Source: an uncultured Sphingomonadaceae bacterium (GTDB lineage Bacteria > Pseudomonadota > Alphaproteobacteria > Sphingomonadales > Sphingomonadaceae). Taken from it: a DNA stretch of 64,000 bases. Below, in pieces: positions 1 through 64,000 of the stretch. Where the stretch lies: contig CANLQE010000001.1 in the NCBI GenBank assembly GCA_947493215.1, forward strand, positions 2,419,404 to 2,483,403, written 5' to 3'. Numbering within the stretch: position 1 is the first letter of the stretch; the number at the start of each line of letters is the position of its first letter. The translations under genes and the position numbers were made by a program. The notes beneath the pieces are model-generated. The model made no database searches. It saw nothing but the letters and a program-made list of their open reading frames with translations, and was not told where the DNA came from.

Positions 1-44
1 TTAACTATGAGCACCATCGTCAGCATTGCGGCGCAGCGACCCAT
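1..44 (-). CDS. Start of a gene truncated by the left window edge
   Basis: On the minus strand an ATG at 44 is preceded by a GGAGTGA ribosome-binding site five or so bases upstream and opens a frame (MGRCAAMLTMVLIV) that has no stop before the window ends. The residues are hydrophobic with a Cys at position 4, like the start of a signal peptide or small lipoprotein. It lies just beyond the petABC terminator. Only 14 codons are visible, so no function can be given. Confidence 0.35.
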   Translation of the reverse strand, partial: MGRCAAMLTMVLIV

Positions 45-125
45 CTTCACTCCATGATGACGAAGTGGACTCTGTTGTGCGGAGAGCGTCTGGTGACAAT
101 CGCGCACTGGCCAATCACGCACAAT

Positions 126-158
126 CAAAAAAGGCCCGCCAATCGGCGAGCCCTTTTT
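126..158 (-). terminator. Rho-independent terminator of petABC
   Basis: GC-rich hairpin (GGCCCGCC / GGCGAGCC, loop aatc) flanked by an A-run on one side and a T-run on the other. Read on the minus strand it ends in TTTTTT and sits about 20 bases past the cytochrome c1 stop codon. Confidence 0.85.
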
Positions 159-176
159 GTTCATTTTGACGTACGT

Positions 177-1031
177 TTAAGCGTCTTTTTTCTTCTTCTC
201 TGACTTCACGTCAGCCCAGATGGACTTATAAGACAAGAAAGCAAGAATCGTTGCAATCAGCAAGAACGCTAAAACGGCCCAACCAGTTTGCTTCTGCTTA
301 ATCAGCGATGGTTCTGCTGTCCAAATCAGAAAAGCCGAAACATCCTGAGCCATCTGCGACATCGTCGCTTTGGTCCCATCGGAATAAGTCACTTGATCTT
401 CAGCCACAATCGGTTGCGCCATTGCTAGATTGAGGTTCGCAAAATACGGATTGTAATGCAGGCCCGTGCCAGGACGGTTGGCTTCCGGAAGGTCCGCTGG
501 CGGCTGAGTATAGCCTGTCAGCAGCGAATAAATATAAGCGGCTCCGCCTCCACGCGCCTTGGTAATGAGCGAAAGGTCTGGTGGAATTGCGTTGTTGTTA
601 GCCGCAGCCGCCGCAACATTGTTCGCGAAAGGTTTAGGAAACTTATCGGCTGGAATCGATGGACGGGTTGACGCTTCACCAGTGTTCGGATCAATATCAG
701 CCGTTTCGATCGGCCAGTTTGCGGCGATCGCTTTCACTTCATCTTCATTGTAACCAAGTTCTGCGAGGTTACGGAAAGCAACTAAACGGAGGCCATGGCA
801 AGCCGCGCAAACTTCTTTGTAAACTTGAAATCCGCGTTGCAACTGCTGATTGTCAAACTTTCCGAACGGACCATCGCTTGTGAAAGAAACCTCTTTGGGT
901 TTCTCATGAAATTGATATTCAACAGCTTTAACCGGTGGATTGCTGACATATTCAACCGCGCCGCGCCCGAACGAATAGACCATCATTCCAGCAAAGAACA
1001 AACCGATCAATATTCCGAAAAATCTTACCAT
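177..1031 (-). CDS. petC: Cytochrome c1 of the bc1 complex
   Basis: 284-residue membrane-anchored c-type cytochrome that passes electrons from the Rieske protein to soluble or membrane cytochrome c in the respiratory cytochrome bc1 complex (complex III). Visible: an N-terminal hydrophobic signal/anchor (residues 5-22), the covalent heme motif CAACH near residue 75, the axial Met in the segment LAMAQPI near residue 205, and a C-terminal transmembrane helix (about 250-268) followed by a Lys-rich cytoplasmic tail (KSEKKKKDA). Length and layout are typical of alphaproteobacterial cytochrome c1. Last gene of the petABC operon, 18 bases after petB, with a terminator directly behind it. Confidence 0.97.
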   Translation of the reverse strand: MVRFFGILIGLFFAGMMVYSFGRGAVEYVSNPPVKAVEYQFHEKPKEVSFTSDGPFGKFDNQQLQRGFQVYKEVCAACHGLRLVAFRNLAELGYNEDEVKAIAANWPIETADIDPNTGEASTRPSIPADKFPKPFANNVAAAAANNNAIPPDLSLITKARGGGAAYIYSLLTGYTQPPADLPEANRPGTGLHYNPYFANLNLAMAQPIVAEDQVTYSDGTKATMSQMAQDVSAFLIWTAEPSLIKQKQTGWAVLAFLLIATILAFLSYKSIWADVKSEKKKKDA

Positions 1032-1049
1032 TACTCAGATCCCTGTTTC

Positions 1050-2321
1050 TTAGCTGGCTTGTTGTATTGGTTTGCCGGTCACCGCTTCGGTTATCGAATT
1101 TGGCAACGGTGTCGGTTTCTCGATCCGAGAGAGCAACGGCAATACGATCAGGAAGTGCGCGAAATAATAGGCACTCGCTAGCTGGCTCAACATCACAAAT
1201 GGCTCTTCCGCTGGCGCGCCGCCACAATAGCCAAGTATGGCGATGCATGGGATCAAACCGAACCAGAAGAACTTCTTGAACCGGGGACGATAGTCGCCGG
1301 ATCGTACCGGTGACCGATCGAGCCAAGGCAGGAAAAACCATACCAATATGGCGGAGAACATTGCCAACACACCTAGCAGTTTTGCTGGAATGAAGAAGAA
1401 GTCAAAAGTAAAAGCGCGCAAAATAGCGTACCAAGGCCAGAAATACCATTCAGGAACGATATGGGCTGGCGTCGACAGCGGGTTTGCCGGAATATAATTG
1501 TCCGCGTGGCCCAAGGCGTTTGGCATGAAAAACAGCATGGCAGTAAAGACGATAAGTGCGAGGCCCACGAACCAGCCATCTTTGGCCGTATAGAACGGAT
1601 GGAAAGGAACAGTGTCCTGTTTGCCTTTTACGCTTACGCCTGTGGGGTTGTTGGAGCCGGGAATATGCAATGCCCAAATGTGCATGATAATCACGCCTGC
1701 GATGACAAACGGCAACAGATAGTGCAGCGAGAAGAACCGGTTCAGCGCCGCATTATCAGGCGCAAAGCCGCCCAGCAGCAGTTCTTGGATCGGCTTACCG
1801 ACCAGCGGTATAGCCTCAAACAGGCCGGTAATAACTTTCGCGCCCCAGAAGCTCATTTGTCCCCAAGGAAGCACATAGCCCATGAAAGCGGTTGCCATAG
1901 CGAGCAGGTAAATCACGACACCCAGCAGCCAGATCATCTCCCGTGGTGCCTTGTAAGAGCCATAGTAGAGGCCGCGACCAATATGCAGATAAATAGCGAT
2001 GAAGAAGAAGCTAGCACCATTGGCATGAGCATAGCGGATCATCCAGCCGCTGTTGACGTCACGCATGATATGCTCAACGGAATCGAACGCAATATTCGCA
2101 TTGGCGGCATAGTGCATCGCCAAAATGATACCTGTAACAATCTGAATGACTAGGAAAAGTCCGGCAAGTGAGCCGAAGTTCCACATGTAATTCAAGTTGC
2201 GCGGCGTTGGATAACCAGCACCAAGACTGTTATAAATCAACCGACCGACTGGCAGTCTGTCGTCCATCCACTGACCAAATTCAGTGGTTGGTTTATATTG
2301 CTGTGCCCAAGGAAAACTCAT
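1050..2321 (-). CDS. petB: Cytochrome b of the bc1 complex
   Basis: 423-residue integral membrane subunit with the two b-hemes and both quinone sites of complex III. The sequence shows the family pattern: an amphipathic N-terminus, eight hydrophobic helices, paired His residues in the second and fourth helices (for example AMHYAA and [20 protein letters not shown] and IMHIWALH), and the Qo-site segment [14 protein letters not shown] near residue 290. It starts 11 bases after the Rieske gene and is followed by cytochrome c1, the standard Rieske - b - c1 order. The last ~20 residues (GKPIQQAS tail) are hydrophilic. Confidence 0.97.
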
Positions 2322-2332
2322 TTTTCTTGCCC

Positions 2333-2914
2333 CTAGCCGATTTTCACGACGGTATCTGTTAGGAAACTATATTCCGGTACTTCCAAATTGGTCGGCGCAG
2401 GCCCTTTGCGGGTCCGGCCTGCCGTATCATAGTGCGAACCATGACATGGGCAGAAGTAGCCATCATATTCGCCTTTGACTTCACCCTGCGCAGCACCAAG
2501 CGGCACACACCCAAGGTGAGTACAAACGCCCAATGTAATAAGCCAATTCTCTTTGCCTGGCTGTGTCCGGTCAGCGAGTGTTTCCGGGTCACGAAGGCCT
2601 GATATGTCGACTTTGTTAGCAGCCTCAATCTCGGGAGCTGTCAGATTGCGAATAAAAATTGGCTGTTTGCGCCAGCTGGTTTTGATCGCTTGGCCTGATT
2701 CGATGGCCGAAATATCGACTTCGATCGATGACAACGCCAGAACGTCAGCGCTTGGGTTCATCTGATTCACCAATGGAAAGACTGTGGCCACGACCCCAAC
2801 GCCAGCGAAGCTCACTGCCGCAATATTGATGAAATCCCGGCGACGAACGCCGCCAATTTCTGGTTCCGAAACAGCCGGGTCACCAGATTCAACCGCGGTA
2901 TCAATACTAGCCAT
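2333..2914 (-). CDS. petA: Ubiquinol-cytochrome c reductase iron-sulfur (Rieske) subunit
   Basis: 193-residue Rieske protein that takes electrons from ubiquinol through a [2Fe-2S] cluster. The two ligand boxes are intact: CTHLGC and CPCHGS, each giving one Cys and one His ligand plus the disulfide Cys. A twin-arginine-type N-terminus ([11 protein letters not shown], residues 24-34) runs into a hydrophobic anchor (about 31-50), as expected for a Tat-inserted Rieske protein. First gene of petABC; 170 bases separate it from the divergent trmL, so the operon promoter must lie in that gap. Confidence 0.97.
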
Positions 2915-2945
2915 GCAAACATGCCCTTACGTTTGTTAGTACCCC

Positions 2946-2974
2946 TATCTGCCAGATCAAAGCAAAAGCCTCAA
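2946..2974 (-). promoter_or_regulatory. Possible petABC promoter
   Basis: On the minus strand TTGAGG (2969-2974) and CAGATA (2946-2951) are 17 bases apart, about 32 bases before the petA start codon. Spacing is ideal, but each box matches the sigma-70 consensus at only about four of six positions, so this is a weak call. Confidence 0.3.
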
Positions 2975-3084
2975 TACGTTAATCGGCAGGTATTTGCGCG
3001 CCTGATAGCCGCGAAGACCATGGTTTGCCAACAGTCAATTTTTGATTGACCGAACATTATAAATAACCCCATGCAGGACATGTC

Positions 3085-3543
3085 ATGAGAGTAGCCCTTT
3101 ACCAACCCGATATTGCTGGAAATTTAGGAACGATTTTAAGAACATGCGCGTGTTTTGATGTCGCTGTCGATATCATCGAACCCTGTGGGTTTCCATTTAG
3201 CGATCGCAGCCTGAAACGCGCAGGAATGGACTATTTTGATCATGTCGATTTCACACGGCACACAGATTGGAATGCATTTCTGGCCAGTGTCGATTCACAA
3301 TCGGCCCGGCTCGTCCTGCTGACAAGCAAGGCACAGGCCGCTTACCATGAATTCATGTTTCAGTCGGACGATATTTTATTGTTCGGCTCAGAAAGTTCGG
3401 GTGTACCTATTGATGTTAATCAACGCGCAGACGAACGAATCACCATAAAGATGAAAAACGGCATGCGTTCATTGAACCTTGCCGTTTCTGCAGGCATGGC
3501 GCTCGGCGAAGCGCTTAAACAAACGGGACAATTCTCCAAATGA
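3085..3543 (+). CDS. trmL: tRNA (cytidine/uridine-34 2'-O)-methyltransferase, TrmL type
   Basis: 152-residue SPOUT-class methyltransferase, the minimal trefoil-knot size of TrmL, which methylates the ribose of the wobble base in tRNA-Leu. Family hallmarks seen: the N-terminal YQPDIAGNLGTILRTCA segment, LLFGSESSGVP near residue 110, and the C-terminal MRSLNLAVSAGMALGEAL, which forms the knot and SAM pocket. The start has AGGA seven bases upstream. Its stop overlaps the start of hemF by four bases, so the two are translated from one transcript. Confidence 0.93.
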   Translation: MRVALYQPDIAGNLGTILRTCACFDVAVDIIEPCGFPFSDRSLKRAGMDYFDHVDFTRHTDWNAFLASVDSQSARLVLLTSKAQAAYHEFMFQSDDILLFGSESSGVPIDVNQRADERITIKMKNGMRSLNLAVSAGMALGEALKQTGQFSK

Positions 3544-4424
3544 CGATACAACGGCCAATTCGACAAAATGGCAAGCCACTGGATGACCAACAATCTCGGG
3601 CCCAAACTTGGTTTGCCACATTGCGCGATGACATTTGCGCCGAATTCGAGGCCATCGAAGCCGAAGCAGGCAGTGATGCAAAGTTTGATTATCTTCCTTG
3701 GGATCGTGAAAATCCTGATGGCAGTCCTGGCGGCGGCGGTGTGCGCGGTGTCATCAACGGCAAGATATTTGAAAAAGCGGGCGTCAACATTTCTACTGTC
3801 GATGGCACGTTCAGCGAGGAATTTGCCAAGTCGATCCATGGCGCCGCGGAAAACCCACATTTCTTTGCGACCGGCATCAGTTTGGTCGCTCATATGGCAA
3901 ACCCGCACGTTCCGGCCGTACATATGAACACCCGTTTCTTGTGCACCACAAAACGATGGTTCGGCGGCGGTGCCGATCTCAACCCGCCCATTCCTTATGA
4001 AGAGGATACTTCCGACTTTCATGCCCGCATGAAACAAGCATGTGATGCCCATGATCCGGACTATCATGCGAAATATAAGAAGTGGGCGGACGACTATTTC
4101 TATATCCCGCATAGGCAAGTTCATCGCGGCGTCGGTGGCATATTTTATGATCATCTAGAGCTCGAGGCAGAAGACGATTTCGGCAAGCATTTTGTTTTCA
4201 CGCAGGATGTTGGCCGTGCTTTTCTGGATATTTTCCCAAAACTGGTGCGAAGGCGTATGGGATTGCCTTGGACGGAGGAAGAAAAAGAGCAACAACTCAT
4301 ATGGCGGGGGCGCTACGCTGAGTTTAACCTAGTCTATGATCGCGGCACCACATTTGGTTTGAAAACCGGCGGTAATGTCGATGCTATATTGATGAGCCTA
4401 CCGCCAGAGGCAAAGTGGAGCTGA
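3540..4424 (+). CDS. hemF: Aerobic coproporphyrinogen III oxidase
   Basis: 294-residue oxygen-dependent enzyme converting coproporphyrinogen III to protoporphyrinogen IX in heme synthesis, which fits an aerobic cell making b- and c-type cytochromes from the neighbouring operon. Conserved stretches visible: GGGGVRGVINGKIFEKAGVN near residues 60-80, HMNTRFLCTTKRWFGGG with the substrate-side residues near 125-140, and the C-terminal YAEFNLVYDRGTTFGL block. ATG overlaps the trmL stop (ATGA). A nearly full-length open frame on the opposite strand is a shadow. Confidence 0.96.
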   Translation: MTIQRPIRQNGKPLDDQQSRAQTWFATLRDDICAEFEAIEAEAGSDAKFDYLPWDRENPDGSPGGGGVRGVINGKIFEKAGVNISTVDGTFSEEFAKSIHGAAENPHFFATGISLVAHMANPHVPAVHMNTRFLCTTKRWFGGGADLNPPIPYEEDTSDFHARMKQACDAHDPDYHAKYKKWADDYFYIPHRQVHRGVGGIFYDHLELEAEDDFGKHFVFTQDVGRAFLDIFPKLVRRRMGLPWTEEEKEQQLIWRGRYAEFNLVYDRGTTFGLKTGGNVDAILMSLPPEAKWS

Positions 4425-5026
4425 CGAGAGGAACGGTATTGACCATAGATGTGCCGGAAGGCCAAATCCCAACGATCACGACCTATTTTGAGATGACTGA
4501 CCGTCCTGTGATACAACGGCAAGACGGGCTTCTCAAACTCGTCAAATGGAACGCGCCTGAACCCTCTGAATATTTATCACTGTTTCGTGCCGTAGGTAAT
4601 CGATGGATGTGGACCTCTCGGCTTTTGATGGACGAAAATACACTGCGCAGCACTCTCCATCATGATGCTGTTGAGGTCTATCTGATTGAAAAAGATGATG
4701 CGAAAATAGGCTTGCTAGAGCTCGATTTTCGGGAAGCCAAACAATGTGAAATCGGCTTTTTTGGAATGGTTCCTGATATGAATGGTCAGGGATATGGCCG
4801 GTGGCTAATGGCTGAAGCTCTAAACCGCGCCTGGCGTCCCGAGATTTCTAGGGTTTGGCTTCATACCTGTACCGAGGACTCTCCCCGGGCCATTCCATTT
4901 TATATGAAATCAGGTTTCACCCCCTACAAACGCGAGATCGAGATTAACCCCGACCCTCGTTTGACTGGACACCTGCCCATGGACGCCGGGCCACATGTTC
5001 CCATCATTCGGCCGAGCAGCTCGTAA
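4415..5026 (+). CDS. GNAT-family N-acetyltransferase
   Basis: 203-residue predicted acetyltransferase of unknown substrate. The acetyl-CoA binding core is recognisable from residue ~90 on: EVYLIEKDDAKIGLLELDF (strand 4) followed by MVPDMNGQGYGRWLM (the Q/RxxGxG/A loop) and a helix, then PFYMKSGFTPYK at the end. The longest frame uses GTG at 4415 inside the hemF tail. An in-frame TTG at 4439 has AGAGGA six bases upstream and may be the true start. Likely co-transcribed with trmL-hemF; the two upstream genes do not suggest a substrate. Confidence 0.8.
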   Translation: MELTRGTVLTIDVPEGQIPTITTYFEMTDRPVIQRQDGLLKLVKWNAPEPSEYLSLFRAVGNRWMWTSRLLMDENTLRSTLHHDAVEVYLIEKDDAKIGLLELDFREAKQCEIGFFGMVPDMNGQGYGRWLMAEALNRAWRPEISRVWLHTCTEDSPRAIPFYMKSGFTPYKREIEINPDPRLTGHLPMDAGPHVPIIRPSSS

Positions 5027-5028
5027 CA

Positions 5029-5781
5029 TCAATCGAACACTTCTCCGACTTTGGAGCTTTGTCCGGAGAGTTGATGGTAAATTGATGCGATGATGACCGT
5101 GAACAAAATTTGCGTCGCAGCTCCGCCAATAGCAGTCACCAGATTTTCAATAAACGGCCAACCTGCACCGCTCGTGGCAAGGCCGGTGATGACCCCGACA
5201 ATCATCTGAATGACGCCAATCGTGATCGCGGCGATAATCGCGATCATAAGAATTAGTAACAATATGGAAAATCCGTTGTCCTTGGTATTCTGCCAGCTTT
5301 TTCTTAGGACTTCGATAGGGTTTCTCTCGCCCTGATCAGCGATGATCATCGGCACCAGAATGAGGCGACATGCAACGTACAGTCCGGGAATGATAAGCAA
5401 CATAAAACCGGCAAATGTTGCAAGCCCTGTTAAAATATTCGCGAGCAGAAAGATCAGAAAGAGCCGCAACGCTTTGCTCAAATCGTCCGCCACTGTGCCG
5501 CTATGCGAAGGAGCAACCGTAAAAAAGATCACGAATCCACCAAAGCTCAGCAAGAGATTCGACACAATAACTGCCGTCGCATTTTCCTTGAAAAAAGCCG
5601 AATAGGCTGCCGTAATCGCATTTAAATCCTCTGTTCCGGTCAAAGCGGGTTGGCCAACAAACTGGGCCATCAGCAACGTTGGTAGAAACACGAAAACACC
5701 CGCTATTGCCAGAATCGCTTCCTTATGATCCCGCAAAATTGTCATAGCGCCGTTCCAGCATTGCATATAATTGAGCTTCAT
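5029..5781 (-). CDS. Polytopic membrane protein, similar in style to glycerophosphodiester phosphodiesterase membrane domains
   Basis: 250 residues with about six hydrophobic segments (near 23-40, 72-90, 105-135, 140-150, 170-200, 220-240). The pattern of a helix ending in IIPGLYVACRLILVPMIIADQG followed by a charged NPIEVLRKSWQNTK loop is typical of the GPDPase membrane-domain / YciC-like group of uncharacterised inner-membrane proteins. No catalytic residues can be pointed to. It converges with the acetyltransferase gene (two bases between stops) and diverges from lipB. Function unknown. Confidence 0.7.
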   Translation of the reverse strand: MKLNYMQCWNGAMTILRDHKEAILAIAGVFVFLPTLLMAQFVGQPALTGTEDLNAITAAYSAFFKENATAVIVSNLLLSFGGFVIFFTVAPSHSGTVADDLSKALRLFLIFLLANILTGLATFAGFMLLIIPGLYVACRLILVPMIIADQGERNPIEVLRKSWQNTKDNGFSILLLILMIAIIAAITIGVIQMIVGVITGLATSGAGWPFIENLVTAIGGAATQILFTVIIASIYHQLSGQSSKVGEVFD

Positions 5782-5855
5782 TGGCTTAACCCTCGGCTTT
5801 GGATTTCATTCACCGCCCCCTTGCCACCGACGCGTCAATTGTGCACGGAAATTTT

Positions 5856-6509
5856 ATGGATGACTTATCTGACATTGAATGGCGCACCAGCGAGGGCAAA
5901 ATCGCCTATCCCGATGCCTTGGCTGAAATGGAACGGCGCAATGCAGCGATTTACGGCGGCAAACAGCCCGAACTCGTCTGGCTGCTCGAACATCCACCGC
6001 TTTACACCGCCGGAACAAGTGCTGATCCCGCCGAGTTGCTCAGCCATGAATTTCCCGTTTTTGAAACCGGTCGCGGGGGCCGCCATACCTATCATGGACC
6101 GGGCCAACGGGTTGGCTATGTGATGCTGAACCTAAAAAAACGCCAGGCGGATGTTCGCAATTTTGTGCACGCGCTGGAAGACTGGGTCATCAGAGCTTTG
6201 CACGAATTCGGAGTTGAAGCCCGAGCTGTAGAAGGCAGAGTTGGTATCTGGTGCGATACACCCCAAGGGGAGGAAGCAAAGATCGGCGCCATCGGTATCC
6301 GCATACGCAAATGGGTGACCATGCACGGTTTTGCCGTGAATATTGATCCTGACCTGAGCCACTTTGGCGGGATCATTCCTTGCGGGATCAGCGAATATCC
6401 CGTGACCAGTTTGAAACAATTGGGAATCCAAGCATCATTGGATGATTTTGATAAGGCATTGAAAAAAACCCTTCCCGATTTTCTTGCGGCAATTGATAAA
6501 AAAAGCTGA
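5856..6509 (+). CDS. lipB: Lipoyl(octanoyl) transferase LipB
   Basis: 217-residue enzyme that moves octanoate from acyl carrier protein onto lipoyl domains of 2-oxoacid dehydrogenases. Family signatures seen: [19 protein letters not shown] (substrate pocket), the catalytic Lys in [19 protein letters not shown] and the catalytic Cys in GIIPCGI. I chose ATG 5856 (GGAA five bases upstream) because sphingomonad LipB proteins begin right before the IEWRTSEG motif. The longer frame from a TTG at 5799 adds 19 unrelated residues and runs toward the divergent membrane gene. Confidence 0.94.
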
Positions 6510-6550
6510 CACGATATGCTGTCGTCCACAATCGATTAGGAAAAATAACG

Positions 6551-6796
6551 ATGAAATTGATCAAAGCTACCGCAACAGGCATTTTCGCGCTTTCTGTTGT
6601 CGCTTGTTCTGGCGAAACAGAAGCACCGGAAGCTGATATAGTTACCGAGACTCGCATGGACGAGGTTGATGTTATTGATGGTACAATCAGCGACGACATG
6701 GTGGATGTCGATACTCAGAACACGGATGATGAACTAGCCGAAGGCGAAGATAGTGACAAAAAAAGTAGCGACGAAACATCCGAAGCTGAAGAATAA
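6551..6796 (+). CDS. Small acidic lipoprotein
   Basis: 81 residues: a short signal peptide (KLIKATATGIFALSVVAC) with a lipobox VVAC at residue ~19, then an extremely acidic, low-complexity tail rich in Glu, Asp, Ser and Thr with only a few Lys. Such tails are usually disordered. GGA lies a few bases before the ATG. It converges with queE, with three bases between the stop codons. No function can be assigned; a periplasm-facing, lipid-anchored acidic tether is all the sequence supports. Confidence 0.75.
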   Translation: MKLIKATATGIFALSVVACSGETEAPEADIVTETRMDEVDVIDGTISDDMVDVDTQNTDDELAEGEDSDKKSSDETSEAEE

Positions 6797-6799
6797 AGT

Positions 6800-7444
6800 C
6801 TAGGCCAACCCTAAAATCTTATGGGTTTGCAGCGATAGACGCCATTTGGGATGGGTCTGCACAAAGGCGATCGCTTCGGCCAGGTTTTCGTCATTGGCGG
6901 CCTGATCCAGACGCGCATCCATCGGCTGCAGTAAATGATTGGCAAAATCCCAATCCTGCATGGCTTTCCAATCACTGCCCGATTGCGGCCAGACGAGTTT
7001 CAGCTCATCGCCGGATCGCTGCACGGTCTCACTACCTGCTTTTGGACTGATGCAAATCCAGTCAATTGAGCGTGGTACGGCCAGCGTCCCGTTCGATTCA
7101 ATCGCGATTTCAAATCCAGCTTCATGGAGCGCGTCGATGAGCGCATCATCCACTTGCAACATAGGTTCGCCGCCAGTGAGCACAACAAAACGAGCGTCAT
7201 CGCCCTCACCCCATTTGGCGGCAACTGCAGTTGCAAAAGCTGCGGCATTTTGAAAGCGCCCACCGCCTTCGCCATCCATTCCTACAAAATCGGTATCGCA
7301 AAACTGGCACACAGCGGTCGCGCGATCTTTTTCAAGCCCCGACCAGAGATTGCAACCGGCAAAACGGGCGAACACAGCCCGACGTCCAGCCTGAATACCC
7401 TCCCCTTGCAAGGTCAGAAACATTTCTTTGACGGCGTAGCTCAT
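6800..7444 (-). CDS. queE: 7-carboxy-7-deazaguanine synthase
   Basis: 214-residue radical-SAM enzyme that turns 6-carboxytetrahydropterin into 7-carboxy-7-deazaguanine, step three of the queuosine precursor pathway. The start FLTLQGEGIQAGRRAVFARFAGCN is diagnostic. The [4Fe-4S] cysteines are C31, C46 and C49, a CX14CX2C spacing instead of the usual radical-SAM CX3CX2C; this variant is known in some proteobacterial QueE proteins. VLTGGEPMLQ near residue 90 is the SAM-binding GGE motif. ATG overlaps the queC stop by four bases, so queC-queE are one operon. Confidence 0.95.
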   Translation of the reverse strand: MSYAVKEMFLTLQGEGIQAGRRAVFARFAGCNLWSGLEKDRATAVCQFCDTDFVGMDGEGGGRFQNAAAFATAVAAKWGEGDDARFVVLTGGEPMLQVDDALIDALHEAGFEIAIESNGTLAVPRSIDWICISPKAGSETVQRSGDELKLVWPQSGSDWKAMQDWDFANHLLQPMDARLDQAANDENLAEAIAFVQTHPKWRLSLQTHKILGLA

Positions 7445-8130
7445 GGCGAAAGCGCATAGCGAGTGGGGTCCGCTATACCTGCTTCTTCAAAACCTTTTTG
7501 ACGGAGTCGACAGCTGTCACAATAGCCGCAATGCAAATTGCCTTCCGCCGGATCATAGCAGGACCAGCTCAACGCCGGATCGATATCAAGCCGCCTTGCT
7601 TCTTTGGCGATGTCTGCTTTGGTCATATACTGCAATGGTGTCTGGATCGTAAATCCGCTACCTTCATCCCCTGCCTTTGTCGCAAGATCCGCCAGTCGCT
7701 CAAACCCCTGAATAAATTCCGGACGGCAATCGGGATAACCGGAATAGTCCAATGCGTTGACGCCAATAAAAATATCCCGAGCATCACGTGCTTCGGCCAA
7801 ACCAAGGGTCAGTGACAGGAAAATTAAGTTACGCGCCGGCACATAGGTCACTGGAATATCATTGGTCACACCAGATTTGGGTACATCAATATCATCAGTC
7901 AAAGCAGACCCGCCAAAGCGGCTTAGGTCCAGCGGCAGGATTATATGCTCGCTAACGTCCAGTTTCGCGGCGATCTGGACCGCGGATTGCAGCTCAATTT
8001 TATGCCGCTGATTATAGTCAATTGTCAGCGCAACAATATCATAGCCCTCTTCCCGCGCCATCGCGGCAGATACCATGGAGTCGAGTCCTCCGGACAGCAG
8101 GACAATGGCCTTTTTATGATTTTGAGACAT
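7441..8130 (-). CDS. queC: 7-cyano-7-deazaguanine (preQ0) synthase
   Basis: 229-residue ATP-dependent enzyme making preQ0 from the QueE product. The PP-loop SGGLDSMV is at residues 14-21, and the C-terminal zinc site is seen as SWSCYDPAEGNLHCGYCDSC (four Cys). I start at ATG 8130 (GGAG five bases upstream) because the PP-loop then lies near the N-terminus as in the family; an upstream in-frame extension to 8232 runs into the terminator-like hairpin and is not expected to be translated. Operon partner of queE. queD and queF are not in the window. Confidence 0.95.
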   Translation of the reverse strand: MSQNHKKAIVLLSGGLDSMVSAAMAREEGYDIVALTIDYNQRHKIELQSAVQIAAKLDVSEHIILPLDLSRFGGSALTDDIDVPKSGVTNDIPVTYVPARNLIFLSLTLGLAEARDARDIFIGVNALDYSGYPDCRPEFIQGFERLADLATKAGDEGSGFTIQTPLQYMTKADIAKEARRLDIDPALSWSCYDPAEGNLHCGYCDSCRLRQKGFEEAGIADPTRYALSP

Positions 8131-8209
8131 GCTCGCTCCGCTAATCCCCTTCGCGGTGACAATCAAGTGTTCAGACAGGCATGACCGGAAGCATTTGCGG
8201 GAAGATATC

Positions 8210-8246
8210 AAAAAAATAGGCCGCTGTTCCATTGGAATGCGGCCTA
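8210..8246 (-). terminator. Rho-independent terminator or attenuator upstream of queC
   Basis: Hairpin TAGGCCGC/GCGGCCTA (8217-8246) with an inner TTCCA/TGGAA stem; on the minus strand it is followed directly by seven Ts. It could end transcription from the secreted-protein gene at 8360-8776 or act as an attenuator 80 bases before queC. Confidence 0.75.
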
Positions 8247-8255
8247 GTTGGGTTT

Positions 8256-8294
8256 CTAGTCGAAACCGGAAGGGAGAAAGTCATGCCGAAACAT
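8256..8294 (-). CDS. Possible 12-residue leader peptide
   Basis: Minus-strand ATG at 8294 with GAGAG about six bases upstream reads MFRHDFLPSGFD and stops inside a small hairpin (8251-8267, GGTTTC/GAAACC), four bases before the terminator hairpin at 8217-8246. The arrangement of short ORF, overlapping hairpin and terminator resembles a translation-coupled attenuator, but it may be chance. Confidence 0.25.
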   Translation of the reverse strand: MFRHDFLPSGFD

Positions 8295-8359
8295 GATGAT
8301 CTCTCTTTAACCCAAACATAGTAAATATTTAGTTAACAACCTGATCCTCGGGCCTGAAC

Positions 8360-8776
8360 TTAACAGGTGCCCGTCCGGCGGCCCTCCACATTGAAAGAAA
8401 ATGGCGCATTGCCTTTGATGCCCTGCGATTGGATTTGAACTAACCCGCTGGATTCGCGTTTAATTGTGGTAACACCATGATCAGAACTGCCGCACTTATA
8501 GCTAACCCGGACGCTATCGGGCATATCCTGGATCACATAGCGCGAACATGAGGTTCCGCTATGCTGAATTTGCAGTAATATTGCAGGATCTCCTAGGCAG
8601 ACTTTCTGGCCGCCATCGTTAGAACCGCGCGATTTCAGCGTCCATTCACCCTTTTGTAGCCCGTTCAGCAGTGCCAAATCCGGAGCTTGTGCGGGTGCAG
8701 AAACAGAAAACGCGAAAAAGGCGGCTGTTGACGCGCTGATCGCCTTTATCATTGTAATAGCCTTCATTCCCTGCAT
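8360..8776 (-). CDS. Small secreted protein, DUF3617-like
   Basis: Up to 138 residues with a signal peptide (MIKAISASTAAFFAFSVSAPAQA) and a mature part containing four Cys (VCLGDP, TSCSRY, YKCGSS, C-terminal GTC). The order - an opening about the protein being measured or weakened (GEWTLKSRG), then Cys pairs - looks like the DUF3617 periplasmic family common in sphingomonads; recognition is from memory. Three nearby in-frame ATGs (8776, 8767, 8755) compete; 8755 gives the cleanest signal peptide with AAGG eight bases upstream. Function unknown. Confidence 0.7.
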   Translation of the reverse strand: MQGMKAITMIKAISASTAAFFAFSVSAPAQAPDLALLNGLQKGEWTLKSRGSNDGGQKVCLGDPAILLQIQHSGTSCSRYVIQDMPDSVRVSYKCGSSDHGVTTIKRESSGLVQIQSQGIKGNAPFSFNVEGRRTGTC

Positions 8777-8919
8777 CCTTCGTTATTGCTGATGATAAAA
8801 CGGAAAAACCGCGCTGTGATTTACTGGCGATAGAATATGGCCAATATGCGCCCAATTACGGCTATTTATAGTATGTTTCAGACAAATTTTGCGAATAATC
8901 AATTTATTGCCTAATAAAA

Positions 8920-9834
8920 TCAGTTATTTAGGCTTGCACTCGAAATGCTAAACTTCTTGCTGCAAAATGCACAATCAATCGAGATTGCGCCGTCTTCGCC
9001 TACCATATCCTCCTTATCCTCTTTCGGGAACCGTGCGATCACGTCCCTGATATGGTCTTCATTACAGCGGCAACCCTTAACGAGCGGTTTACCGCTCAAA
9101 ACCCTCACTTCGTCGCTCTCACTAAACAGGCGCCACAGCAAATCTTCCATCGGCAGTCCGCGATCAACCAGCTCTTTCTCTTGAACGCTGCCGCCCATGA
9201 TCGCGACATGCTCCCATTCCGGGTGATTCATCCGGACGTGCAAACGTTCCTTGCCTTCTTCGCCATCAGGAAGATGTTGCACCAGCAAGCCACCTGCAAT
9301 GGTATGATTGCTATCGATCTGAAGCCCGACACGGATCACTGTCGGTATCTGTTCGGACTGCATGAAATAATTTTGAACGGCTTCCGCTAGGCTAGCGCCC
9401 TCCAACGGCACAATGCCTTGCGAGCGCCCACGCGGTTTGGGATGATCAAAGGTTATCGCGAGATAGCCTTTACCAAATAGAGCCATGAGACTTGGTTCCA
9501 GCGGCTGGCTGGCCAGACGCTCCGCATCAAACTGGACATAACCGCGCACATCGCCGTCTTTATAGTCGCAAGCTAGCAAACTGATGACACCGTTTTCCGT
9601 CTGTGCTTGCAAAGTCAACTGAGCGTCTTCCTCTTTGAGCAAGGCGCCTAACAAAGATGTCAAACACACCGCTTCAGCCAGTAAAGATTTGATCTGCAAC
9701 GGATAGTTGTGCGCGGACAATATGTCATCGAGTACAGGACCAAGCCGCACGGCCCGGCCCCGGCAATGTTTTGCAGGAATCGAAAAGGACAAGTTTTTAT
9801 CGATCAGCGTCGGTATATCAGGGTTTTCGGACAT
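8920..9834 (-). CDS. hslO: Redox-regulated chaperone Hsp33
   Basis: 304-residue cytosolic holdase activated by oxidation. The C-terminal zinc switch is intact: GCRCNED (CxC) and DCAFCSKKF (CxxC), the four Cys that bind zinc when reduced and form disulfides under peroxide or hypochlorite. The N-terminal core and the FGKGYLAITFDHPKPRGRSQGIVPLEG stretch match the family. Its ATG shares one base with the argF stop (TGATG), continuing the argD-argF-hslO operon, an order seen widely in alphaproteobacteria. The peroxide enzyme gene katG starts the divergent unit on the other side of argD. Confidence 0.95.
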   Translation of the reverse strand: MSENPDIPTLIDKNLSFSIPAKHCRGRAVRLGPVLDDILSAHNYPLQIKSLLAEAVCLTSLLGALLKEEDAQLTLQAQTENGVISLLACDYKDGDVRGYVQFDAERLASQPLEPSLMALFGKGYLAITFDHPKPRGRSQGIVPLEGASLAEAVQNYFMQSEQIPTVIRVGLQIDSNHTIAGGLLVQHLPDGEEGKERLHVRMNHPEWEHVAIMGGSVQEKELVDRGLPMEDLLWRLFSESDEVRVLSGKPLVKGCRCNEDHIRDVIARFPKEDKEDMVGEDGAISIDCAFCSKKFSISSASLNN

Positions 9835-10760
9835 CAGATTTGATCAAATGCCCAACGCAGAACCGATTTCTGTGCATGAATTCGGTTTCCCGCTTCATCC
9901 CAAACCAGCGACTGTGGTCCATCAATGACTGAAGGCATAACCTCTTCGCCGCGATGGGCAGGAAGGCAGTGTAGGAACACCGCATCGGCTTTAGCCGTTT
10001 CCATAATCACATCATTGACCTGAAAGGGCATCATCGCTTCCATTTTGGCGTCGGCATGCGCCTGCCCCATCGATACCCATGTATCGGCGATTATCACGTC
10101 AGCACCGGCTGCAGCTTCCATAGCATCGCGATAGACGGTGACATTGGCCCCTGCCGCTTGCGCCGCTGTGATAAAGCTCTGGTCCGGATCATAGCTTTCC
10201 GGGCAACCGATCCTTACGTTGAACTTCATTAAACCTGCAGCCTCTACAATAGAGTTGAGGACATTGTTGACATCACCCAACCATGCGACTTCCAGCCCGG
10301 GTAGCGCCTTATCATGCTCGATCAAGGTCAGCAGATCGGCCACAATCTGACACGGATGCGATAGATCCGTCAGGCCGTTAATCACTGGCACAGTAGCATT
10401 GGCCGCGAGCTCCTCGATTTTCGCATGGTCATCAGTACGGATCATAATTGCATCGCACATACGCGACAGAACTTTAGCCGTATCCGCAACAGTTTCGCCC
10501 CGCCCTAATTGCATCGATCCACTGTCCATTACAATACTGGTCCCGCCTAACTGGCGGATCGCAATATCGAAGGACACACGCGTTCTTGTGCTGCTCTTTT
10601 CAAAGATCATTGCCAACACATGACCCGCCAACGGCGCATCGGCATCCGTCTTACCCTTGGGCCAGCTCTTACGCGCTTCCTTACGATCCATTGCATCGTT
10701 AAGCATCGCGGCTATGGCATCACCACCTGCATCGGCAAGATTCAGAAAATGCCGGGTCAT
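9834..10760 (-). CDS. argF: Ornithine carbamoyltransferase
   Basis: 308-residue cytosolic enzyme forming citrulline from ornithine and carbamoyl phosphate in arginine synthesis. Signature motifs: the carbamoyl-phosphate site SSTRTRVSF near residue 57, and [13 protein letters not shown] near residue 262 carrying the catalytic Cys of the HCLP motif. The SMG-type ornithine loop appears as DTWVSMGQ. Start overlaps the argD stop by four bases (ATGA), so expression is tied to argD. Confidence 0.97.
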
Positions 10761-11941
10761 GATTCCGGCGCTCTATAGTCGGCAGCACCTGCAGACAATT
10801 TCTCGATAAAGGTCGCAATGTGGCTTTCGTCGATATTCAGCGGCGGTAATATTCTTAGGGTGTTATCTCCAGCTGCAACCGTCAGCAATCCATGATGATC
10901 GCGCAAATGTGCGACAAAAGAGCGAGTTTCCTGGGTCATGGTAATGCCAAGCATCAAACCATGTCCCCGCACGCCCGTAAACAATGAAGGATAATTGCCG
11001 ATGAACTGCTCAATCGCCGCACGCAGTTTTCCGCCAATGTCGCGCACATGTTCGAGAAACTCATCATTCGCGACAACATCCCAAACCGCATTGCCTGCAG
11101 CCATCGCCATTGGATTACCGCCATAGGTTGACCCGTGGGTGCCGGGCACCATACCGCGTGCTGCTTCTTCGGTCGCCAAACAAGCGCCAAATGGGAAACC
11201 GCCGCCGATACCCTTGGCGCTTGCCATGATGTCGGGGGTTATTCCGTAAAGCTCATGCGCATAAAGAGCGCCGGTCCGCGCAACACCGCACTGCACTTCG
11301 TCGAGAACCAGCAATATGCCATGTTTGTCGGCTAAGGCACGAAGACCTTTCATAAAGGCTTCGGATGCCGGACGGACGCCGCCCTCGCCCTGTATCGGCT
11401 CGACAAGAAACGCAGCTGTTTTTGGTCCTATCGCAGCTTCTGCGCCTTCCAGATCGTCAAAATCGACATATTTGAAACCATTGAGAAGCGGAGAAAAGCC
11501 GTGATGCATTTTCTCTTGGTTGGAAGCGGAGATGGTCGCCATCGTCCGACCATGAAAGGCATTTTTGAACGTGATGATTTCAAACCGGTCACTGCCTTGT
11601 GACTGATGATAAACCCGCGCCGCTTTGATCGCACATTCGACCGCCTCAGCGCCGCTATTGGTAAAAAATACTGTGTCAGCAAACGTCGTATCAACCATCC
11701 TTTGGGCCAGTTTTTCACCCTGCGGACTGCCGTAAAGATTGGACACATGCATCAACGTGGCTGCCTGCTCTTGTATCGCCTTGGTCAAATGCGGATGACC
11801 ATGGCCCAAAAGGTTCACCGCAATACCAGTGGCAAAATCGAGCGCGCGGCTGCCATCTTCGGAAATCAACCAGGCGCCCTCGCCTCGCACGGGACGAAAA
11901 CCACACCGAGGATATACGGGCATGAGCGGGGTAATCGTCAT
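10757..11941 (-). CDS. argD: Acetylornithine / succinyldiaminopimelate aminotransferase
   Basis: 394-residue class-III PLP aminotransferase for arginine (and probably lysine) synthesis. Visible: [16 protein letters not shown] near residue 97, [30 protein letters not shown] (PLP ring Asp) and the PLP Lys in [14 protein letters not shown] use ATG 11941 (GGAAAG five bases upstream); a longer frame to 12073 runs across the leader hairpin and promoter and is unlikely to be coding. First gene of argD-argF-hslO. A good promoter and a terminator-like hairpin lie in its leader. Confidence 0.96.
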
Positions 11942-11977
11942 TTTACTTTCCTTCCAAAAATGGTCGTAGACAAAACA

Positions 11978-12001
11978 GAAAAGGCGACCGGACTGGCCGC
12001 C
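11978..12001 (-). terminator. Terminator-like hairpin in the argD leader
   Basis: Minus-strand sequence GGCGGCC-agtcc-GGTCGCC (one G-T pair) followed by TTTT then CTGTTTT. There is no gene on this strand between katG and argD that it could terminate, so it probably acts within the argD leader as an attenuator. Confidence 0.5.
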
Positions 12002-12017
12002 TCTTTCAAGCTCTTGC

Positions 12018-12046
12018 CTTATATGCCTGAAAAAGATGAGGGTCAA
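12018..12046 (-). promoter_or_regulatory. Sigma-70 type promoter for argD-argF-hslO
   Basis: On the minus strand TTGACC (12041-12046) and TATAAG (12018-12023) are separated by exactly 17 bases. Predicted transcript start is near 12011, giving a leader of about 70 bases that contains the hairpin at 11983-12001. Confidence 0.65.
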
Positions 12047-12149
12047 TCTTTGCAGAGTACAGTCTGCGATCATCTATGGAAACACTGCTTGATCGATTGA
12101 GCCAATCAAACAGAATGTTTTAATTGATTTAGCAGCAGGGTGATTTTGT

Positions 12150-12166
12150 ATTATGAAGGTCATAAT
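12150..12166. promoter_or_regulatory. Palindromic operator candidate upstream of katG
   Basis: Perfect 7-3-7 inverted repeat ATTATGA-agg-TCATAAT, 39 bases before the katG start codon. Position and symmetry suit a dimeric repressor or activator site; the protein that binds it is not known from sequence. Confidence 0.45.
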
Positions 12167-12190
12167 TTCAGCTCATATACCCCAAATTAA

Positions 12191-14404
<2,214 letters not shown>

Positions 14405-14431
14405 ACAGACTGGAAAGTCTTAAATTCAAAG

Positions 14432-14465
14432 ACGGCTCGCTGGGAAACTGGTGAGCCGTTTTGAT
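14432..14465 (+). terminator. Terminator after katG
   Basis: Stem ACGGCTC/GAGCCGT with a 14-base loop followed by TTTTG; lies between the katG stop and the stop of the convergent GFA-family gene. Confidence 0.7.
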
Positions 14466-14834
14466 TTACAGCTTTGCTTTTGATGCTTCCCAATTCTGTC
14501 CATCAAATTTCGTGATGTTCGGCTGCAGATCATGCCCTGCGTCCAAACAGTTATAGTTGACGCTCCAGCTCTCGGGATGAGACCGCGGCTGGTAGAAGCT
14601 TTTCACTCCGCAATGCTTGCAGAAAAGATGATCAGCTTGCTTGCTGCCAAATTTGTAGCTGGTCAGATCATCCGTGCCTTGAAGCAGTTCAAACCGACCA
14701 TGCGGTATGAACAGATGCAAAAAGCCAGTGCGCGCGCAGATCGAACAATTGCAATCCAGCATCTCCGGACGTTCGTCGGCCTTGGCGTTGAAACGAACGG
14801 CTCCGCAATGGCAGCCCCCAGTCACTTCCATCAT
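14466..14834 (-). CDS. GFA-family zinc protein (glutathione-dependent formaldehyde-activating-like fold)
   Basis: 122 residues with the CENP-V/GFA zinc pattern: GCHCGAVRF (CxC) at the start, [10 protein letters not shown] (CxxC) near 30, and [11 protein letters not shown] (CxxC) near 72. Members near this size are mostly uncharacterised; formaldehyde-glutathione chemistry is proven only for the longer Gfa proteins, so no substrate is claimed. Its ATG overlaps the osmC-like stop by four bases, placing it last in the glmS transcript. Confidence 0.85.
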
Positions 14835-15271
14835 AGTTGGACTTCGGTCGTATGAATATCAATCCGGTTTTCTAGCGTCCGGTGCACTGGGCATTTTTCG
14901 GCCATTTCCAGAAGCTTCTGACGCTGTTCTTCCGATAAGTCGCCGTGCAAACTAATTGAGCGGTCAATAACATCGATCCGGTTATCATCATTGTTGCAGG
15001 TCGCGCAATCTTCCACGTGATCGCGGCTATGCTCCAGTTCGATATGCACGCCCTCTAGCGGAATGCCTTTGCGGTCAGCATACATTTTTATAGTCATTGA
15101 CGTGCACGTGCCCAAAGCGGCCAGCAACAAATCATAAGGGGACGGGCCACTATCCTGTCCACCAAAGGATTCCGGTTCATCGGCTTGAAAGACATGTTTC
15201 CCTATCCGAACCGTCTGTTGAAACTTTCCGCTAGCGGTCTCTACCGTTAAGATCGAAGGATTGTCGGCCAT
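14831..15271 (-). CDS. OsmC/Ohr-family peroxide-detoxifying protein
   Basis: 146-residue homodimeric thiol peroxidase family member. The two catalytic Cys are seen in [18 protein letters not shown] and [11 protein letters not shown], and the N-terminal [18 protein letters not shown] matches the family. An additional CATC within the middle insert ([17 protein letters not shown]) is typical of the YhfA-like OsmC subgroup. Starts three bases after the glmS stop, so it is probably translated from the same message. Confidence 0.9.
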
Positions 15272-15274
15272 ATT

Positions 15275-17098
15275 CTACTCCACAGTTACCGATTTCGCGA
15301 GATTGCGAGGCTGATCAACATCCGTACCTTTTGCAACGGCTACATGATAGGCGAGCAACTGGACCGGCACAGCATAGACGAGCGGTGCGATCAACGGATG
15401 GACTTTCGGCATTTCGATTGTTGCCATACAACCATCCCCTGCTTCGGCCAGGCCGGCAGCATCCGAAATCAGCACGACCTTGCCGCCGCGCGCCATTACT
15501 TCCTGCATGTTGCTAACCGTTTTCTCGAATAACGGGCCGCTTGGCGCCAGTACTATAACCGGCACGGCTTCATCAATCAGCGCAATCGGGCCGTGTTTCA
15601 TCTCACCCGAAGCATAGCCCTCTGCATGAATATAGCTGATTTCCTTGAGTTTGAGTGCCCCTTCCAGCGCCAGCGGATAATCAGGGCCACGGCCCAGATA
15701 AAGCACGTCGCGCGCCGGAGCGATAAGATGCGCCATGTCAGCAATATCCTCGTCATGGGCGAGCGCGGCATTCAGCGCAGCCGGTGCTTCGGTGAGATGT
15801 TTGACCACGTCTCGCTCTTCGTCCCGAGTCATTTTTCCTTTAACAACCGCCAAATGCGCGGCCAGCGCCGCCAACACGGCTAGCTGACAAGAAAACGCCT
15901 TGGTGGATGCAACACCAATTTCCGGTCCTGCATGGGTCGGCAACAACAGATCGGCCTCGCGCGCCATGCTGCTGGTTGGCACATTGACCACCACGGCGAT
16001 TTTCTGTCCATTTTCCTTGGAGTGGCGCAGCGCGGCCAATGTATCGGCAGTCTCGCCGGACTGAGAGATAAACAGCGCCAGACCCCCCGGTTCCAACACA
16101 GGATCGCGGTAACGGAATTCCGATGCAACATCGAGATCAACGGGCACACGGGCAAAAGTCTCAAACCAGTATTTCGCCACCATTCCGGCATAATAGCTCG
16201 TACCACAGGCCACTATTGTAATCCGTTTGATATCTTTCAGATCAAAATCCATTTGCGGCAGCGCGACTTGCTGCTCCAGCGGACGGATATAGCTCTGCAA
16301 GGTTTGGGCAACCACGGTTGGTTGCTCAAAAATTTCCTTCTGCATGAAATGGCGATAATTGCCTTTTTCGATGGTCGCAGCCGATACACCGGATGTTGTA
16401 ATTTCGCGCTCTACGGCATTGTTATCTTTATCATAAATCGCCGCGCCATCGCGGGTAATGACGACCCAGTCACCTTCTTCAAGATAGGCAATTTTCTGAG
16501 TCAAAGGTGCAAGGGCTAATGCGTCAGAACCAAGATAAGTCTCGCCTTCGCCATAGCCAACCACCAATGGCGACCCAAGGCGTGCGCCGATTAAAAGGTC
16601 TGGCTGCGAGCGGAAGGCAATTGCTAGAGCGAAAGCCCCGCGCAATGTCGGCAACATAGTTTTGACGGCTTCTTCCGGTGATTTTCCATCTTCGATCTGC
16701 TCGCTCACCAGATGCGCAACCACTTCGGTATCGGTCTCGCTCTCGAACGAACGTCCACGGCCGCTCAGTTCTTCGCGCAGGGTTTTGAAATTTTCGATAA
16801 TGCCATTGTGCACCAGCGCTACTTCACCGGTAGCGTGCGGGTGTGCATTGTTGGTTGTCGGCGCGCCGTGTGTCGCCCAGCGGGTATGCGCTATGCCGAT
16901 ATTACCAGCGGCATCATCGGTCTTCAGCACGGTTACCAGATTGGCCAGCTTTCCCTCAGCGCGGCGACGGATTAGTTGACCGCCATCAATCGTGCAGACG
17001 CCGGCGCTATCATAACCGCGATATTCCATACGTTTCAGACCATCGACGAGACGATCCGAGACAGCTTCCTTGCCAACAATTCCAATAATTCCGCACAT
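15275..17098 (-). CDS. glmS: Glutamine-fructose-6-phosphate aminotransferase
   Basis: 607-residue enzyme making glucosamine-6-phosphate, the entry to peptidoglycan and LPS amino sugars. The N-terminal glutaminase starts MCGIIGIVG with catalytic Cys2; HTRWATHGAPTTNNAHPH and HNGIIENF are its substrate loops. Two SIS isomerase domains follow (CGTSYYAGM; SQSGETADT; STKAFSCQ). The C-terminus DQPRNLAKSVTVE is the conserved end. Together with glmU on the same strand it makes up most of the UDP-GlcNAc pathway, but the two are separated by a toxin-antitoxin pair and a small hypothetical gene. Confidence 0.98.
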   Translation of the reverse strand: MCGIIGIVGKEAVSDRLVDGLKRMEYRGYDSAGVCTIDGGQLIRRRAEGKLANLVTVLKTDDAAGNIGIAHTRWATHGAPTTNNAHPHATGEVALVHNGIIENFKTLREELSGRGRSFESETDTEVVAHLVSEQIEDGKSPEEAVKTMLPTLRGAFALAIAFRSQPDLLIGARLGSPLVVGYGEGETYLGSDALALAPLTQKIAYLEEGDWVVITRDGAAIYDKDNNAVEREITTSGVSAATIEKGNYRHFMQKEIFEQPTVVAQTLQSYIRPLEQQVALPQMDFDLKDIKRITIVACGTSYYAGMVAKYWFETFARVPVDLDVASEFRYRDPVLEPGGLALFISQSGETADTLAALRHSKENGQKIAVVVNVPTSSMAREADLLLPTHAGPEIGVASTKAFSCQLAVLAALAAHLAVVKGKMTRDEERDVVKHLTEAPAALNAALAHDEDIADMAHLIAPARDVLYLGRGPDYPLALEGALKLKEISYIHAEGYASGEMKHGPIALIDEAVPVIVLAPSGPLFEKTVSNMQEVMARGGKVVLISDAAGLAEAGDGCMATIEMPKVHPLIAPLVYAVPVQLLAYHVAVAKGTDVDQPRNLAKSVTVE

Positions 17099-17115
17099 CG
17101 TGTTTGGGCTTTCTT

Positions 17116-17484
17116 CTAAAGGGTATAGGGAATTCGGATACCCGGCATCTCTGACGGAAAATCCTTTATATTGCGCGTGACGAGAATGCGACCAGATACT
17201 TGGGCCGAGGCCCAGATAATCGCATGAGGTGAACCAAGCGATGGGCGCTGTTGGCGCATCAATGCGGCACGGCGAGATATTTCTTCATCCAGCTCGCTTA
17301 TCGCAAACAGCCGCAGAAACGCCTCGGTATCCGTTAGGGCCGATTCAGGCGCGCTGGCCATGATTTCGATCCAGCTTATCCGGCTGATCCACGGGCGACT
17401 GGTTCGTTGTAACTCTACACCTGCGCGCGGTTCGTTTTGGAGTGCATCCACCACGATTCCGGTATCAAAAAATGCTTCGATCAT
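17116..17484 (-). CDS. PIN-domain toxin, VapC-like
   Basis: 122-residue PIN-domain ribonuclease-like protein. The first acidic residue is D7 (FFDTGIVVDAL), the second E40 (SRISWIEIMA), and the tail has the normal TRNIKDFP (N105, D108). The position that is usually Asp in this family (typically a -DAII- or -DALI- motif) is His87 here, encoded by CAT at 17224-17226, in SPHAIIWA. This may weaken metal binding. Overlaps the antitoxin gene by four bases, as in most vapBC pairs. Sits between glmU and glmS. Confidence 0.85.
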   Translation of the reverse strand: MIEAFFDTGIVVDALQNEPRAGVELQRTSRPWISRISWIEIMASAPESALTDTEAFLRLFAISELDEEISRRAALMRQQRPSLGSPHAIIWASAQVSGRILVTRNIKDFPSEMPGIRIPYTL

Positions 17485-17720
17485 TCCAACCCGCCATCCC
17501 AGTCGCTGCCGAATTTACGTTCATAGCTCCGGTCATCACCTTGCGAACCATGACGCGCCCAAAGACCGAAATATTTAGCGATCCCATCCTGGCTTTCCCG
17601 CGCCCGGTAATCCACCACCGCCTCGCGCAGCAAGGCCGCACGCGACTTGCCCTGCTCCGCCGCAAGTGCATCGAGCCATTCAACATCTTCTTCAGGGAGA
17701 TCAGCAAGGATACGAGTCAT
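17481..17720 (-). CDS. Ribbon-helix-helix antitoxin, VapB-like
   Basis: 79 residues. The N-terminal MTRILADLPEEDVEWLDALA plus KSRAALLREAVVDYRAR has the beta-strand then two-helix pattern of CopG/Arc DNA-binding proteins; the acidic, Trp- and Gly-rich C-terminus (SDWDGGLE) would wrap the toxin. It is the first gene of the pair, and palindromic TGATATCA repeats immediately upstream make autoregulation likely. Confidence 0.85.
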   Translation of the reverse strand: MTRILADLPEEDVEWLDALAAEQGKSRAALLREAVVDYRARESQDGIAKYFGLWARHGSQGDDRSYERKFGSDWDGGLE

Positions 17721-17752
17721 GATATATTGATATCATATCATGATATCATGTC
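17718..17752. promoter_or_regulatory. Operator of the toxin-antitoxin pair
   Basis: AT-rich block directly before the antitoxin start with two copies of the palindrome TGATATCA (17728-17735 and 17741-17748) and further GATAT units. Repeated symmetric half-sites at this place are the usual binding site for RHH antitoxin-toxin complexes. Confidence 0.6.
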
Positions 17753-17762
17753 AATCAACTTC

Positions 17763-18023
17763 TTAGAACGGTAGCTCGATCCTATGATCTTTCAGAACTT
17801 TTTTATAATGCTCAACGAGCCCCTCAAGTCGTTCGCATATTTCAAGCTGATCATAACATGCATCCGATTCTTTGTCGAAATTCTTAAGCGATTCTTTAGC
17901 TGAGACATAAAACGAATAAAGCGTATCACCCTGAATCAGAACCTCTGGAAATCGGCGCTCAGGGTGGCGCAATATCGCAGCATTTGTGGTGTCTGAGTAA
18001 ATTTCAACAGCTTCTTTTCTCAA
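17763..18023 (-). CDS. Small hypothetical protein, DUF6959-like
   Basis: 86 residues beginning MRKEAVEIYSDTTNAAILRHPERRFPEVLIQGDTLYSF and ending with a helical half (ESDACYDQLEICERLEGLVEHYKKVL). The N-terminal block resembles the widespread but uncharacterised DUF6959 family (recalled, not searched). It starts one base after the glmU stop and precedes the toxin-antitoxin operator, so it is part of the block lying between glmU and glmS. No function proposed. Confidence 0.7.
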   Translation of the reverse strand: MRKEAVEIYSDTTNAAILRHPERRFPEVLIQGDTLYSFYVSAKESLKNFDKESDACYDQLEICERLEGLVEHYKKVLKDHRIELPF

Positions 18024-18024
18024 G

Positions 18025-19374
18025 TTACTTCCCTGCCTTCTTCTTGGTCATCACGTCCCGAAATTTCCTCGCCCAGCCGGCTTTCCCAGTTTGTTCAGCT
18101 CGCACCAACGCCAAATCATCAGCCGCGACATCCTTGGTCAACGTTGCCCCTGCCCCAATAATAGCGCCCTCACCAATCGTCACGGGTGCGACCAACGCGC
18201 TGTTTGAGCCAATAAACGCGCCCTTACCGATCACCGTCTTATATTTGAAGAACCCGTCATAATTGCAGGTAATCGTGCCCGCGCCGATATTGGCGCCCTC
18301 ACCCACTTCGGCGTCACCGAGATAGGTCAGGTGATTGGCTTTGGCGCCTTTACCGAGCGTAGTTTTTTTCATCTCGACAAAATTACCGACCTTGGAACCT
18401 TCTTCCATCACCGCACCGGGACGCAGACGCGCGAATGGGCCGACTTTTGCATTGGCCCCGATTTGTGCGCCTTCGATATGGCTGTGACCATAGATGGTCG
18501 CGCCGGATGCCACTGATACATTGGGGCCGAAAATCACATTAGGTTCTATCACTACATCTGAAGAGATATCTGTATCATATGAAAACCAAACAGTTTCTGG
18601 TGCAATCAAACTAACACCATCCGCCATCGCTTTTGCGCGGCGACGGCTTTGCCATTCGCCTTCGACAGCAGCGAGTTCGGCCCGGCTATTCACCCCGGCG
18701 ACCTCTGCTGGATCATCCACTTCGATCACCGCGCTTTTCTGGCCCGGCAACATGACAATGTCCGGCAGATAATATTCGCCCGCTGCGTTATCGTTGCTGA
18801 TCTGGTCGAGCAAAATGAACAAATCGGTCGAGCGTGCCGCCATGAGGCCACTATTACACAGGTTTACGCCACGCTCCTGATCATTGGCGTCCTTAAATTC
18901 GACCATTTTCTCGATCTCGCCCTGATCATCGGCGATAATCCGGCCATAAGCACCGGCATCATCAGGGCGGAAACCCAGTACAACTGCTCGTGGGTCGGTG
19001 CCATTGTTCAGGCGAAAGATCATTTCCTGCATCGTTTGAGCGCTAACCATCGGGACATCACCATAAAGGATCAGCACATCACCCGCGAAGCCTTTGAGCG
19101 CATCATGGGCTTGCGCGACAGCATGGCCGGTACCCAACTGGTCTTCCTGCACGGCAACAGCGATATTGCGCCCTTCGACACTCGCCTCAATCTGCTCCCG
19201 GCGCGCGCCAACCACCACAACTGTGCGCTCTACGCCGATGGAATCGACTGTATCTAGTAAATGGTGAAGCATGGGCTTTCCAGCAATCGGGTGCAGCACC
19301 TTGTGCGTCTCCGACTTCATCCGTGTGCCTTGTCCGGCGGCTAATATAATGGCTGCTAAAGGACGATCACTCAT
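18025..19374 (-). CDS. glmU: Bifunctional GlmU: glucosamine-1-P acetyltransferase / GlcNAc-1-P uridyltransferase
   Basis: 449 residues. The N-terminal pyrophosphorylase has LAAGQGTRMKS near residue 10 and the GTGHA loop; the C-terminal part shows hexapeptide repeats of a left-handed beta-helix acetyltransferase (for example VGNFVEMKKTTLGKGAKANHL and NIGAGTITCNYDG). It makes UDP-GlcNAc for peptidoglycan and LPS. I start at ATG 19374 because residues before it in the longer frame are foreign to the family and overlap the promoter region shared with the divergent gph gene. Confidence 0.97.
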   Translation of the reverse strand: MSDRPLAAIILAAGQGTRMKSETHKVLHPIAGKPMLHHLLDTVDSIGVERTVVVVGARREQIEASVEGRNIAVAVQEDQLGTGHAVAQAHDALKGFAGDVLILYGDVPMVSAQTMQEMIFRLNNGTDPRAVVLGFRPDDAGAYGRIIADDQGEIEKMVEFKDANDQERGVNLCNSGLMAARSTDLFILLDQISNDNAAGEYYLPDIVMLPGQKSAVIEVDDPAEVAGVNSRAELAAVEGEWQSRRRAKAMADGVSLIAPETVWFSYDTDISSDVVIEPNVIFGPNVSVASGATIYGHSHIEGAQIGANAKVGPFARLRPGAVMEEGSKVGNFVEMKKTTLGKGAKANHLTYLGDAEVGEGANIGAGTITCNYDGFFKYKTVIGKGAFIGSNSALVAPVTIGEGAIIGAGATLTKDVAADDLALVRAEQTGKAGWARKFRDVMTKKKAGK

Positions 19375-19470
19375 GCCACAAAACTCCGAATATATATTCA
19401 CTACGCTGAATTTGCGCCCCATGCCATGATGCGGTTGCTTATGCCAGCCAGATCGGTTCTATGCATGTTT

Positions 19471-20157
19471 ATGACAGAAATATCTTTCGAAATCATTGGC
19501 TTTGATCTGGATGGCACCTTGCTGGACACCAGCATGGAACTCGCCGCTTCCCTCAATCATGCACTAGATAGCGCTGGTCGGCCGCAGGTAGACGCAAAAT
19601 CGGTGCGCTCGCTGGTCGGCATGGGCGCGCGGCATATGCTGGAGATGGCGCTGGAACAGTCTGGCGGCAGTGACAAAGAGATGGTCAAGGGCCTAATGCC
19701 GGTGTTGATCGACCATTATGAGGCCAATCTAGGGAATAATGCGCCCGCCTTTCCGGGCCTGATCGATACAATGGACGCGCTGCAGGATCAGGGTATGAAG
19801 TTGGCGGTCGTCACCAATAAATTTGAAAGCCTTGCGATCAAGCTACTTACCAATGTCGGCATGGGCGATCGCTTTGTCACCGTCATCGGCGGAGATACCA
19901 TGGGCAAAGGCCGCAGCAAGCCCAAGCGTGACCCGATTGATGAAATGATCCGGCGCTGTGGTGGCGTGGTGGACCATACGCCCGCGGCCTTTATTGGCGA
20001 CAGCATCTTTGACATCAAAGCGGCACAAAATGCCGGCATCGCCAATGTCGCGGTGAGTTTCGGCTTTTTGCATCAGCCGGTGGAAGAATTAGGCGCGGAC
20101 GCGATTATCGATCATTATGACGAGCTTATCCCAGCTTTGGCCACGCTTAGGCCCTAA
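19471..20157 (+). CDS. gph: HAD-family phosphoglycolate phosphatase
   Basis: 228-residue HAD hydrolase. Motif I FDLDGTLLDT is at residues 9-18 (nucleophile and acid Asp), motif II VVTNK near 117, the Lys of motif III is in the region SKPKRDPI, and motif IV FIGDSIFDIKAAQNAG gives the metal-binding Asp pair. Such proteins clear 2-phosphoglycolate from DNA-end repair and photorespiration-type reactions, but HAD specificity cannot be read off the sequence. ATG 19471 is preferred; two in-frame ATGs upstream (19426, 19465) would add residues overlapping the glmU promoter. Confidence 0.88.
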   Translation: MTEISFEIIGFDLDGTLLDTSMELAASLNHALDSAGRPQVDAKSVRSLVGMGARHMLEMALEQSGGSDKEMVKGLMPVLIDHYEANLGNNAPAFPGLIDTMDALQDQGMKLAVVTNKFESLAIKLLTNVGMGDRFVTVIGGDTMGKGRSKPKRDPIDEMIRRCGGVVDHTPAAFIGDSIFDIKAAQNAGIANVAVSFGFLHQPVEELGADAIIDHYDELIPALATLRP

Positions 20158-20160
20158 ACT

Positions 20161-21180
20161 TCAAGCTTTACGCCATTTTGTCCATAAATGGCGAGCGAGC
20201 ATGAGAGGTGGCATTCTGAGCCAATGGGATCGAATATAGAAGGCTTGCCGTGTGAACTTTCGGTTTTCCCGGCCCCAGCCGTCACGCGCCAACAGGCGAT
20301 GAATATAGAGATTGTCGGTAACTTTGGCTGGACCAGCGAGATTTTCACAAACAGGCGTGCCATATAGAAGGGCAGTCAGTCGAAGAGATCGCGCGAGATG
20401 CGGTTCTAGCTGGTGAAGTTTGGCGCGTGCGCCCAGTTCCATCCAGAAATTATCATCCACTTGGGCAAATTGACGGATCAGCTGATCGATATCCCACAAG
20501 TTGCGCAATCCTCCTGCTAGATCACCATCTGCAAAAAGATGCGCTATCGAATGGAGCAGCATATCGGCCGGTGCCATGACATAAAGCCCCGAATCCAGCC
20601 GAACCGCATTCTCGAGCATCGCACCGGCATTGGGTGTCGGGCCGGCGGTCAGTGGCAAGGTGGTGTGATGCACATCAATCATCCGGTCGCGCTCACGGTG
20701 AATCAGCGGTGGTAGCTCGTGCATATGATCGCGATAATATTGGTCGTCATAAGGATCGGGTTTCACCCACTCCCAACCAGCATCCAATAATAGCTCTTCT
20801 ACAGCGGAAAGCTCATCCCGCGCGACCATGATGTCGAGATCTCCGATGCTCCGGCCAACGCCGGCATCAAGATCCGCCGCGACATAAGCAGTGCCCTTCA
20901 TCAACACAGTTTTGCAGTTTAGTGACGTAAGAGCACGGCGCGCGCAATCTGCTTCCCAAAGCGCTTGTCTCCGAGCAAGATCAGTGGCTTGAATCGCGTC
21001 CTTCAGAACAGGCTGAACTTGTTCAGGCACCTCAATACCCGTCAAACGATGCGCCAAGCTGCCGATCAAGGACTCTGCGCGAGCGATACTGATCAAGTCT
21101 GTCCAGCACGCCCCATCGAGCGAAAGAACCATCCCAGGCTCGCGCAATGCATCGACCAGAGATTGAGCGTTACGCATCAT
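20161..21180 (-). CDS. Nucleotidyltransferase-family protein of the HprK-related/PqqD cluster
   Basis: 339 residues. The nucleotidyltransferase signature is KGTAY (95-99) followed by GRSIGDLDIMV (109-119) with the metal-binding pair D114/D116 (DLD), and a later conserved Asp/His region DVHHTTLP, as in the NTP_transf_5 group. Related proteins occur beside HprK-like kinases in paeninodin-type lasso-peptide clusters. ATG 21180 overlaps the stop of the kinase gene by four bases (an upstream in-frame start at 21195 is less likely). Last gene of the cluster; converges with gph three bases away. Confidence 0.85.
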   Translation of the reverse strand: MMRNAQSLVDALREPGMVLSLDGACWTDLISIARAESLIGSLAHRLTGIEVPEQVQPVLKDAIQATDLARRQALWEADCARRALTSLNCKTVLMKGTAYVAADLDAGVGRSIGDLDIMVARDELSAVEELLLDAGWEWVKPDPYDDQYYRDHMHELPPLIHRERDRMIDVHHTTLPLTAGPTPNAGAMLENAVRLDSGLYVMAPADMLLHSIAHLFADGDLAGGLRNLWDIDQLIRQFAQVDDNFWMELGARAKLHQLEPHLARSLRLTALLYGTPVCENLAGPAKVTDNLYIHRLLARDGWGRENRKFTRQAFYIRSHWLRMPPLMLARHLWTKWRKA

Positions 21181-22046
21181 GACAGCTTGTTCCACAAGCT
21201 ATCGATCAGTTCTTCCGCTTGCTCACCCGATTGATAATCCATTGCTTTGGTTGGAACCGTATCGACAAATTTGGTCAATGTCCGAAAACCTGTCTCGCCA
21301 AGCGCAACATAGTTGGTGGAGGCCTGGGTCAGTCGTACGAAAATCTCGCTCTTCCCCATGTGGCGCAGAATAGGATCATAACCAAAGCGCGGAAACAGAA
21401 GCAACGCGGGTCGGGCGGTATCCGCCATCTTTTGCACCGCATCGGCTGGCGGGATAATATGGCGAATATCGCCTTTGGGCGTCCCGGTCATCAGGGGGCC
21501 AAAGCGGCTCTCCGGCAAAATCGCCTGCATGGCGGCGATCGCCTCATTCTTCAGACTGATCAGGCGTGGAAAGCTATGCATCATGCCGGTGTCAGGATTG
21601 AGCAAGGCAAATTCATCGCCCATGAACCGCCAACCTTTTTCAGCCAGCATCGCGGAAAGCGTAGATTTGCCCGAGCCGGACAAACCGGTCATCAGCAACG
21701 CCTTACCGTCTTTCTCCACACTGCTGGCGTGTAGTAAAAGATGTCGTCGCCAACCCAGCGCCATTTGCAAGTTCATGCCCATTTCAGCCGCTAATAGGCT
21801 TTGGTTCAACGGCAACGGAGCTGCGTCGGGCAACCAAAAGTCGCCGGAAATGTGAACCGATGGCCGGATATAGCGTCGCCATGGCTTTTCGGGCTCCAAC
21901 CGGACGGTAAAATCTGCGTAACTGTCTTGCGATGCGGGATAGTCCCCATACAGCGCGGCCAATTGATCTAAAGGCCGTTGCCAAGTCGAGGCGACCCGGA
22001 AACGGGCGGGTCCAACGGTCAGATAAAGATGATGAAGCCCCGCCAT
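21177..22046 (-). CDS. HprK-related kinase A
   Basis: 289 residues. The C-terminal half is an HPr-kinase-like P-loop domain: LLLHASSVEKDGKALLM then Walker A TGLSGSGKSTL (120-130) and the acidic GDEF (143-146) at the Walker B position. The N-terminal ~100 residues match nothing I can name. True HprK phosphorylates HPr in sugar regulation; this family is instead found with PqqD-like and nucleotidyltransferase genes (the HPr-rel-A system), and a relative phosphorylates a lasso-peptide precursor. Start set at ATG 22046, seven bases after the PqqD-like stop; a longer frame to 22172 lies wholly over the preceding gene. Confidence 0.88.
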   Translation of the reverse strand: MAGLHHLYLTVGPARFRVASTWQRPLDQLAALYGDYPASQDSYADFTVRLEPEKPWRRYIRPSVHISGDFWLPDAAPLPLNQSLLAAEMGMNLQMALGWRRHLLLHASSVEKDGKALLMTGLSGSGKSTLSAMLAEKGWRFMGDEFALLNPDTGMMHSFPRLISLKNEAIAAMQAILPESRFGPLMTGTPKGDIRHIIPPADAVQKMADTARPALLLFPRFGYDPILRHMGKSEIFVRLTQASTNYVALGETGFRTLTKFVDTVPTKAMDYQSGEQAEELIDSLWNKLS

Positions 22047-22053
22047 CTGAAAT

Positions 22054-22332
22054 CTAGACCTGCTCCACAAGACCGAGCGTGCACAGCTCAGCGAGCCTTG
22101 CCAGAACGATGTCAGCGACATCCGTATTGTCTTCAAGATCATAGCTAGCCGAGAGCCGTTGCGCAACATCACTAGCGGTCAACGAATCTTCAGCCATAAC
22201 CTCTAATATCGCCGGCACCGGATCCGCGACCATATGCGTGACACCCGATGATTTTTGAAAAATCAGGGTCATACTATCCAGTGGATGCTGGATTATCCCA
22301 TCAAGGGCTGCGGTGCGGTAAAGCTGGCTCAT
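22054..22332 (-). CDS. PqqD-like peptide-binding protein (HPr-rel-A system)
   Basis: 92 residues with the PqqD winged-helix layout: beta strands at the start (TLIFQKSSGVTHMV), then helices (DPVPAILEVMAEDSLTASDVAQRLSASY) and LARLAELCTLGLVEQV at the end. PqqD domains act as RiPP recognition elements that bind precursor leader peptides and present them to modifying enzymes. Second gene of the four-gene cluster, 103 bases after the Tat-signal protein and seven bases before the kinase. Binding partner unknown. Confidence 0.85.
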   Translation of the reverse strand: MSQLYRTAALDGIIQHPLDSMTLIFQKSSGVTHMVADPVPAILEVMAEDSLTASDVAQRLSASYDLEDNTDVADIVLARLAELCTLGLVEQV

Positions 22333-22435
22333 TGGCGATTATACTATTCCTGATCAAGGCAAGTCATTTAAAACAAGCCGTTAGCATGAATATGTTAATA
22401 ACCGTTGGCTTTGAAGCCAAAAATCAGCGCGCTGG

Positions 22436-22864
22436 CTATCGCGGCATTTGCAGAGATGCGTAGCAGGTAAAGCCACTCTGTCCGGACTGCAGTCTGCGAA
22501 TGTAATTCACATAAGCTTTCGATTGATCATAGGATGTGCCGGGAAGGGACCGACCATTCATCGCGCGCTTCACTTCTTCACCGGTAAAATTACGGCCTGC
22601 TGGCGGAAATGCTCCCGGTGTATCGGGTGATACAATTTTGCCATCGGGCCCGATATAGCCGCCAGCGGCATGATTACCCGGCACTGGAATTTCACAGTTA
22701 AGCACTGAACCGGCAGTCTGCGCCAAAGCGGGCTTGATACTGACGATGGCGGAGGCTGTAACGGCACCCATCATCAGCGCACGGCGGCGTGTCACGACAG
22801 CTGCATTCTTGGAAGCAGCGTTCGATTCTGAAGATTGATGGTCTTCGTTTGGTTTGTCCGTCAT
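22436..22864 (-). CDS. Tat-signal secreted protein, possible client of the kinase cluster
   Basis: 142 residues: a polar N-terminus rich in Ser, Asn and Asp (about 27 residues), a twin-arginine signal VTRRRALMMGAVTASAIV ending at PALAQ, then a ~94-residue mature part with Cys near both ends (LNCEIPVPG and GFTCYASLQMPR), Gly/Pro-rich in the middle. No family recognised. It is the first gene of the run leading into the PqqD-like, kinase and nucleotidyltransferase genes. ATG 22864 is chosen; ATG 22888 is in frame but has a ribosome-binding site too close. Function unknown. Confidence 0.7.
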   Translation of the reverse strand: MTDKPNEDHQSSESNAASKNAAVVTRRRALMMGAVTASAIVSIKPALAQTAGSVLNCEIPVPGNHAAGGYIGPDGKIVSPDTPGAFPPAGRNFTGEEVKRAMNGRSLPGTSYDQSKAYVNYIRRLQSGQSGFTCYASLQMPR

Positions 22865-23013
22865 GGCTTTTAAAATTCCTCTGAACATCGCCCTTAAAAG
22901 GAAAAATGATTAAATGCGAGTAAACACTGGCATCAGAAAATGGGCGTCCATAAACGGGACAAATTGGCTGAAAAGCTTAACAAATCTGACTGTTTAAAAA
23001 TACATCTGGCTCG

Positions 23014-23031
23014 ATGTCACTGACCCGTAAC
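23014..23031 (+). promoter_or_regulatory. Candidate Pho box upstream of phoR
   Basis: Two half-sites ATGTCAC (23014-23020) and CCGTAAC (23025-23031) with 11-base spacing, the same period as the repeats before pstS. Only two units, so moderate to low confidence. Confidence 0.35.
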
Positions 23032-23104
23032 ATGATATAGCCATTGTTGTTTCAACCAAAATCCGCCTAAACATTACGCAAGATTTTTCACTGCATCGGC
23101 AAAT

Positions 23105-24340
23105 ATGAATATAATTTCTCCTTTTCGGCTGATTTTTGCAATCCTTCTCATAGTCGGAGGATCGGTTCTGGCCGCACAAACCTCCGCAGCCTTGATGAAA
23201 ATTATCATCATGTCTGCCTTCGGCGTCGTTGCCCTGGGCATAATCGCCTTGGAAGATCGCGCGCCGCCACAACCTGATCTCAGCGCGCTTGAACGCCAAA
23301 AGAAACGTCTATTATATCAAGGAAGAGCAGAAGCTTATCAGGATGTAATCGACCCAATTACCGATCCCATTCTGCTCATCCGCAATGCAAAAGTAGCGGT
23401 TGCCAATCCGGCGGCTAAGAATTTCCTCGGCAACCATATTATCGGCGAAGACGTGCGCGTCGCCATTCGTCACCCCGCCGCCGCTGATCGACTTGCTAAC
23501 CCCAATGCTGAGCATAGCGGAGAACCGATATTACTGGTTGGTGTCGGCAGTGCGGGGCAAAGATGGGAATTGCGTATTCACGCTCTCAATGACGGATTGA
23601 AGCTGGTGCAATTGTCGGATCAAAGCAGCCGTTACGCTGCAGAGAGAATGCGCACCGATTTCGTGGCCAATGCAAGTCATGAGTTAAGAACCCCGCTAGC
23701 CGCCATAAAAGGCTTCATCGAGACTTTGGAAAACCCGGAAGCCGGTAAAGATGAAGAGACACGCGCCCGATTTTTGAAAATCATGTACCAAGAAGCCGAT
23801 CGCATGCAGCGCCTGGTTGAAGACCTGATGTCTCTATCTCGCATTGAAGCGGAAAAATATCAGCTGCCCTCGGAACCGATTAATCTCGCTGACTTGATAG
23901 CAGAGGTGAAGGCGGTTTTCTTAAATGGCCGCAACAAGAAAGATGATCATTTTGTCGTTTCGTTGCCCGACAATTTACCGATGATCCAAGGCGATTATGC
24001 CCAACTCTCTCAATTGCTGCATAATTTGGTAAGCAATGCCTATAAATATGGACGGCGAGGGAGTCCTATCTCCGTCACCGTTGAACCCAACCGGAACGAA
24101 TCGATGCTGCGTCTATCGGTTATCGATCAGGGCGATGGAATCGCAGCAGAGCATATTCCTCGACTGACGGAGCGGTTTTACCGCGTCGACAAGGGGCGCA
24201 GCAAATCAATTGGCGGGACCGGATTGGGGCTTGCGATCGTAAAGCACATTACCGAACGCCACGGAGGCAGGCTGGAAGTCACCAGTGAGCAAGGGGTAGG
24301 CACCACCGTTACCATATTCCTTCCGGTGATCAGATCCTAG
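23105..24340 (+). CDS. phoR: Phosphate-regulon sensor histidine kinase
   Basis: 411 residues. Two N-terminal transmembrane helices (about 6-26 and 32-50) with almost no periplasmic loop, a PAS-like region (80-170), then the HisKA box with the phosphorylated H192 in SHELRTPLAAIKGF, and an HATPase domain (N-box HNLVSNAYKYG, G1 DQGDGIAAEHI, G2 GGTGLGLAIVKHI). The missing periplasmic domain is normal for PhoR, which senses phosphate through PstSCAB and PhoU rather than by binding it. It heads the phoR-pstSCAB-phoU-phoB block and acts on PhoB. Confidence 0.95.
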   Translation: MNIISPFRLIFAILLIVGGSVLAAQTSAALMKIIIMSAFGVVALGIIALEDRAPPQPDLSALERQKKRLLYQGRAEAYQDVIDPITDPILLIRNAKVAVANPAAKNFLGNHIIGEDVRVAIRHPAAADRLANPNAEHSGEPILLVGVGSAGQRWELRIHALNDGLKLVQLSDQSSRYAAERMRTDFVANASHELRTPLAAIKGFIETLENPEAGKDEETRARFLKIMYQEADRMQRLVEDLMSLSRIEAEKYQLPSEPINLADLIAEVKAVFLNGRNKKDDHFVVSLPDNLPMIQGDYAQLSQLLHNLVSNAYKYGRRGSPISVTVEPNRNESMLRLSVIDQGDGIAAEHIPRLTERFYRVDKGRSKSIGGTGLGLAIVKHITERHGGRLEVTSEQGVGTTVTIFLPVIRS

Positions 24341-24362
24341 CGCAACGACCATCGCGCCCCGA

Positions 24363-24391
24363 CTGTAATATAACTGTAATAAATATGTAAC
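24363..24391 (+). promoter_or_regulatory. Pho box upstream of pstS
   Basis: Three direct repeats at 11-base intervals: CTGTAAT (24363-24369), CTGTAAT (24374-24380) and ATGTAAC (24385-24391). This is the tandem half-site arrangement bound by PhoB dimers, located about 100 bases before the pstS start. Confidence 0.8.
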
Positions 24392-24493
24392 CATTAGGAC
24401 ACCGCTGACTTTTAAACCGCGCTCAACCGGTCGAAAATCACAGCCGATTCTTGACCAATATTTCAACACTCGACAGAAAACGAGGATAGCATA

Positions 24494-25537
24494 ATGTTTA
24501 AGAAAATTGCGCTTTTGGCGGTATCCACACTCGCTTTGGCAGCCTGCCAAGATCAGGCATCTGGCGGACAAGGCGGAACACGCGGCGAAGTTCGGATCGT
24601 CGGCTCATCGACTGTCTTCCCTTTTGCCAAGGCAGTGGCTGAACAATTTAGTTCAGACGGCACAAATACTTCACCCATATTGGAATCCACCGGCACAGGT
24701 GGTGGAATGAAGCTATTTTGTGCAGGCGTCGGCGCAAACACTCCAGACATTGCGAACGCCTCACGGCGGATGAAGGCAACCGAGTTTGAAATGTGCAAAG
24801 AAAACGGCGTTACTGACGTCGTAGAAGTACAGATCGGCATTGACGGCATCGCAATTGCACAGGCCAACGAAGGCCCAGCCATTAAATTGACGCCGACACA
24901 GGTTTACGAAGCCATTGCCGAACGGCCATTTGGTAAAAAGAATGAAACGAAAAACTGGTCTGACATTGATGCTTCGCTGCCAAATATCGCCATTAGCGTT
25001 TACGGTCCTCCGTCTACATCGGGTACCCGTGACGCACTAACGGAGTTAATCATGGAAGTTGGCTGCAAGACCGATGCCGCGACCAAGGCCTTGAAAGACA
25101 CCAATGAAGATGAATATGACGCCATCTGTCATGATGTCCGCGCGGACGGCGCCTATATCGACGCCGGTGAGAATGATAATCTGATCGTTCAGAAGCTAAA
25201 AGCCAATCCAAACAGCCTCGGAATTTTTGGCTATAGCTTCTTGGAAGAAAATACCGATTCCGTTCGCGGCGTCGCCGTTTCCGACATCGAACCCACTTAT
25301 GACGCAATTGCATCAGGCGAATATCCCGGTGCGCGTCCACTTTATATTTACGCTAAAAAGCAGCATGTTGGCGTTATTCCCGGTCTTCAAGAATATCTTG
25401 CTGAATTCGTGGGTGCTGGCGGAAAAGATGGCTACCTCATTAAAGCTGGCCTAATTGCATCGCCTGATGATGTCCGTACGCAAATGGCAGAAACTGCAAA
25501 AAACCTCACCGTTTTGACCGGCGCTGAACTGAAATAA
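24494..25537 (+). CDS. pstS: Phosphate ABC transporter substrate-binding protein
   Basis: 347-residue periplasmic phosphate-binding lipoprotein. Signal peptide with lipobox LAAC (Cys18), then RIVGSSTVFPFAKAVAEQF and ESTGTGGGMKLFCAGVG, the loops whose Ser/Thr residues hold phosphate, and later GPPSTSGTRDALTELIM. It delivers phosphate to PstCA. Preceded by a three-unit Pho box; separated from pstC by 83 bases that contain a hairpin which may let pstS message accumulate above the rest of the operon. Confidence 0.97.
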   Translation: MFKKIALLAVSTLALAACQDQASGGQGGTRGEVRIVGSSTVFPFAKAVAEQFSSDGTNTSPILESTGTGGGMKLFCAGVGANTPDIANASRRMKATEFEMCKENGVTDVVEVQIGIDGIAIAQANEGPAIKLTPTQVYEAIAERPFGKKNETKNWSDIDASLPNIAISVYGPPSTSGTRDALTELIMEVGCKTDAATKALKDTNEDEYDAICHDVRADGAYIDAGENDNLIVQKLKANPNSLGIFGYSFLEENTDSVRGVAVSDIEPTYDAIASGEYPGARPLYIYAKKQHVGVIPGLQEYLAEFVGAGGKDGYLIKAGLIASPDDVRTQMAETAKNLTVLTGAELK

Positions 25538-25553
25538 TTATCTATGGAAATGG

Positions 25554-25575
25554 GGGCTGCTATTCTATGCAGCCC
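25554..25575 (+). other. Intercistronic hairpin between pstS and pstC
   Basis: Perfect GGGCTGC/GCAGCCC stem with an eight-base loop, 16 bases after the pstS stop and not followed by a T-run. Best read as an mRNA-stabilising or partial-termination element rather than a full terminator. Confidence 0.5.
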
Positions 25576-25620
25576 TCACCTTGCTATACATATTCCTAAT
25601 CGAGGATCAGTTATTTTACC

Positions 25621-27003
25621 GTGACAGGCTCTATTCTCTTCCTGCTGATCATCGTTCTCGGAGGCATATCGTGGTTTTTTGGCCGCGTTAAAGCGAGTCG
25701 ATTTTCAATAACGCATACAAAACGGGGAGCTGTGCATTCGCTCCCCAATTATCATGGCTGGTATGTTGCCCTTTGGGCGGTTGGCCCTGCCCTTTTGTTT
25801 CTGGTGGTCTGGAACTTCGCGAGCCCGGCCCTAATCACTGATGCGGCACTTGCTAGCCCAGCTGCCGAACAATTGCCACAGGACGCCTTTGCAAAGGGAT
25901 CGATATTGGCTGAGGCACGTTCGATTGCCTCTGGCCAACAGGTCAGAGCGTTTAATCCGCTCTCACAGTCCATGGTTGAGCCCTATAAAACGGCGATATC
26001 TTATTACCAAACATTGGGCGCGATCGCCGCCATTCTGCTGGCATTTGCGGGCGGCGTCTATTCCTGGCTGAGATTGAAACCAGAACTTAGAGCGAGAACG
26101 AAGATTGAGCGGATCACCATGATGGCGCTGCTTCTGGCATCACTGATCGCAACTATTACAACCGTCGGCATATTCGCGTCACTAATTTTCGAATCCGCCC
26201 GATTCTTTTCGATGGTATCACCGATCGACTTTTTATTCGGAACCGAATGGAATCCGAAAGCAGTCGCAGGACCGCGCGGCGAAACGGGGTTTGGCGCCAT
26301 TCCCTTGTTCTGGGGCACAGTATTTATCGGCGCAATCATTGCGATGATCGTGGCTATTCCGTTGGGCTTGATGAGCGCGATTTATCTGACCCAATATGCA
26401 GCCCCTAGGTTCCGGGCCTGGATGAAGCCAATATTAGAAGTTCTCGCCGGCGTTCCCACGGTTGTTTACGGCTATTTTGCAGCACTGACGGTCGCACCTG
26501 CCTTGCGGGATTTTGCGGTATCCATCGGAATTTCGGGAGCCTCCTCAGAGTCAGCCTTGGCCGCTGGTGTCGTCATGGGCATTATGATCATCCCATTTGT
26601 ATCATCCATGGCCGATGACAGTATTGCCGCTGTTCCAAGCGCAATGCGCGATGGTTCACTCGCCATGGGCGCAACCAAGAGCGAAACCATCAAAAAAGTC
26701 TTGATCCCGGCGGCTCTGCCCGGCGTTGTTGGCGGCGTTTTGCTAGCGGTAAGTCGCGCGATCGGTGAAACGATGATTGTTGTTATGGCTGCTGGTCTGG
26801 CGGCAAATATGACCGCCAATCCGTTTTCCAGTGTTACCACTGTAACCACTCAAATCGTTCAGCTGCTCACCGGTGACCAGGAATTTGACAGCCCCAAAAC
26901 TCTGGCGGCCTTTGCTCTTGGACTGGTGTTGTTCATCGTCACCCTATTGCTCAATCTTATTGCGCTCAGGGTCGTCAAAAAATATCGGGAAGCTTATGAA
27001 TAG
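25621..27003 (+). CDS. pstC: Phosphate ABC transporter permease PstC
   Basis: 460-residue inner-membrane permease starting with GTG. The last ~270 residues are the usual six-helix permease (EAA-type loop AMRDGSLAMGATKSETIKKVLIPAALPG). The first ~170 residues are an extra module with helices at the N-terminus, near residue 50 and near residue 130, making the protein much longer than the ~320-residue Escherichia coli form; this extension is common in alphaproteobacteria. Its end overlaps pstA by eight bases. Confidence 0.95.
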   Translation: MTGSILFLLIIVLGGISWFFGRVKASRFSITHTKRGAVHSLPNYHGWYVALWAVGPALLFLVVWNFASPALITDAALASPAAEQLPQDAFAKGSILAEARSIASGQQVRAFNPLSQSMVEPYKTAISYYQTLGAIAAILLAFAGGVYSWLRLKPELRARTKIERITMMALLLASLIATITTVGIFASLIFESARFFSMVSPIDFLFGTEWNPKAVAGPRGETGFGAIPLFWGTVFIGAIIAMIVAIPLGLMSAIYLTQYAAPRFRAWMKPILEVLAGVPTVVYGYFAALTVAPALRDFAVSIGISGASSESALAAGVVMGIMIIPFVSSMADDSIAAVPSAMRDGSLAMGATKSETIKKVLIPAALPGVVGGVLLAVSRAIGETMIVVMAAGLAANMTANPFSSVTTVTTQIVQLLTGDQEFDSPKTLAAFALGLVLFIVTLLLNLIALRVVKKYREAYE

Positions 27004-28264
27004 CACCGCAACATTTGCCGAAGAGCGCAATCCCACCGATTGGCAAGGCGATGCGATGCAGAAACGCATCCGCAAACGCTATGCCGCCGAACGGCGGTTC
27101 AAGGCATTAGGGCTCGGCGCAATTATATTATCCGCTGGTTTTCTGGCTTTTTTGCTCATCGTGATGGTTGGCAATGGTTTACGCGGCTTTACGCAGACAG
27201 AACTTCCCGTTGAGATTGATTTCCCGGCGATGACCGGCGGCGCAGCAGCGAGTCAATTTGAAGGCGCCAATGGTCAAGCAAATCTGCGGACGTTGGGCGT
27301 TCGGGATATTGTGAACACGAGCGTGCAGATTCAATATGGGGAGGAAGGCACTGAGCTTTTCTCAGCTGGCGGATGGCAAGCTGTTAGTGCCGCAATATTG
27401 AACAATCCAAAAATCGTAGAAACTAAAACAACACTCTATTTACCGGCCGAGTCAGAAATTGATGTGGCTTATAAAAGCGACGGCAGCGCTTCTGCAGAAC
27501 AGAAAGTTACAGAACTCGGCGACAAGCTGAGCACCGGTTTTAACAAGAACTTCCTGTTTAACTCTGATGCAACTGACCCGATGCAGGTTGGCATATGGGG
27601 CGCGCTGAAAGGCTCGCTGATCACCATGTTCATCACATTGATCATCGCCTTTCCTATCGGTGTTCTCTCGGCCCTCTATCTTGAAGAATATGCACCCAAA
27701 AACCGTTTCACCGACTTGATCGAAGTTTCCATCAATAACCTTGCAGCGGTGCCCTCAATCATCTTCGGTCTGCTTGGCCTGGCGGTGTTCTTAAACCTCT
27801 TCGGCTTACCACGATCTGCAGCATTGGTCGGTGGTCTAACGCTGGCTCTAATGACCATGCCAGTGATTGTCATATCAGGCCGCAACGCTGTAAAAGCCGT
27901 TCCGCCGTCCATTCGCGAAGCGGCATTGGGCATTGGTGCAAGCCAGATGCAGGTTGTATTCCATCACGTCCTTCCGCTCGCCCTGCCCGGCATTTTGACA
28001 GGAACGATTATCGGCATGGCGCGGGCATTGGGCGAAACCGCGCCTTTGTTGATGATTGGTATGCGCGCATTTATCGCAACGCCGCCAAGTGGCATTGTTG
28101 AACCGGCCACCGTTCTTCCGGTCCAGATTTTCCTTTGGTCCGACGAAGTCAATCGCGGCTTTGTGGAAAAAACCTCCGCCGCCATTATCGTATTGCTCCT
28201 GTTCCTTCTGACAATGAACGCTCTTGCGATATACTTACGCAATCGTTTTGAAACCCGCTGGTAG
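26996..28264 (+). CDS. pstA: Phosphate ABC transporter permease PstA
   Basis: 422-residue permease partner of PstC. An N-terminal ~190-residue extension (one helix near 40-60, then a soluble part with [18 protein letters not shown]), matching the DUF3333-type domain of alphaproteobacterial PstA, precedes the transmembrane permease domain (EAA loop [25 protein letters not shown]). I use ATG 26996, which overlaps the pstC end; the longer frame from 26873 adds residues that merely shadow pstC. Confidence 0.94.
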
Positions 28265-28272
28265 ATCGTGAT

Positions 28273-29115
28273 ATGATGGAATTAATAGACAGCACCAGTT
28301 CCAGTGAAAGTCCAACTATGACAGAATCCTCAGTCCCTGCCATTTCTGCTGGTGATGGTCCTTTGAAAATGACCACCCGCAATGTGGATGTTTTCTATGG
28401 TGACAAACAGGCGATCAATGATGTTTCCATTGATGTCACGATGGATAATGTTACCGCTTTTATCGGTCCTTCCGGTTGCGGAAAATCGACGTTTTTGCGC
28501 TGTTTAAACCGGATGAATGACACAATCCCGATTGCTAAAGTCACTGGCGAGATCACCTTGGAGGGCGAAGATATTTACGCCCCGAAAATGGACGTCGTGC
28601 AGCTCCGCGCACGCGTCGGTATGGTCTTTCAAAAACCCAATCCTTTTCCCAAGTCGATCTATGATAATATCGCTTATGGTCCGCGCATTCACGGACTGGC
28701 CAGCACCAAGGAAGATCTGGACAATATTGTTGAAACGTCGCTTCAGAGAGCGGGTTTATGGCGCGAAGTGCAAGACCGGTTGCAGGACAGCGGAACCGCT
28801 TTATCTGGTGGTCAACAGCAACGATTATGCATAGCTCGCGCGATTGCCGTTGATCCCGAAGTGATCTTGATGGACGAGCCCTGTTCAGCACTTGACCCCA
28901 TCGCGACAGCAAAAATTGAGGAGCTGATTCACGAACTTCGCGGCAAATATGCTATCGTTATCGTGACGCATAACATGCAACAGGCGGCCCGTGTGTCGCA
29001 ACGCACCGCCTTTTTTCATTTGGGAACATTGGTCGAATATGGCGTGACATCGGATATATTCACCAATCCCACCCAGGAAAAAACGCGAGATTATATTACC
29101 GGACGCTACGGCTAA
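28273..29115 (+). CDS. pstB: Phosphate ABC transporter ATP-binding protein
   Basis: 280-residue ATPase. Walker [11 protein letters not shown], signature [17 protein letters not shown], Walker [15 protein letters not shown]-loop [10 protein letters not shown]. The start has two candidates: ATG 28273 and ATG 28318 ([11 protein letters not shown]); the first ~25 residues are low-complexity Ser/Glu-rich and carry no known function, so the shorter form may be the real one. Powers PstSCA and, with PhoU, relays phosphate status to PhoR. Confidence 0.96.
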
Positions 29116-29146
29116 GCGGACCCACAAAAGGGAAGGAACCCTACAG

Positions 29147-29872
29147 ATGGCAAATACCGGCACAGAACATACCGTAAAAGCCTTTGACACGGATATTAAT
29201 GAGCTACGCGGCATGGTCGCAGAAATTGGCGGACGTAGCGAACAAGCGATCGCCAAAGCGATGCGTGCCCTGGAAAAGCACGATCTGGAACTCGCCGCTG
29301 AAGTGGTCGCTGAAGACAAGTTAATCGACGAGCTTGAAAAACGCATTGATGAATTGACGTTTCAAACAATCGCCTTGCGCGCGCCAATGGCCGACGATTT
29401 ACGCGAGTTAATCGCTACGTTCAAAATCTCAGGCGTCGTCGAGCGTATTGGCGACTATGCAAAAAACATTGCGAAACGGGTGCCAGTCATCGCTAGCACC
29501 CATAAATTAGGGCCCGCCTCTCTATTGCCGTCGATGTCGAATATTGCTTCACAGTTGGTACGCGACTCTCTCGAAGCTTTTGCGCGGCGTGATGCTGACC
29601 TAGCCTTGGAAGTAAGCGAGCGGGATCAGATTGTTGATGATTTCTACACCAGCATTTTTCGGTCTGTGATCACTTATATGATCGAAAATCCCAAGGACAT
29701 TGGAGAAGCGGCCCATCTGCTTTTCATTGCCAAAAATCTCGAACGGATTGGTGATCACGCAACTAATGTTGCAGAGATGGTCTATTTTGCAGCCAAGGGC
29801 GAGCCCATGCCAGAGCGCGACCGTGGAGAGAACCCCACGGATCTGTTGGAAGAACCGACGACCGGGAGATAG
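29147..29872 (+). CDS. phoU: Phosphate transport regulator PhoU
   Basis: 241-residue all-helical protein of two repeated three-helix bundles, visible as the repeated metal-binding E/DxxxD patterns (VAEDKLIDELEKRIDEL and VSERDQIVDDFYTSIF) and the repeated closing helices (ERIGDYAKNIAKRV, ERIGDHATNVAEMV). It couples the Pst transporter to PhoR and restrains both uptake and signalling when phosphate is ample. Sits between pstB and phoB in the operon with an AAGGAA ribosome-binding site. Confidence 0.96.
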   Translation: MANTGTEHTVKAFDTDINELRGMVAEIGGRSEQAIAKAMRALEKHDLELAAEVVAEDKLIDELEKRIDELTFQTIALRAPMADDLRELIATFKISGVVERIGDYAKNIAKRVPVIASTHKLGPASLLPSMSNIASQLVRDSLEAFARRDADLALEVSERDQIVDDFYTSIFRSVITYMIENPKDIGEAAHLLFIAKNLERIGDHATNVAEMVYFAAKGEPMPERDRGENPTDLLEEPTTGR

Positions 29873-29876
29873 AAAT

Positions 29877-30572
29877 ATGTCCAACGCAAAATTGCTGTTG
29901 GTAGAAGATGATGCAGCTCTGGCAGAGCTGTTGTCATGGAATTTCAAAAAAGAAGAATATGATGTCATCCATACAGCCGACGGTGAAGAAGCTTTGCTGT
30001 TGGTCAAAGAAAACCGCCCCGATGTCATTTTACTCGATTGGATGATCGAAAACCTGTCAGGCATTGAAGTGTGCCGCCGGTTACGGCGTTCACCGGAAAC
30101 AGCCAATATCCCCATCATCATGCTAACGGCACGGGGAGAGGAAGAAGATAAGATTCGCGGCCTTGAAACCGGTGCTGATGACTATATTACCAAGCCGTTT
30201 AGCCCACGCGAATTGATCGCTCGTGTTAAAGCTGTGCTGCGGCGAGTACGCCCTGCCCTGGCTGGTGAAAAACTGGCCTTTGGTGACTTGGAAATGGACA
30301 CTGTTGGCCACAAAGTGAAACGCGACGGGGATACTATCCCGCTAGGCCCAACCGAATTCCGGTTACTGCGCCATTTTCTAGAACATCCTAATTGGGTTTT
30401 CTCCCGCGAACGCTTGCTCGACAGTGTTTGGGGACAAGATAGCGATATAGAACTGCGCACCGTCGACGTTCATATTCGGCGCCTGCGCAAAGCCCTAAAC
30501 GCGAACCAGCGCCCTGACATCATCCGGACCGTGCGTTCTGCTGGCTATGCCTTGGATACCGAGGCTGCTTAA
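29877..30572 (+). CDS. phoB: Phosphate-regulon response regulator PhoB
   Basis: 231-residue OmpR-type regulator. Receiver domain with acidic pocket LLVEDD (7-12), phosphorylated D54 in ILLDWMIE and the conserved Lys in YITKPFSPREL; C-terminal winged helix with the recognition region SRERLLDSVWGQDSDIELRTVDVHIRRLRKAL. It should bind the Pho boxes before pstS and possibly phoR and the porin. ATG 29877 starts four bases after the phoU stop; an upstream frame is a phoU shadow. Confidence 0.96.
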   Translation: MSNAKLLLVEDDAALAELLSWNFKKEEYDVIHTADGEEALLLVKENRPDVILLDWMIENLSGIEVCRRLRRSPETANIPIIMLTARGEEEDKIRGLETGADDYITKPFSPRELIARVKAVLRRVRPALAGEKLAFGDLEMDTVGHKVKRDGDTIPLGPTEFRLLRHFLEHPNWVFSRERLLDSVWGQDSDIELRTVDVHIRRLRKALNANQRPDIIRTVRSAGYALDTEAA

Positions 30573-30600
30573 CTCACTCTTCCCCGACAATTTTCGACAC

Positions 30601-30628
30601 AAAAAAGGCCGGCGAAACCGGCCTTTTC
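30601..30628. terminator. Bidirectional terminator between phoB and the porin
   Basis: AAAAGGCCGG-cgaaa-CCGGCCTTTT, a perfect stem with A and T runs on either side, between two convergent genes. Confidence 0.9.
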
Positions 30629-30652
30629 TATTCATGCTTAGCGCCGGTGTTT

Positions 30653-32008
30653 CTAGAAAGAAACCTGCGCCCGCGCGCCTATAACATCGACAGAATAATC
30701 ATTTGGCGCTCCGGCCACGATACCCAGCGCATCTCCGTAAGATAGCCGACCATAGTTCACCAAAAAGCGCACATAACTAACCGGGGTCCAAATTAGTGAT
30801 GCCATATAGCCATCTTGGGTACCGCCAATAATGCCAGCATCGGTTAGATCAAGCCGATCATAGCGGACATTGACCTGCCAAGCGCCTGAACCACCTGACC
30901 CTAATGGATTATTGACCTTCACGCCTTTGAACACCCCACCTTTATATTCGCGGGTGTCATCAGTCAGGAACAGGCCTGCTTCGATCGATCCGCCAAAGAA
31001 GGTGGGATTAGCCAACCCAGGCCGGCTGACCTTGGCCCAATGGGTTTCTGCAGCAGCATGGAACCGACCAGAAATTACTGCCGCTTCAAGGCCATAGGTG
31101 AGTTGCTCTTCGGCGGTGATATTGCCGGTATTGATGAAGCGCGTCCCGACGCTGTGGATCAGAGGCCGTTGACGATAGCGTACCGAGTCGATGGTATCGC
31201 CAAGATCAGTCCAGTGGACAGACCCGCCAAGATGAAGTTGGGCATCACCAAGTTTCGGAGCGAAAACGACCCGCCCATCAAGACTGATGCTGTCATTGCC
31301 ATCGCTCAGATCGTCAATATTGTCGGTAAACACACCGCCCTGCAACAGCACATCACCTGTTTTATAAACCGCTGAAACGCCAACTTTACGCTGGAAACCA
31401 AAGGCATCTGTAAAGGCGGAACGTTCAATAAAGCTGGTGTCGTTGCTGCTGGATATTTCTTCCAGCGATTGGAAATTATTATGCTGTCCAACGGTGACGG
31501 TTAGACCGCCGTTTTTATAATCAAGATAAGCGTCGGTCAATTCAACGCCGTCCAATAGATCTGCCTCCAGCTTATATCCGAAACCGCCAGGGATTTTACC
31601 CTGCACGCCCAATCTGACACGGCGCGCTTCATTGGAAAAACCTTCTCCGGGAATACTGATCGTCGACGGCACTGATGAAAGATTGTTGAAATCATAGAGA
31701 ATACGGCCACGCGGCTTGAAGCTCCAGCCATCATCGGTTGCGATTTCCGGAGCACCTTTGAACTTGATGCTGGTTTTCTCTTTTTTCTGGGTCGTTTTTT
31801 CTACAGCAGCGACCTGCTCACTTTGCTGCTGTTGCACAGTTTCGACATTACCAAGCTGCGCGCGCAGGCTCACAACTTCTTGTTCAAGCTGGTTAAGTCG
31901 TTCCAACAGTGCCGCGGCCTGTTCGTCAGAAATTTGGGCAGCGAAGGCCTGACTGGGCAAAAATGCCAAAATGGCCGCGCCAGTTACAAGAGTAGATTTC
32001 AATGTCAT
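30653..32008 (-). CDS. Phosphate-selective porin OprO/OprP family
   Basis: 451-residue outer-membrane protein. Signal peptide (TLKSTLVTGAAILAFLPSQAFA), then a Gln/Glu-rich coiled coil (AALLERLNQLEQEVVSLRAQ, about residues 31-60) that trimerises, and a beta-barrel with alternating hydrophobic strands ending in the outer-membrane terminal Phe (IGARAQVSF). Members form anion or phosphate channels. Facing the phoB end of the phosphate block makes a phosphate-entry role likely. ATG 32008 chosen; the frame upstream begins only at a TTG without support. Confidence 0.9.
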   Translation of the reverse strand: MTLKSTLVTGAAILAFLPSQAFAAQISDEQAAALLERLNQLEQEVVSLRAQLGNVETVQQQQSEQVAAVEKTTQKKEKTSIKFKGAPEIATDDGWSFKPRGRILYDFNNLSSVPSTISIPGEGFSNEARRVRLGVQGKIPGGFGYKLEADLLDGVELTDAYLDYKNGGLTVTVGQHNNFQSLEEISSSNDTSFIERSAFTDAFGFQRKVGVSAVYKTGDVLLQGGVFTDNIDDLSDGNDSISLDGRVVFAPKLGDAQLHLGGSVHWTDLGDTIDSVRYRQRPLIHSVGTRFINTGNITAEEQLTYGLEAAVISGRFHAAAETHWAKVSRPGLANPTFFGGSIEAGLFLTDDTREYKGGVFKGVKVNNPLGSGGSGAWQVNVRYDRLDLTDAGIIGGTQDGYMASLIWTPVSYVRFLVNYGRLSYGDALGIVAGAPNDYSVDVIGARAQVSF

Positions 32009-32033
32009 GTTTATCGAGTCCCCAACCAATATC

Positions 32034-32051
32034 TTGAATGATTGATGACGG
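32034..32051 (-). promoter_or_regulatory. Weak Pho-box-like site upstream of the porin
   Basis: Minus strand CCGTCAT-caat-CATTCAA: two seven-base units with a four-base spacer, 26 bases before the start codon. The first unit is one base off the classical CTGTCAT, the second is poor. Confidence 0.3.
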
Positions 32052-32141
32052 CTCTATGATTTTTAGGTTTCGAAAAAACGTCTTTTTTGTTGCAGTTTTT
32101 TTACGGTGCAACGGTCTCCGGTAATATCGGGTGAAGCCGCC

Positions 32142-32498
32142 TTATTCTGAGACCAGCTTCATCAACCGGCGTTCCATCGGAGCCAGTACAGCAACGAGAT
32201 CATGACCGCGCTTTAATATCTGTCCATGCTCGCCATGCAGTGACCACATACCTTGCTTGTTCCGATCCGCCGGACGTTTCTCAATCCGCATTTGTGGTCT
32301 TTCCGACGTCCGACGAAAGGCCGCAAAAATCGCAGCGTCTTTGCCCATATCCATCGCGTAGTCACGCCAGTGCCCTGCCGCAACCATACGTCCATAGAGG
32401 TTGAAAATGCGCTCCATCTCTTTCCGGTCAAAGCCAACTTGAACGGGAAATGACTGTTTGTTGGGAAAATTCGAAACGTTGGAATTTTCAGGCCGCAT
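32142..32498 (-). CDS. DUF2794-family protein
   Basis: 118 residues. The middle block FDRKEMERIFNLYGRMVAAGHWRDYAMDMGKDAAIFAAFRR is the conserved core of alphaproteobacterial DUF2794 proteins, whose role is unknown. It is soluble and basic (MRIEKRPADRNKQG). Its ATG shares one base with the cysE stop (TGATG), so the two are translationally coupled. Confidence 0.85.
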   Translation of the reverse strand: MRPENSNVSNFPNKQSFPVQVGFDRKEMERIFNLYGRMVAAGHWRDYAMDMGKDAAIFAAFRRTSERPQMRIEKRPADRNKQGMWSLHGEHGQILKRGHDLVAVLAPMERRLMKLVSE

Positions 32499-33199
32499 CA
32501 GGCGCTATCTCGCTTGCTTTCCGATTCATCGTCTGTCTTGTCACGGCCGTCCGCATAGGCGGCAATGCGCTTTTGCAATTGCTCCATTTCGCATTGCAAG
32601 ATTTCGAGCTTCTGTGTTGCTGGATCGAAAACCTCGCTGCATGGCGTTCCGTATGGGGTGAAGTCTTCCTGATACTGCTCCACTTTGACGAGTGTCGGAC
32701 GGGCGCGAACGCCCACCATTGTCGACCCTTCTGGGACATCTTGCGTAACCACTGCGTTGGCGCCGATCCGCGCTCTTTTCCCTACTGTGATAGGCCCCAA
32801 TATCTGGGCGCCTGAGCCTAAAATAGCATCATCCTCGATCGTCGGGTGTCGCTTCCCACCAACGCCATTGGCTGGATTGGTTCCACCCAGCGTCACGCAT
32901 TGATAAATAGTAACATTGTCGCCAATTTCTGCCGTCTCACCGATCACTGAAAATCCGTGATCGATGAAAAGATGCCGACCGATTTTGGCACCGGGATGGA
33001 TATCGATCGCAGTGAACAAACGGGAAAAATGATTCACAAAGCGCGCAAAAAAATACAGTTCGCCCTTGAACAACCAGTGAGATATCCGATGCAAGCCCAC
33101 AGCCAGCACACCCGGATAGAGCAGCACTTCCCAACGGGAACGAGGTGCGGGGTCACGCGCCTTTATGGAATCCAAATATGCACCTAGGTCCCGAAACAT
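32498..33199 (-). CDS. cysE: Serine O-acetyltransferase
   Basis: 233-residue enzyme giving O-acetylserine for cysteine synthesis. It has an N-terminal helical part (RDLGAYLDSIKARDP) and a left-handed beta-helix of hexapeptide repeats with the catalytic His in DHGFSVIG and TLGGTN, GKRHPTIEDDAILGSGAQILG. The C-terminus lacks the terminal Ile of feedback-inhibited Escherichia coli CysE and instead continues into a ~60-residue Gln/Glu-rich tail ending ESKRDSA. Divergent from oxyR, which may place cysteine supply under redox control. Confidence 0.92.
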   Translation of the reverse strand: MFRDLGAYLDSIKARDPAPRSRWEVLLYPGVLAVGLHRISHWLFKGELYFFARFVNHFSRLFTAIDIHPGAKIGRHLFIDHGFSVIGETAEIGDNVTIYQCVTLGGTNPANGVGGKRHPTIEDDAILGSGAQILGPITVGKRARIGANAVVTQDVPEGSTMVGVRARPTLVKVEQYQEDFTPYGTPCSEVFDPATQKLEILQCEMEQLQKRIAAYADGRDKTDDESESKRDSA

Positions 33200-33349
33200 G
33201 TTTTTCTCCGGCGAATTTACAAGTCATAAGCTAAGGTCCCAATTGCGATAATTCCAGTCCTTTCTTGCAACTCACTTAAAACAGGCCTTTTTTGCACTAG
33301 CCTCCATTAGCATATTGAATTAATAAACTGCTATTAATCGAAGGACTGA

Positions 33350-34276
33350 ATGATGTCGAGCTATCTGCCTACACTCAAACAGCTGCAATATCTCGTTGCG
33401 CTAGAGGAACATGGCCATTTTGGGAGGGCTGCAGAAGCCTGCTATGTGACGCAATCGACGCTATCAGCCGGTATCAAAGAACTAGAGACTCTTCTTGATG
33501 TGATGTTGGTCGAACGCACCCGCCGCGTCGTCCGCTTTACTGAACTTGGCAAAAAGATGGTCGAAAAAGCTCACCGCATTTTGCGAGAAGCGGAGGAACT
33601 TTCTGATATGGCGCGCTCCGCCGGGCAGCCACTGGTCGGAGATGTCCGCATGAGCGTGATACCAACGATCGCTCCATTTTTGCTGCCCAAACTGCTCCCA
33701 CGCCTGCGAAAAGAACGGCCGGAACTCAAACTCTATCTAAAGGAAGAAACCAGCCAGGCCGCTTGCGATTCCCTAAGCCACGGCCATGTTGATTGCGTTT
33801 TGCTGGCACAACCCTTCTCCTGCGGAGACGTAGAGTCGGAAATATTGTTTGATGATGAAATTTTCATCGCTTTTCCAAAAGATGACCCACGCGATCCACC
33901 CAAGGTTGTTGATCCAGCCCTTATTGACGAAAACCGGTTGCTATTGCTGGAAGACGGGCATTGTTTGAAGGATCATGCCCTCGCCGCCTGTAATCGACCA
34001 GAGTTGAGAGCATCAGCCCGAATGATGGGCACATCCCTTCACACATTGGTGCAGATGGTCGACAATGGACTGGGCCTTACATTGCTTCCCAAAATGGCAA
34101 TTGATAGCGGAATCTTAATGCATACGGACATATTGGCGCGCCCGATCAAATCCGACCGCGCTTTTCGCGACATAACTCTCGTCTGGCGCAAAAACAGCCC
34201 GCGCAAAGACGAGTTTAAGCTTCTCGCGGAAATTATGCGGCAAAGTCAAAGCTGGGTTACAGAAAAACCAGCCTAA
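33350..34276 (+). CDS. oxyR: Hydrogen-peroxide sensing LysR-type regulator OxyR
   Basis: 308 residues. N-terminal winged helix-turn-helix (HFGRAAEACYVTQSTLSAGIKELE) and a LysR effector domain. The two redox Cys are C205 and C214 in EDGHCLKDHALAACN, the same C-X8-C spacing as Escherichia coli C199/C208, which form the activating disulfide on peroxide exposure. AAGGA stands before the tandem ATGATG start. Likely targets include katG at 12206 and perhaps the divergent cysE; neither katG nor ahpC is adjacent. Confidence 0.94.
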   Translation: MMSSYLPTLKQLQYLVALEEHGHFGRAAEACYVTQSTLSAGIKELETLLDVMLVERTRRVVRFTELGKKMVEKAHRILREAEELSDMARSAGQPLVGDVRMSVIPTIAPFLLPKLLPRLRKERPELKLYLKEETSQAACDSLSHGHVDCVLLAQPFSCGDVESEILFDDEIFIAFPKDDPRDPPKVVDPALIDENRLLLLEDGHCLKDHALAACNRPELRASARMMGTSLHTLVQMVDNGLGLTLLPKMAIDSGILMHTDILARPIKSDRAFRDITLVWRKNSPRKDEFKLLAEIMRQSQSWVTEKPA

Positions 34277-34716
34277 TCCTTCCAGCTTTTGGCAGCGTCA
34301 ATATCCGACTGACGTTCTTCCACCCAGCTCTCGCTACCATCTTGCTTTATCTCTTTTTTCCAAAATGGCGCGACCGTTTTAAGCTGATCCATGATGAAGG
34401 AGCAGGCCTCAATCGCGGCCTGCCTATGGTCCGAGCACGTGCAGGCCAAAACAATCTGTTCTCCGACTTTCAGCCGCCCAACACGGTGAATGATGGTGAC
34501 CCCATGCAAAGGCCATTGTTTGTCAGCTTTTTCGGCAATTTCCCGCAGGGCTTTTTCGGTCATCGCCGGATAATGCTCCAGCTCCAGGGCATCTAGTTGA
34601 CCATCGCCCCTCACCTGCCCAACAAAACTGGCCACGGCCCCGCCGCCGAGCGCCGACAGATTGGCAATCTCGGCGCCAGCGTCAAAATCATCATCCAGCA
34701 CTAATATCTTAATCAT
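34273..34716 (-). CDS. moaE: Molybdopterin synthase catalytic subunit
   Basis: 147 residues. Motifs GAVASFVGQVR near residue 28, LELEHYPAMTEKALREI, and IIHRVGRLKVGEQIVLACTCSDHRQAAIEAC are the MoaE active-site segments, and the catalytic Lys region FWKKEI is present. With MoaD it inserts the dithiolene sulfurs of the molybdenum cofactor. ATG overlaps the moaD stop by four bases; its own stop overlaps the convergent oxyR stop (shared CTAA). Confidence 0.95.
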   Translation of the reverse strand: MIKILVLDDDFDAGAEIANLSALGGGAVASFVGQVRGDGQLDALELEHYPAMTEKALREIAEKADKQWPLHGVTIIHRVGRLKVGEQIVLACTCSDHRQAAIEACSFIMDQLKTVAPFWKKEIKQDGSESWVEERQSDIDAAKSWKD

Positions 34717-34976
34717 CCGCCCGTCACCGGCGGGAATATTGCCAGCTCCCTGGAATCACCCAACGACGCTTCTAGTCCAACAAAATCCTGATCCAACGCA
34801 AAGCGGAGCTTTTTCAGATCGGAAAAAACCTGCTGATAGATCGAATCAACCGCCTTAAGATGAGCAACAAGGTCGCCAACCGTCTCAACACTTGCCGGAC
34901 AAATAATCGTCTCTTGGTCGCGACCAAGCCGTTCCTTTACCCATGAAAAATAAACGATATCGATCTGATATGTCAT
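34713..34976 (-). CDS. moaD: Molybdopterin synthase sulfur carrier subunit
   Basis: 87-residue ubiquitin-fold protein ending in the required Gly-Gly (FPPVTGG), whose C-terminal thiocarboxylate donates sulfur to MoaE. The opening YFSWVKERLGRDQETI is typical. Sits 12 bases after pgsA and four-base coupled to moaE. Confidence 0.95.
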   Translation of the reverse strand: MTYQIDIVYFSWVKERLGRDQETIICPASVETVGDLVAHLKAVDSIYQQVFSDLKKLRFALDQDFVGLEASLGDSRELAIFPPVTGG

Positions 34977-34988
34977 GGTAATGGCCCG

Positions 34989-35540
34989 TTAATCCATATG
35001 CTTCAGGCCGACCCGAAGATAGTCCCAGCCAGTGATCAACGTCAATATGGCCGCAGCCCAGAGCGTCCAAATACCGATTATCTGAATATACTCAAATTGC
35101 GGCAAACCGCCGGCCAATATAAGCGCGCCGAGAGAGACCAACTGGAAGGTGGTTTTCCACTTTGCCAGCTGAGACACCGGCACACTGACCTGAAGCCCTG
35201 CCAGAAACTCGCGTAATCCCGACACTGCGATCTCGCGAAGCAAGATAATCAGTGCCGCAATGACGTTATAACCTTCAATATCACCCGTCGCGCAAAGGAT
35301 AAGAATTACCGAAGCGACCATGATTTTGTCAGCAATCGGATCAAGAAATATGCCCAGCTTGGACACCGTTCCCTGAGACCGGGCGAGATAGCCGTCAAAA
35401 TAGTCTGTAATCGCCATCAACGCGTAAAGCACGGTCGCTAGTAGATAACCTAACTTCCAGTCCGGCCACCAAAGTAAACCGACCAGAAACGGCACGGTGA
35501 ATATACGGGAAAGCGTCAAGATATTTGGCAAATTCAACAT
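34989..35540 (-). CDS. pgsA: CDP-diacylglycerol-glycerol-3-phosphate 3-phosphatidyltransferase
   Basis: 183-residue membrane enzyme that begins phosphatidylglycerol synthesis. The CDP-alcohol phosphotransferase signature is complete: DYFDGYLARSQGTVSKLGIF followed by LDPIADK. Four to five transmembrane helices. I take ATG 35540 (MLNLPNILTLSRI), the normal family start; an alternative ATG 35555 adds five residues and no good ribosome-binding site distinguishes them. Divergent from an LplT-like carrier, another phospholipid gene. Confidence 0.93.
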   Translation of the reverse strand: MLNLPNILTLSRIFTVPFLVGLLWWPDWKLGYLLATVLYALMAITDYFDGYLARSQGTVSKLGIFLDPIADKIMVASVILILCATGDIEGYNVIAALIILLREIAVSGLREFLAGLQVSVPVSQLAKWKTTFQLVSLGALILAGGLPQFEYIQIIGIWTLWAAAILTLITGWDYLRVGLKHMD

Positions 35541-35718
35541 ATTGATGGCTGCCATAACGAGGTTTTGCGCAAAGTTAAATCTTATCCTTGCGATCCTGAC
35601 ATTAGTGCGTAAATTTTCCAGCGTCCAACGCCTTGCGCTATCAGGCAACATCGCTAGGGTGTCGGTCAATCCAGTCCCCCTGTCTGACAATGTTCAACAA
35701 CAGGAATTTTCCAAAAAA

Positions 35719-37005
35719 ATGTCATCAGCCCTTAGATTATTGGCCAAACGTCGTTTTTGGCCGCTTTTTATCACACAGATGCTTGGCGCCTTTAACGACA
35801 ATCTGTTCAAATTCTCGATGGTCATCTTGGTTACCTATGGAATTTACAAAGACCCGGCGCAGGATTTTCAGTTTAATGCTCTGGCTTCCGGGATTTTTAT
35901 TTTACCCTTTTTCCTGTTTTCTTCGCTCGCCGGACAACTGGCGGATAATTATGACAAAGCGCGAATAACGCGGCTGGTCAAAACGCTGGAAATAGCCATT
36001 GCTATCATCGGTGGGATCGGCCTGTGGATTCAATCAATTCCGATCATGTTGACGGCGCTGTTTCTGCTCGGCCTACAATCGACCTTCTTTGGCCCGATCA
36101 AATATGCAATTTTGCCACAGCATTTGGAAAAAGACGAAGTTTTGGCTGGCACAGGATTGGTAGAGGCTGGCACTTACATCGCAATATTGGCCGGGACGAT
36201 ATTGGGCGGAATCATAATCGATCGAGATGGCAACGGAGTTGAACTGGCGGTAATTTCGGTATTTTTCGTGGCGATCATCGGCCGTATCGGGGCGCAATTT
36301 TTACCGAGCGCGCCACCACAAAAAGAAGTAGAGAAAATTGATTTCAATTTCATCCGATCATCCATCAAGCTGATTTCTGCGACGTTGCATGTTCGCCGAC
36401 TATATCTAGCGATCGTGGCGATTAGCTTTTTCTGGACCATTGGGTCCGTTCTGATCATCCAGTTTCCCCCTTTGGTTGAGAATGTCCTCACCGCGACACC
36501 TGCTGTGGCGAGCCTGTTTCTCGGTGTCTTCTCTATTGGTATTGCGGTTGGGTCGATTCTGATAAACCGCCTGCTGAAAAGCGAAGTCTCGGCACGCTAT
36601 GCGCCGTTTAGCGTCATCGGGATGGGCGTTTTCGTTATGATACTCTTCTTTATCGCACGCGGTTGGGAAGGCCTCCCCAACGGTGAGCTTTATACGTTCA
36701 GTACATTCATGATGCATGATGGCGCATGGGCATTGCTCGGCACGTTGGTTGGCGTCTCTATTTTTGGAGGTATGTTCGTCGTTCCGCTCTATGCATTTCT
36801 GACAACAACCGTTGATATCAGCGAAACGGCAAGAACAATTGCGGCTAACAATGTCGTCAACTCGGGATGCATGGTGCTGGGCGCATTGGCCGCTTTGGGA
36901 TTAAGTATCTTGGGCGTCTCAACAACAGAGCAACTGTTACTGGTCGCTGGTATGTGCGTTGTCGCTGCTTGGCTAGGCCAGCAATTGCATCTTGCTTGCG
37001 ATTAG
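35719..37005 (+). CDS. MFS transporter, LplT (lysophospholipid flippase)-like
   Basis: 428 residues, twelve predicted helices. The opening RFWPLFITQMLGAFNDNLFKFS and the stretch GLQSTFFGPIKYAILPQHL match the LplT-type carriers that return lysophospholipids to the inner leaflet, and which are often fused to or followed by the acyltransferase Aas. Here no acyltransferase domain is attached. ATG 35719 is the family start; the longer frame from 35497 overlaps pgsA. Adjacent, divergent pgsA supports a membrane-lipid role. Confidence 0.85.
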   Translation: MSSALRLLAKRRFWPLFITQMLGAFNDNLFKFSMVILVTYGIYKDPAQDFQFNALASGIFILPFFLFSSLAGQLADNYDKARITRLVKTLEIAIAIIGGIGLWIQSIPIMLTALFLLGLQSTFFGPIKYAILPQHLEKDEVLAGTGLVEAGTYIAILAGTILGGIIIDRDGNGVELAVISVFFVAIIGRIGAQFLPSAPPQKEVEKIDFNFIRSSIKLISATLHVRRLYLAIVAISFFWTIGSVLIIQFPPLVENVLTATPAVASLFLGVFSIGIAVGSILINRLLKSEVSARYAPFSVIGMGVFVMILFFIARGWEGLPNGELYTFSTFMMHDGAWALLGTLVGVSIFGGMFVVPLYAFLTTTVDISETARTIAANNVVNSGCMVLGALAALGLSILGVSTTEQLLLVAGMCVVAAWLGQQLHLACD

Positions 37006-37041
37006 ACGACTTTTACAGTTGAAGCGGATAGATCAACCCAT

Positions 37042-37260
37042 TCAAACGATGAACAAATAAAACGCAGTGAAAAACGCTGAAAAACTAAGCACAAAGAGAC
37101 TTGCGTCCTCGTTAAACCACTTTTTTGGCGGTGTTTCGATTTCCTCTACCGCAACTTGCGGCTCGGTCAGCGCCAGTGCATCCAATGACAAGCTTAGACG
37201 AAAAGGGTGCTTCGCGCCTTCATTGCGCAAAACTAGCGGGCGACTCAGAGTTTGTTTCAT
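37042..37260 (-). CDS. Small hypothetical protein with C-terminal membrane helix
   Basis: 72 residues from ATG 37260 (two more if 37266): a polar N-terminal half (LSRPLVLRNEGAKHPFRLSL), an acidic proline-containing linker (QVAVEEIETPPKKW) and a hydrophobic tail ASLFVLSFSAFFTAFYLFIV that ends the protein. This tail-anchor layout and normal codon use suggest a real gene, but no ribosome-binding site or family is obvious. Confidence 0.5.
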   Translation of the reverse strand: MKQTLSRPLVLRNEGAKHPFRLSLSLDALALTEPQVAVEEIETPPKKWFNEDASLFVLSFSAFFTAFYLFIV

Positions 37261-37521
37261 GACCATTGGTTAACAAATTATTAGCTATGAAATCTATGAG
37301 ATAATTGCTGTCCCGATAGCGTGTATTAAGATGACACACTTGTCGCCGCAGCTTGAAGTGAGCAAATGAATAACAAATGGACGTGATCTAACTATTGTGT
37401 GATCTTTGCAACATTGCTTAATATTTAGCATTGAAACCGTGAATGTGGTTGATTCCAAACAATTGCTATGGCACGTGGTGTTTCGTATTGAGTGAAATGC
37501 GAAACCCTGAAGGAGCAAATT

Positions 37522-37770
37522 ATGCGTTTCGGTAAAATTAGTATGGCTGCAGTCGCAGCCGCATCCCTGGTTGCTACACCTGTGTTCGCACAGGCTGCTC
37601 AGCCAGTTTCCAAAGTTTCCCAAGCTGTTCGTGCTGACGCATCTGCAGCCGAAGAAGAAAAACTTTCTGGCGGATCTGGCATTATCATTGCTGTTCTCGC
37701 CGCTGCTGCAGTCATCGGTGGTATCATTATCGCTGCTGACGGAAGCGACGACGATCCAACAAGCCCCTGA
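37522..37770 (+). CDS. Small exported membrane peptide with Ala/Gly/Ile-rich helix
   Basis: 82 residues from ATG 37522, which has AAGGAG seven bases upstream. A signal peptide (RFGKISMAAVAAASLVATPVFAQA) is followed by a ~25-residue polar segment, a strongly hydrophobic Gly/Ala/Ile helix (GSGIIIAVLAAAAVIGGIII) and a short acidic end (DGSDDDPTSP). Similar tiny proteins are common in sphingomonads with no known role. It has a 200-base untranslated upstream region and its own strong terminator, so it is a monocistronic and probably well expressed gene. Confidence 0.75.
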   Translation: MRFGKISMAAVAAASLVATPVFAQAAQPVSKVSQAVRADASAAEEEKLSGGSGIIIAVLAAAAVIGGIIIAADGSDDDPTSP

Positions 37771-37794
37771 ATTCAGGCGCTAAACGAATTTAAG

Positions 37795-37823
37795 ATGGCG
37801 GCCTTTTGGTCGCCATTTTTTTT
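37795..37823 (+). terminator. Terminator of the small membrane peptide gene
   Basis: ATGGCGGCC-tttt-GGTCGCCAT followed by eight Ts, 25 bases after the stop codon. Confidence 0.92.
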
Positions 37824-37909
37824 GCCGATAACCGCCCGGAAAGACTCAAATAGCGACGAGGAGCATTCCAGCGGTTGCACTTGACCATCAGATTTCCCAT
37901 ATCGGTTTT

Positions 37910-38476
37910 ATGACAGAAAATCAGCAGCATGGCATGCAACAATGGCATGGCACCACCATCCTCTCCGTCCGCAAAAATGGCAAAGTGATCGTCGCCGGAG
38001 ACGGTCAGGTTTCTATGGGTCAAACCGTAATGAAACCGAACGCCCGCAAAGTCCGCCAACTCCATGACGGCTCCGTCATCGGCGGTTTCGCCGGCGCCAC
38101 CGCAGACGCTTTTACATTGTTCGAACGCCTCGAAGCAAAACTGGAGCGCCATAACGGCCAGCTGATGCGGGCCGCAGTGGAACTAGCCAAAGACTGGCGT
38201 ACGGATAAATATTTACGCAATCTCGAAGCCATGATGATCGTCGCGGACAAAGAAGTGACATTGATCCTCACGGGTAATGGTGATGTGCTGGAGCCGACCA
38301 AAGGTATTGCGGCGATTGGATCAGGTGGTAACTTTGCCCTTGCTGCCGCCAGAGCGCTAGTCGACTATGAAAAAGATGCGGAGAAACTTGCGCGCAAGGC
38401 CATGGCTATTGCCGGAGAAGTCTGCGTGTACACAAATGATCAGGTCACCGTCGAAACGTTGGATAGCGGCACCTAA
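37910..38476 (+). CDS. hslV: ATP-dependent protease proteolytic subunit HslV
   Basis: 188-residue proteasome-like threonine protease. The precursor segment ends at [10 protein letters not shown] so that Thr becomes the N-terminal nucleophile after processing; [20 protein letters not shown] and the Gly-rich [16 protein letters not shown] match the family. ATG 37910 is kept, with an alternative at 37934 that gives a shorter propeptide. Pairs with hslU 60 bases downstream. Confidence 0.96.
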
Positions 38477-38536
38477 GTCGCTTGCTCCGCCTACTCAACC
38501 GACAACTTTCCCATTTGATTCCATCAAAGGTTTAAT

Positions 38537-39838
38537 ATGCTAGATAATCTTACCCCCAAGGCCATTGTAAAGGCGCTGGACGAACATATCGTAGGTCAGC
38601 AGGACGCAAAACGCGCCGTCGCCGTCGCTATGCGCAACCGCTGGCGGCGCCAGAAACTACCCGCAGAATTGCGTGAAGAAGTGACGCCAAAAAACATCCT
38701 TATGATCGGGCCTACCGGTTGCGGCAAAACCGAGATTTCCAGGCGTCTAGCAAAACTGGCTGATGCACCCTTCATCAAGATTGAAGCGACCAAATTTACC
38801 GAAGTTGGTTATGTTGGCCGGGACGTGGAACAGATTGCTCGCGATCTTGCGGAAGAGGCGGTTCGCCTCGAACGTGAACGTCGTCGGTCAGCCGTCCACG
38901 AGGCAGCGACCGAAGCCGCAATGAAACGCCTGCTCGACGTCCTTTGCGGCGAGAATGCCAGTGAAGCCACGCGAGAAAGCTTTCGCCAGCGGGTTGTCGA
39001 TAATCATATGAACGATACCGAGATCGAGATCGAAGTAGAAGATACACCCGCAGCACCGATGGACATCCCGGGAATGTCGGGACAGGTTGGTATGATCAAC
39101 CTGTCTGACATGATGGGCAAGGCCCTTGGCCAGAACGCCAAAAAGCGCCGCAAGATGCGCGTCGCGGATGCTTGGGACAAATTGGTCGAAGAGGAATCGG
39201 ACAAGCGCCTTGATGATGATGACATCGCGCGTTCAGCCATCACAGATGCAGAGTCGAACGGTATCGTCTTCCTCGACGAAATCGACAAAATCGCAGTCAG
39301 CGATGTTCGAGGCGGTTCGGTTAGCCGAGAAGGGGTGCAACGCGACCTCTTGCCGCTGATTGAGGGCACAACCGTTGCAACCAAATATGGTCCGATGAAA
39401 ACCGACCATATTCTCTTCATTGCATCCGGTGCTTTTTCAATCTCCAAGCCCAGCGACATGCTACCCGAGCTGCAAGGGCGCCTGCCGATCCGCGTCGAAT
39501 TGCGCGCGCTAACAGAAGAGGATTTCGTTCGGATTCTAACCGAAACAAAAGCCAATCTTCCAAGGCAATATGTTGCTTTGTTGGGGACAGAAGAAGTCAC
39601 CATCGAGATCACAGCGGATGCGATTAAGAAGCTCGCGGAGATAGCGGCTAATGTAAATGAAACGGTAGAGAATATCGGAGCTCGGAGGCTACAGACCGTG
39701 ATGGAAAAACTGCTCGAGGAAATCAGCTTTGATGCAGAGGATCGCAAGGGCGAGACCATCGTGGTTGATGCCGCCTATGTTGACGGTCAGTTGTCCGATG
39801 TTGCCAAAGATACGGACTTGTCCAAATATGTATTATAG
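38537..39838 (+). CDS. hslU: HslUV ATPase subunit
   Basis: 433-residue AAA+ unfoldase that feeds substrates to HslV. Walker [16 protein letters not shown] near residue 58, Walker [12 protein letters not shown], sensor-1 region and the extreme C-terminal KYVL that docks into HslV. The intermediate I-domain (about 110-235) is present. Follows hslV as the normal heat-shock pair. Confidence 0.97.
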
Positions 39839-39960
39839 CGGCTACTAGTTTCTCTTAGACGGAGAGGAAAGGCCGCTCTCGTCACAAAAAGTGGCTTCTC
39901 CTGTGCAACCAAATTCTGCTTTCGGACGAATTATCTCTGACAAACTTTAGGAGTCTTATT

Positions 39961-40590
39961 TTGAAACGGATCATATCTCTTTGTGCACTCGCCCCTGCTC
40001 TGGCCTTTGCATCATGTTCAGAACCCAAAAACCCGGCCGACGAAGGACCTGAAGCTAGCGAAGTGGAGAGCCCGGTCATAAGCGAGGAAGCTGCGGAAAT
40101 TCAAACTATCGATGTTGGCCTGGCGGTCGGCGAAACGGCCCCTCTACAAGCAAATTTCGCTACCGGTGATGGTGATCAGACCCTCGCTACCATTTTGGAA
40201 GATGGCGCAGCGATTCTAGTTTTTACACGGTCCGTCGAATGGTGCCCGTTCTGCCAAACGCAGCTGAAAGGCATTAATGCGATCGCCGGCGATCTCGAGG
40301 AACGCGGATATAAATTATATGGCGTGAGCTATGACGCGGTCGAAAGTCAGGATCGTTTTTCAAAAAACCAGATGCTGGAATATCCGATGTTGTCAGACGA
40401 GAGCTCCGCAGCGATCGACGCCTTTGGCCTGCGTGACCCTCAATATACCGAAGGAAAAGCCGTCGGCGTTCCTTATGCTTCAGTCGTAGTGATCGACAAA
40501 GATGGAAAAATCACCGGAAAATCGGTATCGGGAGACTTTAAAAAACGCCCCACCAATGAACAACTATTGGCGATAGTTGACGCCATCTAG
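39961..40590 (+). CDS. Peroxiredoxin/redoxin-family lipoprotein
   Basis: 209 residues with a TTG start supported by AGGAG seven bases upstream. Signal peptide with lipobox FASC, an acidic Pro-rich spacer (about 20-45), then an AhpC/TSA-like thioredoxin fold with the redox motif SVEWCPFCQTQ (CPFC) and VVVIDKDGKITGKSVSGDF. The CxxC rather than a single peroxidatic Cys leans toward a thiol-disulfide reductase of the periplasm. Stands alone between hslU and the convergent M16 peptidase. Confidence 0.8.
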   Translation: MKRIISLCALAPALAFASCSEPKNPADEGPEASEVESPVISEEAAEIQTIDVGLAVGETAPLQANFATGDGDQTLATILEDGAAILVFTRSVEWCPFCQTQLKGINAIAGDLEERGYKLYGVSYDAVESQDRFSKNQMLEYPMLSDESSAAIDAFGLRDPQYTEGKAVGVPYASVVVIDKDGKITGKSVSGDFKKRPTNEQLLAIVDAI

Positions 40591-40607
40591 CGTCAGTGCT
40601 GGCTAGA

Positions 40608-43535
40608 CTATCTAGAAACTGAAGAAGCCGCGTCGTTACTGATCGCTTTAATGGCCGCGGCTTTTTTGTTTCTCTCCGGCAAGACGACCAATTTCCATCT
40701 GGTTGAGTCCTTCAGATATTTTTGCGCAAGTTGCTGCACTTCTTCAGGCGTAATTACCGTGTAATCACTGAGCAATGTCCCAAGAACTGAGAATTTTTTG
40801 GGATTATAACTCGCTCCTTCCAGCTGACTCATCCAGAAACTGTTGCCGCTACTTGCGCGCGATATCAGCTGGCGAAGTGGTTCAACAACCCGTTTCAATT
40901 CATCGGGACTAACCGGCTTTTCGCGCAGGTCTTTGGCGATCAATTCTGCGACACCGTAAAAACGATCGACATTACTTGGCGTTAACTGGCTTGATGCGCT
41001 GATATAGCCACCGGTTTGGAATGCGACGGGCCAACTGTTAACGACCTGCGGACTATAGCTGGCGCCTTCCTTAGAGCGTAAAATTTCAAACATACGATCA
41101 TTGAAAATCGACACCAATACTTCCAGCTGACGGCTTTCTTTGATATTTTCGATTCCTCCGCCCGTTGGCCAAGCAACCAACGCCGCAGCCCGCTCAGAAT
41201 CCCCTTTGTGTACAAGAATTTCGGGGCCAGCCCTAGGCATTGGGAACATGGGTGACGTTCCGCCGTTGGGAATAGCCTCCACCTTACGCTTGCGCAGCGC
41301 GCCAAATGTTTTCAGCACCGCTTTAACCGCTTCATCCCGATCGAAATCGCCGAACAGCATCAATTCAATCGGGCCACTTGTCAAAATTGGCTTCCAGAAT
41401 TTTTTAAAATCCTTTGGCGTCAGAGCGTCAAAATCCTCTTTATCGGGTGTTTTCCAGCGAGGATCCTTGCCGCGCACCAGCCATTCCAAGTCCCGTTGCA
41501 GAACAGCCTGAGGTGAGGCAGCAAAACTGTCATAGCCAATCAAAGAAGCTGCACGACCACGAATAACCGGTGCCTCGTCCCAGCGCGGATATTGTAGCTT
41601 GGCGGCAATTAAGTGCAGCTGATCCTCGAGGTCAGCGGCCCTGGTATCCGCTTTGATTTCAAAGGCATCATTATCAATTTCAAACCCCAGTCCGATCCTT
41701 CTACCAGTGGTTATCTTATCCAATTCTTCCTGCCCAAGGTCGCCGATGCCGCTGGCCATCAAGGCCATAGCACCGGTCCAGGCAAGCCCGTCTTCATCTG
41801 CGTTCAGCCCGCTATATCCCTTGCCAAAGCGCGCATTGACCATGATTTTGTTGCGTTCCGCTGTATTGGGGAACAGCAGCACCCGAACACCATTGGACAG
41901 AATCAGTTTTTCGATTTCAAACCGGGAAACCTGCTCTGTTGAAGCAACCTTGCCCTTCCGTCCGATGCGCGGCAACGCGTCAAAACCAAGCTTTGCTTGT
42001 TCTACACGTGCGTTTGTCGCCGCCTTCACCTTTTCATTAAGAACCGCCGCCAATTTACTGTTGCCATCAGCCACTACTGTTGGAGAAGTCAGCAACGCTC
42101 TTGTGGCAACGCCGTCAAACAGCTTTTGAGTCGATTCAAGCAGCCGTTGCGGCGTGTAAAGGTTCCGCATCTCGCGAAATACATCCAATGCCGTTTGCGG
42201 TGTTGCAACGGTTTCTCTAATATCGACCGCGTTGACAATATCGTCCGCTTGTTTGCGCGCGGCCTCTGTCGGGTAACCTTCAGCGCCGATGGCCAGCGCC
42301 GCATCGAACTCCGCTATTTCTCGCGCAATATCTTCTTCCGATGGCGCCTGTGTTGTGGCGTCCGCGATCACCGCCCTAACGTCTCTCAAAGCCGCAGCCC
42401 AATCATCGCTTAGCGGGACGATATTGACAAATGTCCCATCAACAGACCGACTGACGTCTTCCTGGTTCACATTTGCCTGAAGATAGCTTCCCCCTGCCCT
42501 GGCCCGCGCCTCTAATCGGCGGTTGATCATTTGCAGCGCCAGCAAATCAATCAGCAATTGCTGGTTATAAGCAATGGTATCATCAACTTGTCGCCACGGC
42601 CGCATGGTCGCCAAGGATATGAAGCGCGGTAAACTAGGTTGAATCAGAACCCGACTTTTGTCCGCATCGGCATCGGGGTCTCCAAATTCAGGGGCAATAC
42701 CTGCCTCGCCTTTGCCTTTCCAATCAGAGAAATGCTTTTTCAAAAGAGCTTCGAATTCAGCCGGATCGCCATCTCCGGCAACCACAATCACTGTATTCTC
42801 TGGTCGATACCAACGTTGATGAAAAAGTTGCAGCATTTGGGGCGTCGCCGCGGTTAACGATTCAGGTGTTCCTATCGGGGCCCGGCTGGCTAGTCGCTGA
42901 TTTGCGAAGAATAACTCGCGCGTGGCATCCTGCACTTTCGTCTGCGGTCCCTGACGCTCCCGCAACTCGGCCAAGACCACAGGACGCTCGGCGGAGACCG
43001 CTGTTGCGTTCAAACCAGGCGCGCTAACCATACCGGATATAATCTTGATGCTCTCATCCAGACTTGTCGGATTGGCGTTGGGCAGATCAAGTTTGTAAAC
43101 CGTTTGAGTCGGCGTTGTTTCCGCATTGCTATCGCTGCCAAAAGTTGCGCCCAGGCGTTGCCACACCCGTTTCGCCTCACCGTCAGGAACATATTCGGAA
43201 CCACGGAAAGACAGATGCTCCATAAAATGGGCAAAGCCTTGTTCGTTGTCTTTCTCCATCAACGAGCCAACATCAACCCGCACTCGAATGGATACTTGGC
43301 CCGGCGGAACACCGTTATTTTTGACCGCATAGCGCAGGCCATTATCTAACGTGCCAAAGGTCCAGCTTTTATCAACCGGAACATCGCTGCCTTCATACAA
43401 CCAAGGCTGTTCTGCGCTGATTTCAGATTGGGCACTCTGAGCCTGAACTGGCGGTGCCAGAATCGGTAAGACGAGTCCCGTAAAAATGGCCAATGATGTG
43501 AGAAAGCGACCCGTTGCGCTGAAATTTTTATACAT
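40608..43535 (-). CDS. Periplasmic M16-family zinc metallopeptidase
   Basis: 975 residues from ATG 43535, with a signal peptide (FLTSLAIFTGLVLPILAPPVQA). The inverted zinc motif HFMEH (H103, E106, H107) in QGFAHFMEHLSFRGSEY is intact. The length and four M16-type repeats (two per half) fit the pitrilysin/insulinase group with fused halves. The second half lacks a zinc motif as usual. Substrates are unknown; a role in degrading periplasmic peptides is only a family inference. Confidence 0.9.
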   Translation of the reverse strand: MYKNFSATGRFLTSLAIFTGLVLPILAPPVQAQSAQSEISAEQPWLYEGSDVPVDKSWTFGTLDNGLRYAVKNNGVPPGQVSIRVRVDVGSLMEKDNEQGFAHFMEHLSFRGSEYVPDGEAKRVWQRLGATFGSDSNAETTPTQTVYKLDLPNANPTSLDESIKIISGMVSAPGLNATAVSAERPVVLAELRERQGPQTKVQDATRELFFANQRLASRAPIGTPESLTAATPQMLQLFHQRWYRPENTVIVVAGDGDPAEFEALLKKHFSDWKGKGEAGIAPEFGDPDADADKSRVLIQPSLPRFISLATMRPWRQVDDTIAYNQQLLIDLLALQMINRRLEARARAGGSYLQANVNQEDVSRSVDGTFVNIVPLSDDWAAALRDVRAVIADATTQAPSEEDIAREIAEFDAALAIGAEGYPTEAARKQADDIVNAVDIRETVATPQTALDVFREMRNLYTPQRLLESTQKLFDGVATRALLTSPTVVADGNSKLAAVLNEKVKAATNARVEQAKLGFDALPRIGRKGKVASTEQVSRFEIEKLILSNGVRVLLFPNTAERNKIMVNARFGKGYSGLNADEDGLAWTGAMALMASGIGDLGQEELDKITTGRRIGLGFEIDNDAFEIKADTRAADLEDQLHLIAAKLQYPRWDEAPVIRGRAASLIGYDSFAASPQAVLQRDLEWLVRGKDPRWKTPDKEDFDALTPKDFKKFWKPILTSGPIELMLFGDFDRDEAVKAVLKTFGALRKRKVEAIPNGGTSPMFPMPRAGPEILVHKGDSERAAALVAWPTGGGIENIKESRQLEVLVSIFNDRMFEILRSKEGASYSPQVVNSWPVAFQTGGYISASSQLTPSNVDRFYGVAELIAKDLREKPVSPDELKRVVEPLRQLISRASSGNSFWMSQLEGASYNPKKFSVLGTLLSDYTVITPEEVQQLAQKYLKDSTRWKLVVLPERNKKAAAIKAISNDAASSVSR

Positions 43536-43684
43536 AATGTGATTATAAGCAGGGGCAATCTTACTGGCCAGTGAATAAAAGTCCCCTTGATGATGCAAAA
43601 TATGAATGAGCGGCATTCAATCTTTTGATCCCATGATGGCAATTTGACCTTGATAGCCTGGTCAAAAACTCCCACATATCGAAT

Positions 43685-44257
43685 ATGTTAATAGAAACCG
43701 AAAAAACACCGAATCCATCCACACTCAAATTCCTGATGGGCCAAACGGTCATGACAGACGGAACCCGGGATTTTGCATCTCCGGAGGATGCAGATATTTC
43801 ACCATTGGCAGAGGCCTTGTTCACTCTGGGCGACGTGACCGGCGTCTTTTTTGGTTCAGATTTTGTATCTGTCACCGCCGGCCCTGGATCGGAATGGACC
43901 GATGTAAAACCCCAGGTGTTGAGCATTTTGCTCGACCATTTTTCCGCAGGCTTGCCTCTTTTTAAACCCGGGTCAGCTGGCGAAATTCATATTCCAGCAG
44001 AAGAAGAAGTACATGACGATCCGGAGGACGCAGATATCGTCGCACAGATTAAGGAATTAATAGAAACCCGCGTGCGGCCTGCTGTTGCCAATGATGGCGG
44101 TGATATCGTCTATCGCGGATTCAATCAGGGCATTGTATTCCTTAAAATGCAAGGCGCTTGCGCAGGATGCCCATCATCAACGGCGACCTTGAAGCACGGC
44201 ATAGAATCTCTGCTTAAACATTATGTACCGGAAGTCGTAGAAGTCAGAGCGGCCTAA
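43685..44257 (+). CDS. Nfu-type iron-sulfur cluster carrier
   Basis: 190 residues. An N-terminal Scaffold_Nfu domain (TEKTPNPSTLKFLMGQTVM, residues 5-90) is followed by a NifU-like C-terminal domain with the cluster ligands CAGCPSS and the preceding VRPAVANDGGDI. It carries [4Fe-4S] clusters to target enzymes, plausibly including the radical-SAM proteins QueE and MiaB and LipA-dependent lipoylation. First of a long plus-strand gene run. Confidence 0.93.
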   Translation: MLIETEKTPNPSTLKFLMGQTVMTDGTRDFASPEDADISPLAEALFTLGDVTGVFFGSDFVSVTAGPGSEWTDVKPQVLSILLDHFSAGLPLFKPGSAGEIHIPAEEEVHDDPEDADIVAQIKELIETRVRPAVANDGGDIVYRGFNQGIVFLKMQGACAGCPSSTATLKHGIESLLKHYVPEVVEVRAA

Positions 44258-44291
44258 CCTACCTATCGAACGACAAGGGACCACGGGGAAT

Positions 44292-44885
44292 ATGACTCAA
44301 CCACTTGATGATGCGGCACTGGATCAGCTTTTTCGTGAAGCGCGCACGTATAACGGTTACCATGAGAAACCTGTGACCACTGAGCAGCTGCACGCCATCT
44401 GGGACCTTATGAAAATGGGTCCGACCAGTGCAAATATGCTGCCTGCGCGGATGATTTGGTGCCACAGCCAAGATGCAAAGCAACGCCTTGCCGACTGTGC
44501 TGGCGAAGGAAATAAAGACAAGATCACAAAGGCCCCCGCTGCGGTCATCATCGGCATGGACCAAGATTTTCATGAATATCTGCCAGAGCTTTTCCCGCAT
44601 ACCGATGCCAAAAGCTGGTTCGACGGCGACCCGGAAGGACGCGCTGTGGGGGCAATGCGCAATAGCTCCTTGCAAGGGGCTTACCTTATTCTGGCGGCCC
44701 GGGCATTGGGCCTGGATACCGGTCCGATGTCAGGCTTTGACAATGCTGCTGTGGACAAGGCTTTTTTCGGCGATCAACCGAGCGTAAAATCGAATTTTAT
44801 TTCGACCCTTGGCTATGGCGATCCAGCGACAATTTTTGACCGCAGCCCGCGCCCTGATTTTGATAAATTCAACGCGATTATCTGA
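44292..44885 (+). CDS. Nitroreductase-family protein, RutE-like (malonic semialdehyde reductase)
   Basis: 197-residue FMN-dependent oxidoreductase. The N-terminal ARTYNGYHEKPV and LMKMGPTSANMLPARMIW (flavin contacts), AVGAMRNSSLQGAYLILAARALGLDTGPMSGFD and the final GYGDP match the RutE/HadB-type subgroup. No rut genes are near, so the malonic semialdehyde assignment is by similarity alone; a general aldehyde or quinone reductase is equally possible. Confidence 0.85.
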   Translation: MTQPLDDAALDQLFREARTYNGYHEKPVTTEQLHAIWDLMKMGPTSANMLPARMIWCHSQDAKQRLADCAGEGNKDKITKAPAAVIIGMDQDFHEYLPELFPHTDAKSWFDGDPEGRAVGAMRNSSLQGAYLILAARALGLDTGPMSGFDNAAVDKAFFGDQPSVKSNFISTLGYGDPATIFDRSPRPDFDKFNAII

Positions 44886-44902
44886 CGGTCTGCGCGAGAC
44901 AA

Positions 44903-45529
44903 ATGGGCAACCGTGTTCTCACGATAGACACTGCAACAACGGCTTGTTCGGTTTCTTTGTTTGAAGACAAGCACCTCATAGCAAACAGCTTTGAAGAAAT
45001 TGGACGCGGCCATGCCGAAAAACTGGTCCCCATGATTGCGCAACTTCCTGATAAAGGGCGCGCAGACCGAATCTTGGTCAATTGCGGGCCAGGAAGTTTT
45101 ACCGGCGTACGTATCGGCCTGTCCGCCGCAAAGGCTTTGGCAATGGCTTGGCATGCCGGAATTTCGGGATATCAATGTCTGCATCTTGTTGCTGCACAGG
45201 CGCTCGCTGAAATGAAACATCCCGTTCCCGTCTTTATCGCCATGGTTGGCGGACATGGAGAGTATTTTGTTCAGAATTTTGCCGCAGACGGCAGCGCTCT
45301 GGATGCGCTTCTTTCGCTATCGCCCGAAGCCGCCCTGCTTGAAAGAAAAGCGGATTATTTTGCCGGCTCAGCTGCGGAACCTCTAGCTAGCCTTGCTGGT
45401 GACGCAGCCCATTCGACCATCTTGCCCGATGCGGCCAAATCCATTTTACTATCCGAACATAATGAATATTTGGACGTGGCCCCAATCTATGGACGCGCGC
45501 CTGATGCACAACCGGCTCGTCAGGCATAA
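44903..45529 (+). CDS. tsaB: tRNA threonylcarbamoyladenosine synthesis protein TsaB
   Basis: 208-residue ASKHA-fold partner of TsaD in making t6A at position 37 of ANN-decoding tRNAs. The opening VLTIDTATTACSVSLF and the signature VNCGPGSFTGVRIGLSAAKALAMA are diagnostic. Located three bases before rimI, the usual pair, and in the same window as a tRNA-Thr that carries this modification. Confidence 0.94.
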   Translation: MGNRVLTIDTATTACSVSLFEDKHLIANSFEEIGRGHAEKLVPMIAQLPDKGRADRILVNCGPGSFTGVRIGLSAAKALAMAWHAGISGYQCLHLVAAQALAEMKHPVPVFIAMVGGHGEYFVQNFAADGSALDALLSLSPEAALLERKADYFAGSAAEPLASLAGDAAHSTILPDAAKSILLSEHNEYLDVAPIYGRAPDAQPARQA

Positions 45530-45532
45530 CCT

Positions 45533-46045
45533 ATGTCCGACGCCGTCCCTTTTACTGAAGATGACGGCAGCCCGGCTGACCTGAACACTGCCATAGAACT
45601 GGAATATGGCAGTTTCGAAAAGCTAAAAACGGTGATGCGGATCATGCATTCAGCCTTTTCAGACTTGTACGGAGAATCATGGAACGAGCACCAATGCCGG
45701 TCAATGCTGTCGTTACCGGGGACGCAATTGATGATCGCCAATCATAATATGGAATCCTGCGGTTTTGCTATCAGCAGAAATGTGGCCGGGGAGGAAGAAT
45801 TGCTGATGATCGCGGTCGATCCGCAATATCAGAATAAGGGTATTGGCATCGCTCTACTTAAACGGCTTGTTGCTGACGCAATAGAAAATGAGGTGGCTGC
45901 AGTCTTCTTGGAGGTGCGGTCTAATAACCCCGCCCAAAAATTGTATCGAAAACTTGGGTTCCAAAAGATAGGACTGCGACGGGGATATTATACAGGCGCC
46001 GATAAAGAGAAGTTTGATGCGATTACCTACAAAAAATCTCTGTGA
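45533..46045 (+). CDS. rimI: Ribosomal protein S18-alanine N-acetyltransferase RimI
   Basis: 170-residue GNAT enzyme. The acetyl-CoA loop VDPQYQNKGIGIALLKRLVADA and the closing EVRSNNPAQKLYRKLGFQKIGLRRGYY are as in RimI. The first ~35 residues are an unusual acidic extension; internal in-frame starts (for example near MRIMHSAF) could be used. Following tsaB supports the assignment. Confidence 0.88.
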   Translation: MSDAVPFTEDDGSPADLNTAIELEYGSFEKLKTVMRIMHSAFSDLYGESWNEHQCRSMLSLPGTQLMIANHNMESCGFAISRNVAGEEELLMIAVDPQYQNKGIGIALLKRLVADAIENEVAAVFLEVRSNNPAQKLYRKLGFQKIGLRRGYYTGADKEKFDAITYKKSL

Positions 46046-46171
46046 TCGGGAAAGCAACGCAGAATCAACACAGTACACAGGTTGATCGTTGATAACCCAT
46101 CTTGTCCGTGCAACTAATCGCGCAGCAAAAAATTGCTCAAAACCATAAAATGGTCGCACGATAGGGAATAT

Positions 46172-46585
46172 ATGACAGAGGAAGATAATGCTCTGAAGGA
46201 GACGCTGATAGCGCTTACTTCGGATATAGTTGCCGCGCATGTCAGTCATAACAGCGTTGCTGTCTCAGACTTACCGCTGATTATTAACAATGTTCATGGA
46301 GCGCTGTCAGGATTGTCCGGAAAAGCCGCAGAGCAAGCGCGCCCAGAACCGGCAGTACCGATTAAATCGTCAATAAAACCAGATTATGTTGTTTGCCTGG
46401 AAGATGGTAAAAAACTGAAAATGCTGAAACGTCATTTAATGACTCACTATGGCATGACACCGGATGAATATCGGGTAAAATGGGGATTGCCGAACAGCTA
46501 TCCGATGGTTGCTCCCAACTATGCCGAACAGCGGCGCCAACTGGCAAAGGCCATTGGCTTGGGGAAAAAGAAGAAAAAGGGCTAA
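46172..46585 (+). CDS. MucR/Ros-family transcriptional regulator
   Basis: 137 residues from ATG 46172 (AGGGA five bases upstream). An N-terminal helical oligomerisation part is followed by the prokaryotic zinc-finger VCLEDGKKLKMLKRHLMTHYGMTPDEYRVKWGLP. The first ligand is Cys, but the second position is Asp (CLED) instead of Cys, with the two His retained; Cys-Asp-His-His variants are known in MucR relatives. Acts as a global, H-NS-like regulator in alphaproteobacteria. Ends in a Lys-rich tail (GKKKKKG). Confidence 0.92.
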   Translation: MTEEDNALKETLIALTSDIVAAHVSHNSVAVSDLPLIINNVHGALSGLSGKAAEQARPEPAVPIKSSIKPDYVVCLEDGKKLKMLKRHLMTHYGMTPDEYRVKWGLPNSYPMVAPNYAEQRRQLAKAIGLGKKKKKG

Positions 46586-46613
46586 CCACCGCTTTTCAAT
46601 CGAAATAATCTAT

Positions 46614-46648
46614 GGGAAAATTGCGGACAGGTTCGCAATTTTCCCTTT
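46614..46648. terminator. Terminator-like palindrome between mucR and fur
   Basis: Perfect 12-base inverted repeat GGGAAAATTGCG-gacaggtt-CGCAATTTTCCC followed by TTT. Separates the mucR transcript from the fur group. Confidence 0.75.
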
Positions 46649-46691
46649 GCTTTATTGTCCACCGAGAATAGGGTAATATGTAACTATCGGG

Positions 46692-47123
46692 ATGGAGCAA
46701 ATGCCGGACAAAATTGATCTTGAAAAGCTATGTGCGGAAAAAGGCCTGCGGATAACCGACCAGCGTCGGGTCATTGCTCGTGTCATATCAGACGCAGACG
46801 ATCATCCTGATGTCGAAACCTTGCATGAACGGTCTTCGGCCGTTGATTCGCGCATTTCTATTGCCACAGTCTATCGAACCGTTCGCCTGTTTGAAGAAGC
46901 AGGCATTCTTGATCGCCACGACTTTGGTGACGGACGCGCACGCTATGAGGCGGTTCCAGAGGCGCATCATGACCATCTGATTGATGTGGAAACTGGCAAG
47001 GTGATTGAATTTGTCGATCCCGAACTGGAGGCTCTGCAAAAACAAATCGCCGAGAAGCTCGGCTACCGGCTGGTCGACCATCGCATGGAACTTTATGGCG
47101 TATCCTCTGACCGAAAAACCTGA
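46692..47123 (+). CDS. fur: Fur-family metal-dependent repressor
   Basis: 143 residues. The helix-turn-helix region RITDQRRVIARVISDADDHPDVETLHER, DSRISIATVYRTVRLFEEAGI, and metal site EAHHDHLIDVETGKVIEF. The usual CxxC is replaced by Asp/Glu (HLIDVETG), which is normal for alphaproteobacterial Fur/Mur. Whether iron or manganese is sensed cannot be told from the sequence. Start at 46692 or ATG 46701 (GGAG three bases upstream). The next gene starts inside it. Confidence 0.88.
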   Translation: MEQMPDKIDLEKLCAEKGLRITDQRRVIARVISDADDHPDVETLHERSSAVDSRISIATVYRTVRLFEEAGILDRHDFGDGRARYEAVPEAHHDHLIDVETGKVIEFVDPELEALQKQIAEKLGYRLVDHRMELYGVSSDRKT

Positions 47124-47895
47124 CAGCGATCAGTTTTCGATTTCAATGGTTGGGACATTACTCATAGGATTACGGGCTATATGCATCCTGCTGAGTCTTA
47201 TAATCTGCCTTCCAATCCACTATTTATGGAGACTTTTTCGGCTCCCCTCCCCTTGGCCTCGCTTTTTCCTTTGGCTTGTTACCGCTAATTGCGGCGCAAT
47301 TGTAAAAACTAGAGGTAATCGACTTAAACAAGATGTTTTCTATGTCGCCAACCATATCAGTTGGTTCGATATTCCGGTTATATCCGGCGTAACCGGTTGC
47401 ACATTTGTGGCGCAAGACGGCATCGCAAGCTGGCCGGTCATCGGGTGGCTGTGCCGCATCAATAAGACAATTTTTGTCTCTAGAACCGACCGAATGCAGG
47501 TTGGTAGTCAGATTGATATAATTCGTGAAGCCATTGAAGAAAAATACCCGATCACGGTGTTTCCGGAAGGAACGACAACCGACGGGCATAGTTTGCTACC
47601 TTTCAAACCCTCACTTTTTGAAGCCATGGCGCCACCGCCAAAACCGACTATGGTACAGCCGATGTTGCTCGATTATGGCAACGTCAGCAAAGATATTGCC
47701 TGGGTTGGTGAAGAACCTGCAGTAGATAATGCGAAACGGTTGTTTGCGCGCCTAGGCACGATCCCCACAACCCTCCATTTTCTCGAACCTTTTGATCCGG
47801 CTGATTTTGGCGACCGTAAGGCCATTTGTGCAGAGGCAGAGCGACGAATTGCCAAGGCGCTTTCCGCTTCCCTGTCCGGAGAGCCCGTTGTATAG
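47095..47895 (+). CDS. 1-acyl-glycerol-3-phosphate acyltransferase-like protein
   Basis: 266 residues. One N-terminal helix (GTLLIGLRAICILLSLIICL), then the PlsC-type catalytic motif NHISWFDIPV (NHxxxxD), GTPFVxxG-equivalent VAQDGIASWPVIGWL, FPEGTTTDGHSLLPFKPSLFEA (glycerophosphate site) and a C-terminal soluble part. Acylates lysophosphatidate or a related lipid. ATG 47095 lies 29 bases inside the fur frame; a later ATG at 47146 cannot be excluded. Confidence 0.88.
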   Translation: MAYPLTEKPDSDQFSISMVGTLLIGLRAICILLSLIICLPIHYLWRLFRLPSPWPRFFLWLVTANCGAIVKTRGNRLKQDVFYVANHISWFDIPVISGVTGCTFVAQDGIASWPVIGWLCRINKTIFVSRTDRMQVGSQIDIIREAIEEKYPITVFPEGTTTDGHSLLPFKPSLFEAMAPPPKPTMVQPMLLDYGNVSKDIAWVGEEPAVDNAKRLFARLGTIPTTLHFLEPFDPADFGDRKAICAEAERRIAKALSASLSGEPVV

Positions 47896-47904
47896 GCAGC
47901 GGCT

Positions 47905-49242
47905 ATGAATCGAACCAATCCTAAGAAATTTCGCGTCAAATCCTTTGGCTGCCAAATGAACGTCTATGATGGCGAGCGTATGTCCGAGATGCTTGTCGAT
48001 CAGGGCATGTCCAGCGCTGCCGATGGCGAAGATGCTGATCTGGTTGTCCTGAACACCTGCCACATTCGCGAAAAAGCCGCGGAAAAGGTGTATTCCGACA
48101 TTGGTCGCTTACGAGGCAAAGATGGCAAGAGCCCGATGATTGCTGTCGCTGGCTGTGTAGCACAAGCGGAAGGCAAAGAAATTTCACGGCGCGCGCCAAG
48201 CGTGGATATTGTGGTTGGTCCGCAAGCTTATCACCGGCTACCCGAGTTGATCGAACGCGCCAAAACCGGTAAGAAGGCTCTCGACACCGATATGCCGGCA
48301 GCATCAAAATTCGATGCCCTGCCAACACGTAAAAAACAGGCTCGGCCCACTGCTTTTTTGACGGTACAGGAAGGCTGCGACAAATTTTGCACCTATTGTG
48401 TAGTGCCTTATACGCGCGGTGCAGAAATCTCTCGCCCTTGGTCGGATCTGGTCAGCGAAGCGCAAGCACTGGTCGATGGCGGCGCGAAGGAAATCACGCT
48501 GCTGGGTCAAAACGTAAACGCGTGGACCAGCAAAGACGATAAGGGCAAGATGCAAGGTCTCGACGGTTTGATACGAGCCCTGGACGGCATCAGCGGTCTG
48601 GAACGTATCAGATATACGACCAGCCACCCCAATGACATGACCGAGGCGTTGATCGCGGCTCATGGCGAGATACCAGCGCTTATGCCTTACCTACACCTTC
48701 CGGTCCAATCCGGTAGCGACCGTATCCTCAAGGCTATGAACCGTTCGCACACGACCGAAAGCTACCTCAATATCCTAGCGCGGATGAGAGAAGTTAGACC
48801 GGACATCGCCATTTCGGGCGATTTCATCGTCGGTTTCCCCGGAGAAACAGATGCGGATTTTGAAGCGACTCTGGCGGTCGTGCGCGAAGCCAACTACGCG
48901 CAGGCTTATTCATTTAAATATTCACCCCGTCCCGGTACCCCAGCAGCCGGGATGGACAACCAAATAGCGCCAGAAATCATGAATGAGCGACTCCAGCGGC
49001 TCCAAGCTTTGCTGAACGAACAGCAACATGACTTCAATAAACAGGCGCTTGGCCGCCGCACCGACATTTTGCTGGAACGCAATGGCAAGCTCGACGGGCA
49101 ACTCGTTGGCAAAACACCCTGGCTACAATCCGTCCATATCATCGCTCCCGAACTGGTAATTGGCGATATGGTCGATGTGACGATAGAAAGTGCAGGCCCC
49201 AACAGCTTGCAAGGAAAAATGACACAGAGAGAAGCTGCTTAA
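47905..49242 (+). CDS. miaB: tRNA-2-methylthio-N6-isopentenyladenosine synthase MiaB
   Basis: 445-residue radical-SAM methylthiotransferase. N-terminal cluster Cys ([22 protein letters not shown]), radical-SAM CX3CX2C at [16 protein letters not shown], and a C-terminal TRAM domain ending [17 protein letters not shown]. Adds ms2 to i6A37 of tRNAs. It overlaps phoH by one base, making the miaB-phoH-ybeY-corC order typical of proteobacteria. Confidence 0.97.
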
Positions 49243-50270
49243 TGGTCAAAAAGAGCATCGCCGAGGACAAGATCAAACTGGTTACACTGGATGTAGAATT
49301 TGATGACCCACAGATATTGGGCGAGTTGTTTGGCGAATATGACCGTAATATCGTGGCGATTGAAAACCGGTTGGGTGTCTATATCGCTGCTCGCGGGACA
49401 AAATTGAAGATTGAAGGCGAAGAAGAATCCGCAACCCAAGCCCGTGACGTCCTCACCGGTATCTACAGTCGATTGGAAGAAGGTCAGGAAATTGACGGAG
49501 CGGTTGTTGAAGCCATTATCGGGATGGTCGCGGACCCCCGTGTATCGAAAACCGCAAAACCCGGTAATGCTGCAAAACATCTAAAGGCGGATGTCTCAGC
49601 GCCGCCTAAAGTCATGATCAAGACGCGCAAGAAAACAATTTTCCCGCGCTCTGTTCGTCAAGCTGATTATATGGAAAAGCTGGCTCGGGACGACATGATA
49701 TTTGCACTGGGCCCGGCCGGTACCGGCAAAACCTATCTCGCGGTTGCGCAGGCCGTATCGCAGTTGATCACTGGATCAGTCGATCGCCTTATCTTGTCGC
49801 GTCCAGCGGTCGAGGCAGGTGAAAAAATCGGCTTTCTACCCGGTGATATGAAGGAAAAAGTCGACCCATTCCTACGCCCTCTCTATGACGCGCTTTATGA
49901 TACGCTGCCTGCCGAACAGGTAGAACGTCGGATTGAAAGTGGCGAGATTGAAATTGCTCCCATCGCCTTTATGCGTGGCCGTACATTGGCTGATGCTTTC
50001 GTAATATTAGACGAAGCCCAGAACACAACAACAGCACAAATGAAGATGTTTCTCACCCGGTTCGGTATGAACAGCCGGATGGTCATTTGCGGCGACCCAA
50101 AACAAGTCGATTTACCGAGCGGAGCAACCTCTGGTCTTTCCGATGCAGTGCAAAAGCTGGACGGTGTGGACAGTGTAAGTACAGTAAAATTCGGGGCCGC
50201 CGATGTCGTCCGCCATCCATTGGTGGGCAAAATCGTCGAAGCCTATGAAGGCAAAGATGCTGCAGATTGA
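49242..50270 (+). CDS. phoH: PhoH-family ATPase
   Basis: 342 residues. A KH-like RNA-binding part at the start (VAIENRLGVYIAARGTKLKI), then the P-loop ALGPAGTGKTYLAVAQAVSQL and Walker B FVILDEAQNTTTAQMKMFLTRFG. Despite the name, membership in the phosphate regulon is not required; with YbeY it acts in RNA metabolism. No Pho box is seen near it. Confidence 0.93.
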   Translation: MVKKSIAEDKIKLVTLDVEFDDPQILGELFGEYDRNIVAIENRLGVYIAARGTKLKIEGEEESATQARDVLTGIYSRLEEGQEIDGAVVEAIIGMVADPRVSKTAKPGNAAKHLKADVSAPPKVMIKTRKKTIFPRSVRQADYMEKLARDDMIFALGPAGTGKTYLAVAQAVSQLITGSVDRLILSRPAVEAGEKIGFLPGDMKEKVDPFLRPLYDALYDTLPAEQVERRIESGEIEIAPIAFMRGRTLADAFVILDEAQNTTTAQMKMFLTRFGMNSRMVICGDPKQVDLPSGATSGLSDAVQKLDGVDSVSTVKFGAADVVRHPLVGKIVEAYEGKDAAD

Positions 50271-50766
50271 GATCAACACCGGTCCGGATTGGCAAGACGG
50301 GACTGACTGGCAAAAAAGAACCGAAAAAGCAGCAAGCGCAGCGCTTTCTGCATCTTCTTATGGCGACTTGGCAGAGCGGAACTTTGCGTTAGAGATTAGC
50401 ATAAAATTCTCTGACAATGATGAAGTGCAGAAGCTTAACTCAGCCTATCGCGAAAAAGACAAGCCGACCAACGTGCTGTCGTTTCCTTTGGTCCCACGCG
50501 ATTTGTTTGAATCCTTATCCAACAGCGATGACGGCGAAATACTGCTCGGCGATATCGTCATGGCGCATGGTGTTTGCGCCGACGAGGCGAAGGAAAAGTC
50601 TATACCAATGGCGGACCACGCATCGCACTTACTGGTGCATGGTGTTTTACATCTATTAGGCTATGATCATGAAACTGAAGCTGAGGCCTTGATTATGGAG
50701 GCCTTAGAAGTCAAAGCGCTACAAAAATTGGGCATTGCTAATCCCTATGCCGATCAACATATATAA
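50257..50766 (+). CDS. ybeY: Endoribonuclease YbeY
   Basis: 169 residues. The zinc motif HGVLHLLGYDH (three His) and LNSAYREKDKPTNVLSFP are family signatures. It takes part in 16S rRNA maturation and ribosome quality control. ATG 50257 lies inside the phoH end and has AAGG five bases upstream. Confidence 0.95.
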   Translation: MLQIEINTGPDWQDGTDWQKRTEKAASAALSASSYGDLAERNFALEISIKFSDNDEVQKLNSAYREKDKPTNVLSFPLVPRDLFESLSNSDDGEILLGDIVMAHGVCADEAKEKSIPMADHASHLLVHGVLHLLGYDHETEAEALIMEALEVKALQKLGIANPYADQHI

Positions 50767-50769
50767 AGA

Positions 50770-51747
50770 GTGACCAAAAACAAAAATATGCCAGACGATA
50801 CAGCAAGTAAGTCGAACGGGACCGGCAGTCGATCTGCGTCTGCATCTCGTAACGAGGATGATGAACCGGGGCGAATATGGCGCAGCCTAAAAGCTATGGT
50901 TTTTGGTGAAACGGAAGATAACTCGCTGCGCGCACAACTCGAAGAAGTCATTGATGAACACGAAAATGAAGGCGACACCGACAAAAAAGGTGATCCCGAT
51001 ATTTCCCCAGTTGAACTGGAAATGCTTCGTAATCTTCTGCATTTTAGCGACCACCGCGTAGACGACATAGCGGTCCCACGCGCTGATATCATTGCGATAG
51101 AAGAAAGCGCGCCTTTTCATGAATATGTCGAAATATTCTCCGAACATGGACATAGCCGCATTCCGGTATTTCGCGATAATCTCGATACGATCATTGGTAT
51201 GATCCATATCAAAGATATTTTTGCGCTTGTTGCAAAAGGCGGAGAACTGCCGACCGACATTGCGCCCTATCTGCGTCAACCGCGATTTGTCCCTGAATCT
51301 ATGGGCGTGTTGGACTTACTGGCCGAAATGCGCGCAACAAGGACACACCTGGCCATTATATTTGACGAATATAACGGCACCGAAGGCCTCGTTACGATTG
51401 AAGATATTGTCGAAGAAATTGTCGGCGATATCGAAGACGAGCATGATGATGAACCCGTTCCGATGCTGAAACCGCTTGATGGCGGCATATGGGAAGCGGA
51501 CGCGCGGGCTGAATTGGAAGATGTCGGAGAAGAAATTGATCCGGCACTGGCTGAGATTGACGAAGATGTAGATACCATTGGCGGCCTATCTTTTGTCTTG
51601 GCCGGTCATATCCCGAAAAAGGGAGAAATACTCGAGCATCCTAGCGGCTGGCAGCTCAAAATCTTAGAGGCCGATGACCGCCGTGTAACGAAGCTGCGTC
51701 TGTTACCGCCCGATCTGGATATGACAGCAGCGAATAAAGTGAGTTAA
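50770..51747 (+). CDS. CorC/HlyC-family CBS-domain protein
   Basis: 325 residues, GTG start. A polar N-terminus rich in Ser and Asp, two CBS domains (VPRADIIAIEE and FSEHGHSRIPVFRDNLDTIIGMIHIKDIF; then ESMGVLDLLAEMRATRTHLAIIFDEYNGTEGLVTIEDIVEEIVG) and a C-terminal CorC/HlyC domain. No membrane helices. Members take part in magnesium and cobalt efflux. The apolipoprotein N-acyltransferase that often follows is not here. Confidence 0.9.
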   Translation: MTKNKNMPDDTASKSNGTGSRSASASRNEDDEPGRIWRSLKAMVFGETEDNSLRAQLEEVIDEHENEGDTDKKGDPDISPVELEMLRNLLHFSDHRVDDIAVPRADIIAIEESAPFHEYVEIFSEHGHSRIPVFRDNLDTIIGMIHIKDIFALVAKGGELPTDIAPYLRQPRFVPESMGVLDLLAEMRATRTHLAIIFDEYNGTEGLVTIEDIVEEIVGDIEDEHDDEPVPMLKPLDGGIWEADARAELEDVGEEIDPALAEIDEDVDTIGGLSFVLAGHIPKKGEILEHPSGWQLKILEADDRRVTKLRLLPPDLDMTAANKVS

Positions 51748-52397
51748 GCGTCCGCGAGTTGCGCTGCACGTTTACGCCAAGTTTCGGCTAGTACGGACAA
51801 ATTGGACAGCCTTCGCAGCTCCGCCTCATGGCCTTTGTGCCTGCCAGCAATTATCATCCCAAACAGCCGCTCCAACGGCCAGTCGGGTTGGGTCCGCTCT
51901 TGCTGAACGATCGTATCGCTGGCCCGCACTCTGCCTGACTCTAAAACTCTGAAATAGCTGCCAGATTTAGAAGTCTTCACCACGGTTTTCAAAACATCTG
52001 AATATCCAAAATGGTGATTGAGTTTCCAGCAAGGTTGACGCGCATGGCTACATTCGATCAAAGCCTCTCCCACCCGGAATATGTCGCCAAGATGTAGCTT
52101 ATCTTCGGTCAATCCAGCGCAACTAATATTCTCCCCAAAAGCACCCGGGCGGTTCAGGATATCCAGTCCGGCATATTTTTCCTGCCAAAACGCATAATGT
52201 TCGATCGGATAAAGATGTATCGCCTTGTCCCGTCCGCCATGATGCAGCGGATCAGCCACTTGGTTACCGGATAATCCCAATAGCCCAAGCTCTATTGCCC
52301 CGGACGCCGGCTGTTTGACGATAGCGCTCATCTCCCCATCGTCGCGAAACGGTTTTGGCGTACCGATCAGAAGTTTATCAAGCGTCGTTTCAATCAT
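51744..52397 (-). CDS. MOSC-domain protein
   Basis: 217 residues of the YiiM type. A MOSC beta-domain (HHGGRDKAIHLYPIEHYAFWQ, FGENISCAGLTEDKLHLGDIFRVGEALIECSHARQPCWKL) with the conserved Cys in RQPCWK that would hold sulfur or molybdenum cofactor. YiiM relatives reduce hydroxylated purine analogues with the help of molybdenum cofactor, which fits the moa genes elsewhere in the window. Its stop shares TTAA with the convergent corC stop. Confidence 0.88.
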   Translation of the reverse strand: MIETTLDKLLIGTPKPFRDDGEMSAIVKQPASGAIELGLLGLSGNQVADPLHHGGRDKAIHLYPIEHYAFWQEKYAGLDILNRPGAFGENISCAGLTEDKLHLGDIFRVGEALIECSHARQPCWKLNHHFGYSDVLKTVVKTSKSGSYFRVLESGRVRASDTIVQQERTQPDWPLERLFGMIIAGRHKGHEAELRRLSNLSVLAETWRKRAAQLADA

Positions 52398-52462
52398 TTA
52401 GAATGATGTATCGACCCAAGTTCATATTGGCAATTTCCCATTTATTATGCTTCAAGGCGAAA

Positions 52463-53644
52463 ATGGAAATCAGTGACCTTCGCATTGCCCTGTATAGCGG
52501 CAACTATAATTTCGTACGCGACGGTGCAAATCAAGCGCTAAACCGGCTAGCAGAGTATCTTTTGCGCAAAGGAGCAGCGGTTCGGGTCTATTCACCAACT
52601 ACCGATACTCCGGCCTTTGAACCTACTGGCGATTTGATCAGCGTCCCCTCTTTTGCTTTCCCCGGGCGCGGTGAATACCGTTTTCCGACTCATATTTCGG
52701 GCAGTGCGAAACGTGATCTTGCGGCATTTAATCCCAATATCATACAGATATCCAGCCCTGACCGCGTGGGCCACCGGATGGTCAGTTGGGCACGGAAAAA
52801 TGAAATCCCAGTACTCGCATCCGTGCACACCAGGTTCGAAACCTATCCACGCTATTATAATTTAGCTTTTTTGGAACCTGTTATCGAAGCAATGTTACGG
52901 CGGCTTTACAGACGCTGCGACGCGCTGGTGGCTCCATCTGAGTCGATGGCACAAGTGTTGCGGCAACAACGGATGAACTATGATGTCGGCATATGGTCAC
53001 GCGGCGTCGACAAAGACGTGTTTAATCCATCGAAACGCGATCTGGCGTGGCGACAATCCTTTGGCATTGCCGATGATGAGCCGGTTATCGGTTTCCTAGG
53101 CAGGCTTGTCATGGAAAAAGGACTGGACGTATTTTCCGACGCGATTGACGAGTTGAAACGGCGGCGCATTAAGCATCGGGTTCTCATTATCGGCGAAGGC
53201 CCTGCCAAGCAATGGTTCCAAGAGCGAGTTGATGATGCCATTTTTGCCGGATTCCAGCAGGGTCATGATCTGGGTCGCGCGGTGGCCAGCATGGATATGC
53301 TGTTCAATCCATCCGTCACCGAGACATTCGGCAACGTGACGCTTGAAGCCATGGCCTGCGGCCTTCCCGTTGTCGCGGCCAAAGCGACGGGCAGCCAGAG
53401 TCTGGTTAGAGACAAAGAATCTGGACGTTTGGTCACACCGGGCGCTATTCGCGATTTTGCCGACGTTCTGCAGCTCTATTGTCAGGATGAAACTATTCGA
53501 AAGACGCATGGCACGGCGGGCGAAAAACGCGCAGACGAATTTAGCTGGGACCAGATTAACAACGCGGTCGCCCAAACCTATATCCGACTGATCCGGCAAC
53601 GGCAGTCAGGCCAGAGCCCAATCAAGCAGGCCGCTATTCGATAG
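52463..53644 (+). CDS. GT4-family glycosyltransferase
   Basis: 393 residues. GT-B fold: N-terminal ALYSGNYNFVRDGANQALNRLAEYLLRKGA (acceptor side), ASVHTRFETYPRYY, WSRGVDKDVFNPSKR, and the C-terminal donor site VTETFGNVTLEAMACGLPVVAA with the E-x7-E pair. It resembles GDP-mannose- or UDP-glucose-dependent enzymes such as MgtA/SqdX, but the sugar and acceptor cannot be named. ATG 52463 has AAGG six bases upstream. Confidence 0.85.
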   Translation: MEISDLRIALYSGNYNFVRDGANQALNRLAEYLLRKGAAVRVYSPTTDTPAFEPTGDLISVPSFAFPGRGEYRFPTHISGSAKRDLAAFNPNIIQISSPDRVGHRMVSWARKNEIPVLASVHTRFETYPRYYNLAFLEPVIEAMLRRLYRRCDALVAPSESMAQVLRQQRMNYDVGIWSRGVDKDVFNPSKRDLAWRQSFGIADDEPVIGFLGRLVMEKGLDVFSDAIDELKRRRIKHRVLIIGEGPAKQWFQERVDDAIFAGFQQGHDLGRAVASMDMLFNPSVTETFGNVTLEAMACGLPVVAAKATGSQSLVRDKESGRLVTPGAIRDFADVLQLYCQDETIRKTHGTAGEKRADEFSWDQINNAVAQTYIRLIRQRQSGQSPIKQAAIR

Positions 53645-53653
53645 TCTCCAAGT

Positions 53654-54115
53654 CTAACGCAAAACACTCCCTGCTTTCATCTTCCAGGCATATAAAATCA
53701 GGAAAATGATGGACAGCCAGATAACAGCGGTAAAAATCCAAATGCCGGTCGTATTGAGGCTATCTGGTACATCGGTTGTCATCTGGTAGATGGACGAACC
53801 CAATAAACCTGCCAAGGATATCCCAAATGCGATAACCGCGTGACGGCTGCGCAGTAACAATAGCAATGAACCGATAAATGCGCCCCAAACCCCTAACGCC
53901 CACGCTGCATCGGCCCAAGCTGGAAATGCGTAAAAATAATCCAACTGCTCTTGCGTGAAGCTGCTCATATAGCTTTCATTGCGTGTTTGCGTCATTGTGT
54001 AGTCCAGCGCTCCGCCCGAATTCCAGACTGTCGCAATTATGCCAACGACCCAAAGGTGCCAAGGCGTCTTTGGCCTGCCTCGCGTTTCCGTTACAGTTTC
54101 GACTGTATCCGACAT
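53654..54115 (-). CDS. Four-helix membrane protein, unknown
   Basis: 153 residues. A polar N-terminus, then four hydrophobic stretches (about 19-38, 67-87, 92-110, 122-143). Between the first two lies a conserved-looking TMTQTRNESYMSSFTQEQLDYFYAFPAWA. Databases tend to label such proteins as sugar or unknown transporters without evidence. Converges with the glycosyltransferase, nine bases apart. Confidence 0.65.
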   Translation of the reverse strand: MSDTVETVTETRGRPKTPWHLWVVGIIATVWNSGGALDYTMTQTRNESYMSSFTQEQLDYFYAFPAWADAAWALGVWGAFIGSLLLLLRSRHAVIAFGISLAGLLGSSIYQMTTDVPDSLNTTGIWIFTAVIWLSIIFLILYAWKMKAGSVLR

Positions 54116-54233
54116 ATTTTTTCCTCCCTATTTCTCATCACCATCTTATCACGAACCGTGCTGGCCACAAAATTTAAGCGCGAGCGCAGGAACATGCTGG
54201 TTTTCAGACCAAAAAATGCCATAACAAACGCTC

Positions 54234-55553
54234 ATGGATGATTTCTTCACCACTGATGATGAGCCACAAGGACAGGAAGAGATTCCTGCCAATGCTCCGC
54301 TTGCGGAAAAGCTTCGTCCTAGGAAGCTCAGCGAAGTGGTCGGTCAGGATCACCTGGTCGGCGACGAAGGCGCGCTAAAACGCATGATCGTGGCGGGCAA
54401 GTTGTCTTCAATCATATTCTGGGGACCGCCGGGGACCGGAAAGACCAGCCTCGCGCGATTGCTCGCCAATGAAACAGACTTGCATTTCCATGCCATATCG
54501 GCTGTTTTTTCTGGCGTCGCAGACCTAAAGAAAGTTTTTGCAGCGGCAGAGCAGCGACAGCGAATTGGCAAGCAAACTTTGCTGTTTGTAGATGAAATCC
54601 ATCGCTTCAACCGCTCTCAGCAGGATAGTTTTCTGCCCTATGTTGAGAAGGGCACGGTGATACTGGTTGGTGCGACCACGGAAAACCCGTCGTTTGAACT
54701 CAACGCTGCCCTGCTCAGTCGAACGCAAGTATTAATCCTCAATCGACTGGATAGCATTGCATTGGGAGAACTTTTGGCCAAATCGGAGGCATTGACCGAG
54801 AGCGCCCTGCCTTTAACAGCCAGCGCGCGTGAGGCCTTGGTCGCCAGCGCTGATGGAGACGGACGCTTCCTGCTCAATCAGGCCGAAACGCTATTTTCGC
54901 TGGATATCATGGAACCACTTGATCCCGCTGCGTTGGCAAAACTGCTCCACCGCCGGATGGCCGTCTATGACAAGGACCGCGAAGGACATTACAACCTAAT
55001 CTCTGCCCTGCATAAGTCGCTACGCGGTTCTGATCCACAGGCCGCGCTCTACTATTTGGCGCGCATGCTCGTAGCGGGCGAGGAACCTCTATATGTTTTG
55101 AGGCGCATTGTTCGCTTTGCCAGCGAAGATATCGGATTAGCGGATCCGAATGCACTAATTCAGGCGCTTGCCGCAAAAGATGCATATGATTTTCTGGGTA
55201 GCCCAGAGGGTGAAGTCGCCATCGCGCAGGCCTGTCTCTATTGCGCAACCGCCCCCAAATCCAATGCAACCTACAAGGCACAAAAATCCGCTTGGAAATC
55301 GGCAAAACAAACCGGGTCGCTGATGCCTCCCCAAAACATTCTCAACGCGCCCACTAAGCTGATGAAGGAAATCGGTTATGGTGAAGGCTATAACTATGAC
55401 CATGAGAATGAGGAGGGCTTTTCGGGTGACGACTATTGGCCAGAAGAGATGGAGCCAGAGCAGTTCTATCAGCCGGTTGACCGCGGATTTGAGCATAAGA
55501 TCCGGCAACGGTTGGATTATTGGAAAAAGTTGCGAGGTGATGACAGTGTTTAG
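54234..55553 (+). CDS. rarA: Replication-associated recombination protein A
   Basis: 439-residue AAA+ clamp-loader-like ATPase (MgsA/RarA) acting at stalled forks. PLAEKLRPRKLSEVVGQDHLV, Walker A FWGPPGTGKTSLARL, Walker B LLFVDEIHRFNRSQQDSFLP and the trimer domain SDPQAALYYLARMLVAGEEP are family blocks. Followed without a gap by three genes of unrelated type, apparently co-transcribed. Confidence 0.95.
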   Translation: MDDFFTTDDEPQGQEEIPANAPLAEKLRPRKLSEVVGQDHLVGDEGALKRMIVAGKLSSIIFWGPPGTGKTSLARLLANETDLHFHAISAVFSGVADLKKVFAAAEQRQRIGKQTLLFVDEIHRFNRSQQDSFLPYVEKGTVILVGATTENPSFELNAALLSRTQVLILNRLDSIALGELLAKSEALTESALPLTASAREALVASADGDGRFLLNQAETLFSLDIMEPLDPAALAKLLHRRMAVYDKDREGHYNLISALHKSLRGSDPQAALYYLARMLVAGEEPLYVLRRIVRFASEDIGLADPNALIQALAAKDAYDFLGSPEGEVAIAQACLYCATAPKSNATYKAQKSAWKSAKQTGSLMPPQNILNAPTKLMKEIGYGEGYNYDHENEEGFSGDDYWPEEMEPEQFYQPVDRGFEHKIRQRLDYWKKLRGDDSV

Positions 55554-56076
55554 GTTCTCTCTTACTTTACTGGCGTTGAGCGCAATATTGCTCGCCCCTC
55601 AAACATCTCATGCAGAGGAAAAGGCAGTAGCCCCGAACTGGTATCTTGTTGATGAAATTATCGAAGATAAAGCGCCAGATTACCGCAGTGATGTCTTCTT
55701 CGCCGACAAGGCGAGCATCAAGCAGGAAAATGGATATACTTCCATCTCCATTTCACAGATCATAATGTCGCAAGGGGATGAACCATCGGATAGTGTAATC
55801 AGAGATTTGCGTTCGCGCATTACGATCGACTGCAACGAACATATTTACGCAACGATGGAAGTTTCTGAATTTAACCAAGATAACAAACTGATCACTTCTA
55901 AAACAATACCCCTGGAAACAGCAGAGTGGGAGCTACCCTTCGCCAATTCCGGCTATGTTAGTGTTTTCCGCTTTGCCTGCGAGCCGGACATTGAATTTGG
56001 ATCCCAGAAATTTCCCGCTGAGATACAGCCGCTGGCGTCGGTCATGGCCTACTTGAAAGCCGATTGGAGAAATTGA
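55540..56076 (+). CDS. Secreted protein of unknown function behind rarA
   Basis: 178 residues from ATG 55540 with a signal peptide (VFRFSLTLLALSAILLAPQTSHA). The mature protein has a Cys near its middle (ITIDCNEHIY) and one near the end (FRFACEPD), with beta-strand-rich sequence. A GTG at 55546 has GAGG eight bases upstream and could be the actual start. No family recognised. Its frame overlaps the end of rarA by 14 bases and its stop touches the next ATG. Confidence 0.65.
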   Translation: MTVFRFSLTLLALSAILLAPQTSHAEEKAVAPNWYLVDEIIEDKAPDYRSDVFFADKASIKQENGYTSISISQIIMSQGDEPSDSVIRDLRSRITIDCNEHIYATMEVSEFNQDNKLITSKTIPLETAEWELPFANSGYVSVFRFACEPDIEFGSQKFPAEIQPLASVMAYLKADWRN

Positions 56077-57441
56077 ATGGCACGCATCCGACTTAGCTTT
56101 TCCGCTGGGCTTTTCTTATCCTTGATGACAGCTTCATCAATAGGCTTGGCCCAAAGCTCAAAAGAACCGAGCGAATATGACAAGGCGCTAGCTGCCGGAT
56201 ATAAAGCCCAGTTCATTTGTTCCGGCTTGTGGAACGGCGGCAAGACACTCGCGGATATCGAGGCAGATGAGCTAACGGGAATTTATGACCATATCGCAAA
56301 AATCGTTCCAACGTTAAGGACTGATATTGATGAAAAGACGCGGCAGGTTCGTGTGACCTATAGTGATACCATGCCGCCGCGCACTGCCTTCTGGAATCCT
56401 CGCACCGGCTGCACTGGATGGCCGATTGGTTCCAAAGGTATGAACTTTATCGAGGCACCTAAATTGCGGGAGTTTAGCGATGAACTAGCGTGGCCGATGG
56501 GCGATCGCGGCGCAACGACCAACAAGGTTGAAAAGTCCAAGGACGTGCAGAAAATTACGTCAGCAGCTTTCAACAGCAGCATATATGGCGGAAAAACCAG
56601 TGCTTTCCTTGCCATCAAGGGCGGTAAGATTTTGACAGAACGCTATAAAGACGGTCATGATCTGCATACCGCGCAGCGCACATGGTCGGTTGCTAAGTCC
56701 ATTGCCGGGACCCTCATCGGGCATAGCGTTCAGCAAGGTTTTTCAGACGTCACTGCGCCAGCAAAAATAATCGAATGGATGAGCGTTTTTGATCCGCGTC
56801 AGAAAATCACTCTTGATCAATTGATGCGGATGTCCAGTGGTCTAACAAGCGACACCGCCGGCAACCGGACCGATCCGATCTATATGGGCGGTGCCACGGT
56901 TACACAAAGAGCAGTGAACTGGCCCCTACTCTACCCGCCCGGTAGCCAGTTTCGATATGCTAATAATGATACGCTACTCGCCGTTCACGCCGCGCGCTCG
57001 GGCTCGTTCGAGCCTTATGAATTTTTCCAGAAAATTGGCATGACACGCACTTATGCGGAAACCGATTGGCAGGAAAATTACATTCTTTCCAGCCAGGTTT
57101 GGACGACGGCTCGCGACCTTGGCCGGCTGGGCATGCTCTATCTGAACAATGGGATGTGGAATGGAGAGCGTCTACTCCCCGAAGATTGGCGCGAATATGT
57201 AAGCACGCCATCCGGGCCGCAACCCGATCGCGAATTTGGCTATGGTGCAACCTTCTGGCTGATGAACAACACGGACGGCGTTCCGAAAGACACATTTGCT
57301 GCTTTTGGCAATCGGGGGCAATATCTGGTCATTGTCCCTTCGCGCGATCTCGTCATCGTAAGGCGCGGCTATGATACGCGGGATAACCGTTTTGATATTG
57401 CTACCTTCACGCGGGACGCCTTGAAAGCCATGGGTACATGA
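56077..57441 (+). CDS. Serine hydrolase of the beta-lactamase/class C superfamily
   Basis: 454 residues with a signal peptide (about 1-25). The nucleophile motif is SVAK (S204, K207) in RTWSVAKSIAGTLIG, the second motif is YAN in FRYANNDTLLAV, and a HTG/KTG-like segment follows near GNRGQYLVIV. The ~170-residue N-terminal region ahead of the catalytic domain has four Cys-free stretches and no obvious similarity. Members are esterases or D-aminopeptidases, and a role in resistance is not implied. GGAG seven bases upstream; coupled to the preceding gene. Confidence 0.85.
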   Translation: MARIRLSFSAGLFLSLMTASSIGLAQSSKEPSEYDKALAAGYKAQFICSGLWNGGKTLADIEADELTGIYDHIAKIVPTLRTDIDEKTRQVRVTYSDTMPPRTAFWNPRTGCTGWPIGSKGMNFIEAPKLREFSDELAWPMGDRGATTNKVEKSKDVQKITSAAFNSSIYGGKTSAFLAIKGGKILTERYKDGHDLHTAQRTWSVAKSIAGTLIGHSVQQGFSDVTAPAKIIEWMSVFDPRQKITLDQLMRMSSGLTSDTAGNRTDPIYMGGATVTQRAVNWPLLYPPGSQFRYANNDTLLAVHAARSGSFEPYEFFQKIGMTRTYAETDWQENYILSSQVWTTARDLGRLGMLYLNNGMWNGERLLPEDWREYVSTPSGPQPDREFGYGATFWLMNNTDGVPKDTFAAFGNRGQYLVIVPSRDLVIVRRGYDTRDNRFDIATFTRDALKAMGT

Positions 57442-58427
57442 GCGAAACCTACAGCGCCGCTGTCTGCACTGCTTTGACCGGACCGAACTCCATCCGCATC
57501 GAAGAATTGAAACCAAAGCCGCTGCAAGCCGGAGATATCCGGATCGCTGTAAAAGCGGCAGGACTCAACTTTCCCGACTTGCTGATGACATATGGCAAAT
57601 ATCAGTTTCGCCCAGATCCGCCTTTCATTCCCGGTCTTGAAGTCGCGGGAGAGGTAATCGAAGTTGCACCGGACGTAACAGCTTTCTCGGCCGGGGATCG
57701 GGTCATGGGCGGCAGCAAAGGAAATGGCTTTGCGGAGCAAATTGTCCTGCCTGCAAAAGCAGCGCGACCATTGCCTGAAGCCCTGTCCTTTGCCGAAGGG
57801 GCCTGCTGGCATGGCGCGGCAATTACTGCTTGGCATGCTCTAAATGATAAGGCCGCATTGCAAGTTGAGGAAACGATCCTCATTCTCGGTGCCAGTGGCG
57901 GTGTCGGTATGGCCGCTGTTAAACTCGCAAAACACAAAGGTGCAGTGGTAATTGCCACCGGCTCGAATGATGAGAAACGCCAGACTTTGGCACGAGCTGG
58001 GGCAGATCATAGTCTTGATCCTGCCGATCCAAATCTTGCTGCAAAAGTGAAAGACTTGACCGGAGGCAAAGGTGTCGATGTCGTATTTGATCCTGTTGGC
58101 GGTGATCTGGCCATTACCGGCACGCGCGCAATCGGCTGGGGCGGCCGCTATCTGATCGTTGGTTTCGCCAGCGGCGATATTCCATCCTTCCCCGCCAATC
58201 ACGCGCTGATCAAAGGCTATAGTTTGATCGGTCTGCGTGCAGGAGAAAGCGCGCGGCGCGATCCTGCACTAGCGGCGAAGAGCGAACAGATGCTCCGCGA
58301 GCTAGCAGCACATGGTGTTATGCGGCCTCACATTTCACACAGCTTCGCGCTAGGAGATGCGGCGGACGCCCTTCGCATTCTAGAACAGCGCGCTGTTATC
58401 GGACGCGTTGTGATCAAGACGCAGTAA
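57438..58427 (+). CDS. NADPH:quinone oxidoreductase / zinc-independent alcohol dehydrogenase family
   Basis: 329 residues of the MDR superfamily. N-terminal GroES-like domain (KAAGLNFPDLLMTYGKYQFRP, FIPGLEVAGEV), then the NADPH Rossmann motif GASGGVGMAAVKLAKHKGA and FDPVGGDLAITGTRAIGWGGR. No zinc-binding Cys cluster is seen, so quinone- or enal-reduction is likely. Its ATG overlaps the hydrolase stop by four bases. Confidence 0.92.
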   Translation: MSETYSAAVCTALTGPNSIRIEELKPKPLQAGDIRIAVKAAGLNFPDLLMTYGKYQFRPDPPFIPGLEVAGEVIEVAPDVTAFSAGDRVMGGSKGNGFAEQIVLPAKAARPLPEALSFAEGACWHGAAITAWHALNDKAALQVEETILILGASGGVGMAAVKLAKHKGAVVIATGSNDEKRQTLARAGADHSLDPADPNLAAKVKDLTGGKGVDVVFDPVGGDLAITGTRAIGWGGRYLIVGFASGDIPSFPANHALIKGYSLIGLRAGESARRDPALAAKSEQMLRELAAHGVMRPHISHSFALGDAADALRILEQRAVIGRVVIKTQ

Positions 58428-58513
58428 AGGGCAAAAGTTTGCATCTTATTACAGGTTAAACGCGCCCAAAGCCGCCTCTACCCTATATCTCAGACAGAGA
58501 ACGTGCTAACTCA

Positions 58514-58543
58514 CCCCTATTAAATCAATGTTCATAATAGGGG
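58514..58543 (+). promoter_or_regulatory. Hairpin burying the ribosome-binding site of the channel gene
   Basis: Perfect eight-base stem CCCCTATT (58514-58521) / AATAGGGG (58536-58543) with a 14-base loop. The AGGGGA ribosome-binding site of the gene starting at 58551 lies in the 3' arm, so folding would hide it. Confidence 0.45.
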
Positions 58544-58550
58544 AAAGCAA

Positions 58551-59801
58551 ATGGACGGAATGAGAATAGGCAATTATGCGCTCGATACAGAGCTCATGAT
58601 ACAATTGGGAGAGAAAGTCGGGCTTGCGCTGCTCGTTCTCTTTGCGACTTGGGTCTTAGCCAAAGCGGCCAAATGGGCTTTCGCCAAACTGGTGGACAAC
58701 GTAAAATTTCTACAACGGGATACCTCAAACGGTACTTCAGTTGGAGAATCGCTCGGCAAAATCGTCTCGCTTCTCATCTGGTTATTTGGCCTGCTGATCA
58801 TATTGCGCGTGCTGGGTCTCGGCGGCGTAGATGCTCCCATCCAGACATTGTTGAACAGCATCATGTCATTTGTTCCCAACCTCATGGGCGCTGCGATAAT
58901 ATTCTTTATCGGCCTGGTTGTAGCACGTATTGTTCGTGACCTACTGGTGACGGCATTGCAGACTGTCGACTTCGACAAGTGGGCCAATCGCGGCGGTGTT
59001 GACACCGTTACAGGCAATACGCAGATCAGCAAAACACTAGGTACAATTGTCTATGTGTTGATCATTATTCCGATCGCAATCCTGTCGCTTGATGCGCTGC
59101 AACTGGAATCAGTATCCGGCCCAGCCAGCGATATGCTGCGTATGATTTTGGCGGCTATTCCGAACATCATCGGTGCGGCGATCATCCTGGGAATCGGTTA
59201 TCTGATTAGCAGATTCGTGGTTCAGATCATTACAGAAGTCCTTCCGGGACTTGGTGTCGATCAATCGGTTGCGGCCATGGATATATTGCCGAGCGGAACA
59301 TCACTTACATCTATCCTTGCTCGTGTAGCCCAGATCGCAATCATGCTGTTCTTCGCTATCGCTGCAACACGGATGTTGGGCTTTGCAGAGCTGACCACCA
59401 TTTTGGACCAGATACTGGAACTGGGTGGCCGGGTAATCTTTGGCGGCGTTGTTATCGGTGTTGGCTTCCTGATCGCTAATCTGCTGGCGCGGGTTATCAG
59501 CGGTACAGGCGAAAGCCCAATGGCGGCAACAATCGTTCGTTATGCTGCGATTGTATTGTTCACGTTCATGGGTCTTCAGTTCATGGGTGTTGGCGAAGAA
59601 ATAGTCGAGATGGCCTTCATGGCGCTCGTCGTGGGTGGCGCAGCAGCTGCAGCACTGGCCTTTGGCTGGGGCGGACGCAATGTGGCTGGCAAGGTTTTGG
59701 AAGACCTGCGTGCCAATCCACCGAAAGCACCAGCAGCTAAGCCAGCTGCCAAACCAGCGGCGCGTAAACCCGCCGCACGCAAGCCGGCTGCCAAAAAATA
59801 A
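58551..59801 (+). CDS. Mechanosensitive-channel-like membrane protein with Lys/Ala/Pro tail
   Basis: 416 residues. Several repeated hydrophobic helices with the pattern ...IPNIIGAAIILGIGYLISRFVVQIITEVLPGLG (three copies of an amphipathic helix pair at about 95-140, 185-230 and 270-320), the conserved-TM-helix type of small-conductance channel relatives. The last ~24 residues are a low-complexity PAAKPAARKPAAKK-like tail reminiscent of histone-H1 repeats. The cytoplasmic beta-domain of true MscS is not obvious. Alone in its unit, with an upstream hairpin and a downstream terminator. Confidence 0.8.
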   Translation: MDGMRIGNYALDTELMIQLGEKVGLALLVLFATWVLAKAAKWAFAKLVDNVKFLQRDTSNGTSVGESLGKIVSLLIWLFGLLIILRVLGLGGVDAPIQTLLNSIMSFVPNLMGAAIIFFIGLVVARIVRDLLVTALQTVDFDKWANRGGVDTVTGNTQISKTLGTIVYVLIIIPIAILSLDALQLESVSGPASDMLRMILAAIPNIIGAAIILGIGYLISRFVVQIITEVLPGLGVDQSVAAMDILPSGTSLTSILARVAQIAIMLFFAIAATRMLGFAELTTILDQILELGGRVIFGGVVIGVGFLIANLLARVISGTGESPMAATIVRYAAIVLFTFMGLQFMGVGEEIVEMAFMALVVGGAAAAALAFGWGGRNVAGKVLEDLRANPPKAPAAKPAAKPAARKPAARKPAAKK

Positions 59802-59825
59802 GCGGACAAGCATTTGAAAGATTGA

Positions 59826-59852
59826 GGGCGGGTCCGTTGGGCCTGCCCTTTT
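59826..59852 (+). terminator. Terminator after the channel gene
   Basis: GGGCGGGTCC-gtt-GGGCCTGCCC stem (imperfect) followed by TTTTCTTTT, 24 bases after the stop. Confidence 0.85.
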
Positions 59853-59923
59853 CTTTTGGCCCTTTTCTTTGCCGCTATTTCTAGACCTTTCCATTTTCCA
59901 GCCTCATCAGGTAGAGCGCTGCT

Positions 59924-60796
59924 ATGCGCCGCTTCACTCATTTCACTTGCGTAGACTGGTCTGGTGCCAAGACTGAACGCCCTAAAGGGATTGCGGCAGC
60001 CACGATAGGCCCCGACGGGCCTCCCGCCCTGCTCTCTCCGGATCCCAGATGGTCCCGCGAGGATGTACGCGACTGGTTGCTTCGGGTAGCCGCAGCAAAG
60101 CAGGATATGCTGATCGGCTTTGATCTATCCATGGCCCTGCCCTTTGATGATGCCGGATGCTATTTTCCAGAGTGGGAGGACAGCCCATCCCGCGCGACCG
60201 ATTTGTGGAAATTGGTCGACCGCCTATCCGCCGCCGATCCTTATTTAAACGTCCTGTCCTTTCTCGATCACTCGCAGGCCGCGCGCCATTTTCGCCATAG
60301 CCGTGACTATGTCGGCGATTTGTTTACCGGCGGTACTGGCCGGTTGCGGGTTGTCGAACAATATCAGCGTGAAACCGGTCAGGCGAATAGCGCCAGCTGC
60401 TTCAATCTCGTCGGCGCCGCTCAGGTTGGTAAATCCAGCCTCACCGGGATGCGGATGTTGCATCAGTTAAACGGTGTGATCCCCATCTGGCCTTTTGACC
60501 CCGTTCCGGACAGCGGGCCGATGATCGTCGAGATATATACGACCGTTGCCGCCCTCGCCGCTGGACTGCCCAAAGGTAAAAGCAAGATACGGGACCGCAG
60601 CGGACTGGAAACGGCACTACGGACGTTGGGTGCTGCCCCACCGGCGAAACTGCGACATTATGACGATCACAGCACGGATGCCTTGGTTACCGCGGCTTGG
60701 ATGAAGAACGCGAGCGAAGATACACGGCTGTGGCACCCGCCAAAGCTGACAGATGCAATAGCGCAAAAAGAGGGCTGGACCTTTGGTGTTTTTTGA
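59924..60796 (+). CDS. Hypothetical protein with RNase-H-like (DUF429-like) signature
   Basis: 290 residues. The first strand HFTCVDWSGAK (D11), the later GFDLSMALPFDDAG and the C-terminal DDHSTDALVTAAWM together look like the acid residues of an RNase-H-fold nuclease or the DUF429 group. Middle part is Gly/Arg-rich (TGGTGRLRVVEQYQRETG). No function is established. It precedes tRNA-Thr by 41 bases and may be co-transcribed with it. Confidence 0.7.
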   Translation: MRRFTHFTCVDWSGAKTERPKGIAAATIGPDGPPALLSPDPRWSREDVRDWLLRVAAAKQDMLIGFDLSMALPFDDAGCYFPEWEDSPSRATDLWKLVDRLSAADPYLNVLSFLDHSQAARHFRHSRDYVGDLFTGGTGRLRVVEQYQRETGQANSASCFNLVGAAQVGKSSLTGMRMLHQLNGVIPIWPFDPVPDSGPMIVEIYTTVAALAAGLPKGKSKIRDRSGLETALRTLGAAPPAKLRHYDDHSTDALVTAAWMKNASEDTRLWHPPKLTDAIAQKEGWTFGVF

Positions 60797-60837
60797 AGCA
60801 AAGAGCGCTCGTTATTGGCTAACGCCACTAAACCAGC

Positions 60838-60913
60838 GCCGAATTAGCTCAGCTGGTAGAGCAACCGCCTTGTAAGCGGTAGGTCATCCGTTCGAGTCGG
60901 ATATTCGGCACCA
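60838..60913 (+). tRNA. tRNA-Thr (anticodon TGT)
   Basis: 76 bases. Acceptor arm GCCGAAT pairs with ATTCGGC, discriminator A plus encoded CCA at the 3' end, D-arm GCTC...GAGC, anticodon stem ACCGC/GCGGT with loop CTTGTAA giving TGT, T-arm ATCCG-TTCGAGT-CGGAT. Reads ACA and related Thr codons; t6A37 from the TsaB pathway is expected. Confidence 0.97.
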
Positions 60914-60959
60914 TTTTTGCAGATTCAGAAAACATCCTGGGGATGTTTTCCTGCAAAAA
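60914..60959. repeat. Long perfect palindrome after tRNA-Thr
   Basis: Outer arms TTTTTGCAG/CTGCAAAAA enclose an inner perfect stem GAAAACATCC-tgg-GGATGTTTTC, about 45 bases in all, starting right after the CCA end. It is not followed by a T-run, so simple termination is uncertain. Confidence 0.7.
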
Positions 60960-60976
60960 TCCCGAATGCAAAGGAG

Positions 60977-60999
60977 GGTGGCTACAAGCAACAGCCACC
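60977..60999. repeat. Second small inverted repeat in the tRNA-TonB spacer
   Basis: GGTGGCT (60977-60983) / AGCCACC (60993-60999), nine-base loop. The rest of the 220-base spacer shows no coding frame with a plausible start. Confidence 0.5.
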
Positions 61000-61028
61000 A
61001 ATGATCTCGCGAGCCGCGCCAACCAATT

Positions 61029-61053
61029 CCTTCGACAAACTCAAAATAAGCGG
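61029..61053. repeat. Degenerate sphingomonad-type interspersed repeat
   Basis: CCTTCGACAAACTCAA then AATAAGCGG closely resembles the short palindromic element (CCTTCGACAAGCTCAGGA... GCGG) scattered through many sphingomonad genomes; only one arm survives. Confidence 0.4.
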
Positions 61054-61080
61054 CCTATTGTTTCACGTTAGCAACCCCAC

Positions 61081-61111
61081 AAAAAAGCCCCGCCAGTCTC
61101 CTGGCAGGGCT
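61081..61111 (-). terminator. Terminator of the TonB-dependent receptor gene
   Basis: On the minus strand AGCCCtGCCAG-gaga-CTGGCgGGGCT followed by TTTTTT, 23 bases after the receptor stop codon. Confidence 0.88.
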
Positions 61112-61133
61112 CCTTTTCCACGTGACGATCTCT

Positions 61134-64000
61134 TTAGAACTTGATGCCGGCTGCAATACCATAACGGCGTGGGTCCAGCGTGAAGATATTGGTGAATAGC
61201 CCCGAAGATGCATCGGTCAGATATTGACCGGTGATTGAGTTGCTATCAAAGATATTTTGAACAAATAGCCTTGCGAACCATTTGTCTTCGGTGCCGTTTA
61301 ACTGCAGCGAAGCATTGGCTTGGGTGAAACCTTCAATTTTATTCACATTACCGTTGAAGATGCTCGCCGTTTGATCACCAGTATAGGCAACATCAACGCG
61401 AGGTACCAAAGACCACCCGCTGTCAAAATTATGCGTATACTGCACGCCGGCTGATACCTTTACATTAGGTGCCTGTGGTAGAGCATTGCCTTTCAAGTTC
61501 ACCTGAACGCCCGGGCTCAGCACTTGAACGGCCCCACCGCCAACGGATGGGGCAAGAGCATCTAATATACCACAGAAACTGAACGCGCCGGTTGACGCAA
61601 TGCCACCGTCAGACGGGAAAGGCGTTGTCCCCTGAAGATTAGCGCCGGGCTGTATTTCCAGACCAGGGCTTGTAGGATCAAGATCAAGGCCACCGTTGAT
61701 CAACGTATTCACCGTATTGACGAAACCGTTTGCGGTAGCGGCATCGCCTGCCGTGGTTGGAACAACTGCACAATTAGCGCCGTTGGAAATATCCTTAATA
61801 ATAACGGCGTCCGAGCGTCCACCACCTGGATCCCGTGGATTACTGAAGAGTTGATCGCCCTTAACTTCGGTTTTCAGATAACTGAAGCCCAAATTAACCA
61901 CCCAATCCGGATCAGGTCTTAGAAAGCCTTCAATTTCAACGCCATAAATATCAGCATCGATTGTATCGTTAACCGCCGTTCGGGCGATGATCCGACTCAA
62001 CTGAAGGTCTTTATATTTATAATAGAAGGCTGTTAAATTGAGTTGGAGAGCACCATTAGCAAATGTGTTTTTTGAACCGATTTCAAAAGAGTCAATCTGC
62101 TCTGGCGCGAATGATTCCGGAACCTCAAAAATCGGCTGCAAAGGCGGATTGATACCACCGGACTTATAACCGCGCGAGTAAGAAGCATAGATCAGATTAT
62201 CATCGGAAAACTGCCAATCAACCACGAAACGACCCGTAATCTCATCAAATGCAACACTTCGTTGCTGAACGATTTGATTACCGTCAGTGCCCGGATCAGC
62301 ATCAAATCCGCCAACAAATGGTGATTCAAACGCATCCGTCGTCTGTCCGAAGGGAACCAGGAAACTTGCCAATGTTGATCGTGCTTCAACAAATTTCTTG
62401 TCATTGTTATAGCGTAGACCGCCTGTGAGCTTCAAATTATCGGTGACGTCGAAATAAACCTCACCAAAAATGCCATAGGATTCGAGCTCAAATTCCCGCG
62501 TATTGTTGCGGAAATATGGTGTTCCAAGGAAACCACCATTGGAAGCGCCCAATATACCGGCGATATAATCGATAGCGAAAGTGTTCACATAATAGCTATT
62601 CTGGCCGAGGCTATTCTCCGCATAAATACCGCCCAGAAGGAAGTTAAATGGCCCATCCAGATCGCTGCTTATGATACCTTCGATAGACCAACTGGTATTG
62701 TCCTGATTGGAGCGATCAAGAGAGATTGGTGTGTCAGCACAAATGCGGTTACCGCCATAAGAACCGAGCCCAATAGTGTCCGTATCCGAGGTACATAGCT
62801 GGTTCCCTGATGTCACTGCGCTGAGAACCGGTGCGAAAGCTTCGAACGGCCCTCCAGCTCCAGAAAGAGCGCCCAAGGTCGCCAATGTCGGATCAAGGGT
62901 CGCACGGGACAGGACCGACAGGTTATAATCCTGACGAGAATCAACTTCCGTTTCCTGGTACAGACCGGTTACAGATACTTGGATTGGTCCAAAATCATGT
63001 TCAATATGCGCTTGGAGTTGTAATTCATCAGTAAAATATTCGGGATTAAAATCAGTATTGACCGTACGAACGTCATTTGGCTCAGTAAAGTTGACATGCC
63101 CATTGGAATTGGCGTCATAGATGCTGCCAAGGCCCAATGTTGCGAATCCGGCACCGCCCTGTGAAGCTAGAAACTCCCGTGAACTCAAAGTGCCTGTGAA
63201 AGTCGCATTGGTGTTAACCTTGCCGAAGTCTAGGCGATTGTTGAGGCAGCCCAAAACACCCGTCGGATCAGTCTGACATTTTTGTTTCTGGATACGCAGA
63301 CGATCATCATCCTCGCGGAAATAATAGCCCATCAGGTTAACGGTCGTGTCGGGTGTCGGCTCCCATTTGATCGAACCACGGACCGCATACATGTCACGGC
63401 CATCAATATCAGAGCCGTCGAACAGGTTCGTCGTATAACCATCGCGATTCAGATAAAAACCCGCAACACGGAAGGCCAATGTATCGCCAAGTGGCACGTT
63501 GATCATGCCTTTTAGTTTCACCGACTGAAAATTGCCGTATTCGCCTTCCAGCGAAGCCGCGAATTCACCCAATTCCGGCTTAGCTGTTACAACGTTGACA
63601 ACACCAGAGGTCGCATTTCGACCAAATAGGGTGCCTTGTGGGCCACGAAGAACCTCAACGCGTTCCAAATCAAAATATTCTGTTTCAAACAGGCGGGTAT
63701 TGAACAACGGCGAGTCGTTCAAGTGAATGGCAGTAGCGGTATCGCAAGTCACGCCAACACACAGATCGCCGATACCGCGGATGGTAAAGCTCGACGCGGT
63801 AAAGTTACTTTTCGTAAAAGACACATTCGGAAGGGTGAGTTGCAGATCCGAGGCGTTCTCAATCTGCTGCGCTTCCAGTGCCTTTGAATCAAAGGCCGAA
63901 ACAGCAATCGGCACTTCCTGCAGGCTTTGTGCTTGACGCTGTGCGGTCACGATGATGACATTATCATCGAGATCATTGTCTGCTTGTGCCAATGCCGGTG
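61134..64000 (-). CDS. TonB-dependent receptor (5' end cut by the window)
   Basis: At least 954 residues visible. The first residues at the right edge read PALAQADNDLDD, the end of a signal peptide, so the true start lies just beyond 64000. A TonB box (NVIIVTAQR), a plug domain (GTLFGRNATSGVVNVVTAKPELG near residue 100) and a 22-strand barrel ending in the terminal Phe (YGIAAGIKF) are present. The plug motif of the FecA/CirA-like large receptor group suggests import of a large substrate (siderophore, vitamin or oligosaccharide), but none can be named; no iron or sugar gene is nearby within the window. Confidence 0.93.
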   Translation of the reverse strand, partial: PALAQADNDLDDNVIIVTAQRQAQSLQEVPIAVSAFDSKALEAQQIENASDLQLTLPNVSFTKSNFTASSFTIRGIGDLCVGVTCDTATAIHLNDSPLFNTRLFETEYFDLERVEVLRGPQGTLFGRNATSGVVNVVTAKPELGEFAASLEGEYGNFQSVKLKGMINVPLGDTLAFRVAGFYLNRDGYTTNLFDGSDIDGRDMYAVRGSIKWEPTPDTTVNLMGYYFREDDDRLRIQKQKCQTDPTGVLGCLNNRLDFGKVNTNATFTGTLSSREFLASQGGAGFATLGLGSIYDANSNGHVNFTEPNDVRTVNTDFNPEYFTDELQLQAHIEHDFGPIQVSVTGLYQETEVDSRQDYNLSVLSRATLDPTLATLGALSGAGGPFEAFAPVLSAVTSGNQLCTSDTDTIGLGSYGGNRICADTPISLDRSNQDNTSWSIEGIISSDLDGPFNFLLGGIYAENSLGQNSYYVNTFAIDYIAGILGASNGGFLGTPYFRNNTREFELESYGIFGEVYFDVTDNLKLTGGLRYNNDKKFVEARSTLASFLVPFGQTTDAFESPFVGGFDADPGTDGNQIVQQRSVAFDEITGRFVVDWQFSDDNLIYASYSRGYKSGGINPPLQPIFEVPESFAPEQIDSFEIGSKNTFANGALQLNLTAFYYKYKDLQLSRIIARTAVNDTIDADIYGVEIEGFLRPDPDWVVNLGFSYLKTEVKGDQLFSNPRDPGGGRSDAVIIKDISNGANCAVVPTTAGDAATANGFVNTVNTLINGGLDLDPTSPGLEIQPGANLQGTTPFPSDGGIASTGAFSFCGILDALAPSVGGGAVQVLSPGVQVNLKGNALPQAPNVKVSAGVQYTHNFDSGWSLVPRVDVAYTGDQTASIFNGNVNKIEGFTQANASLQLNGTEDKWFARLFVQNIFDSNSITGQYLTDASSGLFTNIFTLDPRRYGIAAGIKF

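Follow-up and report, generated by a model that had tools for sequence, protein, structure and literature searches.

A candidate Tat-exported client for the HPr-rel-A kinase, PqqD-like protein and nucleotidyltransferase

Phosphorylating peptide systems and the HPr-rel-A family

The report on linear polyphosphorylated peptides (LPPs) of Bacillota describes a cyclase-free system consisting of a RiPP recognition element (RRE), an HprK-like kinase and an NTP transferase, with precursors of 35-200 aa and loci that lie inside capsular polysaccharide clusters (PMC13381572). According to the same text, the kinase LppK polyphosphorylates one serine of a linear peptide, at a site near the start of the core and not at its end, the NTP transferase had no visible effect in the host used, and the role of LPPs was unknown to their discoverers (PMC13381572). 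Related enzymes tailor lasso peptides. PadeK, ThcoK and SyanK are reported to act on the C-terminal serine of lasso precursors, ThcoK and SyanK repeatedly; SyanK comes from Sphingobium yanoikuyae, and the kinases of this group need a His-Lys-Asp-Asp set (PMC9266682). In pseudomycoidin, a nucleotidyltransferase (NTase) is reported to add a hexose to the serine phosphate (PMC8498205).

The HPr-rel-A trio of kinase, PqqD-like protein and NTase is a known, named family; what is new here is a proposed client with a common architecture. As far as their names go, the family models (TIGR04352, TIGR04353) specify no client. In the limited literature searched we found no paper naming the trio or its models and none on the client or its tail motif, and the main text of the RRE literature searched contains neither HPr nor kinase. 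The LPP report has none of the words Proteobacteria, Pseudomonadota, Tat and Sphingo- (PMC13381572).

The locus and its enzymes

The window analysed here is a stretch of 64,000 nucleotides from an uncultured Sphingomonadaceae bacterium. The open reading frame list and the sequence confirm four minus-strand genes (Table 1), co-directional and placed as in the preliminary description, with a gap of 7 bases between the PqqD and kinase genes (22047-22053) and a four-base overlap, ATGA, between kinase and NTase (21177-21180). The gene for the Tat-signal protein lies 103 bases before that of the PqqD-like protein. Its listed reading frame runs to an ATG at 22888; we preferred the ATG at 22864, the start common to close relatives.

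Table 1. Coordinates of the cassette and of its sequence motifs in the window
Feature	Position	Strand	Length, model or basis
Tat-signal protein, proposed client/precursor, no known family	22436..22864	-	142 aa
PqqD-like discrete RiPP recognition element	22054..22332	-	TIGR04353
HprK-related kinase A	21177..22046	-	TIGR04352
Nucleotidyltransferase (NTase)	20161..21180	-	PF14907
Kinase P-loop GLSGSGKST	21660..21686	-	Read in sequence and alignment
NTase DLD motif	20833..20841	-	Read in sequence and alignment
Twin-arginine signal region RRRALMMGAVTASAIVSIKPALAQ, possible RRE leader	22718..22789	-	RR, hydrophobic stretch and AxA by sequence/alignment
Client C-terminal motif T-C-Y-A-S-L	22451..22468	-	Ser at 22454-22456 is the proposed, inferred phosphate acceptor

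The trio is the HPr-rel-A system, as had been proposed: the kinase matches TIGR04352 at 240.9 bits (cut-off 200), the adjoining PqqD-like protein matches TIGR04353 at 53.4 bits (cut-off 35), and the NTase beside the kinase matches PF14907 at 160.3 bits (cut-off 31.2). Used as a query, the kinase protein has a single match in the host genome; the TIGR04352 model gives one further match elsewhere in that genome, of 21.8 bits and at P-loop level. The preliminary description had made its reading depend on conserved P-loop and DLD residues, and these are kept in the loci that we fetched from other genomes, many of them close relatives: kinase residues H106 and K127 in 147 of 148 rows, D144 in 148 of 148 and E145 in 147 of 148, and NTase residues D114 and D116 (the DLD motif) and D169 in 138 of 141. 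Judged by these catalytic residues, kinase and NTase look active. Sequence searches of the two against solved structures gave P-loop-level or chance matches, with HprK itself at E 0.67.

For the PqqD-like protein, a profile search against solved structures by sequence gave nothing clear, and the likeness emerged from a fold search. Its AF2 model (pLDDT 85.5) has strands followed by three helices. The top Foldseek match, and the only one below 0.001, is TbiB1 with leader (E 7.3e-4); further matches include a lasso B1 protein (E 3.4e-3), sactisynthase RREs and PqqD. The nearest structures are lasso recognition elements solved together with leader peptides, and with these modest E-values the protein models as a lasso-type recognition element with the winged-helix RRE fold.

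HMMs and Foldseek thus bear out that the locus has enzyme types in common with the tailoring of paeninodin, namely an RRE fold, an HprK-like kinase and a PF14907 protein. A lasso peptide cluster would have the same three types, and we regard that reading as extremely improbable, given that PF13471 (the lasso B2-type protease) has 0 matches in the host genome, that no macrolactam cyclase was seen by eye among the reading frames of 16-30 kb and that the client is 142 aa long. The preliminary description had likewise seen no cyclase and no leader protease, which stands. It had also seen no short precursor, and it put the Tat-signal protein first among the genes without proposing it as the substrate; this protein is very probably the client.

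The locus is like paeninodin-type lasso clusters and pseudomycoidin in its HprK-like kinase and NTase types and in the precedent of a C-terminal serine (PMC9266682, PMC8498205). Unlike paeninodin-type lasso clusters as described there, it has no cyclase or B2 protease and a longer, apparently exported client, and unlike the C-terminal serine of lasso precursors, the motif serine of the client has 5 residues after it. Judged from genes alone, the locus is like the LPP system in its discrete RRE, HprK-like kinase and NTP transferase type without a cyclase; it is unlike it in its Tat-type leader and conserved C-terminus, where LPPs have a YxxPxV-type leader and variable C-termini (PMC13381572). 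By eye, the LPP leader pattern YxxPxVLxHQxIxFETxxS is absent from the window's client, and an LPP-type SipW-like signal peptidase and MsbA-like transporter are absent among the window's reading frames of 16-30 kb. Many clients from other families carry P-x-hydrophobic in their signal region. The earlier view of a peptide- or protein-modifying HPr-rel-A system akin to paeninodin tailoring agrees with the data, and among published systems LPPs are a nearer relative than the lasso family.

Neither NCBIfam nor Pfam has a family that matches the Tat-signal protein at E<=1, PHROGs offers nothing better than E=0.1, and comparison by sequence with solved structures gave chance-level matches only; nine clients of other loci also gave chance-level matches against NCBIfam and Pfam. 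Tat-signal HMMs do not match the window's protein at E<=1, and none reached cut-off on the clients tried from other loci. TatC is present in the host genome. The model of the client has a pLDDT of 61, and its residues 141-150 average 49, suggesting a loosely ordered tail, which neither proves nor excludes access by the kinase.

The cassette is flanked by divergent phoR-pst genes and by gph-glmU-glmS, a setting that we also saw by eye in four fetched loci (L142, L143, L146, L156). The annotation of a Sphingomonas parapaucimobilis plasmid has the same setting and labels the client 'hypothetical protein'; among 72,556 plasmid records searched, the kinase was found in 5 and the client in 1. The phoR-pst neighbourhood prompted a search for a PhoB box 5' of the client, a candidate that we rejected: 64 named loci score no better than shuffled sequence, and the 10-of-12 match in the window is equalled by 21 of 320 shuffled stretches. 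Between glmS and glmU there are further small genes on the minus strand. A PIN-like reading frame (17116-17484) overlaps a ribbon-helix-helix-like one (17481-17720), and the pair is likely a toxin-antitoxin system, identified by eye; a small DUF6959 protein (PF22281, 75.2 bits) is encoded at 17763-18023.

A proposed client with constant ends in and beyond Sphingomonadales

A client profile of 18 rows was run on 296 Sphingomonadales genomes at E<=0.001, and the kinase at E<=1e-20. The kinase is present in 128 of the 296. Client and kinase occur together in 81 genomes and the kinase alone in 47; the client alone is found in none, and neither in 168, so that the client is absent from all 168 kinase-less genomes (Fisher p=1.8e-39, kinship ignored). 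Restricting the client to E<=1e-10 gives 68, 60, 0 and 168 in the same categories (p=1.8e-31, kinship again ignored). In the window's family, kinase and client occupy an identical set of 70 genomes, in which three weak client matches (G088, G293, G318) were all upheld by fetched loci (L170, L171, L172). Ten of the 81 client matches, all in one genus (g9, family f5), are weak, with E between 1e-3 and 1e-6, and fall mainly within the signal region; no fewer than two (G064, G090) are away from the kinase, and we therefore do not count them as evidence of a client. In the 47 kinase-positive genomes without a profile match, a client was recognised from its position, its Tat-type start and its tail, and this in fetched loci only.

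These tests ignore relatedness, and we therefore give more weight to gene arrangements. Among the best 80 of 143 client relatives, 77 named loci have the order Tat protein, PqqD, kinase and NTase on one strand, and in the remaining three (L076, L108, L129) the available piece stops before the kinase. Within these 80, the closest named relatives are from Sphingorhabdus, Parasphingorhabdus and further Sphingomonadaceae. Client and kinase lie far apart in six fetched genomes of a single genus, yet both are retained, and in one genome the set is split, client and PqqD being adjacent on one strand (L170) and kinase and NTase elsewhere (L144). The neighbourhood comparison across sphingomonads suggested in the preliminary description has yielded a co-occurring candidate client, the Tat protein (81 genomes, all kinase-positive), and the genes, whose independent scatter would have spoken against a common system, keep together. 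From co-occurrence and gene arrangement, we take the Tat gene to belong to the HPr-rel-A cassette.

Further loci, selected for spread and not at random, comprise 73 stretches that surround a kinase and seven that surround a displaced client. The genomes behind the 73 are 14 of the 70 kinase-positive genomes in the window's family, 23 of 58 in the rest of the order and 36 of 51 outside it. Counts below refer to the 70 loci whose kinase scores at least 100 bits, leaving out L213, L214 and L215 (44-61 bits) and the client-fetched stretches L163, L165, L167, L169, L170, L176 and L178. Scripts and inspection by eye together gave a linked client reading frame in 59 of the 70 and a client elsewhere in the genome in seven; no client was found in the four others (L195, L196, L203, L216). 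Among the 59, L171 shows the tail and lacks the Tat-type start where its contig ends, and the client of L082, with an in-frame stop in the assembly, was counted as motif-lacking.

These four loci without a client would fit an alternative in which the trio modifies another molecule and the Tat protein is a co-expressed partner, for instance an exported reader of the product. We consider that improbable: the presence of an RRE implies that the client is a peptide, no other gene was seen to recur in the operons inspected by eye, apart from a glycosyltransferase gene found in 14 loci (see below), and in L170, where the set is split, the client has remained beside PqqD. On sequence evidence, the Tat-signal protein is likely the 'missing' client.

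Client reading frames of other families range from 128 to 294 codons, stop to stop. Their middles look unrelated between families, some being rich in Asp, Gly or Asn, and the constant parts are the Tat-type start and a tail motif, [ST]-C-[WYFLIVM]-x-S-[FILVAMW] within the last 45 residues, found in 47 of the 59 linked clients. It reads TCYASL in the window; in many loci from other classes of the phylum it reads SCWxSF and stands at the extreme C-terminus or close to it. In the window's client, C142 and S145 (numbered from the ATG at 22888) are invariant in 46 rows. Because the first search of other families had partly used the tail motif itself, it was repeated with a motif-blind script, which found a Tat-type reading frame in the slot in 50 of the 70 loci; 40 of these 50 carry the motif, and two of the ten that do not (L174, L216) are spurious reading frames. 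We regard this blind count as the fairer of the two. In shuffled mature parts the motif occurs at 0.0013 per client (0.13 percent). Among 1676 called genes 60 have the motif, a figure that is not a clean control, as the crude gene calling missed some clients.

The 12 tail-lacking linked clients are all from outside Sphingomonadales. In a kinase tree of 78 tips, 11 of them make up a clade of their own (support 0.955), with L202 outside it. Such a match between tail and kinase lineage is what a kinase that reads the tail would lead one to expect; it does not prove this, and common descent by itself could produce it as well.

How the tail is used bears on a second alternative, in which the Tat protein is the client but its tail serves for docking or for a disulfide, the phosphate being placed elsewhere, for example on Ser/Thr near the signal peptide. 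LppK, which is reported to modify S3 of the LPP core, would be a precedent (PMC13381572). Of 88 clients in the window's family, 87 have exactly two cysteines in the mature part, one of them within the tail motif, and tail-lacking clients often carry another short stretch, [ST]-P-G-x-[WF] in six of the 12 (L184, L185, L207, L208, L211, L212) and S-H-G-x-W in one. The [ST]PGx[WF] stretch could be the acceptor or docking site of these clients. On the other side, lasso kinases are reported to act on a C-terminal serine (PMC9266682), and Ser accompanies Cys in 40 motif-bearing clients of other families, a weak point as the pattern itself requires Ser. We hold a phosphate outside the tail to be the less likely outcome.

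Three loci (L145, L154, L220) have two client-like reading frames near a single kinase, both bearing the tail motif. Two distant kinase relatives (L213 and L215, 48 and 61 bits) have longer N-termini that look PqqD-like by eye and adjoin short reading frames (about 70 aa) whose start is rich in arginine; these relatives are perhaps a fused version with short precursors.

Proposed modification and links to polysaccharide genes

We think it rather probable that the four genes form a single system that has the Tat-signal protein as its client and would modify it in four steps. The PqqD-like RRE would bind the cytoplasmic client, probably at its Tat-type leader, and bring it to the kinase. The HprK-like kinase would then phosphorylate the serine of the [ST]-C-hydrophobic-x-S tail, perhaps repeatedly, and the PF14907 NTase would add a group to the serine phosphate, much as a hexose is added in pseudomycoidin; where the locus is of the Sphingobium type, a GT4 glycosyltransferase may join the NTase in elaborating the phosphate. 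Finally, the modified client would be exported through Tat. That the cassette phosphorylates or nucleotidylates is what we infer from such analogies.

The glycosyltransferase is of the GT4 type, and its gene occupies the space between client and PqqD in all 14 named loci where these two are about 1.2 kb apart. These loci (L089-L139, among the best 80 of 143 client relatives) are mostly from Sphingobium, and Pfam was run on one of them. L123 has a different, longer insert at this place, and other loci have no GT4 gene. L108 also has a GT4-type gene, at the end of its contig. The presence of a GT4 gene in the operon fits a sugar on the phosphate.

Exosortase A is present in 123 of 128 kinase-positive genomes, the five exceptions being drafts, as against 110 of 168 kinase-less ones. 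In the host genome it lies about 71 kb from the kinase, beyond the window. Outside the order, the kinase loci read by eye sit among apparent exosortase-linked sugar genes. A tentative extension, which we consider rather unlikely as a whole, is that the clients are widespread proteobacterial exported glyco-phosphoproteins, with the Tat signal as RRE leader and a phosphate-linked sugar on the serine of [ST]CxxS, that form a surface or matrix element linked to exosortase A and exopolysaccharide.

A proposed client with a short tail motif turns the 'function unknown' of HPr-rel-A into a simple kinase test. If the proposal is true, lasso tailoring, LPPs and a proteobacterial system for exported proteins would belong to a single family of phosphorylation systems guided by an RRE, with polysaccharide loci close by in Bacillota as well as in the proteobacterial cases.
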